37,300 bases of DNA, from assembly GCA_944329445.1 (NCBI GenBank), contig CALVIH010000008.1, forward strand, positions 1-37,300, read 5' to 3'. The position numbers were made by a program, and so were the translations under genes. This stretch comes from an uncultured Bacilli bacterium. GTDB taxonomy: Bacteria > Bacillota_I > Bacilli_A > RF39 > UBA660. The notes under the pieces were generated by a model. It worked only from the letters and a program-made list of their open reading frames with translations, did not search any database and was not told where the DNA came from. Of the stretch, positions 1 through 37,300 are shown piece after piece; the stretch's first letter is position 1, and each line of letters starts with the position of its first letter.

Positions 1-2
1 CA

Positions 3-1202
3 AACTGGCAAATTGACCATGACATTAAAACTTTCATGAGTGATAAAAAAACGTACGAAAGTTTAATAGAAACCGCAGTGGTTGACGATAACGGATTATA
101 CAGAATAGAAAAAACGGATTATCTAACCCTAAACGATGGTGCGTGGTATGACTATAAAGGAATAAGTACCTTTACTTCCATGGCTTACGAAAATACTGCA
201 AAAACGCAAAGGATGTTAGGTCTTGCTGGTAACAACATAAATAGTTATTATTATAGATATTACCAAACTCCGGTTTATAACAGTATGTATAACGTAAAAT
301 ACATAATGGGTGATTACGTAGAAAATGATATGTATGAATTAATTTCTTCAGAAGATGGTTATAACCTTACAAGATATAAGTATGACACCTCAATTGCTTA
401 CGCCGTTAATGACGAAATAGAAAATTGGAACTTAGTTAGCTATAAACCTTTTTTGAACCAGCAAAACTTTGTTACTTCATCAACTGGAATAAATGACGTT
501 TTCGAAGAGGTTAAAGTAAGTGAAAAAACAAATGTTAAAAGTATAACAAATACTAGTGATAATCTAATAGGAGAGTTGAATTATAAGGTAGAAGGTATTA
601 CAAACGAAATTACGTTAACGCTAGATAATGAATCAAAAGAAAATATTTACTTATACGTTGGCGGATCTGGTGTAAGTAGTATCGAGGTTGACGGAGTATA
701 TTATTCACTTACTTCTGATGAGTATTACGTATTTGACATTGGTAAGAAATATACCGAAGAAGTAGAGGTTAAGATAAACCTAGACGACCAAAAGGAAGGA
801 TTACTATACTTTTATGCTTATCGTTTAAATCAAGAACGATTCAAAGAATTTTATGATGCTATAAAAAGTAACGCTTTAAACGTTAGCAAGTATAATGATA
901 CGTACATAGAAGGAGAAATTACGGCGGATGATGATAAGACTTTATTTACGACGATTTCTTATGACGAAGGTTGGAGCATATACGTTGATGGTAAAAAGGT
1001 AGAAACAAAACTTATCGCTAACGCATATTTAGGCTGTGACATAGAAAAAGGAACGCATGAGGTAAAATTAATATATTATCCTAAAGGAATGAAAGAAGGC
1101 CTTATAGTATCAGGGATTTCTTTTGGAATAATAATCTTATATAACATATTTAATGAAAAAAAGAATTCTAAAAAAAATAAAAAAGGTGAATTTATTGTTT
1201 AA
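3..1202 (+). CDS. YfhO-family membrane protein, 3' end only
   Basis: The reading frame is open from base 3 with no start codon preceded by a ribosome site, so this is the C-terminal part (about 399 residues) of a larger gene cut by the window edge. The visible part is mostly an extracytoplasmic region. Its last 90 residues (LFTTISYDEGWSIYVDGKK, then a lysine-rich stretch, one hydrophobic helix IVSGISFGIIILY and a basic tail) match the usual ending of YfhO proteins. YfhO proteins are large multi-spanning membrane proteins linked in Gram-positives to glycosylation of lipoteichoic acid and other envelope polymers. The polytopic N-terminal half is outside the window. The family is a fairly firm call; the substrate cannot be told. 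Confidence 0.8.
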   Translation, partial: NWQIDHDIKTFMSDKKTYESLIETAVVDDNGLYRIEKTDYLTLNDGAWYDYKGISTFTSMAYENTAKTQRMLGLAGNNINSYYYRYYQTPVYNSMYNVKYIMGDYVENDMYELISSEDGYNLTRYKYDTSIAYAVNDEIENWNLVSYKPFLNQQNFVTSSTGINDVFEEVKVSEKTNVKSITNTSDNLIGELNYKVEGITNEITLTLDNESKENIYLYVGGSGVSSIEVDGVYYSLTSDEYYVFDIGKKYTEEVEVKINLDDQKEGLLYFYAYRLNQERFKEFYDAIKSNALNVSKYNDTYIEGEITADDDKTLFTTISYDEGWSIYVDGKKVETKLIANAYLGCDIEKGTHEVKLIYYPKGMKEGLIVSGISFGIIILYNIFNEKKNSKKNKKGEFIV

Positions 1203-1212
1203 ATTTATCTTT

Positions 1213-1241
1213 TTTTGTGTTAGAATGTTATTAGTTATAAT
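1213..1241 (+). promoter_or_regulatory. Probable sigma-A promoter for the 1294-3751 unit
   Basis: A perfect -10 TATAAT lies at 1236-1241. The best -35 is weak (TTTTGT at 1213-1218, spacer 17). It sits in the gap after the YfhO-like gene and 53 bases before the likely start at 1294. Confidence 0.5.
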
Positions 1242-1264
1242 ATGAGATATATAAAGCTCATATT
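1239..1264. repeat. Inverted repeat in the leader of the coiled-coil gene pair
   Basis: AATATGAG (1239-1246) and CTCATATT (1257-1264) are perfect 8-base inverted arms around a 10-base AT spacer. The left arm overlaps the end of the -10 element, so it could be an operator or a leader hairpin. No T-run follows, so it is not an intrinsic terminator. Confidence 0.45.
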
Positions 1265-1293
1265 AATTGGGGTTGAAAGATAGGAGGTTAGTT

Positions 1294-2343
1294 GTGATAG
1301 GGACAATTGAAAGAATTAAAAATAGCGTATTGTTAAAATGTAGTACGTTAAATGACGAAATCATTTCTAAAACCTTGGAAGAAATAATAGATACTAGAAT
1401 TTATCGTTTCGCTGAAGAAATGGTAAACATGATAGGCGATATGAACGTACCAACCGTGGAAGAAACACTAAGACAAAACGTTTCTAATTTGATTAAAACG
1501 CCAATCATTAAAAAGATTAAAAGAAAGTTATTCATTGATTCTTTGGCACTACAGATAACCAATGATTCATACATTGAGGATTACGTAAATGGTGTTGTAA
1601 CGATGGATAAATTAAACAAATCTTACGTTAAAGAATTGGAAGCCAATAAAAGTTCTAACCAACTTAATATGACCGAGGATTTAAACCTTGAGGAGATAAT
1701 TAATAAGGTAAGGCTTTTTGTTGATAAAGAAATCATTCCAAGCATAACCGAAAACTCAGTTTTGGTAGATTCTGTTAAGAATTTGGTTTCTAATTTAAGA
1801 AAAGCACTTGAAGATGATCTAGAAAAAATGATTGAAGATGCCAATTTAAAATACTTAGGTATTTTAACAGAAGAGTTAAAAGAAGAAACGAATGAATTAA
1901 AAGAGAAAGAAATAGAAGAAGAAAAAGGGGAAGAAGAAATTATGGAAAATGCAAAAGAATTTGAATTTACCAATGATTCGTACGAAGAAGATACTAAAAC
2001 TTCAGAAAATAAGTTTGACAAGTATGATGATATGACTTTGTTTAACAAGGTAATTCTTAGTTTGAATACCGCCGAAGAAAAGCTTTCTAGAAAAGAAAGA
2101 AAGTTGGAAGAGAGCAAAAAGGAAGTTGATGCTACTTTATCCAATACTAATAAAAACATAGAAGCGAACATAGAAAGAGAAAACTCGTTATCTCAAAGAA
2201 AACTAGAACTTAACACAAGAGAGGTTGAACTTAACTCTAAATTGTCAGAAACAGAGGTTATTTTCCTTAACATGAAGCCTCTTATTAAGGGTTTAAGTAA
2301 GATTAAAGACTCTACGGTTGAAGGAGGTAATGATGGTGAGTAA
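1294..2343 (+). CDS. Coiled-coil protein of unknown function (first of a pair)
   Basis: About 349 residues. The start is taken as GTG at 1294 because a strong TAGGAGG site lies at 1281-1287; an upstream in-frame TTG at 1267 has none. I do not recognise a family. There is no signal peptide or membrane helix, so it is probably cytoplasmic. The N-terminal two thirds is predicted helical, followed by a highly acidic lysine/glutamate stretch around residues 195-235. The last 90 residues form a long heptad-like coiled coil (RKLELNTREVELNSKLSETE) ending in LNMKPLIKGLSKIKDS. The next gene has the same layout and overlaps it by 11 bases, so the two are almost certainly translated together. The location just before spoIIIAH is suggestive, but a terminator separates them. 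Confidence 0.7.
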   Translation: MIGTIERIKNSVLLKCSTLNDEIISKTLEEIIDTRIYRFAEEMVNMIGDMNVPTVEETLRQNVSNLIKTPIIKKIKRKLFIDSLALQITNDSYIEDYVNGVVTMDKLNKSYVKELEANKSSNQLNMTEDLNLEEIINKVRLFVDKEIIPSITENSVLVDSVKNLVSNLRKALEDDLEKMIEDANLKYLGILTEELKEETNELKEKEIEEEKGEEEIMENAKEFEFTNDSYEEDTKTSENKFDKYDDMTLFNKVILSLNTAEEKLSRKERKLEESKKEVDATLSNTNKNIEANIERENSLSQRKLELNTREVELNSKLSETEVIFLNMKPLIKGLSKIKDSTVEGGNDGE

Positions 2344-3751
2344 GTTGTTAAATAGTGTTTTAGATAGGGTAAGCGAAAATAACAATGAATACAGGGGTAT
2401 CTTAAGAAGTTTAAACATTTTAATAGATGAAAAAACAACCACTTTAGTTGGTGACGTTGTAACCGCATCTGGTTATACAGCGGACTTTTCTAACACGTTA
2501 ACTTCTTCTAAAGAAAATTTAGTTAATCCAATTTCGAGAATTATTTCATCGTACGTAATTAAAGATTTAAGAAGCGTTGAAACTGTTAATGAACAATTCG
2601 TAGAAAAAATAAATGATAAATTGGAAAATACGAACATCACTTCAAAAGAAGAAAAAGATGCTTTTGCAGAAAACCTAAATTCTTTATTAAATGATAAGTA
2701 CCTTGAAATAGTTAAAATAAAAAGGGTTGATTTTCTTAACGAAAATGGTGTTAATAACGAAGTAGAGGAAGTTATAAATAACTTTGTAAATACCCTTAAG
2801 ACCACTGCTAATTTTGATGAAGAAACATTAAATAATTTAGTTATGAACTATAAAAAAGATGTTTATGCGTTGATAACTGAATCATTATCAAAAATTAGTA
2901 GCTTATATCTAAACAATTTTGTTAGTGAGGTATCAAGTGCTTTAAACGGTGCAATTGATTTTGATGATTCTAGTATTTATGAAGAAAATACTAAAACTAA
3001 TGAAGAACCATTCAAACCATACATACCAGAAATTAATCCGGTTCCTGAAGCTGTATTGACACCATCTGATGATTTAAGCACTAATGATGCATTACCTACT
3101 GAGGATTTATCTTCTAGTGTGGTTCCTCCGGTAGATAATTTTCAAACCCCGGTTGTTCCAGAAATACCAAGTATTCCTGAGGTAGAACTAGGTGAGCAAA
3201 ATGATTCTCAAGATGGTTTACCACAAGAAGAAAATAGTGAAATAGAACCTATTAAAGTTGAGCCAATCGCTCCAATCGAAGTGAAGGAAGAGGAAAAAGA
3301 AACTCCAAAACGGCCATATGACGTTGAGGAAATTCTTAAGATAGCTAAGTCTCCGGTTGTATCAGTACCTTTGGAAAAAGAAGAAAAGGATGATGGATAC
3401 GTAAACGTTGAACCAATCAATAAAGAAGATGAAAAGGATACTTTTGATGCGGAATTCAACGAAAGAGAGATTGTAGAGGAAATGATTAGACGTTTAACGA
3501 AACGTTTAGAAGAAATAGATGAGCGTAAAAGTAAGTATGATGAAGAAAAAGCTAAGTTAGAAGAAGACGAAGCGTTCGTTAATGATTTGATTGAAAGCTC
3601 AAAGGCAAAAAAAGATGAACTTGATAAATTCGAACAAGAGTTAAACGATAAAGAAAAAGAACTAGATGAAAAGCAAAGTGACTTAGATAAAAAAATAAAT
3701 GATATCATGCCTTTTGCAAACGCAGTATTAAATAGCGAAAAAGAATCTTAG
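2333..3751 (+). CDS. Coiled-coil protein of unknown function (second of a pair)
   Basis: About 472 residues. AAGGAGG at 2321-2327 precedes two consecutive ATG codons (2330 and 2333); 2333 has the better spacing. It has a helical N-terminal region (residues 1-210), a long proline- and acid-rich linker (about 220-370, with repeated PVPE, VPEIPSIPEVE-like pieces), and a C-terminal coiled coil (about 380-460, FEQELNDKEKELDEKQSDL) ending in INDIMPFANAVLNS. This matches the layout of the preceding gene, including a short hydrophobic ending after the coil, so the two look like diverged duplicates. There is no signal peptide or membrane segment. The linker suggests a scaffold or tether, but that is inference. 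Confidence 0.7.
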   Translation: MVSKLLNSVLDRVSENNNEYRGILRSLNILIDEKTTTLVGDVVTASGYTADFSNTLTSSKENLVNPISRIISSYVIKDLRSVETVNEQFVEKINDKLENTNITSKEEKDAFAENLNSLLNDKYLEIVKIKRVDFLNENGVNNEVEEVINNFVNTLKTTANFDEETLNNLVMNYKKDVYALITESLSKISSLYLNNFVSEVSSALNGAIDFDDSSIYEENTKTNEEPFKPYIPEINPVPEAVLTPSDDLSTNDALPTEDLSSSVVPPVDNFQTPVVPEIPSIPEVELGEQNDSQDGLPQEENSEIEPIKVEPIAPIEVKEEEKETPKRPYDVEEILKIAKSPVVSVPLEKEEKDDGYVNVEPINKEDEKDTFDAEFNEREIVEEMIRRLTKRLEEIDERKSKYDEEKAKLEEDEAFVNDLIESSKAKKDELDKFEQELNDKEKELDEKQSDLDKKINDIMPFANAVLNSEKES

Positions 3752-3764
3752 GATTCTTTTTTTT
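3739..3764 (+). terminator. Intrinsic terminator after the coiled-coil pair
   Basis: A 9-bp stem AAAAGAATC / GATTCTTTT with a 4-base loop is followed directly by more T residues. It overlaps the stop codon of the upstream gene. Confidence 0.85.
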
Positions 3765-3785
3765 GTAATTAAAATTAAGCTTGTG

Positions 3786-3793
3786 CATATAGT
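3786..3793 (+). promoter_or_regulatory. Possible sigma-E-like -10 for spoIIIAH
   Basis: CATATAGT fits the mother-cell sigma-E -10 pattern CATAnnnT. It is well placed, 26 bases before the ATG at 3819 with room for the GGAGG site. No convincing -35 is visible, and this short pattern is not rare in AT-rich DNA. Confidence 0.3.
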
Positions 3794-3818
3794 TAAGTAG
3801 AAAGATTTGGAGGATAAT

Positions 3819-4331
3819 ATGATTAATAAACAAAAATTATGGTTTTTAACTTTATTTAGTTTAATATTAGTATTAAGTGTGTATTATATTACGATGCCTA
3901 GCGAACTTTTAACAACCGCAAAAACCGCCAAGACTGATACGGAAGAAACAACTACGAAAAGTCAAGAAGAAACTAGTGTTACCGAATCAGATGTTTTAAC
4001 TGCTTTACAAGTTGAGGCCGACGAGGAACGAGCTGCTTTAGCGGCGGAATATAACGAGATTTTAACAAACAAGGATACGTCAACCGAAGAGAAAAACAAC
4101 GCTTATGACGGACTTAAACAAATAGACGAAATAAAGGCTAAGGAAGAAGAGTTGGAGAAAAAACTTAAAGAAGAACTTAAATTAGATTCATTTATAAAGA
4201 TAGATGGTAATAACATAAGTGTAACGGTTAAGAAAAAAGATCATGATTATTCTCTAGCAAATGATGTCATGAGATTAATAAATGAGGAATACAACACAAA
4301 AATGTACGTTTCGGTAAAATTTCAAAACTAA
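3819..4331 (+). CDS. spoIIIAH: Stage III sporulation protein AH (SpoIIIAH-like)
   Basis: 170 residues starting at ATG 3819 behind GGAGG. The N-terminus INKQKLWFLTLFSLILVLSV, followed by YYITMPSE, is a single membrane anchor closely resembling the conserved start of SpoIIIAH. An acidic/threonine-rich stalk follows, then a coiled segment (DEERAALAAEYNEILTNKD), then the C-terminal domain with KIDGNNISVTVKKKDH. In Bacillus, SpoIIIAH sits in the mother-cell engulfing membrane and binds forespore SpoIIQ across the intermembrane space as part of the SpoIIIA-SpoIIQ channel. Bacillus SpoIIIAH is about 218 residues, so this one has a shorter stalk. Unusually, spoIIIAA to spoIIIAG are not next to it here; the preceding genes are unrelated coiled-coil proteins. 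Confidence 0.9.
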   Translation: MINKQKLWFLTLFSLILVLSVYYITMPSELLTTAKTAKTDTEETTTKSQEETSVTESDVLTALQVEADEERAALAAEYNEILTNKDTSTEEKNNAYDGLKQIDEIKAKEEELEKKLKEELKLDSFIKIDGNNISVTVKKKDHDYSLANDVMRLINEEYNTKMYVSVKFQN

Positions 4332-4333
4332 GT

Positions 4334-4361
4334 ACCATTTCTTACGTTTTCTCATAGAATA
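4334..4361 (+). promoter_or_regulatory. Sigma-K-like promoter for gerE
   Basis: ACC (4334-4336), a 16-base spacer, then CATAGAATA (4353-4361) fits the sigma-K pattern AC(A/C)-N16-CATAnnnTA. It lies about 50 bases before the gerE start. In Bacillus gerE is transcribed by sigma-K, so position and partner agree. It is a pattern match only. Confidence 0.45.
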
Positions 4362-4412
4362 ATATAGAAAAAATATTAAAAGACCTCTTATTAATAAGAA
4401 AGTGGGGAAATC

Positions 4413-4619
4413 ATGGGGAAACGGGTACTTACTAAAAGAGAAAAAGAAATTTTTGACTTGCTTATAACTAACAAAACGACTAAAGAAATAGCGGAAAAAC
4501 TAGGAATAAGTGAAAAAACAGTTAGAAATCACATATCAAACGTAATGCAAAAACTAGGAGTAAAAGGAAGAGCTTGTGCGGTAATCGAACTTATTAAATT
4601 AAAAGAGATTACTTTATAA
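4413..4619 (+). CDS. gerE: Late sporulation transcription factor GerE
   Basis: 68 residues, ATG at 4413, with a G-rich site (GTGGGG) upstream. The whole protein is a LuxR-type helix-turn-helix. LTKREKEIFDLL, TTKEIAEKLGISEKTVRNHI and MQKLGVKGRACAVIELIKL align nearly residue for residue with Bacillus GerE (74 residues). It lacks any receiver or ligand domain, as GerE does. GerE acts late in the mother cell, activating and repressing sigma-K genes such as those for coat proteins. A gerM-type gene follows directly, preserving the Bacillus gerE-gerM order. A terminator separates the two. Confidence 0.93.
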   Translation: MGKRVLTKREKEIFDLLITNKTTKEIAEKLGISEKTVRNHISNVMQKLGVKGRACAVIELIKLKEITL

Positions 4620-4644
4620 AATCGCATATTTGATGCGATTTTTT
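4618..4644 (+). terminator. Intrinsic terminator after gerE
   Basis: A 10-bp stem AAAATCGCAT / ATGCGATTTT with a 5-base loop, followed by T residues. Confidence 0.85.
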
Positions 4645-4669
4645 CATATTATTAACAGGAGGATTAGTT

Positions 4670-5629
4670 ATGCTTAGAAAGTTTGCCTATAATAAGATTT
4701 TTAGAACTACTGGTATGTTATTATTATTTCTTATGCTTCTTTTGTTCCCTGTTAGTAAGGAGTATTCACTTGAAGATGAAAACGTCGTTAAAACTAGTGT
4801 TACGGAGGCAAAAACAGAGGTTTTCTTACTTGATAAAGATGGTTTTATTGCAAGAACTAAAGTTGATATGAAAAACGAAGAAGATAGCGTTAAAACCGCA
4901 ACTAAACTAATAGAACTTTTAATTACGAGTGGTAAATATGAACAAAAAATACCTAATGGATTTAAGGCGGTTTTACCATCGGATACGAAAATAAACGAGG
5001 TTGTAATTGATAAAGAAAATATAACGATTGATTTATCAGGTGACATCTTAGAACTGAACGAAGAGATGTTTAACAAGGCATTGGAAGCCATAACCTATAA
5101 TTTAACAACCATTGATGGTGTAAAATACGTGTATTTAAAAGTTGATGGTAAAGTTCTAGAAAAAAATCCCACTAATAACAAAATAATAAAATGGCCATTA
5201 TCAAGACAAAATGGTATAAATAAGACGTATGATGTGGTTAGCTACAAAGATGTTAGTTCAACTACTGTTTATTATGTAAATAAAAATAATAATGGTTATT
5301 ATTATGTACCAGTAACTAAATTAAGTAATGATAAGAGAGATAAAATTAAGATAATAGTAGACGAATTAACTTCTTCACATATTTATGAAACAAACTTAAT
5401 GAGTTTTCTTAACTATAACACAAAACTAATTAATTATGAGTTAAAGGATGGTATTTTAACCCTTAATTTCAATGAGTTTTTATTTGATGATACCTCAAGC
5501 AAAAGTATTTTAGAAGAGGTAATATACTCAATCGCGCTATCAGTAAGGGATAATTACGATGTAGATGAAGTGGTATTTACGGTGGATGGTAATGAAATTA
5601 CAAAAAGTGTAATAAAAAATATTGAATAA
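4670..5629 (+). CDS. gerM: GerM-like spore germination/sporulation protein (two GerMN domains)
   Basis: 319 residues, ATG at 4670 behind AGGAGG. The N-terminal hydrophobic helix (TGMLLLFLMLLLFPVS, residues 16-31) is a signal or anchor. There is no lipobox cysteine, unlike Bacillus GerM, which is a lipoprotein. Two similar halves follow. Each has the GerMN pattern of a region taking many residues at once, then a beta hairpin: ATKLIELLITSGK...VLPSDTKINEV...ITIDLSGDIL and IKIIVDELTSSHI...YELKDGILTLNFNEFL. GerM contributes to sporulation and germination, with a role in assembling the SpoIIIA-SpoIIQ complex in Bacillus. That fits the nearby spoIIIAH and gerE. Confidence 0.85.
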   Translation: MLRKFAYNKIFRTTGMLLLFLMLLLFPVSKEYSLEDENVVKTSVTEAKTEVFLLDKDGFIARTKVDMKNEEDSVKTATKLIELLITSGKYEQKIPNGFKAVLPSDTKINEVVIDKENITIDLSGDILELNEEMFNKALEAITYNLTTIDGVKYVYLKVDGKVLEKNPTNNKIIKWPLSRQNGINKTYDVVSYKDVSSTTVYYVNKNNNGYYYVPVTKLSNDKRDKIKIIVDELTSSHIYETNLMSFLNYNTKLINYELKDGILTLNFNEFLFDDTSSKSILEEVIYSIALSVRDNYDVDEVVFTVDGNEITKSVIKNIE

Positions 5630-5650
5630 TTATTAATTTTGAGTTATAAT
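5622..5650 (+). promoter_or_regulatory. Sigma-A promoter of tRNA-Arg
   Basis: TTGAAT (5622-5627), a 17-base spacer and TATAAT (5645-5650). The -35 overlaps the gerM stop codon. Transcription would start about 20 bases before the tRNA. Confidence 0.75.
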
Positions 5651-5679
5651 TGGTTTGTTCTGTTAAGAACAAATCAAAC

Positions 5680-5756
<77 letters not shown>

Positions 5757-5765
5757 TAAGAATAC

Positions 5766-5794
5766 AAAGCCTTGCTTTTGAGCAAGGCTTTTTT
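5766..5794 (+). terminator. Intrinsic terminator after tRNA-Arg
   Basis: A 10-bp stem AAAGCCTTGC / GCAAGGCTTT with a 6-base loop, then a T-run. Confidence 0.92.
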
Positions 5795-5795
5795 C

Positions 5796-5823
5796 TTGCT
5801 TATTTTTTGATATTATGTATAAT
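5796..5823 (+). promoter_or_regulatory. Probable promoter for the interrupted small ORF
   Basis: TTGCTT (5796-5801), a 16-base spacer and TATAAT (5818-5823), 25 bases before the ATG at 5848. Confidence 0.5.
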
Positions 5824-5847
5824 ATAATTACTTATTGAGGTATTGAT

Positions 5848-6061
5848 ATGCAAATAAATATAAAAAAAACAGCTAATTTCATTATGTGAAGATGCCATAC
5901 TTAAATTGGAAAGAAAAATAAGTGATCCAGAAGGATATATGATGGATAATAAAAATATAAACTTAAAGAAAGTTTCTTACCCAAAAGAAAGTTATGACGA
6001 TTCTAAAAATAATTTAGAATCTCATGATAATGATTATTCATATAATTTTAAGAAAAAGTAA
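5848..6061 (+). pseudogene. Small ORF frameshifted at an A8 tract
   Basis: From ATG 5848 (weak GAGG upstream) the frame reads MQINIKKTANFIM and stops at 5887. One base out of register, starting inside the run of eight A residues at 5862-5869, a long coherent frame runs to TAA at 6059-6061: KQLISLCEDAILKLERKISD, then a charged, asparagine/serine-rich tail. Removing one A would join them into a single protein of about 70 residues. I recognise no family. It could be a recent frameshift, a sequencing or assembly error in a homopolymer, or a gene expressed by slippage on the A-tract. It has its own promoter and ends just before a terminator hairpin. Confidence 0.55.
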
Positions 6062-6079
6062 TAAGATAAATATAAAAAT

Positions 6080-6109
6080 AAAATAATACTACATGTGCAG
6101 TATTATTTT
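6080..6109. terminator. Bidirectional intrinsic terminator
   Basis: An 11-bp stem AAAATAATACT / AGTATTATTTT with an 8-base loop, flanked by A-rich sequence on the left and T-rich sequence on the right. It lies between convergent genes and overlaps the minus-strand gene's stop codon. Confidence 0.75.
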
Positions 6110-7035
6110 ATTTTTCTTTTTAAAACTTTTATTGGTTTTGCAATGCTAAAAGTTACATCTTTGTTATTTGAGTTCGGTTTAATATCTGATTCTTCACCAT
6201 CGTTATCGAAGGCGAACTCTGGATAAACGTCATTAAAGGTAAGTTTTATGTTACTTGATTTATCCATTATTAAATAATCCTTATATTTATTTAAATCAAC
6301 GTCATTCCTTAAATAATCACCCACTACTTTTGCAATTAAAGATGGTGTAGGTTCTTTAATAAGAAGTAGTTCTAACCTTCCATCATTTAAGATAGCATCT
6401 TTATATATATCTATTCCTGCAAATCCTTTTGAGTTAGATACCGCACCTAATATACAATCAGTATTTCCTTTAATATTATCGGTTTCATAACTTATGTTGT
6501 ATTTAATAGGTTTTTTAATTATGTATTTACCAGCGTATAATACGTATCCAAATTTTTTAAACATTTGTTTTAATACGGAAGGGGTTACGTAAGGTACGTG
6601 TGCTAAATATCCAAACACGGACGTATAACAAGCAATTTCATCATTTACTTTAAATGAATCCATTAATGTTACTTCACCATTTAAAATATCATTTGTTATT
6701 TTATCAGCATCCTTATATCTTACATCTAAATTCTTTTTCATATCATTAGCAGTAGCAGTTGGAACGTGTGCGTATAAACCCTTCTGTGTAATCTTATTAA
6801 GGCCTTTATAAGCTTCACTAACGGTACCATCTCCACCAAGGGTAATAATTAATGTGTTTTCATCGTCAAGTTCTTGTACTAATTTTGTTATATCACCTTT
6901 TTTATAACTTGCCATAGCGTCAGCTTTAATCCCGTAATTTTTTACTGTGTTGTAGATTTTATCTAGTTTTTTTATGCTAAACCCAGTTGATACAGGATTA
7001 TACAAAATATTAACTCTTTCAACTTCTTTAACCAT
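6103..7035 (-). CDS. Diacylglycerol kinase-family lipid kinase (YegS/DgkB type)
   Basis: About 310 residues. The start is taken as the ATG at 7033-7035, eight bases from the GGAG site; another in-frame ATG at 7041 is only two bases from it. The N-terminal catalytic domain has NILYNPVSTG near residue 9 and the GGDGTVSEAYKGL motif, the nucleotide-binding signature of the family. The typical beta-sandwich half ends in a short basic tail. Relatives phosphorylate diacylglycerol or related lipids at the membrane; DgkB recycles diacylglycerol made during lipoteichoic acid synthesis. The particular substrate cannot be read from the sequence. It is a single-gene unit transcribed toward the tRNA. Confidence 0.87.
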   Translation of the reverse strand: MVKEVERVNILYNPVSTGFSIKKLDKIYNTVKNYGIKADAMASYKKGDITKLVQELDDENTLIITLGGDGTVSEAYKGLNKITQKGLYAHVPTATANDMKKNLDVRYKDADKITNDILNGEVTLMDSFKVNDEIACYTSVFGYLAHVPYVTPSVLKQMFKKFGYVLYAGKYIIKKPIKYNISYETDNIKGNTDCILGAVSNSKGFAGIDIYKDAILNDGRLELLLIKEPTPSLIAKVVGDYLRNDVDLNKYKDYLIMDKSSNIKLTFNDVYPEFAFDNDGEESDIKPNSNNKDVTFSIAKPIKVLKRKIK

Positions 7036-7058
7036 AAACATAACTCCTAATAGCAAAT

Positions 7059-7067
7059 ATAATAACA
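7059..7067 (-). promoter_or_regulatory. Extended -10 promoter for the lipid kinase
   Basis: On the minus strand TG-T-TATTAT, with a very T-rich upstream region and no clear -35. Confidence 0.4.
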
Positions 7068-7153
7068 CAATTTTAAAAAAAATAAAATTTTTTTAATACT
7101 TTTAGGGGAATTTTGAAATTTATGTCTAACTATAAACATGAGGAGGTGATAAG

Positions 7154-9181
7154 ATTAGTAAAAAATGTGTTGTGAATCAAAGGTCAGTTAACGATTGTGG
7201 GGTAGCATGTTTAACCGGTATTTTAAACTTCCATGGCATTAATGTTTCGTATGATGAGGTGAGAAGTAAAATAAAGCTAGAAAAGGAAGGAGTTAGTGCC
7301 TATGAAATAATTAAGGTAGCAAGAACTTATGGGCTTACAGGTAATGGTTACAAAAACTATGTTATTAGTAAAACAAATTCATTTCCCTTTATCGCTCATA
7401 TAATTAATAATAAAACTCAACATTTTGTCGTGGTAAGAAATCTTATTAAAGATACGTTATACGTGGATGATCCTTCCAAAGGAGAATTATGTATTAAAAT
7501 AGACGATTTTAATAAGATATATACTGGTATAGCAATCTTGTTTAAAAAAGAAGAACTAATAAATTTAAAGACGATAATTAATAAAAAGTACGTTATATTA
7601 ATATCGATGATTATATTATTTTTATCATTTTTAAACGTTTTTTATTCATATTGTTTATCTTACTTAGTTGAAAACTTTAAACGTTTAACTAACGTATTTC
7701 TAGTCATTATATTGTTTTTATTAATAGGTTTATTAAAGGAATTTATTAATTTCGTTAAAAATCGAATGCTACTTAAATATCAAATAAAAACTGATAAGTT
7801 GATTACAATCCCAAGTTTAAAGAAGATTATAAACCTTCCTCATAAGTTTTATCAGGAAAGATCGGTTGGAGAATTAATGGCTAAGATTAATGATCTATCT
7901 TACGTTAAGCAGATGTCGTTTTTGATAACTGAGGTTTTGTTTGTAAATGTAATAGTTATGTCTGTTTCCTTTATTTTTTTACTTTGTCTTAATAAGTATA
8001 TATTTATTTTTAACTTATTAATAGTCATATTCATATTCCTTTATAATAAACACTTCTATTTTAAAAACGCATACAAAAATTATGATTTACAAATCAAAAA
8101 CGAAAGTTTGAGCAAAACGATCGCGGGTGGAATAGAGTCGATTCTTAGTATTAAAAACCTGTGTAAGGAAAAGTTTTTGGAAAATAAGGTAACAACATCT
8201 TATAAAGAGACGATAAAAAGTTATAAAAGCTTAAACTTGTTATATCAAAACAAAGATCTGATTTTCAAGGTATTTAGTTTGGTTTCACTTGTTATATCAA
8301 TGACGTTAATAATTGGTAGTAATGGTACTGTTTCAGAACTACTTTTTATGACTTATTTAGCTTCTATAATTTATGATTCTCTTGATTCTGTTTGTGAACT
8401 TTTAGGTGTGTATACTGACTTTAAAGCTGCGTTTCTAAGGCTTAAAACGGTATTAAAAGAACCTGGTTCTAATTCTAGTTTTAAATTGATTAACATAGAT
8501 TGGGTAAGCTTTAAAAACCTAAGTTATAAAACAGAAGATAAAAGCATTTTTAAAAACGTTAATTTAACTTTAAAAAAGGGCGAGTTAGCCATGATAAATG
8601 GTCCTTCGGGAAGTGGTAAAACAACGCTTTTTAAGATCTTAACCGGGCAGGTTAATAATTTTAAAAATAAAGTTTTTATTAATGGTATGACGCTTAATGA
8701 TTTTGATGATGGTACCTTAAGGAAAAACATTACTTACGTTGATCAAAAAGTAAAGTTTTTAAACGATAGCATTATAGAAAACATAACCTTAGGCACGAAA
8801 TTAAACCTAAGACCATCTTTTAAAAAGTTGTTAAATGATTGTTTAAGAGTTAAAAACATTGGTTATGATGACGTGATTGATAATACCAACTCTAACTTAT
8901 CTGGAGGCGAGTTAAGTCTTATCTTAATTGCTCAAGCACTTAATAACGCGGGTTCCATGATAATCTTCGATGAAACAACAAGCAGTATGGACGCTCTATT
9001 AGAAAGAAAAGTTATTTTGGCAATAAAAAAAGATTACAAAGATAAGGTACTGGTTTTTATAAGTCATCGTAAATCAAACATGGACCTTTTTGATAAAATA
9101 TATAATTTTCCTGATAAAAAAATAAGACTTAAAAGGAGAACTAATGAAAGCATTAAAAGAAAAAGAATTAAAACAAATTAA
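7154..9181 (+). CDS. Peptidase-containing bacteriocin ABC transporter (C39 type)
   Basis: About 675 residues counted from an ATT start at 7154, chosen because the perfect AGGAGGTGAT site at 7141-7150 points there. The first conventional in-frame start, GTG 7172, has no ribosome site and would shorten the peptidase N-terminus. Residues 1-125 form a C39 cysteine peptidase: catalytic Cys15 in NDCGVACL, His90 in QHFVVV, Asp106 in VDDPSKG. Several membrane helices follow (about 145-390). The nucleotide-binding domain has Walker A GPSGSGKTT (483-491), signature LSGGE (582-586), Walker B MIIFDE and the H-loop FISH. Such exporters cut a double-glycine-type leader and secrete the mature peptide. No HlyD-like accessory protein is encoded nearby. 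Its 3' end overlaps the first peptide gene by 38 bases. Confidence 0.92.
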   Translation: MSKKCVVNQRSVNDCGVACLTGILNFHGINVSYDEVRSKIKLEKEGVSAYEIIKVARTYGLTGNGYKNYVISKTNSFPFIAHIINNKTQHFVVVRNLIKDTLYVDDPSKGELCIKIDDFNKIYTGIAILFKKEELINLKTIINKKYVILISMIILFLSFLNVFYSYCLSYLVENFKRLTNVFLVIILFLLIGLLKEFINFVKNRMLLKYQIKTDKLITIPSLKKIINLPHKFYQERSVGELMAKINDLSYVKQMSFLITEVLFVNVIVMSVSFIFLLCLNKYIFIFNLLIVIFIFLYNKHFYFKNAYKNYDLQIKNESLSKTIAGGIESILSIKNLCKEKFLENKVTTSYKETIKSYKSLNLLYQNKDLIFKVFSLVSLVISMTLIIGSNGTVSELLFMTYLASIIYDSLDSVCELLGVYTDFKAAFLRLKTVLKEPGSNSSFKLINIDWVSFKNLSYKTEDKSIFKNVNLTLKKGELAMINGPSGSGKTTLFKILTGQVNNFKNKVFINGMTLNDFDDGTLRKNITYVDQKVKFLNDSIIENITLGTKLNLRPSFKKLLNDCLRVKNIGYDDVIDNTNSNLSGGELSLILIAQALNNAGSMIIFDETTSSMDALLERKVILAIKKDYKDKVLVFISHRKSNMDLFDKIYNFPDKKIRLKRRTNESIKRKRIKTN

Positions 9182-9284
9182 AGCAGGAGCATTAAGTGGT
9201 TGGGCAATTGCCGGAATAATCGCTGGGATTACTTTCGTGGTTGGTATATTCGATGGTATTGCAAGGCCATTTAAGTGTAGGTAA
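9144..9284 (+). CDS. Putative bacteriocin precursor peptide 1
   Basis: 46 residues, ATG at 9144 with AAAAGGAG five bases upstream, nested in the end of the transporter gene. The N-terminus KALKEKELKQIKAGA has the amphipathic leader pattern (L, EL, I at set spacing) of peptides cut by C39 transporters. The processing pair is Ala-Gly instead of Gly-Gly. The predicted mature peptide, from Ala16, is about 31 residues, glycine- and isoleucine-rich and hydrophobic, with GxxxG motifs (GIIAG, GIFDG) and a basic end ARPFKCR with a single cysteine. This resembles one half of a two-peptide (class IIb) bacteriocin. Function is inferred from leader, size and context; the mature sequence is not one I recognise. 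Confidence 0.8.
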   Translation: MKALKEKELKQIKAGALSGWAIAGIIAGITFVVGIFDGIARPFKCR

Positions 9285-9298
9285 GAAAGGAGAGAAAA

Positions 9299-9466
9299 AT
9301 GATTTTAAGTACGAAAGAATTAAAAAGTATAAAGGCGGGTGCTGGTTTGTCAGCGACTTTAATTAACGCTTTAGTAAAAGGATTTACTTCGTTCATGGAC
9401 GTCGGAAGGTACCTTGGAAGTAGTATAAGAAGGTTATTTGGTGGTAGCGCTTGTCCACTAAAGTAA
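9299..9466 (+). CDS. Putative bacteriocin precursor peptide 2
   Basis: 55 residues, ATG at 9299 behind GAAAGGAG, 14 bases after peptide 1. The leader ILSTKELKSIKAGA repeats the KELKxIKAGA motif of peptide 1, so both should be cut by the same peptidase after Ala-Gly (residues 13-14). The predicted mature part of about 41 residues is amphipathic and cationic, with a GxxxG motif in VGRYLGSSIRRLFGG and a lone cysteine in the ending SACPLK. Together with peptide 1 it would make a two-component bacteriocin. A signalling role cannot be excluded, but no sensor kinase or regulator is encoded nearby. Confidence 0.8.
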   Translation: MILSTKELKSIKAGAGLSATLINALVKGFTSFMDVGRYLGSSIRRLFGGSACPLK

Positions 9467-9600
9467 AAAAAGCATTTAAAACCATATTATTTATACTTAT
9501 GTTTCCGGTGATGATAATGCTTTTAGGGTATGTAAGTGAGTTTGTTTTACAACTCGGAAGAATAGTAGGTACCATCATAAGAATAATAATGAATTTATAA
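9451..9600 (+). CDS. Small hydrophobic peptide, possible immunity protein
   Basis: 49 residues read from TTG 9451, which overlaps the end of peptide 2 by 16 bases in another frame; a weak GGTGG site lies six bases upstream. There is no KELKxIKAG leader. It has a basic start (STKVKKAFK), one membrane helix (TILFILMFPVMIMLLGYV) and an amphipathic end LGRIVGTIIRIIMNL. That end shares the spacing GRxxGxxIR with peptide 2 (GRYLGSSIR). Position after the two precursors and before the terminator suggests an immunity peptide, perhaps derived from peptide 2. It might instead be a third, leaderless peptide. An in-frame ATG at 9499 is an alternative start but has no ribosome site. Confidence 0.5.
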   Translation: MSTKVKKAFKTILFILMFPVMIMLLGYVSEFVLQLGRIVGTIIRIIMNL

Positions 9601-9637
9601 AAAAAGACCGGATTTTGAAAAAAATCTGTCTTTTTTT
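9601..9637 (+). terminator. Intrinsic terminator of the bacteriocin cassette
   Basis: Left arm AAAAAGAC-C-GGATTTT pairs with AAAATCT-GTCTTTTT with a one-base bulge, followed by a T7 run. Confidence 0.8.
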
Positions 9638-9659
9638 GTTATAAATGCGAAAAAACTTA

Positions 9660-9688
9660 TTGTAATAACTTTTTTTAGGTGTTATAAT
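9660..9688 (+). promoter_or_regulatory. Sigma-A promoter of rpsU
   Basis: TTGTAA (9660-9665), a 17-base spacer and TATAAT (9683-9688), followed by an A/G-rich leader with a strong AAAAGGAGAGGGGGG site. Confidence 0.75.
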
Positions 9689-9723
9689 TACTAATAGAAA
9701 AAAAGGAGAGGGGGGAAAGAAAA

Positions 9724-9924
9724 ATGATAACTGTTCAAGTTAAAAATGGAAACGTTGATGGCGCACTTAAAAAGTTCAAACAAAGAGTAGCTAAAAGCGG
9801 TCTCCCTTCAGAAGTAAAAAAGAAACAAGCTTTTGATAAACCAGGAGTTCAAAGAAGAAACGCTAAGAAAGAAGCTATTAAGAACAGCCGTAAGGCAGCT
9901 AGGCGCGAAAGAAGAGATTCCTAG
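9724..9924 (+). CDS. rpsU: 30S ribosomal protein S21
   Basis: 66 residues. The start ITVQVKNGNVDGALKKFKQR and the strongly basic tail KKEAIKNSRKAARRERRD are those of bS21, a late-assembling small-subunit protein near the anti-Shine-Dalgarno region of 16S rRNA. Length is normal (57-71 in relatives). It has its own promoter and terminator. It opens the same gene order as in Bacillus (rpsU, yqfC, yqfD, ybeY, dgkA, era, recO, glyS). Confidence 0.95.
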   Translation: MITVQVKNGNVDGALKKFKQRVAKSGLPSEVKKKQAFDKPGVQRRNAKKEAIKNSRKAARRERRDS

Positions 9925-9954
9925 TTTTTCTTTACTCGTATGATGTTGTAAATA

Positions 9955-9990
9955 AAGGAGCTTACTATTTTACATAGTGGGCTCTTTTTT
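9955..9990 (+). terminator. Intrinsic terminator after rpsU
   Basis: AGGAGC / GCTCTT and ACTAT / ATAGT stems separated by a small internal loop, with a T6 run at the end. Confidence 0.75.
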
Positions 9991-10014
9991 GCATAAAATT
10001 TATTGGTGATACTA

Positions 10015-10266
10015 ATGAGATTAAAGAAAGTAATAGATGATTTTACAGAGTGTAATAATTTTGAGGTTAAAATAAAAAATAGAAAAGTAAGAATATATTA
10101 TTACGATAACATTGATAGTTTTACTTCAAATACAATTGTTGTATCTAAAAATAAAGAAGTAATAAAAGTCATCGGAAAGGGTCTGGTTATAGAAACGATG
10201 TTTCCAGAATACATGGTTATATCAGGAAACATTAATAAACTAGAGTTGGGTTATGTAAATGAATAG
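10015..10266 (+). CDS. yqfC: YqfC-family sporulation protein
   Basis: 83 residues from ATG 10015, with TTGGTGAT as a modest ribosome site. Sequence features match the YqfC/YabP family: a predicted beta-rich fold with NFEVKIKNRKVRIYYYDNI, then KEVIKVIGKGLVIETMFPEY near the end (the family pattern is a glycine-x-lysine/glycine turn followed by hydrophobic I-T-x-L/M). Bacillus yqfC is a sigma-E-controlled sporulation gene of poorly known role. It overlaps the next gene, yqfD, by 8 bases, as expected for the conserved yqfCD pair. Confidence 0.85.
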   Translation: MRLKKVIDDFTECNNFEVKIKNRKVRIYYYDNIDSFTSNTIVVSKNKEVIKVIGKGLVIETMFPEYMVISGNINKLELGYVNE

Positions 10267-11431
10267 TTATGTTAAAATAAGTATCACCGGTAGAAATCCT
10301 AGGCTATTTATTAAAAGGTATTTTTTTAATAAAATAAACTATAGTAATTATAAGGAAATTAATCATAAAAAAATACTTTTAAAAGTTGGTTATGAAGATT
10401 ACTTAAGTATTATAGATAAAAATACCATTTATGAAATAGATGTTGTAAAACTTTACGGACCAATTAAGTACTTAACTTTATTAAAAAATAATTTTACGTT
10501 ATTTATATCATTTTTGATAAGCGTTATCTTTTTGTTTTTTATTAGTAATATTTGTTTTTCTCTTGAAGTTGTTCATAATGACGAGGAAATAAGAGAGCTA
10601 GTGTTTACTGAGTTAAGGAAAAATGGTATAAAAAAGTTTAGTTTTATACCTAGTTTTAACGAAAGAAAGTCCGTAATTAGTAAGGTGGTAAACGAAAACA
10701 AAAACGAGTTAGAATGGATGGAAATAGAAAGGAAAGGAAGCAAGTTAATTGTTAAGGTAACCGAACGAAAAATAAACAAAGAAAAAGAAAGTGATGAGCC
10801 AAGGCACATAGTTGCTAAAAAAAGTGGGATAATAATAAGTATCGAAGCAGAAAACGGCGTTATTTTAAAGAAGAAAAATGATTATGTAGTAAAAGGCGAA
10901 ACGATAATATCAGGTGATGTTATAAAAGACGAAACGGTTAAGGGGCAGGTAAGAGCAAAGGGTACTATCTTCGCGGAGACCTGGTACATGGTAAACGTAT
11001 CATATCCGCTTAATTATAAAGAAGTAATATATTTAAACGACGTAAAAGACAACCTAATAATAACTTTTATGAATAAGGAGTTTTCACTAAGAAAGAATTA
11101 TGCCTCACTTCACTTAGAAAAGAAGTATGAGATTGTTAAAAGTAAGGTGTTTCCGTTTAGTATAAGGATAGAAAAGCAAAGAAAAACAAAGGTAGTAGAC
11201 CAAAAGTACACCCAAAAAGAAGCCATTTTAAAAGCCGAAGAAATAGCAGAAAAGAAAATAAAAAAGAAACTTAACAGTAAAGAGTACATAATAAGTAAAA
11301 AAACTTTGAACTTTACCGCGAATGATAGTAAAATAGAAGTGGATGTTTTCTTTAAGGTCTGCGAAGACATAACCGACTATAAAGAGGTCGATAAAAGTCT
11401 GTTGGAAAAGCAAGAGGAAGAAAACACGTAA
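10259..11431 (+). CDS. yqfD: Sporulation protein YqfD
   Basis: 390 residues, close to the family's usual length of about 395. A short soluble N-terminal domain (residues 1-75) precedes one strong membrane helix (TLFISFLISVIFLFFISNICF, about 81-101). The extracytoplasmic region has EVVHNDEEIRELVFTELRKN and ERKGSKLIVKVTER, followed by KKSGIIISIEAENGVILKKK, the typical YqfD core. YqfD is a mother-cell membrane protein expressed under sigma-E in Bacillus and needed for efficient sporulation. Translation is coupled to yqfC by overlap, and a VanZ-like gene follows after 11 bases. Confidence 0.92.
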   Translation: MNSYVKISITGRNPRLFIKRYFFNKINYSNYKEINHKKILLKVGYEDYLSIIDKNTIYEIDVVKLYGPIKYLTLLKNNFTLFISFLISVIFLFFISNICFSLEVVHNDEEIRELVFTELRKNGIKKFSFIPSFNERKSVISKVVNENKNELEWMEIERKGSKLIVKVTERKINKEKESDEPRHIVAKKSGIIISIEAENGVILKKKNDYVVKGETIISGDVIKDETVKGQVRAKGTIFAETWYMVNVSYPLNYKEVIYLNDVKDNLIITFMNKEFSLRKNYASLHLEKKYEIVKSKVFPFSIRIEKQRKTKVVDQKYTQKEAILKAEEIAEKKIKKKLNSKEYIISKKTLNFTANDSKIEVDVFFKVCEDITDYKEVDKSLLEKQEEENT

Positions 11432-11442
11432 AGAGGTTTGCT

Positions 11443-12057
11443 ATGGCTAGTATTTTTTTAGATATATTACATAATATATGGCCAATGATTTTTATTTTTA
11501 CGGTGATAATCGTATCCATTAGAATAGCTTATATATTTTGTAATAAAGAAAACTTTGTTTTGCATAAAGAACTTTTAATGTTATGTTTTATTATTTACAT
11601 ACTACTTTTATATTACATTGTTACTTTTCAAGATAACAATTACGGAATGAATAATTTTATTCCATTCAGGGAGATATTTAGGTATAACATAACGTCAAAG
11701 CTGTTTATTAAAAACGTAATTGGAAACGTTATACTATTCGTACCATTTGGAATATTTGTAACGCACTACGTAAAAAATAGTAAAGTGTACGTAACTTTAT
11801 TAATATCATTACTGGTTTCGTGTGCAATAGAATTCGCTCAGATGCAAATAGGAAGAACGGCTGACATTGATGACGTTATACTAAATGTTTTAGGAGGTGT
11901 TCTTGGTTTCTTACTATGTAAGTTGGGTAGTAAGTTATCTGAGAAACTCCCAAAATTTATGAAAGAACAAGTGTTCTTAGACGTATTGTGTTTAGTTATG
12001 ATTTTAGTTATAATATATTTAGCGTTTAGGTTTGACTTTTGGAGGTTTTTATCATGA
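11443..12057 (+). CDS. VanZ-like membrane protein
   Basis: 204 residues, ATG at 11443. Five membrane helices can be seen. The VanZ signature is present: NNFIPFREIF, NVIGNVILFVPFGIFV, a central helix ending CAIEFAQMQIGR, and DIDDVILNVLGGVLGFLL. VanZ-like proteins are small membrane proteins; the founding member gives low-level teicoplanin resistance, and chromosomal homologues have unclear roles. Its place between yqfD and ybeY, where phoH and yqfF usually stand, is unusual. The TGA stop overlaps the ybeY ATG by 4 bases, so it is co-translated with the housekeeping genes and probably vertically inherited in this lineage. Confidence 0.88.
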   Translation: MASIFLDILHNIWPMIFIFTVIIVSIRIAYIFCNKENFVLHKELLMLCFIIYILLLYYIVTFQDNNYGMNNFIPFREIFRYNITSKLFIKNVIGNVILFVPFGIFVTHYVKNSKVYVTLLISLLVSCAIEFAQMQIGRTADIDDVILNVLGGVLGFLLCKLGSKLSEKLPKFMKEQVFLDVLCLVMILVIIYLAFRFDFWRFLS

Positions 12058-12506
12058 ATTACATTGAGGTGTTTAACGAATATAACAAAAACATAGAGGA
12101 AATAGACGTATTAAACGATTTCATAAATTTTTGTGTTAAGTCTTTAAACCTTAAAAACGTTATGTTTAATGTTATAATCGTTGATAACAACACGATTCAT
12201 AAGATAAATAAAGAATACCGGAACATTGATAAAGAAACTGACGTAATTACCTTTGCTTTAGAGGATGATAAACAAATAGACGTTCCAAACCTTAGGGTAC
12301 TAGGAGATGTATATATATCCTATGATAAAGCGGTTAGTCAAGCCAAGGAATATGGTCATAGTATTAAAAGAGAAATATGCTTTTTAGGAGTGCACGGACT
12401 ACTTCATTTACTAGGATATGATCACATGAACAAACAAGAAGAAGATGAAATGTTTAATTTACAAAAGGAGTTGTTAGAAAAGTATGGCATCAAAAAAGAA
12501 GGTTAA
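12054..12506 (+). CDS. ybeY: Endoribonuclease YbeY
   Basis: 150 residues from ATG 12054, eight bases after GGAGG. The zinc-binding motif HGLLHLLGYDH (HGxLHLxGYDH) is intact near residues 116-126, and NKEYRNIDKETDVITFAL is the usual family block. YbeY takes part in 16S rRNA 3' maturation and ribosome quality control. It overlaps both the upstream VanZ gene and the downstream dgkA gene, placing it in a tightly packed operon. Confidence 0.96.
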   Translation: MNYIEVFNEYNKNIEEIDVLNDFINFCVKSLNLKNVMFNVIIVDNNTIHKINKEYRNIDKETDVITFALEDDKQIDVPNLRVLGDVYISYDKAVSQAKEYGHSIKREICFLGVHGLLHLLGYDHMNKQEEDEMFNLQKELLEKYGIKKEG

Positions 12507-12921
12507 AGTAGAAATCTCAAGAGGAAAATACGTAGAAGAACAAGGTTTTAAAAAAATAGGACTTAAAAGGGTATTTCAAAGTTTTAAGTATTCTTTTGAC
12601 GGTCTTAAATACGCTTATTTACATGAGCAGAGTCTAATTCTTCACGTTATTGTAATGGCGATAATAATTGCTTGTGGATTTGGATTCGAAATAACGCCAA
12701 TCCAATGGGTAATCACACTTGTTATGGGGGCTTTAATACTTGTTACGGAATTATTTAACACTTCTATTGAAGCGGTAGTTGACATGGTAACGGAGGAATA
12801 CCATCCACTTGCTAAGGTAGCTAAGGACACTGCGTCAGCAGCTTGTTTCGTAGCGGATATGATGGCTCTTGGTATGTGGCTTGTTGTGTTTGTTCCAAAG
12901 ATAATTTCACTTTTTAGGTAG
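12484..12921 (+). CDS. dgkA: DgkA-family undecaprenol/diacylglycerol kinase, copy 1
   Basis: 145 residues, ATG at 12484 inside the end of ybeY. A charged N-terminal extension of about 35 residues is followed by RVFQSFKYSFDGLKYAYLHE, three membrane helices and the catalytic block ELFNTSIEAVVDMVTEEYHP-LAKVAKDTASAA with the family's Glu, Asn and Lys-Asp residues kept. In Gram-positives this enzyme mainly phosphorylates undecaprenol to recycle the lipid carrier for the cell wall. A second, shorter family member follows five bases later. Confidence 0.92.
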   Translation: MASKKKVKVEISRGKYVEEQGFKKIGLKRVFQSFKYSFDGLKYAYLHEQSLILHVIVMAIIIACGFGFEITPIQWVITLVMGALILVTELFNTSIEAVVDMVTEEYHPLAKVAKDTASAACFVADMMALGMWLVVFVPKIISLFR

Positions 12922-12926
12922 GTCTT

Positions 12927-13250
12927 ATGAAAAAGATAAAGGAGTTTTTTAATAGGGAGCAAAACCTACTTATACATTTTATTGCAACTATTGTTGTTAC
13001 TATATTTGGTATTTATTTTAAATTAGAATTTTATGAATGGTTACTTGTATATAGTATGGTTGCTTTTGTAATAACTTCCGAGCTTATAAACTCAGCGATT
13101 GAATTAACCGTTGATCTATACACAAGAAAGTTTCATCCGCTTGCGATGGTAGCAAAGGACGTTGCAGCAGGTGCCGTTGTAGTATCTGCATTTACAGCTA
13201 TATGTGTTGGAGGATACATATTCATACCAAAGGTAATTAGTTTGTTTTAA
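12927..13250 (+). CDS. DgkA-family lipid kinase, copy 2
   Basis: 107 residues, ATG at 12927. It has the same three-helix layout as the preceding gene but lacks most of its N-terminal extension and the surface-helix QSFKYAxxGL-like segment. The catalytic block ELINSAIELTVDLYTRKFHP-LAMVAKDVAAGA is complete, so it may be active. The family forms trimers with shared active sites, so a mixed trimer with copy 1 is possible; that is inference. Both copies end in the same FIPKVISLF / FVPKIISLF sequence, evidence of tandem duplication. Confidence 0.88.
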   Translation: MKKIKEFFNREQNLLIHFIATIVVTIFGIYFKLEFYEWLLVYSMVAFVITSELINSAIELTVDLYTRKFHPLAMVAKDVAAGAVVVSAFTAICVGGYIFIPKVISLF

Positions 13251-13280
13251 AAAAGAAGAATATTTAGCGATCTTCTTTTT
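13250..13280 (+). terminator. Intrinsic terminator after the dgkA pair
   Basis: A 10-bp stem AAAAAGAAGA / TCTTCTTTTT with an 11-base loop ending in T residues. Confidence 0.75.
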
Positions 13281-13284
13281 ATTA

Positions 13285-13293
13285 TGGTATAAT
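13285..13293 (+). promoter_or_regulatory. Extended -10 promoter of era
   Basis: TG-G-TATAAT, 23 bases before the era ATG. No good -35 exists at the usual distance because the terminator stem occupies it; the extended -10 would compensate. Confidence 0.55.
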
Positions 13294-13315
13294 TGTTTTG
13301 TTAGGAGAAATATTT

Positions 13316-14203
13316 ATGAGATCAGGATTTGTAAGTTTAGTAGGAAGACCAAACACGGGAAAATCAACCTTAATAAATACTTTAGTAGGTTATAAAATAG
13401 CGATAACATCCGACAAGGCTCAAACAACAAGAAACATGATTCAGGGGATATATAACGATAGTGATTCGCAAATCGTATTCGTGGATACTCCAGGTATACA
13501 TAAACCTAAGCATAAACTGGGCCAAAGATTAAATGAAGAAGCTTATTTTTCAATTGAGGACGTTGATATAATATTATTTTTAATTGATGTAACAAAACCT
13601 TTCGGTAAGGGTGATAACTTCGTGTTAGATAAGATTAAGGAAGCTAATAAACCTACGTTTTTAATATTAAATAAGGTAGATAAGATAAACAAAGAAAAAT
13701 TACTTGAAATAATAATGAAATATAAAGATTTATATGACTTTAAAGAGATTGTTCCGATATCTGCTTTAAAAGAAAAAAACATCGATGAACTTATTAAAAC
13801 ACTAAAGAAGTATTTACCTGATAGCGTAAAATATTTTCCGGATGAAGATTTAACTAATACAACGTTAGAGTTTAGGGTTGCGGAACTAATAAGGGAAAAA
13901 GTCCTAAGACTTACTAAGGAGGAAGTGCCTCATGCCGTAACTTGTGTAACCGAAGAATACATTGATGAAAAAGATAAAGCTATTATTAAAGCAACGATAA
14001 TAGTTGAAAGGGATTCATTAAAAAGTATTATAATTGGAAAAAATGGTTCAATGCTAAAAGAAATAGGAACAAAAGCAAGGCATGATATAGAACAAATGAT
14101 AGGAAAGAAAGTATATTTAGAATTATTTGTTAAAACAATTAAAAACTGGAGAGATAAAGAAAAATATTTAAGAGAATTAGGTTTTTATGACATAGATGAA
14201 TAA
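13316..14203 (+). CDS. era: GTPase Era
   Basis: 295 residues from ATG 13316, eight bases after AGGAG. The G domain has G1 GRPNTGKST, G3 DTPGIHKPKHKLG, G4 NKVD and G5 SAL. The C-terminal KH RNA-binding domain has VERDSLKSIIIGKNGSMLKE-IGTKARHDIEQMIGKKVYLEL. Era binds the 3' end of 16S rRNA and helps assemble the 30S subunit. Length and order are typical. Its usual neighbours ybeY/dgkA (upstream) and yqzL/recO (downstream) are here, but cdd, found between dgkA and era in Bacillus, is absent. Confidence 0.97.
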   Translation: MRSGFVSLVGRPNTGKSTLINTLVGYKIAITSDKAQTTRNMIQGIYNDSDSQIVFVDTPGIHKPKHKLGQRLNEEAYFSIEDVDIILFLIDVTKPFGKGDNFVLDKIKEANKPTFLILNKVDKINKEKLLEIIMKYKDLYDFKEIVPISALKEKNIDELIKTLKKYLPDSVKYFPDEDLTNTTLEFRVAELIREKVLRLTKEEVPHAVTCVTEEYIDEKDKAIIKATIIVERDSLKSIIIGKNGSMLKEIGTKARHDIEQMIGKKVYLELFVKTIKNWRDKEKYLRELGFYDIDE

Positions 14204-14214
14204 AATTTAAAAAT

Positions 14215-14243
14215 CATCACCACCATATTAATGGAAGGTGATG
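14215..14243 (+). promoter_or_regulatory. Hairpin covering the yqzL ribosome-binding site
   Basis: CATCACC (14215-14221) pairs with GGTGATG (14237-14243), and an inner CCAT / ATGG (14223-14226 with 14231-14234) extends the stem around an ATTA loop. The right arm contains the AAGGTGAT ribosome site of yqzL, whose ATG is at 14247. No T-run follows, so this is a candidate translational control hairpin. Confidence 0.5.
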
Positions 14244-14246
14244 TTT

Positions 14247-14363
14247 ATGAAGATAGAAGACGTTTGGAATTTATTTAAAAAAACCGGAAAGTTAGAGTAT
14301 TTTATAAAGTATAAAAAAATGGTAGAAGGGAAGATTGATACCCTTGGAGATAATGGAGATTGA
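14247..14363 (+). CDS. yqzL: YqzL-like small protein
   Basis: 38 residues, read from ATG 14247 behind GGAAGGTGAT to TGA 14361. The sequence KIEDVWNLFKKTGKLEYFIK has the pattern of the YqzL family (tryptophan, phenylalanine, T-G, then tyrosine at matching spacing), whose members of about 45 residues lie between era and recO in Bacillus. Here it is in exactly that place and overlaps recO by 11 bases. Its function is unknown. Position carries much of the identification. Confidence 0.75.
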   Translation: MKIEDVWNLFKKTGKLEYFIKYKKMVEGKIDTLGDNGD

Positions 14364-15075
14364 AGGAGTTATAATTCATGAAAAAACTTTTGGTGAAACG
14401 AGTAAGATTCTTGATATAATAACGAAAGATAAAGGTGTTATCGGGGTTTTAGCAAAGGGTGCCAAAAGGCTTAAAAGTCCACTTAGAAGTATTAGTGAAC
14501 GTTTTTGTTATGCTAACTTTAACATAAGTTATAAGGAAGGAAAGTTATCCACGTTAATTAGTGCCGATGTTATCAATCCGTTATTTAATATAAAAAAAGA
14601 TATAAAAAAGGTTTCTTATCTAAATTTTATATCAGAGTTAACCAGTGAAGTGTTAAAAGAAGGTAATAATGAGAAGATATATAACATATATTTAAGTGCG
14701 ATCTTAAAGATTGAAGAAGGATATGATCCAATGGTAATTACTAATATTTTAGAACTTAAGTATTTATCGTTTTTAGGCGTTTCTCCAAAACTTAATGGTT
14801 GCGTGGTGTGTGGTAGTGAAAAAGTTGTTACCATCTCTGCGTATAAAGGTGGCTTTGTTTGTAAGAATCACGCTGATAATGATTTTATCGTTAATGAGAA
14901 AACAATAAAAATGATTCGGTTACTTGAGTACGTGGACATATCAAAGATATCTAAACTAGAGGTATCTGATGAGGTAAAAAAAGAAATAAATGACTTCATT
15001 GATGACTATTATGATAGGTATACTGGTTTGTATTTAAAAAGTAAAAAATTTTTAAAAAGTTTAATCAGTTTGTAA
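14353..15075 (+). CDS. recO: DNA repair protein RecO
   Basis: 240 residues. The start is taken as ATG 14353, just behind TTGGAG; an in-frame TTG at 14335 is less likely. The N-terminal OB-fold is EIEGVIIHEKTFGETSKILD-IITKDKGVIGVLAKGAKR. The C-terminal part has the zinc-binding cysteines CVVCG and CKNH. RecO loads RecA on SSB-coated single strands with RecR and anneals strands. It overlaps yqzL and shares its transcript, and its end carries the -35 of the next promoter. Confidence 0.95.
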   Translation: MEIEGVIIHEKTFGETSKILDIITKDKGVIGVLAKGAKRLKSPLRSISERFCYANFNISYKEGKLSTLISADVINPLFNIKKDIKKVSYLNFISELTSEVLKEGNNEKIYNIYLSAILKIEEGYDPMVITNILELKYLSFLGVSPKLNGCVVCGSEKVVTISAYKGGFVCKNHADNDFIVNEKTIKMIRLLEYVDISKISKLEVSDEVKKEINDFIDDYYDRYTGLYLKSKKFLKSLISL

Positions 15076-15098
15076 TAAATAATTTATTATGCTATAAT
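15070..15098 (+). promoter_or_regulatory. Sigma-A promoter of the glyS operon
   Basis: TTGTAA (15070-15075, overlapping the recO stop), a 17-base spacer and TATAAT (15093-15098), with TG-C before the -10. The predicted transcript begins near 15105, fixing the leader at about 120 bases before the terminator. Confidence 0.8.
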
Positions 15099-15104
15099 AT
15101 AAAT

Positions 15105-15226
15105 ACTTTTATTAATTGTTAGCGATGACGGGCTTGGAAACCTATCAGCTGTACGAATGAAGCGATTTCTTCTGGAAATAAGTGAGGTGGAACCGTGGGA
15201 AATATATTCTCACCCTTACGTTTTTT
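15105..15226 (+). promoter_or_regulatory. Glycine T-box riboswitch, very short Stem I
   Basis: The hallmark T-box sequence AGGTGGAACCGTG is at 15185-15197. Its UGGA can pair with a tRNA end UCCA, fitting the U discriminator of bacterial tRNA-Gly. A candidate specifier GGC (15131-15133, Gly) lies in an internal loop of a tiny Stem I: AGC-GAT (15121-15126) pairs with ATC-a-GCT (15144-15150), capped by GG-AAA-CC. A second hairpin GAAG / CTTC (15159-15172) follows. The terminator is CGTGGG (15194-15199) with CCC-tt-ACG and a T6 run at 15221-15226. Uncharged tRNA-Gly would favour the antiterminator and expression of the two downstream genes, ending in glyS. Confidence 0.85.
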
Positions 15227-15263
15227 CGGAAGTTTTTTGTTAAATTTAAGGGAGATGAAAAAC

Positions 15264-16067
15264 ATGGGAAAAATGGAACCAAAATCATTATTAAATTCTG
15301 ATTGGAAAGGTATTACGATAAGAGGTGGTAATAAGACTAAGTGTATTGCTAAAAACGTTTATTATAATTCAGATTCTACTTCTACTGAAACAATCTCTGA
15401 TTTATTTAATCACTTTTTAAAAAGTGGTAAAAACGAATTTGAATCGTTAATTATGTCACTATTAGTTAAGTATGGTGTAACAAGTGTTAAATTAAGAGGA
15501 AAAACGTTAATTTTTAAATTGGAGGACAACCGGAGTGTGAAGGTTAGATTAACTACTAATAGTATAGTTAATAATTATGAAGAAATTATTAGAATGGTAG
15601 TACAAAATTATCTTAAAACAAGACGTTTTGCAATAAATAAAATGCTAGAAAATAAATCTGGAGACATTATTTTCAATAGTAGCCATGAAGAAAGTGGGAT
15701 ACACTTTGAAAATGGTATTTATTATTTTAATTTAATGGGTGAAAGAGGAGAGGTTTTTGGTATTGATGATAATACTTTAGAAAAGGATATTATAAATACT
15801 ATTATTGATGATTATGACGGAATGATAGATTATGATAAAGTTTATGAAATTATAAACATTAATCCAAATGGTTATGAACCAGGCAATTATGAAAAAGTTC
15901 TTTTTAAAATCAGTTTAACGATTGGTGAAAAAAATGTTAGTGTAATTTCTCCAGATGATGATTTAGAAATGATGTTAAAAGAGAAAGTTGATGATCATAA
16001 CGAAGCTATAGAAAATTTAAGTAAGGGTGTTTCGTACGTAAAAAAAGAAGATAAAAAAGGAGTGTAA
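15264..16067 (+). CDS. Unknown protein in the glycine T-box operon
   Basis: 267 residues from ATG 15264, nine bases after AAGGGAG. An in-frame GTG at 15195 lies inside the T-box and is not a credible start. I do not recognise the family. It has no signal peptide or membrane helix, so it is probably cytoplasmic, with a mixed helix/strand make-up. The middle (SVKLRGKTLIFKLEDNRSVK-VRLTTNS) looks like a beta-sheet segment, and the tail is acidic then lysine-rich. It lies between the riboswitch and glyS and ends 4 bases before it, so its level should respond to glycine tRNA charging. A role linked to glycine or translation is only inference. Confidence 0.75.
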   Translation: MGKMEPKSLLNSDWKGITIRGGNKTKCIAKNVYYNSDSTSTETISDLFNHFLKSGKNEFESLIMSLLVKYGVTSVKLRGKTLIFKLEDNRSVKVRLTTNSIVNNYEEIIRMVVQNYLKTRRFAINKMLENKSGDIIFNSSHEESGIHFENGIYYFNLMGERGEVFGIDDNTLEKDIINTIIDDYDGMIDYDKVYEIININPNGYEPGNYEKVLFKISLTIGEKNVSVISPDDDLEMMLKEKVDDHNEAIENLSKGVSYVKKEDKKGV

Positions 16068-16071
16068 AAAA

Positions 16072-17442
16072 ATGAAGGATTTAACGATGGATAAAATAGT
16101 TAATTTATGTAAGCAGTATGGGTTTGTGTTTCCTGGAAGTGAAATATATGATGGTTTTGCAAATACTTGGGACTTTGGCCCGGTAGGTGTAGAGCTTAAA
16201 AATAATATAAAAAAAGCTTGGTGGAAGAGGTTTGTTCAAGAGGACATGAACACTTATGGTGTTGATGCGGCAATACTTATGAACCCAAGGGTTTGGGAAG
16301 CATCAGGTCACGTACAATCATTTAGTGATCCTAAGATGGATTGTAAAAAATGTAAGCAAAGGTTTCGTGCGGATAACCTAATTGAAGAATACTCTAATGG
16401 TGCGGTAGCAGCAGAAGCGATGAGCAATGAAGAAATGGAAAAATACATTAATGATAATCATATTGTATGTCCTTCGTGCGGAGGCTTTGATTGGACACCA
16501 ATTAAACAATTTAAACTGATGTTTGAAACATCTCGTGGAACGGTAGAAGGAGAAAAGGATGCTGTTTATTTAAGACCAGAGACTTGTCAGGGTGAGTACG
16601 TTAATTTTTTAAACGTTCAAAGAACAACCCGTTCAAAGTTACCATTTGCAATTGCTCAAATAGGTAAAAGTTTTAGAAACGAGATAACACCAGGTAATTT
16701 TTTGTTTAGAACGATTGAGTTTGAACAGATGGAATTACAAAAATTTTGTCATGAAAAAGATAGTATGAGTTTTTATAACGATTATAAAAAACGTGCTCTA
16801 GACTTTGTAAAGGATTTAGGTTTAAGTGAAGATAAATTAAGATATCATGATCATGATAAACTGGCTCATTACGCAAAAGCAGCGTGTGACATCCAGTATA
16901 AATTTCCTATTGGTTGGGAAGAGTTAAATGGTATTCATCATCGTGGCACTTGGGATTTATCAAGACATGGAGAATTTTCTGGTAAGAAAATGGAATACCA
17001 AGACCCAGAAACAAACGAAAAATACATCCCAAACGTAATTGAGTACTCGATTGGAGCTGATAGATTAACATTAGCTATTTTATGTGAGGCATACGAAGAG
17101 GAAAAACTTGAAAACGACACCAGGGAAGTTATGCATTTTCATCCGGCTTTAGCGCCTTATAAAGTAGCTGTGTTACCACTTGTTAAAAAGTATCATAAAG
17201 AAAAGGCAGAAGAAATATTTAAGTTGTTTTCTAAAAACTTTATGACAACTTACGATGAAACTGGTTCGATTGGAAAAAGATACAGAAGACAGGACGTTAT
17301 TGGTACTCCTTATTGTGTTACAATTGATGATGATACGATGAATAATGGTACGGTAACAATAAGAAACAGGGATGATATGAGTCAAATAACATTACCGGTC
17401 AATGAAGCTGCCGAATATATTAAACAAAAAATAGAATTTTAA
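16072..17442 (+). CDS. glyS: Glycyl-tRNA synthetase (homodimeric, class IIa)
   Basis: 456 residues, ATG at 16072 behind AAAGGAGTG. It is the single-chain GlyRS type found in Mollicutes, some Firmicutes and eukaryotes, not the two-subunit GlyQ/GlyS type of Bacillus. The start has GFVFPGSEIYDGFANTWDFG-PVGVELKNNI. Zinc-type cysteines are in CKKCKQRF and CPSCGG. Motif 2 is RNEITPGNFLFRTIEFEQME and motif 3 is IEYSIGADRLTLAIL. The anticodon-binding domain begins at KVAVLPLVKK. It charges tRNA-Gly. Control by the glycine T-box upstream agrees with the product. Confidence 0.97.
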   Translation: MKDLTMDKIVNLCKQYGFVFPGSEIYDGFANTWDFGPVGVELKNNIKKAWWKRFVQEDMNTYGVDAAILMNPRVWEASGHVQSFSDPKMDCKKCKQRFRADNLIEEYSNGAVAAEAMSNEEMEKYINDNHIVCPSCGGFDWTPIKQFKLMFETSRGTVEGEKDAVYLRPETCQGEYVNFLNVQRTTRSKLPFAIAQIGKSFRNEITPGNFLFRTIEFEQMELQKFCHEKDSMSFYNDYKKRALDFVKDLGLSEDKLRYHDHDKLAHYAKAACDIQYKFPIGWEELNGIHHRGTWDLSRHGEFSGKKMEYQDPETNEKYIPNVIEYSIGADRLTLAILCEAYEEEKLENDTREVMHFHPALAPYKVAVLPLVKKYHKEKAEEIFKLFSKNFMTTYDETGSIGKRYRRQDVIGTPYCVTIDDDTMNNGTVTIRNRDDMSQITLPVNEAAEYIKQKIEF

Positions 17443-17454
17443 GGGAAGTACAAT

Positions 17455-18846
17455 ATGAAAAACACTGCTAAAAGAACTTTGAAAAGTTTAAAAGAATCAG
17501 CAGAGAATTACCTGAAGGAAGAGAATTATACTCTTTCTTTATCTGTCTGTAATCAAATAAAAAAAGAGTATCCAAAAAACTACTTTGGATACGTTGGAGC
17601 GATTAAGTCGGTAACGCATAACTTTAAAATATACGTACCAGAAGACTCTATTAAAATGCTAAAAAAAGATTTTGAAGAAGCATATAATCTATCTAAAAAA
17701 TCTGAAAAAGAAATTTTAAAAAAAGAGTTTGATGAATACGTTGAAGATTGTTTGGAAGTAGAAAGTTTAAAAAAGACTAAAAAAGAATTAGTTTCAAAGC
17801 ATTTTATTAAGGGTTTATGTAATGACGGAATAACTTACATTAACCAAAACATTAATACTGCTGGTACCTATAATTTAAATGGTAAAAAAATTACTAACGT
17901 TTATGATTTAATAAAGGGATTATTCTTATTTTCTTGTTTAATATTTAACTTAATACATCGTAATTATTTACTTTTGTTAACGGTTCCGTTTGGTATATTT
18001 GGAATCATTACAATATATTCTTTTTTCTCGATGAACTTTTTTGGGAAGGGGAAACCAAAGTCAGAGAAAGAACGATTAAGTATTTTGGTTAAAGAAGCTA
18101 ATGCTAAAATAGATGAATTAAAAGTTGAAATAAATAAGTTGGATGAAAGCATCAGCTTTTATACCGAACAAAAAAATAATAATATTTTAAAAATACCGGA
18201 GTCGTTTTTAACTGGTATAGAAAGTTACGTAAATAACGACGAAGAGAGTATTGCAAGTGATATATTAAATGAATTTATTTCAAATAATATATCAACGTTT
18301 ACGTATTTAATAAACGAGTATACAAGTTTAACTGCAGAGGAAGTTTTATTAAAAATAAAACCATCAATAAAAGATGAGACCAGTGATTTATCTAAGTTTA
18401 TTGATGGTAAATTACTTGAAAGAAAAAATGGACAAAACGAAGTCATTTTAATGAAGAAGGTAAAACCATATAGTTACGTGATAATAGCGTTTGTATCGTT
18501 AATAAGCTTATTCAGTATCATTGTTCTATTGTATAATTTTTATGAGATTAATTTAACATCATTTATTTGTGCTGTAGTAGTTGGTAATTTAAGCATTTTT
18601 ATTTATAACATTAACACTGGCAAACATGGAGCTTTAACCGATACTATCAATGATAACTTAATTTCTTGCGTATTTAACGCTACACTAGTATATGATTTGG
18701 TTTATACATCAATTACAAACGAGCTTAATTTTACTTATGGTTTTATTCAAATGCCAATTACCTTTGTATTGATTTTTATGGGATTAGCTTCGGTTGTATC
18801 GTTGTTAAAGTATAATAACTTAATGACTAAGTTAAGGGGAGAGTAA
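17455..18846 (+). CDS. Unknown multi-spanning membrane protein
   Basis: 463 residues, ATG at 17455 with AAGGGAAG upstream, 12 bases after glyS. I recognise no family. The N-terminal 110 residues are helical and begin with a TPR-like pair (SAENYLKEENYTLSLSVCNQ). Two adjacent membrane helices follow at about 152-168 and 170-192. A long cytoplasmic or periplasmic helical section (about 200-335) includes a coiled coil (ANAKIDELKVEINKLDESIS). Three further membrane helices lie at about 340-361, 366-386 and 431-452. A terminator follows, so it may be the last gene of the glycine-regulated transcript, though read-through from glyS is not proven. Confidence 0.75.
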   Translation: MKNTAKRTLKSLKESAENYLKEENYTLSLSVCNQIKKEYPKNYFGYVGAIKSVTHNFKIYVPEDSIKMLKKDFEEAYNLSKKSEKEILKKEFDEYVEDCLEVESLKKTKKELVSKHFIKGLCNDGITYINQNINTAGTYNLNGKKITNVYDLIKGLFLFSCLIFNLIHRNYLLLLTVPFGIFGIITIYSFFSMNFFGKGKPKSEKERLSILVKEANAKIDELKVEINKLDESISFYTEQKNNNILKIPESFLTGIESYVNNDEESIASDILNEFISNNISTFTYLINEYTSLTAEEVLLKIKPSIKDETSDLSKFIDGKLLERKNGQNEVILMKKVKPYSYVIIAFVSLISLFSIIVLLYNFYEINLTSFICAVVVGNLSIFIYNINTGKHGALTDTINDNLISCVFNATLVYDLVYTSITNELNFTYGFIQMPITFVLIFMGLASVVSLLKYNNLMTKLRGE

Positions 18847-18857
18847 TCTCCTTTTTT
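18836..18857 (+). terminator. Intrinsic terminator after the membrane protein
   Basis: GGAGA / TCTCC stem with GTAA loop, extended by weaker pairs, then a T6 run. It overlaps the stop codon. Confidence 0.7.
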
Positions 18858-18862
18858 ATTAC

Positions 18863-18893
18863 AAAAAAACAAGTAAGATTAATCTTACTTGTT
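18863..18893 (-). terminator. Intrinsic terminator of rpsD
   Basis: Perfect inverted repeat AACAAGTAAGATT / AATCTTACTTGTT (18868-18893). On the minus strand it is followed by seven T residues. It overlaps the rpsD stop codon. Confidence 0.88.
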
Positions 18894-19490
18894 GTAGAAT
18901 TCAACGATCATTGATTCTTTTATGTCTGCTGGAAGTTCACTTCTTTCTGGCATACGTACGTAAGTTCCAGAAAGTTTTTTCTTATCAAACTCAACGTAGC
19001 TGGCAGTTTTGTTAACTTTTTCTAAAGATTCTAAAATCGCTTTATGATCTTTAGAAGATTCTTTAACCGCGATAACGTCACCAGGTTTTACTTGGTATGA
19101 TGGAATATCAACCTTTTTACCATTTACGGTAATGTGTCCATGGTTAACAACTTGTCTTGCAGCTCTTCTGGTAGTAGCAATTCCCATACGATAAACAACG
19201 TTATCTAATCTACTTTCTAGAAGTTTAAGGAAGTTTTCACCTTGGATACCTTTCATTTTAGCTGCTTTTTCAAACGTTAGTCTGAATTGTTTTTCGTTAA
19301 CTCCATACATTAATCTAACTTTTTGTTTTTCCATTAACTGAAGTTTGTATTCAGAAGCTTTACCACGTCTTCTATCATTTCCGTGTTGCCCTGGACCATA
19401 TGGTTTTTTAACTAATTCTTTTCCAGTTTCTAGTAAAGAAAAACCTAAATGACGGCTCTTTTTATACATTGGACCCGTATATCTTGACAT
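18885..19490 (-). CDS. rpsD: 30S ribosomal protein S4
   Basis: 201 residues, start ATG at 19488-19490 behind AAAGGAGG. Typical uS4: [15 protein letters not shown] at the start, [19 protein letters not shown], then the S4 RNA-binding domain [40 protein letters not shown]. It is the cysteine-free form without the zinc site. S4 is a primary 16S rRNA binder that starts 30S assembly and, in Firmicutes, represses its own mRNA. It is transcribed alone with a long leader, consistent with self-regulation. ezrA lies nearby, as in Bacillus. Confidence 0.97.
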
Positions 19491-19654
19491 TTTCATTCCT
19501 CCTTTGTTTTGTAAGTAAACTAAAGGACCTTTGCCATTTAGTAGGGAGTTTGTTTTAATACTTTCACCCTCGCAGCTATAAGGATTACTGGTATAACTAT
19601 CTTGCAAACAAACACGTTACTAAATTCAAAAGGTGCTGCTTTAAAGTTTACACA
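19491..19654 (-). promoter_or_regulatory. Long rpsD leader, probable S4 autoregulatory site
   Basis: Between the predicted start point near 19654 and the ATG at 19490 lie about 160 untranslated bases. They hold paired segments: GTTATA / TATAGC (19592-19597 with 19575-19580), extended across a bulge by GCA / TGC, and a CTAAA / TTTAG hairpin around AAAGGTCCTTT near 19520-19540. Firmicute rpsD genes carry a leader bound by S4. I infer the same here but have not matched it base by base. Confidence 0.5.
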
Positions 19655-19660
19655 TGGTTA

Positions 19661-19689
19661 ATTATAACTAATTATATGAAAGTAGTCAA
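19661..19689 (-). promoter_or_regulatory. Sigma-A promoter of rpsD
   Basis: On the minus strand TTGACT, a 17-base spacer, TATAAT: five of six and six of six consensus positions. Confidence 0.85.
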
Positions 19690-19756
19690 GCATTATTGAT
19701 AAAATAAAGCTTTTGTGGTAGCATATAGTGCAACAAGTTTTGAAAGGGTTAGTATT

Positions 19757-20653
19757 ATGAAAAATAAAAGTAGTATAAAAACTGATTTAATGTTACTTGA
19801 AAAATACTTATCAAGAAAACAAGTTCCAGTTATAGAAAAAAACAAAATTACCAGATTTAAATGTGCTGATGAGGTTTATCCATACACTAATGAACCATTA
19901 AAATTGTATTATGATAAGAACTTAGATAATAAAAGGGTACTTACGGTAACATCATCTTCTGATCATGCACTTCATGCTGTTTTGGCAGGAGCAAAAGATA
20001 TAACGTGTTTTGATATTAATAGGTTTTGTAAATATTATGCCGCATTAAAAATAGCAATGATAAAAAAATATGATTATGAAGAATATTTAGATAAGATGGA
20101 AGATTTAATCTTCTGGCTTACTAAGTATGAGTGGGATGAAGATACTTCTAGGATTAAAGATTTTGCGTTTATGCTTTTTGATTTATCTAGTTATTTAAAA
20201 GAAGATGAAAAGGCGTTTTTTCAAACCTTTATTAGGGTAGCTAATGAAGATGGCTTAAAAAATAGATTTTTATCACTTTTGTTTTTAGACAATGATCCTT
20301 TTGAAATGATTAATAACAACGATTATTTAACACCTCATAATTATACTAAATTAAAAGAAGAATTAAATAATTGTAATATTAAATACGTAGATTCCAACGT
20401 TAATAAATTACGTAATAAAAAAATAGGTAAATATGATGTTATATATTTAAGTAATATTTTAAGTACGCTACGTAAAGATGATTCTAAATTACTGGTTTAT
20501 TTAAGAAAACTATTAAATGATGATGGTATAATATACGATTGTGCTTGGAATGTTAATGATTATGTATATTCTTCAAAAGTAAAAAAATACTATGATGCTA
20601 ACAGTATAAATTTAAAAGATGGTCACGTTATTACAACTTTCTTTAAAAAATAA
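19757..20653 (+). CDS. SAM-dependent methyltransferase-like protein (DUF3419-like)
   Basis: 298 residues. The start is taken as ATG 19757 behind AAAGGG. Near residue 58 the strand-loop-helix VLTVTSSSDHALHAVLAGAK, then DITCFDINRFCKYY, is the cofactor-binding region of class I methyltransferase-fold proteins. The acidic end of strand 2 (DIN) fits. The glycine-rich loop is replaced by serines, as in DUF3419-type proteins. Later KYDVIYLSNILSTL and LRKLLNDDGIIYDCAWN give the remaining strands. Some DUF3419 members transfer the aminocarboxypropyl group of SAM in lipid synthesis; the substrate here is unknown. It is transcribed divergently from rpsD and ends in its own terminator. Confidence 0.7.
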   Translation: MKNKSSIKTDLMLLEKYLSRKQVPVIEKNKITRFKCADEVYPYTNEPLKLYYDKNLDNKRVLTVTSSSDHALHAVLAGAKDITCFDINRFCKYYAALKIAMIKKYDYEEYLDKMEDLIFWLTKYEWDEDTSRIKDFAFMLFDLSSYLKEDEKAFFQTFIRVANEDGLKNRFLSLLFLDNDPFEMINNNDYLTPHNYTKLKEELNNCNIKYVDSNVNKLRNKKIGKYDVIYLSNILSTLRKDDSKLLVYLRKLLNDDGIIYDCAWNVNDYVYSSKVKKYYDANSINLKDGHVITTFFKK

Positions 20654-20662
20654 GCATTCAAT

Positions 20663-20692
20663 ACGATCAATTTTATATTTGGTCGTTTTTTT
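20663..20692 (+). terminator. Intrinsic terminator after the methyltransferase-like gene
   Basis: ACGATC / GGTCGT stem (one wobble pair), 12-base loop, T-run. Confidence 0.75.
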
Positions 20693-20703
20693 TATATATC
20701 ATG

Positions 20704-20732
20704 ATGCAAAATATTACAAATTGTGATAAAAT
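20704..20732 (+). promoter_or_regulatory. Sigma-A promoter of ezrA
   Basis: ATGCAA (20704-20709), a 17-base spacer and TAAAAT (20727-20732), with the extended -10 TG-A. Confidence 0.55.
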
Positions 20733-20757
20733 ATTCTTAAGGTAGGAGGAAGCAAAA

Positions 20758-22467
20758 GTGGGAAAAGGATTATACGTTGGTACCATAATTTTTGTTTTAT
20801 TAGTTATTGTAATTGCTTTTGTACTTATATATAAAAGTAGAAAGAAAAAGAAAATGGTTAACGCGGTAAGCGCTCTTGAAAAAGAAAAGAATTTACTTAT
20901 AAACGTACCAGTTTTAAACGAGTTATCCAAGGTGGAAGCATTGGTTAAGAACAACGCTAAGTTAGAGGAAAAGTATAATGCGTGGAAGTTAAAGTTTGAA
21001 ATAATAGAAAATGAGACAATTCCTTTTATTAATGACTTGTTAATTGAACTTGACTTTTTGATTGATAAAGCCAAACCTCGTGAAGTATATGAAAAAATTA
21101 CCGAGATAGAAATTAGGTTATACGAAATAAAAACTAAAATAAAGGTTATTTTATCAGAAATCAAGGAAATTACGTCAAGTGAAGAAAGAAATAGGGCAAG
21201 CGTTATTAAACTAAAGGCTTTGTACCGTAGGCTAAAGAAAAAGTTTGTTGAAACCAAAGCCGATTACGAAGAAACCGCAAAAACGATAGAATTACAGTTT
21301 GAGACGATTGAAAAGCGTTTCGAAGAGTTTGAGATGGTAATGGACAAAAAGGATTATGAAGAAGTTATCTACGTTGTAAAGGGTCTTACCGAGATGCTTG
21401 AACATATGACGATCGTAATCGATGAGATACCAGAAATAATGCTTATGGGGAAAAACCTTATCCCAAAAAGGACCGAGGATGTTTCTACCGAATATATAAA
21501 ACTTACCAGGGAAGGGTACCAACTAGATTATTTAAACGTTGAGTATAACATCGTTGAAACCGAAAAGAAGGTAAGTGCTATATTTGATCGTGTTAGGGTA
21601 CTTAACTTAGAAGACGTAACCTTTGAACTTAAGACCATCTTAGAATATTTTGATTCTTTGTTTAACGACTTTGAAACCGAGAAGTTAACCAGAAAATATT
21701 ATGAAGAAGGATTAAAGACTTTCAATAAAAATAGGACACACGTCGAGAAAATATTACTTGCGGTTGAAACAAAACTTCCGGAAATGAAGAAAAACTACAA
21801 TTTAACTGACGAAACTTTAGAATCCGTTAAATTACTTAAAAATGAATTTGGTGACATCATAAGGGATTATGAAAAACTAGAAACCTTGGATAGAAATCAT
21901 ACTTTTCCGTTTTCTAAATTAAATCAAGAATTAGAAATAATAATGCTTAAACTTAACAAGTTACATGAAAAATTAAATAATTTATTGCAACGGGTAGGAA
22001 ACCTAAAGGATGATGAGGAAAGAGCTAAGGGTCAATTAGAAGACATAAAACTTTTATTAAAACAATCTAAGTATCAAATAAGAAAAAATCGTCTTCCGAT
22101 AATACCAGATAATTACTACGTGGAGTTAAGGGAAGCGTCTGATGCCATAAAGGAAATCCAAAAAGAATTATCTAAAAAACCACTTGATGTTGATACTTTA
22201 AACGTAAGGGTTGATACGGCAAGGGATTTGGTATTTAAGCTTCACAACACCACCGCCGAGATGGTTAAAATGGCTCTTTTGTCTGAGTATGCAATCGTTT
22301 ATGGTAATCGTTACCGTTCTTCTAAAAACCAGATAAACGAAGGCCTTATTAAGGCAGAAAACTTGTTTTTTAAAGGGGAGTATAAAAAATCGTTAGAGCT
22401 AAGTATTACAACCCTAGACATGGTTGAACCAGGAATTCACAAAAAAATACTTGATTATAAAAAATAA
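20758..22467 (+). CDS. ezrA: Septation ring formation regulator EzrA
   Basis: 569 residues, GTG start at 20758 behind GTAGGAGG. One N-terminal membrane helix (GTIIFVLLVIVIAFVLIY, residues 8-25) is followed by a basic patch and more than 500 residues of spectrin-like coiled coils, the layout and length of EzrA (562 in Bacillus). EzrA is anchored at the membrane, binds FtsZ and helps limit and place Z-rings while linking division to cell-wall synthesis. The C-terminal part (YRSSKNQINEGLIKAENLFF, KGEYKKSLELSITTLDMVEP) is the most typical. It is followed 16 bases later by a membrane-anchored protein, probably in the same transcript. Confidence 0.92.
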   Translation: MGKGLYVGTIIFVLLVIVIAFVLIYKSRKKKKMVNAVSALEKEKNLLINVPVLNELSKVEALVKNNAKLEEKYNAWKLKFEIIENETIPFINDLLIELDFLIDKAKPREVYEKITEIEIRLYEIKTKIKVILSEIKEITSSEERNRASVIKLKALYRRLKKKFVETKADYEETAKTIELQFETIEKRFEEFEMVMDKKDYEEVIYVVKGLTEMLEHMTIVIDEIPEIMLMGKNLIPKRTEDVSTEYIKLTREGYQLDYLNVEYNIVETEKKVSAIFDRVRVLNLEDVTFELKTILEYFDSLFNDFETEKLTRKYYEEGLKTFNKNRTHVEKILLAVETKLPEMKKNYNLTDETLESVKLLKNEFGDIIRDYEKLETLDRNHTFPFSKLNQELEIIMLKLNKLHEKLNNLLQRVGNLKDDEERAKGQLEDIKLLLKQSKYQIRKNRLPIIPDNYYVELREASDAIKEIQKELSKKPLDVDTLNVRVDTARDLVFKLHNTTAEMVKMALLSEYAIVYGNRYRSSKNQINEGLIKAENLFFKGEYKKSLELSITTLDMVEPGIHKKILDYKK

Positions 22468-22483
22468 AAAGAGGTGATGACAT

Positions 22484-23422
22484 ATGAAAGAATGGCTTTT
22501 AAAAGATGAAAAAGCAAAAGTAGGAAGACCCAAACTTGCTGATGAAACCGTTTTAAAAAAAGCTAAACTAACAATATGTTTATCACTTTTTTTATGTGTT
22601 CTATTTTCGTTTTATTTCGCGGGTGTAATAACTGGTGAAAATCCTTTAAAATTAGCATACCATGTATCGTTAGAAAAGGTTTTTGGTGCAATAGAAAATA
22701 AAAACGGATTTTTGGTTAATTACAAATATGATGATAATTATAATTACGTAATGGAGTTTAAGATTCCACAAACCATTGATCGTTATTCTGGAAGTTATGA
22801 ATATACCTTGTATGAAATGAACGAAAACGAGTGGAAAGAAGTAGAAAGTAAAAGGATAGATAAAGGAACAAGCGCTTTTAAGGTCACGGTTAAATCCGAA
22901 AAGAACCAAAATAAAACGTGGAAGATAAAACTTCAAATACTTGATGCTGCGAAAATAGAGGAATCTTATGCTCCTGCTGGGTGGACTTTTATGAACGCCG
23001 GGGAAAACAAAGACATGTACGCGTACAAGGTATTTACCGTAAAGGGTTATTATAGTCCGGTGACCTTTGAAGAAATAAATGAAGCAAAGAAAAATCAAGA
23101 TAAAATAACCGTTACAACCGAAAGAAGTAATCCAAGGTTATTAACCATTAATTTACCAGATTCATCTTTTTACGACGTTAAGGTAATTTACACGGATACG
23201 TACTCTAAAAAGGTTGTACTTGCGGATGATAAAGAGGTATCCGGAAAGAATGAATACGAGGTCCCTAACATTAATAAAATAACTAACGTAACGGTAAAAG
23301 TATATGGTGATAACCTAAGTAGTCTTAAGCTTTCAAATTGGAAGGAAGACAAAGATAAAAATGGTAATTCATACATAACTAATACTTATTTGTTAAAACC
23401 AGAACAAACTTATGATTACTAA
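22484..23422 (+). CDS. Unknown single-pass membrane protein
   Basis: 312 residues, ATG at 22484 behind AGAGGTGAT. The cytoplasmic N-terminus contains KVGRPKLADE, a GRPK motif of the AT-hook kind. A single membrane helix follows (about 29-50). The remaining 260 residues are outside the cell and predicted beta-rich, with repeated features suggesting two or three immunoglobulin-like domains (TYEMNENEWKEVESKR-type strands, then YDVKVIYTDTYSKKVVL and ITNVTVKVYG). I do not recognise the family. It follows ezrA closely, so a division- or envelope-related role is possible, but only by position. Confidence 0.7.
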   Translation: MKEWLLKDEKAKVGRPKLADETVLKKAKLTICLSLFLCVLFSFYFAGVITGENPLKLAYHVSLEKVFGAIENKNGFLVNYKYDDNYNYVMEFKIPQTIDRYSGSYEYTLYEMNENEWKEVESKRIDKGTSAFKVTVKSEKNQNKTWKIKLQILDAAKIEESYAPAGWTFMNAGENKDMYAYKVFTVKGYYSPVTFEEINEAKKNQDKITVTTERSNPRLLTINLPDSSFYDVKVIYTDTYSKKVVLADDKEVSGKNEYEVPNINKITNVTVKVYGDNLSSLKLSNWKEDKDKNGNSYITNTYLLKPEQTYDY

Positions 23423-23440
23423 AGACTTTTAAGTCTTTTT
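23421..23440 (+). terminator. Intrinsic terminator after the ezrA unit
   Basis: AAAGACTT / AAGTCTTT stem with a very short loop, then a T-run. Confidence 0.75.
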
Positions 23441-23476
23441 TATTTTTTACTTCATATTATTAATTAGGTGATTGTA

Positions 23477-24319
23477 TTGTTAAAAAGTGCAAGTAAATTA
23501 TTGGGACTTTTTTTACTTTTGTTACTAAGTTTTATTTATACCGATAAAGTATTTAGTGAAGCTAGAAATAGTGATCCGGTAATGAAGTCGGTTATGAGCT
23601 ATAAAAAAGAAAATGACGTAAGACCAGTTGAACCAAAAATAAAAGATGATGAGATGATATTAGGCTTGTCAGGGTTGGAGGTTAATGCCAGAGCTTCTTA
23701 TAAAAATATGAAACAAGATGATAAGTTTAGTGAGGATAAGATTGTGTATGATACCAAATTACCCGAGAATAGTATAAGTAAAAATTATGATTATTATATA
23801 ACGCAAGGAAATGATAGTAAGGAATTAGTGTCAATAATTTTTAGAATCACAAGTGACGATTACGTGGATAAATTACTTAGTTTAGTTGCGCAAACGAACG
23901 TTTCAGTAAATTTCTTCGTTGACGGCTCATGGTTAGAAGAAAACGTGGAAAGGGCCTTTTCAATGAATAATTTAGATGCTGAAATATATAATCTAGGATA
24001 TGACGGAGCCTATGATAAATCGATGATAAGTGTTACGAACAACTTAATTGAAAGCATTACTTTAAAGGATTCTAACTTATGTTTAAACGTAGAAAAAAAT
24101 GATGATGACAAAGAGTTATGCGCCAAAAGAAAGATGCATACCATAACCCCAAACATAATTAATCCAAGTATAAGCGAACTAAAAAAGAAACTTAACAAAG
24201 GAGAAATGATAGTTTTTGATGCAAGTGAGTTTGATTACAACAACTTTAAGTTAATGGTTAACACGATAACGAGCAGGGGTTACGAAATAGTAGGGTTATC
24301 GGACTTAATAAAAGAGTAG
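23477..24319 (+). CDS. Degenerate polysaccharide-deacetylase (NodB-fold) protein
   Basis: 280 residues read from TTG 23477, four bases after TTAGGTGAT. A GTG at 23468 is in frame but lies within that site. The N-terminal hydrophobic segment (LLGLFLLLLLSFIY) is a signal or anchor, and the rest is extracytoplasmic. Residues about 115-280 follow the NodB fold: LVSIIFRITSDDYVDKLLSL, VSVNFFVDGSWLEEN, AEIYNLGYDG, then a last strand-helix (SRGYEIVGLSDLI). The catalytic residues are missing: the usual HExxNHxxxH segment is AEIYNLGYDG, with no metal-binding histidines. It is therefore probably not a deacetylase, perhaps a binding or structural relative of PdaB/YlxY-type sporulation proteins. Confidence 0.65.
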   Translation: MLKSASKLLGLFLLLLLSFIYTDKVFSEARNSDPVMKSVMSYKKENDVRPVEPKIKDDEMILGLSGLEVNARASYKNMKQDDKFSEDKIVYDTKLPENSISKNYDYYITQGNDSKELVSIIFRITSDDYVDKLLSLVAQTNVSVNFFVDGSWLEENVERAFSMNNLDAEIYNLGYDGAYDKSMISVTNNLIESITLKDSNLCLNVEKNDDDKELCAKRKMHTITPNIINPSISELKKKLNKGEMIVFDASEFDYNNFKLMVNTITSRGYEIVGLSDLIKE

Positions 24320-24352
24320 TAAGAAAATAAGTTTTTAAATAATAATGATAAC

Positions 24353-24394
24353 AATAATTAAAAAAGCAATTAAAAAGTTGCTTTTTTAATTATT
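24353..24394 (+). terminator. Strong intrinsic terminator before polC
   Basis: A 17-bp perfect stem (24353-24369 with 24378-24394) around an 8-base loop. The core GCAA/TTGC is flanked by A6 and T6 runs. It is symmetrical enough to work in either direction. Confidence 0.88.
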
Positions 24395-24419
24395 TTCTAT
24401 TTATCTAAAAAACTTAAAA

Positions 24420-24428
24420 TGTTATAAT
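24420..24428 (+). promoter_or_regulatory. Extended -10 promoter of polC
   Basis: TG-T-TATAAT, 28 bases before the polC ATG, with only a weak -35 (TTTATC) at 17 bases. Confidence 0.6.
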
Positions 24429-24456
24429 ATTTAAGACTGAAGTAAGGTGATTTATA

Positions 24457-27400
24457 ATGCATGATAAGTTAAAGTTATTTTTAGATAAAATTAATCTTCC
24501 GGAAGAATATTATGATTATTTTAAGGACGGTAAAATTTTAAAATTAAAATTAGATCACACTAGGCAAAAAGGTGTTTTTGTAATAGAAATAGAAAACGTA
24601 CTAAACGATGACGTTTTGAAATACATTAACGAAAACATTCAAAATGGATTTCCTGACATGGAATTGGTAAGAGCTGAATTCGTCGTTAGAAACGCTGATT
24701 ATACTAATTCTAGTAAATACTTTTTTGATGCGGTTGATTCAAGTACCTTAACCAAGCCGATGAAGGAATTATTTAAAGAAAAAGAAGTTAAAGTGGATGG
24801 CAGTAAACTTATTGTTGAAGTGGATAATATCGCGGAGGAAAACATCTTTATAAACCACGTTGATAGCATTTTAAAATACTACCAAAAAATAGGATATAGG
24901 GATTTAAAAATAGATGTTTTTATTAACGAAGAAAACGCTATAAAGGTAAAAAAAGAACTTGAAGAGGAAATAAAAAAAGAGGTTGTAAGTAAACCAAAAG
25001 AGGATAATCCAGTAATTTTAGGAGACGAACCAAAAGGTAACATAACCGAGATAAAAGATATTATTGCTGAAGAGGGAAACATAACGGTTGAAGCATACGT
25101 ATTTGGAGTTGATGAGTTTGAATCGAGTAAAAGTGCGTTTAAAATATTAACGTTTAAAATAAGTGATAATACTGATAGCATATACGCAAAATACTTTACA
25201 AAGGACGCTGATTTATTTAAGAAACTTTCTAAATCAATGAAGTCTGGTTGGTTTAGAATAAACGGGTACGTTAAACAAGACGTATATGCTAAGGACTTGG
25301 TATTAAACATTAGAAACGTAATGAAAATACCATCAAAAGATACAGAAATAACCGATGATGCGGCAATTAAGAGGGTAGAGTTACATGCTCATACCATGAT
25401 GAGCCAAATGGATGGTTTAACAAAACTAGATTTAGGGAAACATACCTGTGAGCTTGTTGAAAAGGCTATAAAAATGGGTTATCGTGGGGTTGCGATAACG
25501 GACCATAATGGCTGTCAAGCATTCCCAATTGCTTACGGAATAATAAAGGCTCATAATAAAAAAATAGAGGATCCAAGTAAACACTTTAAAGGTTTGTACG
25601 GAACAGAGTTAACACTTGTTGATGACACGGTAAACATCGTGGTAAGACCGACGGATGATTCGCTTATGGATAACACTTACGTTGTATTTGATACGGAGAC
25701 TACTGGTTTTAACGCGGCTGGGGTTGACCAGATGATTGAAATTGGTGCGGTTAAAATATCTAACGGAGAAATTATTGATCGGTTTGATGAGTTAATTGAT
25801 CCTAAAAGACACATTCCTGATAAGATAACCGAGCTTACGCAAATAACCGATGCAATGGTAGCGGGTTGTGATGATGAAAAGACGGTAACAAAACGCTTTT
25901 TAGATTGGACTGGCGACCTTCCAATGGTTGCTCATAACGCAAAGTTTGATATATCATTCATTGAAATGGCAATGAAAAAATACGACTTAGGAGAATTTAA
26001 AAACACCGTTATAGATACCTTAGAATTATCTAGGACACTAGACCAGGGTTACGCAAGACATGGTCTTTCCGCACTTGTTAAAAGATATAACGTTCCATGG
26101 GATGAAGATGCTCACCACCGCGCTGATTATGACGCGGAAGGAACGGCGTTAGTATTTCATAAGTTTTTGCAAAAACTAGATTCACAAAACTATGAAAAAA
26201 TAAGTGATTTAGATAGGCTTGTTTCTAAAGATGAAATTCATAAATTTGGTAGAACCTATCATTTTAATGCGATCGCGGTTAATAAAAAAGGACTTAAAAA
26301 CATCTTTAAAATGATATCGCTTGCTAATACGATTTATCTTTATAAAACACCTAGGATACTTCGTAGTGAGGTAGAAAAACTAAGAGAGGGAGTATTAATT
26401 GGTAGTGGTTGTTATGAATCCGAGGTCTTTATAGAGGCCAGAAGTAAAGAGGGTCAAGAACTAACCAACATAATTAACTTTTATGATTACGTAGAAGTAC
26501 AACCTCCAGAAGTTTATAACCATTTAATTCAACTTGGTGATTTTAAAAATGAACAGGAACTTAAAGGTCACATAAGAAAGATCGTAGATAGCGTTCGTCA
26601 AGCGGGTAAAATAATAGTTGCAACCGGGGACGTCCATCATTTTAGAAGGGAAGATAAAATATATCGCGAAATAATCGTTAACCAAAAAGTCCCAGGTGGT
26701 GGAAGGCATCCACTAGCTAAAAAGGATATAAAAGAAATTCCTAGTCAACACTTTAGAACAACTAACGAAATGCTCGATGATTTTTCTTTCTTAGGTGAGG
26801 ATTTAGCACAAGAAATAGTTGTTACTAACACCAATAAGATTCTTGATATGGTGGATGAAATAGAAGTAATAATAGATACTCATGGTATACCTTTTTCGCC
26901 AAGGGTAAAATCTGATGATGGAAAAAGTTACCTTGATTGTCCAAGGGTTGTTACGGATCTTGTTTATGACAAAGCAAAGGCTTGGTACGGAGATCCACTT
27001 CCTTATAACATAGAAGAACGTATAGCCATGGAATTGTATGGTAACATCGTTTATAAAGTTTGTGAGGAAAACGAAAAGAAAAAAAATGAAAGCATAGATG
27101 ATGAAACATTAAGAAAGAACACTTTTTCAAGCCTGCACGAAGTCATATTAAAAGGGTTTGACGCGGTTAAGGACTTGTTAAAAACTTATTTTAAAGAAAA
27201 CTGGAATAGTGAAGAAGAATTAACCGAAGAAAATTTAGATAAGAAAGTAAAAAAGGAGTTGGGAGGAATAATAGGCGGTGGTTTCGATCCTATTTACTTA
27301 ATTGCCCAAAGGCTTGTTAAGCACTCAAATGATGACGGATACTTAGTTGGATCTCGTGGTTCGGTAGGTTCATCTTTTGTTGCAACGATGATGGGAATAA

Positions 27401-29049
27401 CCGAGGTAAATCCGCTTCCTGCACATTACCGTTGCTTAAATTGTCAACATAGTATCTTTGATTTCGATGATGGAAAACCACTTGGTGGAGAGTATTCAAC
27501 CGGGTTTGACCTTCCTGATAAAAAGTGCCCTTGCTGTGGGGAGTTAATGTACAAGGATGGACAAGATATGCCATTTGCTACTTTCCTAGGCTTTAACGCT
27601 GATAAGGTTCCTGATATAGACCTTAACTTTAGTGACTTAAACCAAGCATCAGCACATGCTTACACGAAGGTGTTATTTGGTGATGATAACGTTTATCGTG
27701 CTGGAACGATTGGTACTGTAGCTGAAAAAACCGCTTTTGGTTTTGTTAGAGGTTACTGTGAGGATAAAGAAATAAATAAAAGGGATGCTGAAATCGAAAG
27801 ACTTGCGCTTGGATGTACGGGTGTTAAAAGAACAACTGGACAGCATCCAGGTGGAATCGTTGTTATTCCTGATTACATGGAAGTGTTTGATTTTACTCCT
27901 TTCCAGTTCCCAGCGGAAGATGCTTCAAGTGCATGGAGAACAACTCACTTTGATTATCACGCGATCGACGAATGCGTACTTAAATTGGATATTTTAGGAC
28001 ATTCAGACCCAACGCAGCTTAGGATGATACAAGATTTAACGGGTACTGATATTACTAAGGTTCCATTAGATGACAAAGACACCATGAGTATATTTACTTC
28101 AACCAAGGCACTTGGCGTAACAACCGAACAAATAATGAATAAAACTGGTACGCTTGGTATTCCAGAGTTTGGAACACCATTCACCATTAGCATGGTTGCA
28201 GAAACCAAACCAACTACCTTTGCCGAACTTATTAAAATATCTGGTTTATCACACGGTACGGACGTTTGGCTTGGAAACGCACAAGATCTTATTAAAAACA
28301 ACATCGTACCATTTAAAGATGTTATAGGGTGTCGTGATGATATAATGGTATATCTTATGTATAATGGTGTTGAACCAATAAAAGCATTTAAAATAATGGA
28401 GTTTGTTCGTAAAGGAAGAGCATCAAAGGATCCAGAAACATGGAAAGAACATAAAAAGACGATGATGGAGGCTGGAATTCCCGATTGGTTCATCGATTCT
28501 TGCGGAAAGATAAAGTACATGTTCCCTAAGGCTCACGCAGCAGCGTACGTTATATCAGCTTTTAGAATAGCTTGGTACAAAGTTCATATGCCAGTATATT
28601 TTTATGCTTCATGGCTTACTTCAAAAGCAACCGACGTCGACGTTGAAGTAATGATTAAAGGTTATGATGCAATTAAAGCAAAGATAATTGAAATACAAAA
28701 TAAAGGTTTTGATGCTAGTAATAAAGAGCAAGGTCAATTAGAAAGTCTTAAGGTATGTTTAGAAGCAACCGCAAGAGGAATTACTTTCGCACCTATCGAC
28801 CTTTATAAAAGTGGTGCAACCGTATGGGGTGTAAAAGACGAAAAAACTATATATCCTCCTTTTTCTTCAATTGATGGTCTTGGCGACACCGTTGCTAAAA
28901 AAATCGTTGAAGAAAGAGAAAAAGGAGATTTTATAAGCATTGAAGACTTACAAGTAAGAGGTAAAGTTTCACTTACTCTTACTGATAAAATGAGGATGAT
29001 GGGCATATTAGATCAGTTACCAGAATCAAGTCAACTTAGTTTGTTCTAA
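24457..29049 (+). CDS. polC: DNA polymerase III alpha subunit, Gram-positive type (PolC)
   Basis: 1530 residues, ATG at 24457 behind TAAGGTGAT. The PolC domain order is complete. It has an N-terminal helper domain, then an OB region (about 200-300). A PHP domain starting at HAHTMMSQMDG (about 310) is split by a 3'-5' exonuclease (FDTETTG near 411, VAHNAKFDISF, HHRADYDAEGT near 555). The PHP resumes at ATGDVHHF (about 725). The polymerase core has GGGFDPIYLIAQRLVKHS, a CLNC...CPCC zinc element (about 993-1028) and catalytic aspartates in VPDIDLNFS (about 1053-1055), followed by the C-terminal fingers and helix-hairpin-helix. It is the main replicative polymerase with built-in proofreading. Bacillus PolC is 1437 residues, so this one is about 90 longer. 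Confidence 0.98.
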   Translation: MHDKLKLFLDKINLPEEYYDYFKDGKILKLKLDHTRQKGVFVIEIENVLNDDVLKYINENIQNGFPDMELVRAEFVVRNADYTNSSKYFFDAVDSSTLTKPMKELFKEKEVKVDGSKLIVEVDNIAEENIFINHVDSILKYYQKIGYRDLKIDVFINEENAIKVKKELEEEIKKEVVSKPKEDNPVILGDEPKGNITEIKDIIAEEGNITVEAYVFGVDEFESSKSAFKILTFKISDNTDSIYAKYFTKDADLFKKLSKSMKSGWFRINGYVKQDVYAKDLVLNIRNVMKIPSKDTEITDDAAIKRVELHAHTMMSQMDGLTKLDLGKHTCELVEKAIKMGYRGVAITDHNGCQAFPIAYGIIKAHNKKIEDPSKHFKGLYGTELTLVDDTVNIVVRPTDDSLMDNTYVVFDTETTGFNAAGVDQMIEIGAVKISNGEIIDRFDELIDPKRHIPDKITELTQITDAMVAGCDDEKTVTKRFLDWTGDLPMVAHNAKFDISFIEMAMKKYDLGEFKNTVIDTLELSRTLDQGYARHGLSALVKRYNVPWDEDAHHRADYDAEGTALVFHKFLQKLDSQNYEKISDLDRLVSKDEIHKFGRTYHFNAIAVNKKGLKNIFKMISLANTIYLYKTPRILRSEVEKLREGVLIGSGCYESEVFIEARSKEGQELTNIINFYDYVEVQPPEVYNHLIQLGDFKNEQELKGHIRKIVDSVRQAGKIIVATGDVHHFRREDKIYREIIVNQKVPGGGRHPLAKKDIKEIPSQHFRTTNEMLDDFSFLGEDLAQEIVVTNTNKILDMVDEIEVIIDTHGIPFSPRVKSDDGKSYLDCPRVVTDLVYDKAKAWYGDPLPYNIEERIAMELYGNIVYKVCEENEKKKNESIDDETLRKNTFSSLHEVILKGFDAVKDLLKTYFKENWNSEEELTEENLDKKVKKELGGIIGGGFDPIYLIAQRLVKHSNDDGYLVGSRGSVGSSFVATMMGITEVNPLPAHYRCLNCQHSIFDFDDGKPLGGEYSTGFDLPDKKCPCCGELMYKDGQDMPFATFLGFNADKVPDIDLNFSDLNQASAHAYTKVLFGDDNVYRAGTIGTVAEKTAFGFVRGYCEDKEINKRDAEIERLALGCTGVKRTTGQHPGGIVVIPDYMEVFDFTPFQFPAEDASSAWRTTHFDYHAIDECVLKLDILGHSDPTQLRMIQDLTGTDITKVPLDDKDTMSIFTSTKALGVTTEQIMNKTGTLGIPEFGTPFTISMVAETKPTTFAELIKISGLSHGTDVWLGNAQDLIKNNIVPFKDVIGCRDDIMVYLMYNGVEPIKAFKIMEFVRKGRASKDPETWKEHKKTMMEAGIPDWFIDSCGKIKYMFPKAHAAAYVISAFRIAWYKVHMPVYFYASWLTSKATDVDVEVMIKGYDAIKAKIIEIQNKGFDASNKEQGQLESLKVCLEATARGITFAPIDLYKSGATVWGVKDEKTIYPPFSSIDGLGDTVAKKIVEEREKGDFISIEDLQVRGKVSLTLTDKMRMMGILDQLPESSQLSLF

Positions 29050-29060
29050 GTTGACTTTTT
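29028..29060 (+). terminator. Intrinsic terminator of polC
   Basis: A 12-bp stem AAGTCAACTTAG / CTAAGTTGACTT with loop TTTGTT, then T residues. The left arm encodes the last residues of PolC. Confidence 0.9.
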
Positions 29061-29092
29061 ATGAATATTACTTGAAGAAGTAATACACAATC

Positions 29093-29112
29093 GTCAAATT
29101 AATTAATTTGAC
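29093..29112. promoter_or_regulatory. 20-bp palindrome, candidate operator
   Basis: GTCAAATTAATTAATTTGAC is a perfect palindrome. Its right arm supplies the first five bases of the consensus -35 TTGACA (29108-29113). That position would let a dimeric repressor block RNA polymerase. It might instead be a DNA- or RNA-level hairpin, but the nearest T-run is 10 bases away and the promoter follows. Confidence 0.5.
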
Positions 29113-29136
29113 AAGATCGCTCTTTTTTGTTACTAT
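29108..29136 (+). promoter_or_regulatory. Near-consensus sigma-A promoter of the 29168-31417 unit
   Basis: TTGACA (29108-29113), a 17-base spacer and TACTAT (29131-29136), with the extended -10 TG-T. This is the best match to consensus in the window. Confidence 0.85.
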
Positions 29137-29167
29137 AGCAACTCGAAAAAACAAAGGGGTGTTTTGA

Positions 29168-30271
29168 ATGGAAAAAACTAGAGATATTACCATTGCGGAG
29201 ATTTATGAGAGTATAAAAGATGTTTGTGTGTCGTTAAACGATGTTAAAAACATCGTTAATGCATTAGATAAATGCACGAAGGAACTTACTGGTGGTATTC
29301 CAATATTAGAGGATGTTGAACCGGCCCTTATTAGAACTAGAGGATTTGATAATTTTTATAAGAACACTTTAAATTGTATGAAGTCTAAGAAATTCAAAGA
29401 TAATGTTTATTATTTGACGAAATATGTATTTGACGTGGAGGCTAACCGCACCGAGCTAGAAAAACTTAGTAAAGGTTGTGTTGGATTAACCACTCCAGTA
29501 ACCAAAAGAATAATAAAAACTCCAAGTCTAACTGATAGTGAAAAGAAAAACTTAGACGATAAAGAAAAAATAAATAGGTATGTTCAAAACGTGATGGAAC
29601 TATTTGATTGCTGTAAAGAAATAATTACTTATGATAATTACATAATGCCAATAGATAAAGAAAACAAAAGTAAGGTTATCGCGGCCGTTATCTCAATAAT
29701 GGATTCAATATATACTTTATTACGTGACGATATGAAACTAAGATTTTATAGTAGAAAAGCTTATGATGAATTATCAAAGATAGTTAAGGCTGTAGAAAAA
29801 GGTACGGGGAGTTTAATAAAACTAGATGATCAAGAAAGATTAATAAAAGAATTAAATGAAAATATAATATTAGAAAATAAAGACATAAAAGATTTATATG
29901 GAAATTTAGTTTTAAGATTTGTAAATCATTATAATGATTTAATAATCGTTAACAAGGCTCGTTCTTATAGCACAGAGTTAGTAAAAAAACTAAAGGGTAC
30001 AAACGAAGACGACGCCGAGAAAAAACTAGATTCAGTAAGTAAAGTAATGTTAAGAAAACTTGATAAACATAAGGATAATGAATTATTCTTAATAATATTA
30101 GAATATTTATTAGATGAGGAAGGTAAAAAAGCATGGGAAGGTAATAGTTATGAGTACTATTGTGCCATAAACGGATTATCGATGGATTGCTCATCTTACA
30201 TGTATGATAAAGGAATATATAGTGATGCGAATCGTGCGAAAGAGGAACTTGCCAAAGTAAATATGATTTAA
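29168..30271 (+). CDS. Unknown helical protein, first gene of a two-gene unit
   Basis: 367 residues, ATG at 29168 behind AAAGGGGTG. I recognise no family or motif. It has no signal peptide or membrane helix, so it is probably cytoplasmic. Nearly all of it is predicted alpha-helical and rich in lysine, aspartate and asparagine, with scattered cysteines (for example DCCKE and NGLSMDCSSY). The helical-repeat character suggests a binding or scaffold protein. It has the strongest promoter in the window with an operator-like palindrome, and is followed 30 bases later by another helical protein, likely in the same transcript. Confidence 0.75.
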   Translation: MEKTRDITIAEIYESIKDVCVSLNDVKNIVNALDKCTKELTGGIPILEDVEPALIRTRGFDNFYKNTLNCMKSKKFKDNVYYLTKYVFDVEANRTELEKLSKGCVGLTTPVTKRIIKTPSLTDSEKKNLDDKEKINRYVQNVMELFDCCKEIITYDNYIMPIDKENKSKVIAAVISIMDSIYTLLRDDMKLRFYSRKAYDELSKIVKAVEKGTGSLIKLDDQERLIKELNENIILENKDIKDLYGNLVLRFVNHYNDLIIVNKARSYSTELVKKLKGTNEDDAEKKLDSVSKVMLRKLDKHKDNELFLIILEYLLDEEGKKAWEGNSYEYYCAINGLSMDCSSYMYDKGIYSDANRAKEELAKVNMI

Positions 30272-30301
30272 ATTATATTCAAGAAGTAGAAGGTGAATAA
30301 A

Positions 30302-31417
30302 ATGGAAAACATTGAAGAAGTAAAAGACTATTTATATAAAAAGAGAAATTCCCTTGAGGAAGAAATTGAGATTTGCAAAGATAAGATAAAAGTAATTAAT
30401 AACTCTTTTAATAATGAGGGCTTTTGTGATTTAGAAAGTCTAAATGATGGATTTGATTTAATTGAAAAGTATGGATACGTAGAGTTTGTGAGATCAAAGT
30501 TTACAAAAAAAGAAATAGAAGATAGAATATATCGAATTTCTCAAAAAAAAGGATTTCTTAATAAAACTTTGAAAAAAGGGTTAGAAAAAGGTTTATCACA
30601 AGTTAAAATGAACGGAAATAAATTTGAAGATTTTGAATCTTATAAATCTTTGGTTGAAAATCTTTACAACATGTTAAAATATTTTGAAAAAATAAACTCT
30701 AAGAAATCATCTCCAAAACATAAGTTTGGTTTATTGTATAAAGAATATTCTGATAGTATTTATAATTCATTAAGAGGTATAATAGCATTTTTGTATATCG
30801 ATTTTAGAAAAGTTCTTGAAAAACTTCTAAAAAATTTAAGCAACAAAAGTGTTAAATATTCTAGTTTAATTTCAATATTGAATGTTTTGACGATTATGGA
30901 TATAAATGAAAAACCAGAAGAGTATGAAAAGTTGGTTAATGCATACTCAAAGATCATTAGAAATAATCCATTTTTGCAAGAGCCTGAATTAGAGACCTTA
31001 AATTTATATTTAAGGAGTATTGTAAAAAGTTATAATACGGATAAAAAGAAACAAGAAATAGGAAACAACGTTTCAGATGACGTTAAGATTATAAAGTTCG
31101 GAAGCCGTGAAGAAAGAAAAGAAGACTACAAAAAGGCCAAAGAAAAAGAAGGATTAGAAAAAACAATAGAAGATTTAAGAGGTAAACTTGATGAGGAGTC
31201 AACTTTATGGTTAGATATAACGCTAGAACAATTAATCAGTTATGATAAAGATGCCGTAAACGAATTTTTAAAGAACCCAGGATCTTATGTTCCAAGTGAC
31301 GATCCAATTATGATAGAAACGATTATAAAAGAATTGGAATTCCGTGATTTGAATCAAGAAGGGGTCTCATTAAATAAAAAGATAATAAGTGGCTTAGAAA
31401 GAATCAAAAGAAGATAA
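30302..31417 (+). CDS. Unknown helical protein, second gene of a two-gene unit
   Basis: 371 residues. The start is ATG 30302, with GAAGGTGAA upstream; an in-frame GTG at 30293 lies inside that site. No family is recognised. The N-terminus is a coiled coil (ENIEEVKDYLYKKRNSLEEE). The middle is helical, and a charged linker (GSREERKEDYKKAKEKEGLE) leads to a C-terminal helical domain. There is no signal peptide or membrane segment. It has the same general composition as the upstream gene but no convincing sequence match to it. A terminator overlaps its end. Confidence 0.75.
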   Translation: MENIEEVKDYLYKKRNSLEEEIEICKDKIKVINNSFNNEGFCDLESLNDGFDLIEKYGYVEFVRSKFTKKEIEDRIYRISQKKGFLNKTLKKGLEKGLSQVKMNGNKFEDFESYKSLVENLYNMLKYFEKINSKKSSPKHKFGLLYKEYSDSIYNSLRGIIAFLYIDFRKVLEKLLKNLSNKSVKYSSLISILNVLTIMDINEKPEEYEKLVNAYSKIIRNNPFLQEPELETLNLYLRSIVKSYNTDKKKQEIGNNVSDDVKIIKFGSREERKEDYKKAKEKEGLEKTIEDLRGKLDEESTLWLDITLEQLISYDKDAVNEFLKNPGSYVPSDDPIMIETIIKELEFRDLNQEGVSLNKKIISGLERIKRR

Positions 31418-31433
31418 TTTTTTATCTTCTTTT
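31406..31433 (+). terminator. Intrinsic terminator after the two-gene unit
   Basis: An 11-bp stem AAAAGAAGATA / TATCTTCTTTT, short T-rich loop, overlapping the stop codon. Confidence 0.8.
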
Positions 31434-31438
31434 ATTTA

Positions 31439-31447
31439 TGATATAAT
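31439..31447 (+). promoter_or_regulatory. Extended -10 promoter of the metalloprotease gene
   Basis: TG-A-TATAAT directly after the terminator, 17 bases before the ATG at 31464. The close spacing implies a very short leader. Confidence 0.5.
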
Positions 31448-31463
31448 ATTTTAGGTGGTAATT

Positions 31464-32102
31464 ATGACATTAGAAATAAATAATTGTTCTTATGAAGTAA
31501 TTATTGAAAAGAAAAATAATAAGAATTTATATATTAGGGTTACCGATGATTTAAAAATAAAGGTTACCTGCTCATTTTTCTATACTAAGAATGCAATCTT
31601 AAATGTTTTAAAACAAAATGAGCGTTCAATAATAAGAATGATTCAAAAGCAAAAACAAAGGGCTATTGTAAAAAAAGAAGAAGACCATATGTACCTGGGA
31701 CGAAAACTAAACGTTTCGTATGAAAACGTTAGAACACCTAAAATAACCGATGATAGAATAGTGGTTAGAGATGATACCATGCTTAATAACTGGTATAAAA
31801 AACAAGCGAAGGAAGTTTTTAGAAAGTACTTAGATGAAGCTTATTACGTATTTGATGAGGATATACCTTATCCAAAGATTAAAGTAAGGAGCATGAAAAC
31901 AAGGTGGGGAGTTTGTAACAAAAGGGATAATTCGGTTACACTTAATCTGGATTTAATAAAAAAAGATCATAAATACTTAAATTATGTTATCGTGCACGAG
32001 CTTTCTCATTTTGTTTATTTTAATCATAGTAAATCATTTTGGAATACGGTTGAAAAATATTGCCCTGAATACAAAAAGGTTAGGAAAGAATTAAAGGAGT
32101 AG
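31464..32102 (+). CDS. YgjP-type metal-dependent hydrolase (DUF45, SprT-like)
   Basis: 212 residues from ATG 31464 behind TTAGGTGG. The C-terminal half has the family block MKTRWGVCNKRDNSVTLNLD, followed by the zinc motif VHELSHFVYFNHSKSFW. HELSH supplies two histidines and the catalytic glutamate, and the later His in FNHS is the third ligand. The N-terminal half is the usual strand-rich region. These proteins resemble zincin metallopeptidases, but their substrates are unknown. The gene is followed 4 bases later by a TrmH-family methyltransferase, probably in one transcript. Confidence 0.9.
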   Translation: MTLEINNCSYEVIIEKKNNKNLYIRVTDDLKIKVTCSFFYTKNAILNVLKQNERSIIRMIQKQKQRAIVKKEEDHMYLGRKLNVSYENVRTPKITDDRIVVRDDTMLNNWYKKQAKEVFRKYLDEAYYVFDEDIPYPKIKVRSMKTRWGVCNKRDNSVTLNLDLIKKDHKYLNYVIVHELSHFVYFNHSKSFWNTVEKYCPEYKKVRKELKE

Positions 32103-32106
32103 TACC

Positions 32107-32835
32107 ATGATAGAGTCAAAAGAAAACAAAAAGATAAAATACATAAGGCACCTAAGAGAAAACAAGTTTATGAAGGAAGAAAAAAAGTTTGTTGTAGAAG
32201 GAGACCATTTAGTAAAAGAGGCTAAATTATCTGGTGTTTTATTAGAAACTTATAGTACTTATGAACGGGATTATGGTGTTTTAAATAACGTCGTTAGTAA
32301 AAACGTAATGGATTATATTAGCGCTTTACCATCATCTACCGATGTTATAGGTGTTTGTAAGTTTATTGATAATAAAGAAGAACTTGGAAAAAGAATAATA
32401 ATTTTAGATAACGTTCAGGATCCCGGAAACATTGGTACGATAATAAGAAGTGCCAAGGCTTTTAACGTTGATACCGTAGTATTAGGTAAAGGAACGGTTA
32501 AGAAATATAATGAAAAAGTTATTCGTTCTTCACAAGGTATGCTTTTTAAAGTAAACATAATTGAAGAAGATCTTAAGACTTTTATTCCTCGTTTAAAAGA
32601 CGATGGATACTTGGTTTATGGTACGGATGTTGTTGCTGGAAAAGACGTTAAAAACGTTAATCTGGAGGGTAAGGTCGCGCTTGTTTTAGGTAATGAGGGC
32701 AATGGTGTTTCACAGGATATAAAAGAGTTGGTAAATGATAATTTATACATAAAAATAAATGATGATTGTGAGAGTTTAAACGTTGCGGTAGCAGCGTCCA
32801 TTTTAATGTATGAAATGGCCAAAGGAGATGAATAA
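32107..32835 (+). CDS. TrmH/SpoU-family RNA 2'-O-methyltransferase
   Basis: 242 residues, ATG at 32107 with AAAGGAG upstream. The N-terminal substrate-binding region starts ESKENKKIKYIRHLRENKF and includes KFVVEGDHLVKEA. The C-terminal SPOUT knot has all three motifs: NVQDPGNIGTIIRSA, LVLGNEGNGVS and ESLNVAVAASIL. This is the general pattern of RlmB/YsgA-type rRNA or tRNA ribose methylases; the target nucleotide cannot be told. It ends within the start region of rimM, so it is co-translated with RNA-processing genes. Confidence 0.93.
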   Translation: MIESKENKKIKYIRHLRENKFMKEEKKFVVEGDHLVKEAKLSGVLLETYSTYERDYGVLNNVVSKNVMDYISALPSSTDVIGVCKFIDNKEELGKRIIILDNVQDPGNIGTIIRSAKAFNVDTVVLGKGTVKKYNEKVIRSSQGMLFKVNIIEEDLKTFIPRLKDDGYLVYGTDVVAGKDVKNVNLEGKVALVLGNEGNGVSQDIKELVNDNLYIKINDDCESLNVAVAASILMYEMAKGDE

Positions 32836-32836
32836 A

Positions 32837-33322
32837 ATGGAGTATCTATACATTGGTAAACTAGTTAATACCCATGGTATAAAAGGGGAAGTTAGAATAA
32901 TTTCAAACTTTAGGCATAAAGATAAAGTGTTTGTTAAAGGTTTTTTCTTTTACGTTGGAAAAGATCGGGTTAAGTATGAAGTAGAAAGTTATAGACGCCA
33001 CAAAAATTTCGATATGGTTGTGTTTAAGGATAATCACGACATAAATTTAATAGAACACTTAAAAGGATCTTTGGTATACATAAATAAGGAAGATTTAAAA
33101 TTAGATGAAAATACTTTTTTATCGGTTGATTTAATTGGATATGATGTTATAATAAATGATAAAAAGGTTGGGGTTATAAAAGATGTAATGGATACCCCTG
33201 CTAATGAAGTTTTGGTTTTGGATAACAAAGGATTAATACCGTACGTAAGTGCTTTTATTAAGAAAATTGATACGGATAAAAAACAGGTTATAGTAAACGA
33301 TGTGAAGGGACTGTTATCATGA
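32837..33322 (+). CDS. rimM: 16S rRNA processing protein RimM
   Basis: 161 residues. The start is ATG 32837, nine bases after AAAGGAG; ATG 32828 lies directly against that site. [20 protein letters not shown] is the classic RimM start, and the C-terminal PRC-barrel has [20 protein letters not shown] followed by [12 protein letters not shown]. RimM binds S19 and assists maturation of the 30S head. It overlaps trmD by four bases (ATGA), the standard rimM-trmD coupling. Confidence 0.96.
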
Positions 33323-34470
33323 AAATAGACATACTAACACTTTTTCCGGAAATGTTTGATGGGTTTAAAAGTGAATCAATTATTAAAAGGGCAATTGATT
33401 TGGGAAAAGTAACCATAAACACATGTAACTTCAGGGATTTTTCGGAAGATAAACATAAAAAAGTAGATGATACACCATATGGTGGTGGAGCTGGCATGGT
33501 ATTAAAGTGTCAACCTATTTTCGATGCGTTAAAAAGCGTAAAAAAAGAAAATAGTAAAGTTATCTTACTTTCACCGCAAGGCGTGCCATACAACCAGAAA
33601 ATGGCGTATGAGTTATCTAAGGAAGAACATTTAATCTTGGTGTGTGGTCATTATGAGGGTTTTGATGAAAGAATAAAAAGTGTTTGCGATGAGGAAATAT
33701 CCATCGGGGATTACGTATTAACTGGTGGTGAGTTACCAGCAATGGTAATAACGGATTCAGTTGTAAGATTAATTCCTGGAGTAATAGACGAAGAATCCCA
33801 CTTAAATGATTCGTTTAATAATAACTTATTAGATTATCCTACGTATACAAAACCTAGGGATTATAACGGAATGAAGGTTCCTGAAGTTCTTCTTTCTGGT
33901 GATCACGAAAAAATAAAAAAATGGAGAGAAGAAAAGCAGCTTGAGATAACAAAAGAAAAAAGACCTGACCTAATTAAACCACGTTTTGTATTAAAGAAAG
34001 AAGGTTTAAAAAAATCTGGTAGACGAATTAAAATTGATGATGTAAAGGATATAAAAGTAACCATAATAAAAGACAATAAAAACTTAAGTTACAAGGTAAC
34101 AAAGGAAGAAAAATTAGTTGCTATAACGATTTTTAATCCGAAAGAGTTAAAGGGATATAAATTAAAAGGTAAAAGTAAAGATGGTGGAATAACCAAGATA
34201 TTAATTGTTAAGAAAGCGTTTGCATTTAAGGTGGCGCTAAAAAACATCCGTAAGAAAATAGATGTTTTGGCAAATCGTCTTAACACTGCTTTATTTGAGA
34301 TTGACGAGGATAAAACAAGAAAGGTTTTAGCAGAAGCGGAGATGTTAAAACAAATGATAATAAACACGTATCAAGATTACATTGGAAAAGAACGTTTAGA
34401 TGGTATAATAAAAAACATCAACCAGTTGGTTTCTGAGTTTGTTAGAAGCAAAACGTTGCATAGTAATTAG
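33319..34470 (+). CDS. trmD: tRNA (guanine-N1)-methyltransferase TrmD with C-terminal extension
   Basis: 383 residues, ATG at 33319. Residues 1-220 are a normal Trm[35 protein letters not shown], the trefoil-knot segments [18 protein letters not shown] and [12 protein letters not shown], then [17 protein letters not shown] and the end region [17 protein letters not shown]. It makes m1G37 in tRNAs, preventing frameshifting. Most TrmD proteins stop near 240-250. Here about 155 further residues follow: a lysine-rich strand-forming part (about 225-300) and a helical part (about 305-380, with [20 protein letters not shown]). I do not recognise the extra domain. The frame is continuous with no stop. 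Confidence 0.93.
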
Positions 34471-34506
34471 CTATCATTTGATGTGTATAATTAAGGAGGA
34501 TTAGTA

Positions 34507-35460
34507 ATGAATGAATACTTAAAAGAACTAAAAATTAATTACCTTATTAAAAAAGGAGAATATGGTAAGTTAACAACAGAAATATTAAACGGAAATCACT
34601 CTGATAGTAAGAAAACTGTCTTTTTAATAAGAATGTAAATACTAAAGAAACTAGCTAAAAATGAGTATGATCAGGCGGAGGTACTAAGGTTATTAGAATG
34701 TCTTCCAGATGATTCCGTAATAAAATTATTAGATGATTTATATGAAGATAACTCTTTTAATAATAGGTGGTTTGATGATATATTAACTAACTTTAAAGTT
34801 GTATCTTTACCGTTTGAAAAAAGAAAAAAATACATTAAAGCTTTCTTAAACAGCGTTGGCTATATGAGTGACATATTTTATTTGTATGAATCGGCCAATA
34901 CTGATGAAGAAAAAGAATACATAAGAGAAAACGTTCCACAAATACTTAAAGATGACCCAAATGTTTTAGATGATTTTGTTAGTTGTCAACTAAGTTATGA
35001 AATATACTTAATTCCAACTTCAGAACTTGAAGAAATGGCAATTAAAAACGAGGATTATTCATCTCTTTATTATTTAATACAATATAAAGATTCTAATAAA
35101 CGTAAAATATTAAACGAGTTAGGAAAACTAAAGGAAAAATCTTCGGAAGCTAAAAACTTGTTTTTAGACGCAATAAATGAATACGCTCCAGAAGTGTTAG
35201 AAAAAATTCCTTTTGGTTTATACGCAAGTGAAGTAAATAGTTTAAACATTAGCCATCGCGGTAAAATGGATATTATTGATGACGCTTTAGATGCGTTAGT
35301 AAAATTAGATTTAGCAAATAAAGAAGATGGTGATAATGATGATTTTAAAACCAAAAATCATTATAAGGATGAAAATGCAAGTTCTTTTGCTAGACCACCT
35401 GAAGCTTACACCAAAGCAAGGCCAATAAAAATGGGGCCTCGCGGTGCTGATCACTTTTAA
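34507..35460 (+). pseudogene. Unknown gene interrupted by one in-frame TAA
   Basis: ATG 34507, behind AAGGAGG, opens a frame that reads 43 residues (NEYLKELKINYLIKKGEYGK at the start) and meets TAA at 34636-34638. The same frame then runs open to TAA 35458-35460 with the same composition. It would make a protein of about 317 residues if the stop were a sense codon. No ATG, GTG or TTG occurs in frame between the stop and ATG 34864, so the downstream part alone would begin there without a ribosome site. The protein is helical, soluble and of unknown family, ending ARPIKMGPRGADHF. A recent nonsense mutation or a sequencing error is most likely. Confidence 0.7.
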
Positions 35461-35469
35461 AATTAAGTC

Positions 35470-35498
35470 TTGCACTATTTTTGATTATATGTTAAAAT
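35470..35498 (+). promoter_or_regulatory. Sigma-A promoter of rplS
   Basis: TTGCAC (35470-35475), a 17-base spacer and TAAAAT (35493-35498), with the extended -10 TG-T. Confidence 0.75.
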
Positions 35499-35503
35499 CT
35501 TAA

Positions 35504-35582
35504 TGTTTGAAAAAAGGCAATCCGCCGCAACTATTTATGCATGATTGCTGGTTATATATTTTAGGAAGGAGACTAAAGAAAA
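35504..35582 (+). promoter_or_regulatory. rplS leader, probable L19 leader RNA
   Basis: The 80-base leader holds a hairpin GCAATC (35517-35522) / GATTGC (35543-35548) with a 20-base loop, followed by an AT-rich stretch and the AGGAAGGAG site. A structured leader of this kind precedes rplS in many Firmicutes (the L19 leader motif). Position and a stem flanked by unpaired conserved-looking bases support it, but I could not compare it with the model. Confidence 0.5.
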
Positions 35583-35921
35583 ATGGATAAGATTGAAAAG
35601 ATTACAAACAAACAATTAAATCCTTCAGTTCCAGAATTTAGGGTAGGAGATACCGTAAGAGTTGGAGTTAGAATAATTGAGGGAAAAAAAGAAAGAGTTC
35701 AAGCGTTTGAAGGAGTTGTAATATCTCGTAAAGGAACTGGTGTTTCTGAGACGTTTACGGTTCGTAAAATGTCTTCTGGTATTGGTGTTGAAAGAATTTT
35801 TCCAATTCATTCTCCAAAGCTTGATTCTATTACCGTTGTAAGAAAAGGTAAAGCAAGACGTGCTAAGTTATATTACGCAAGAAATATAGTTGGCCAATGG
35901 AAATTAAAAGAAAGAAATTAA
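35583..35921 (+). CDS. rplS: 50S ribosomal protein L19
   Basis: 112 residues, ATG at 35583. [33 protein letters not shown] is the typical bL19 core, followed by [19 protein letters not shown] and RAKLYYAR. L19 lies at the 30S-50S interface. It follows trmD after one interrupted gene, reflecting the common rimM-trmD-rplS order, but has its own promoter, leader and terminator. Confidence 0.97.
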
Positions 35922-35946
35922 TAAGGCTATTTATGCCTTATTTTTT
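35920..35946 (+). terminator. Intrinsic terminator of rplS
   Basis: AATAAGGC / GCCTTATT stem with a 7-base loop and a T6 run. Confidence 0.88.
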
Positions 35947-35960
35947 GTTAGGTGGGACTT

Positions 35961-36485
35961 ATGAATAAAGAAAGAATAAAAAAGATTGTAAAAGACGTAT
36001 ATCCATACGTAATAGTTGTGGTTATGGTTATATTAATAAGAACGTTTGTAATTACTCCAGCAATCGTGGATGGGCCTTCAATGGAGCCCACACTTTATGA
36101 TAACAACGTAATATTATTAAATAAACTTAGTTATAAGTTAAATGGTATTGAACGGTTTGACGTGGTTGTTATTGATTGGAAGGGTGAAAAAATAATAAAG
36201 AGAGTAATTGGCCTTCCAGGAGAACACGTTGAGTATAAAGATGGTAGTTTATACATTGATGGTTTCGTTGTGGAGGAAAACTTTAAACATGAAGAAACCA
36301 GCAACTTTAAACTAGAAACAATAGGATATTTAACAATACCAGGTGATAAGTATTTCGTCGTTGGTGATAACAGACCAAATTCTACTGATTCAAGGCTTGG
36401 TGTTGGTCTTGTTAATAAAGAAGATATACTAGGTCATGCAAGTATTAGGATATTCCCTATAAACGAAATAAATAAGATTAAGTAG
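35961..36485 (+). CDS. lepB: Type I signal peptidase
   Basis: 174 residues. The start is ATG 35961 behind TTAGGTGGG; an in-frame GTG at 35952 is part of that site. One N-terminal membrane helix (YVIVVVMVILIRTFVITPAI) precedes the catalytic Ser in DGPSMEPTL and the catalytic Lys in KIIKRVIGLPGEHVEY. The later conserved box is FVVGDNRPNSTDSRLGVG. It removes signal peptides from exported proteins outside the membrane. The size and single helix are typical of Gram-positive Sip-type enzymes. Confidence 0.95.
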   Translation: MNKERIKKIVKDVYPYVIVVVMVILIRTFVITPAIVDGPSMEPTLYDNNVILLNKLSYKLNGIERFDVVVIDWKGEKIIKRVIGLPGEHVEYKDGSLYIDGFVVEENFKHEETSNFKLETIGYLTIPGDKYFVVGDNRPNSTDSRLGVGLVNKEDILGHASIRIFPINEINKIK

Positions 36486-36489
36486 TGAT

Positions 36490-36921
36490 TTGAAAAATAT
36501 AAAAACATAGATATTAAAAACTATAATATTTTGGTGGAAGAGTATAGAGGTTTACATAAAAAACATGAAAGAAGTTAATGAGCACGATGGGAAAATATTT
36601 CTATATAAACAGGATGAAAAAATAGTGGGGCTTATAGTAGGCTTAGTAAACAACGAAATAGAACAAACATATGACTTTAGTGCGCCAAAAAGAGGTAGAA
36701 TAACAGAATTAATTGTATTAAAAGATGTTCGATCAAATAAAATAGGTACAAAATTATTGAGTACCATGGAAAATTATTTATATAGTTTTGGTTGTAAAGA
36801 TATACTAATAGAGGCTTTTGCTTATAACGATAAAGCCGTTGAATTTTATAAAAGTCATGGTTATTATATTAGAATGTTTGATATGACCAAGAGTAATAAT
36901 TTAAGTAAATCGGAAGAATAA
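36490..36921 (+). pseudogene. GNAT-family acetyltransferase remnant
   Basis: The intact part, from ATG 36565 (118 residues, no ribosome site), is the C-terminal two thirds of a GNAT domain: DEKIVGLIVGLV, then GRITELIVLKDVRSNKIGTK (the acetyl-CoA loop, with S-N-K-I-G-T in place of R-G-x-G), and AVEFYKSHGYY. The missing N-terminal helices can be read upstream in other frames: TTG AAA AAT ATA (36490), then KYKNIDIKNYNILVEEYRGL in a second frame that stops at 36579. No single frame covers the domain, so at least two frameshifts or a deletion have broken it. A shortened, functional protein from 36565 is possible but unlikely. The substrate is unknown. Confidence 0.6.
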
Positions 36922-36963
36922 TTTCATAGACTAATTAAGAAATTGTAGCAAGGAAGTGATTCT

Positions 36964-37065
36964 ATGGCAAATGAAGAAAAAAGTTTCCAAAAAGGAAGTA
37001 TCAACTGGTTGATTACGATTTATTGCAACCCCAGAGTAATCATTATAAATAAAGTTTTTTCTTAA
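36964..37065 (+). CDS. Tiny ORF of unknown function
   Basis: 33 residues, ATG at 36964 with AAGGAAGTGAT seven to eight bases upstream. It begins ANEEKSFQKGSINWLITIYC and ends hydrophobic (RVIIINKVFS). It may be the truncated start of a longer lost gene, as it lies between a decayed GNAT gene and the start of another gene. I see nothing else between 36922 and 37226 apart from AT-rich sequence. Confidence 0.35.
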   Translation: MANEEKSFQKGSINWLITIYCNPRVIIINKVFS

Positions 37066-37226
37066 TATTTGATCTTACACGCTTTTGATAAAAATGTGCT
37101 AAAATTATTCAAAATAGATATAAATATAGCAAATTCAATGATATTTTGTGGTAGATTTAGAAAGGTGATTACGACGTTGAACCTCTCTACAAGATTTATA
37201 TTAAAATATAGAAAAGAGGCGAATAT

Positions 37227-37300
37227 ATGGCAAACAAAATAATTGAAGTTCAAAACATTAAAGTAAATATAGCAAATATAAATAATAACGATTATATTTG
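37227..37300 (+). CDS. Probable KilA-N-domain protein, 5' end only
   Basis: ATG 37227 behind AAAGAGGCG opens a frame running off the window. The 24 visible residues (ANKIIEVQNIKVNIANINNN, then DYI) resemble the start of KilA-N-domain proteins, which usually read x-I-x-V-Q-G-x-E-I followed by a short gap and DYISLTDIA. KilA-N proteins are DNA-binding proteins of phages and mobile elements. Too little is visible to be sure. Confidence 0.45.
   Translation, partial: MANKIIEVQNIKVNIANINNNDYI

Follow-up and report, generated by a model that had tools for sequence, protein, structure and literature searches.

The window, the whole 37,300-nt stretch analysed here, belongs to contig 8 in a draft genome of 1.17 Mb, assigned to family UBA660 of order RF39. 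The small size of the genome, the lack of ketoacyl synthase in its family and a class that includes mycoplasma-like genomes fit RF39, an uncultured order of Bacilli that has been described as without fatty-acid synthesis and many other pathways (PMC6784871). The forward strand of the window carries a compact cassette (Table 1) between a lipid kinase gene, on the opposite strand, and rpsU: a peptidase-containing ABC exporter, two small precursor genes (p1 and p2), a third small membrane peptide gene (p3) and a terminator-like hairpin. All four genes are at the places given by the original prediction, which was made from the sequence alone. The 5′ part of p1 overlaps the 3′ end of the exporter gene. 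The start of p3 is a TTG within the end of p2, so the two are probably translationally coupled. The hairpin was not among the sites found by a consensus scan. Promoter-like sites from a sigma-70 scan were no commoner than in shuffled sequences, so no promoter is claimed. Downstream of rpsU, at window positions 10259-11431, this small genome encodes a homologue of the stage IV sporulation protein YqfD.

Table 1. Features of the cassette and its downstream neighbour (window positions)
Feature	Position	Strand	Basis or remarks
Shine-Dalgarno stretch GAGGAGGTGATAAG of the exporter gene	7140..7153	+	Sequence; kept in most of the closest congeners
C39 peptidase-containing ABC exporter	7154..9181	+	Probable ATT start at 7154, next in-frame start GTG 7172; Pfam, catalytic residues
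p1 precursor, 46 aa; leader MKALKEKELKQIKAG, predicted mature part ALSGWAIAGIIAGITFVVGIFDGIARPFKCR	9144..9284	+	Family A1; 56/60 genomes of the order; dN/dS 0.03-0.15
p2 precursor, 55 aa; leader MILSTKELKSIKAG, predicted mature part AGLSATLINALVKGFTSFMDVGRYLGSSIRRLFGGSACPLK	9299..9466	+	Family A2; 267/291 genomes of the family; dN/dS 0.03-0.14
p3, 49 aa; membrane peptide with no leader, similar to mature p2 (GRIVGTIIR); candidate for immunity	9451..9600	+	Family A3; profile match to p2
Terminator-like hairpin, A/T-rich stem and T run	9598..9638	+	-15 kcal/mol, z -5.5
rpsU (ribosomal protein S21), neighbour outside the cassette	9724..9924	+	Pfam; kept downstream in the genus and many other genera

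The exporter matches the Pfam domains Peptidase_C39 (E = 5e-32), ABC_membrane (1e-12) and ABC_tran (3e-23), so that a C39 domain with catalytic Cys, His and Asp is fused to ABC membrane and ATPase domains, the arrangement that marks peptidase-containing ABC transporters (PCATs). An alignment with 17 relatives shows no variation at Q9, C15, H90, D106 or the ATPase residues. In a search of PDB sequences the best solved match was PCAT1 (entry 4ry2; E = 1e-59); domain order and catalytic residues are those of PCAT1 and other such transporters, but the sequence is far removed from theirs. No NCBIfam cut-off was reached, the best model being NF045998 (Mbov_0121 family, 247 of the 500 bits required). 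This is the sole C39 protein found in the genome. Its start had been placed at GTG 7172; the ATT at 7154, preceded by a full Shine-Dalgarno sequence, is probably the true start.

A side observation concerns the same region (7122-7175). The exporter start appears to be non-AUG not only in the window (ATT) but also in three congeners, with ATA or ACG at that spot; each is preceded by GAGGAGGTGATAA and overlaps an out-of-frame ORF of 17 codons (MSNYKHEEVI...). In other congeners this ORF is in frame and forms the N-terminus of the exporter, so where it is out of frame, translation would either begin at a rare codon or involve a -1 shift.

The leaders of p1 (KELKQIKAGA) and p2 (KELKSIKAGA) bear out the common motif KELKxIKAGA that had been noticed at first reading. 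They end in Ala-Gly in the window and in Gly-Gly in most relatives; since the alignment with the Gly-Gly-bearing relatives places the cleavage site after Ala-Gly, mature p1 would have 31 aa and mature p2 41 aa, which replaces the earlier range of 30-41 residues. Both mature peptides are cationic and hydrophobic (pI 9.5 for p1, 10.3 for p2). Each of the three small products has one GxxxG that is kept family-wide (GIFDG in p1, GRYLG in p2, GRIVG in p3), and among 82 loci with both p1 and p2 a motif of this type was found in 80 p1 and in every p2. The end of p1 (RPFKCR) keeps its Pro and Cys; in p2 the conserved residues are the Arg-Arg that follows the GxxxG and a Cys close to the C-terminal end. 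This near-end cysteine is present in 82/82 p1 and 81/82 p2, and is the sole Cys beyond residue 16 in 77 and 80 of them, respectively, which suggests the idea of a disulfide joining the two peptides. AlphaFold draws p2 as one helix spanning the mature part (mean pLDDT 75) and p3 as one helix along its whole length (pLDDT 93), but a single-chain helix is little proof in either case.

Neither mature peptide had been recognised at first, and searches of Pfam, NCBIfam, PHROGs, PADLOC and PDB sequences likewise returned for them nothing beyond leader-level or chance matches; the matches are to relatives. The exporter is thus of a known kind, while the peptides match no model. One natural variant could bear on the role of the cysteines: a locus in another genus (L094; genome G085, genus g66) has p1-like and p2-like genes in duplicate, arranged in tandem, and the conserved cysteines have been lost.

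Relatives were found through the exporter, which had a full-length match in 17/17 further species of the genus and in 18/18 further sampled genera of the family, with the same small genes in the DNA behind it. Profiles built from these relatives (A1 for p1, A2 for p2, A3 for p3) were then used for searching. The p2 profile detected 267/291 genomes of the family, 197/207 of those of good quality and 144/150 genera, nearly always in single copy, and p1 was found in 56/60 genomes of the order. In a sample of the class p2 was present in all 25 genomes of the family, and none of the 173 others had a full-length match; nor did a sample of the phylum yield one outside the family. The weak extra p2 matches were all in mycoplasma-like genomes and covered the leader and first mature residues only. 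The absence of p2 from about 5% of genomes is near what draft incompleteness would produce, and could be either true loss or a gap. Twenty p2-negative genomes were searched: most gave no match to the exporter's C39 part, the exporter was cut by a contig end in at least two, one (G191) had a whole exporter and a diverged p1, and in at least 12 cases p2 is retained by a sister species within the genus.

Of the 82 loci, 78 have p1 and p2 adjacent on the same strand and 80 have the exporter upstream; some 80 keep the order exporter-p1-p2. Where there was enough sequence, rpsU lay within 1.3 kb downstream in 35 of 50 loci, and every time in the genus. Exporter, peptide and S21 distances correlate with one another (Mantel r 0.41-0.56, with 0/300 permutations as high), which together with the shared locus order points to vertical inheritance of one locus. 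TBLASTN with p2 gave no match in plasmids and, in phages, one chance-level match within a tape measure gene (E = 0.03) that we rejected. By this sequence evidence there is no sign of mobile spread of p2.

Within the genus the mean identity is 74% for mature p1, 66% for mature p2, 43% for the exporter and 78% for S21, and across other genera it is 42% for each peptide versus 35% for the exporter. The mature peptides are therefore conserved above their exporter and nearer to a ribosomal protein. For eight close pairs dN/dS was 0.03-0.15 in p1 and p2, where computable, and 0.11-0.62 in p3, so all three small genes are translated and kept, p3 changing fastest. A test set beforehand had asked whether small ORFs and leaders are conserved next to homologous exporters; it was passed decisively, in the genus and about 60 other genera, and given these dN/dS values the cassette is not a chance arrangement.

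Most other genera have a further gene between exporter and p1. It encodes a membrane protein of about 140 aa (about 120-165 aa; L020-L026 and many of L050-L109) that has a single membrane helix at its N-terminus and a conserved basic tail. Pfam did not identify it; from its build we guess at a shortened HlyD-like protein. It had been noted that the cassette lacks an accessory protein. This holds for the window, but since most other genera have one, the absence is a property of the window's genus and not of the system.

The third membrane peptide of the original prediction is a membrane peptide of a more specific sort, a sequence mimic of mature p2. Profile comparison shows that p3 shares the GxxxGxxxR half of mature p2 (E = 1e-6 with the first alignments; E = 1e-8, score 37.2, with larger ones). 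The highest score among 200 column-shuffled p2 profiles was 13.8, a reversed profile reached 13.6, and p3 compared with p1 gave no match. Two independent searches agree: the p2 profile matches the neighbouring p3 of one genome (E = 1e-3), and the p3 profile weakly matches the neighbouring p2 in many congeners. p3 has no leader and consists of a lysine-rich N-terminus followed by a hydrophobic helix. It was recognised in 49 of the 82 loci and is usual in the genus; by synteny and whole-genome search, four congeners in which p1 and p2 are retained lack it.

From its sequence p3 looks like a leaderless mimic of mature p2, and it may possibly serve as an immunity decoy or antidote. Two-peptide immunity proteins of 42-55 aa exist and their mechanism has been termed a mystery (PMC6957408); it is therefore natural to read p3 as an antidote, a copy of one partner that competes for the other. 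The four congeners without p3 and its recognition at no more than 49 of the 82 loci speak against this role. Examples are CbnZ (42 aa), BrcI (53 aa), EnkIaz (52 aa) and AbpIM (55 aa) (PMC6957408); p3 is like them in size, hydrophobicity and place near the structural genes, and what sets it apart is its copying of the GxxxGxxxR half of p2. As p3 copies the proposed interaction face of p2, a decoy mechanism is directly testable with three short peptides. We know of no reported immunity peptide that copies this half of a partner.

The most likely reading of the cassette, to which we give a probability of about 55%, is that p1 and p2 form a secreted pair that permeabilises membranes, with self-protection by p3 where it is present. 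The C39 domain would remove the Gly-Gly-type leaders (Ala-Gly here) and the ABC core would export mature p1 and p2. Outside the cell the helical, cationic peptides would pair via GxxxG, with a possible contribution of their single C-terminal cysteines, then insert into the membranes of neighbours and make them leaky. p3 would be retained in the producer membrane, where it would present a p2-like GxxxGxxxR face and occupy p1; on this proposal no complete pair could form there. A likely benefit, though speculative, would be that nutrients or lipids set free in this way become available to cells with no fatty-acid synthesis of their own.

Much of this reading comes from the anatomy of known systems. 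Three features by which class IIb bacteriocins are recognised are present here: adjacent precursors with double-glycine-type leaders, a GxxxG-type motif in both mature peptides, as in known two-peptide bacteriocins (PMC6957408), and a dedicated C39 ABC transporter. Lactococcin G, plantaricin EF/JK and carnobacteriocin XY have the same adjacent double-glycine precursors and C39-ABC exporter, and class IIb systems also have cationic helical GxxxG peptides with a small membrane peptide behind them. The cassette departs from them in the near-invariant C-terminal cysteine of each peptide, in having no regulator and, in this genus, no accessory protein, and in being core and vertically inherited in a whole family. 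Known class IIb models did not reach their cut-offs (lactococcin G-beta, 12.7 of 37 bits; lactobin A/cerein 7B, 11.2 of 21.5 bits). The original proposal of a two-peptide, bacteriocin-type cassette with its own C39 transporter is partly supported: leaders, GxxxG motifs and exporter stand, and that the pair is a bacteriocin is inferred from the anatomy. As a rule, peptides of the bacteriocin type are accessory, have a patchy distribution, change fast and vary between strains, so family-wide core status and strongly conserved mature parts are unusual for them.

The part of the reading that concerns p3 has a competitor, somewhat unlikely in our view: p3 would not confer immunity but would be a third, leaderless component, or would inhibit premature pairing of p1 and p2 in the cell. 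Its likeness to mature p2, its faster evolution, its absence in some species and the overlap of its start with p2 would suit this. An exported third component is hard to reconcile with the missing leader, for which the C39 exporter should refuse p3, and a lysine-rich N-terminus before a hydrophobic helix is as in retained membrane peptides.

The unusual conservation is among the points for the main rival to the permeabilising pair, which we hold to be unlikely: that of a core physiological device. Here p1 and p2 would act in the producer's own envelope or in contacts between sister cells, with a housekeeping membrane job such as lipid uptake or envelope remodelling, and p3 would be a retained partner. 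The system is core in the family and nearly always single copy, with mature peptides conserved more like a ribosomal protein than like the exporter; p3 is dispensable in four congeners; and the lineage has no ketoacyl synthase (absent in 24/24 sampled family genomes). Against this alternative, GG leaders, two GxxxG peptides, a C39 exporter and a small membrane peptide make up the architecture of a two-peptide bacteriocin, and some genomes apparently do without the set, though draft gaps could explain these.

Very unlikely is a role of p1 and/or p2 as double-glycine pheromones sensed by a kinase in the membrane. In its favour, pheromones too can leave through C39 exporters, the p1 leader is weakly ComC-like (E = 0.16 and 0.07) and most genomes of the genus have GHKL kinases. 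Against it, signals do not need two partner peptides, and no kinase or regulator was found in the cassette, as first noted, or beside it. Signalling is made less likely by the genome's best GHKL kinase, which sits in an agr locus of its own together with AgrB and a LytTR regulator, and by two genomes (G017 and G022) that keep p2 and have no such kinase.

The two-peptide system is found in about 95% of good genomes and about 150 genera, which indicates a function not easily lost, in reduced genomes without ketoacyl synthase. A broader view, put forward tentatively and at less than even odds, is that of an ancient, vertically inherited peptide pair on which a whole genome-reduced family depends: a bacteriocin apparatus turned core, leaking the nutrients or lipids of neighbours or acting in the own envelope, with the p3 mimic protecting.

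We found no literature joining UBA660 with bacteriocins; papers that mention both RF39 and bacteriocin, judged by title and abstract, are mainly feeding or community studies, and none describes such a system. According to a commentary, a large survey has listed class II precursors in the hundreds of thousands (PMC12648078), so single sequences from the lineage may already be included. As far as our literature and database searches go, neither the core status across the family, nor the paired terminal cysteines, nor a p3 resembling p2 has been described.

Double-glycine-leader proteins of another kind recur in many mycoplasma-like genomes (L137-L145, L090 and L091; families f4 and f15). They resemble p2 in the leader and in about the first 20 residues of the mature part (SGALLNG versus SGTLINA), but they are 70-130 aa long and, unlike p2, have neither GxxxGxxxRR nor a terminal cysteine. 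After the SGALLNG-like start there is often a G-x-x-S/F-x-W/x-D element. No C39 exporter was recognised within the few kilobases examined around them. In the genome of the window itself, the agr locus mentioned above (L134, 2156-5003; G000, contig 1) looks complete, with AgrB, GHKL kinase and LytTR regulator, despite genome reduction.
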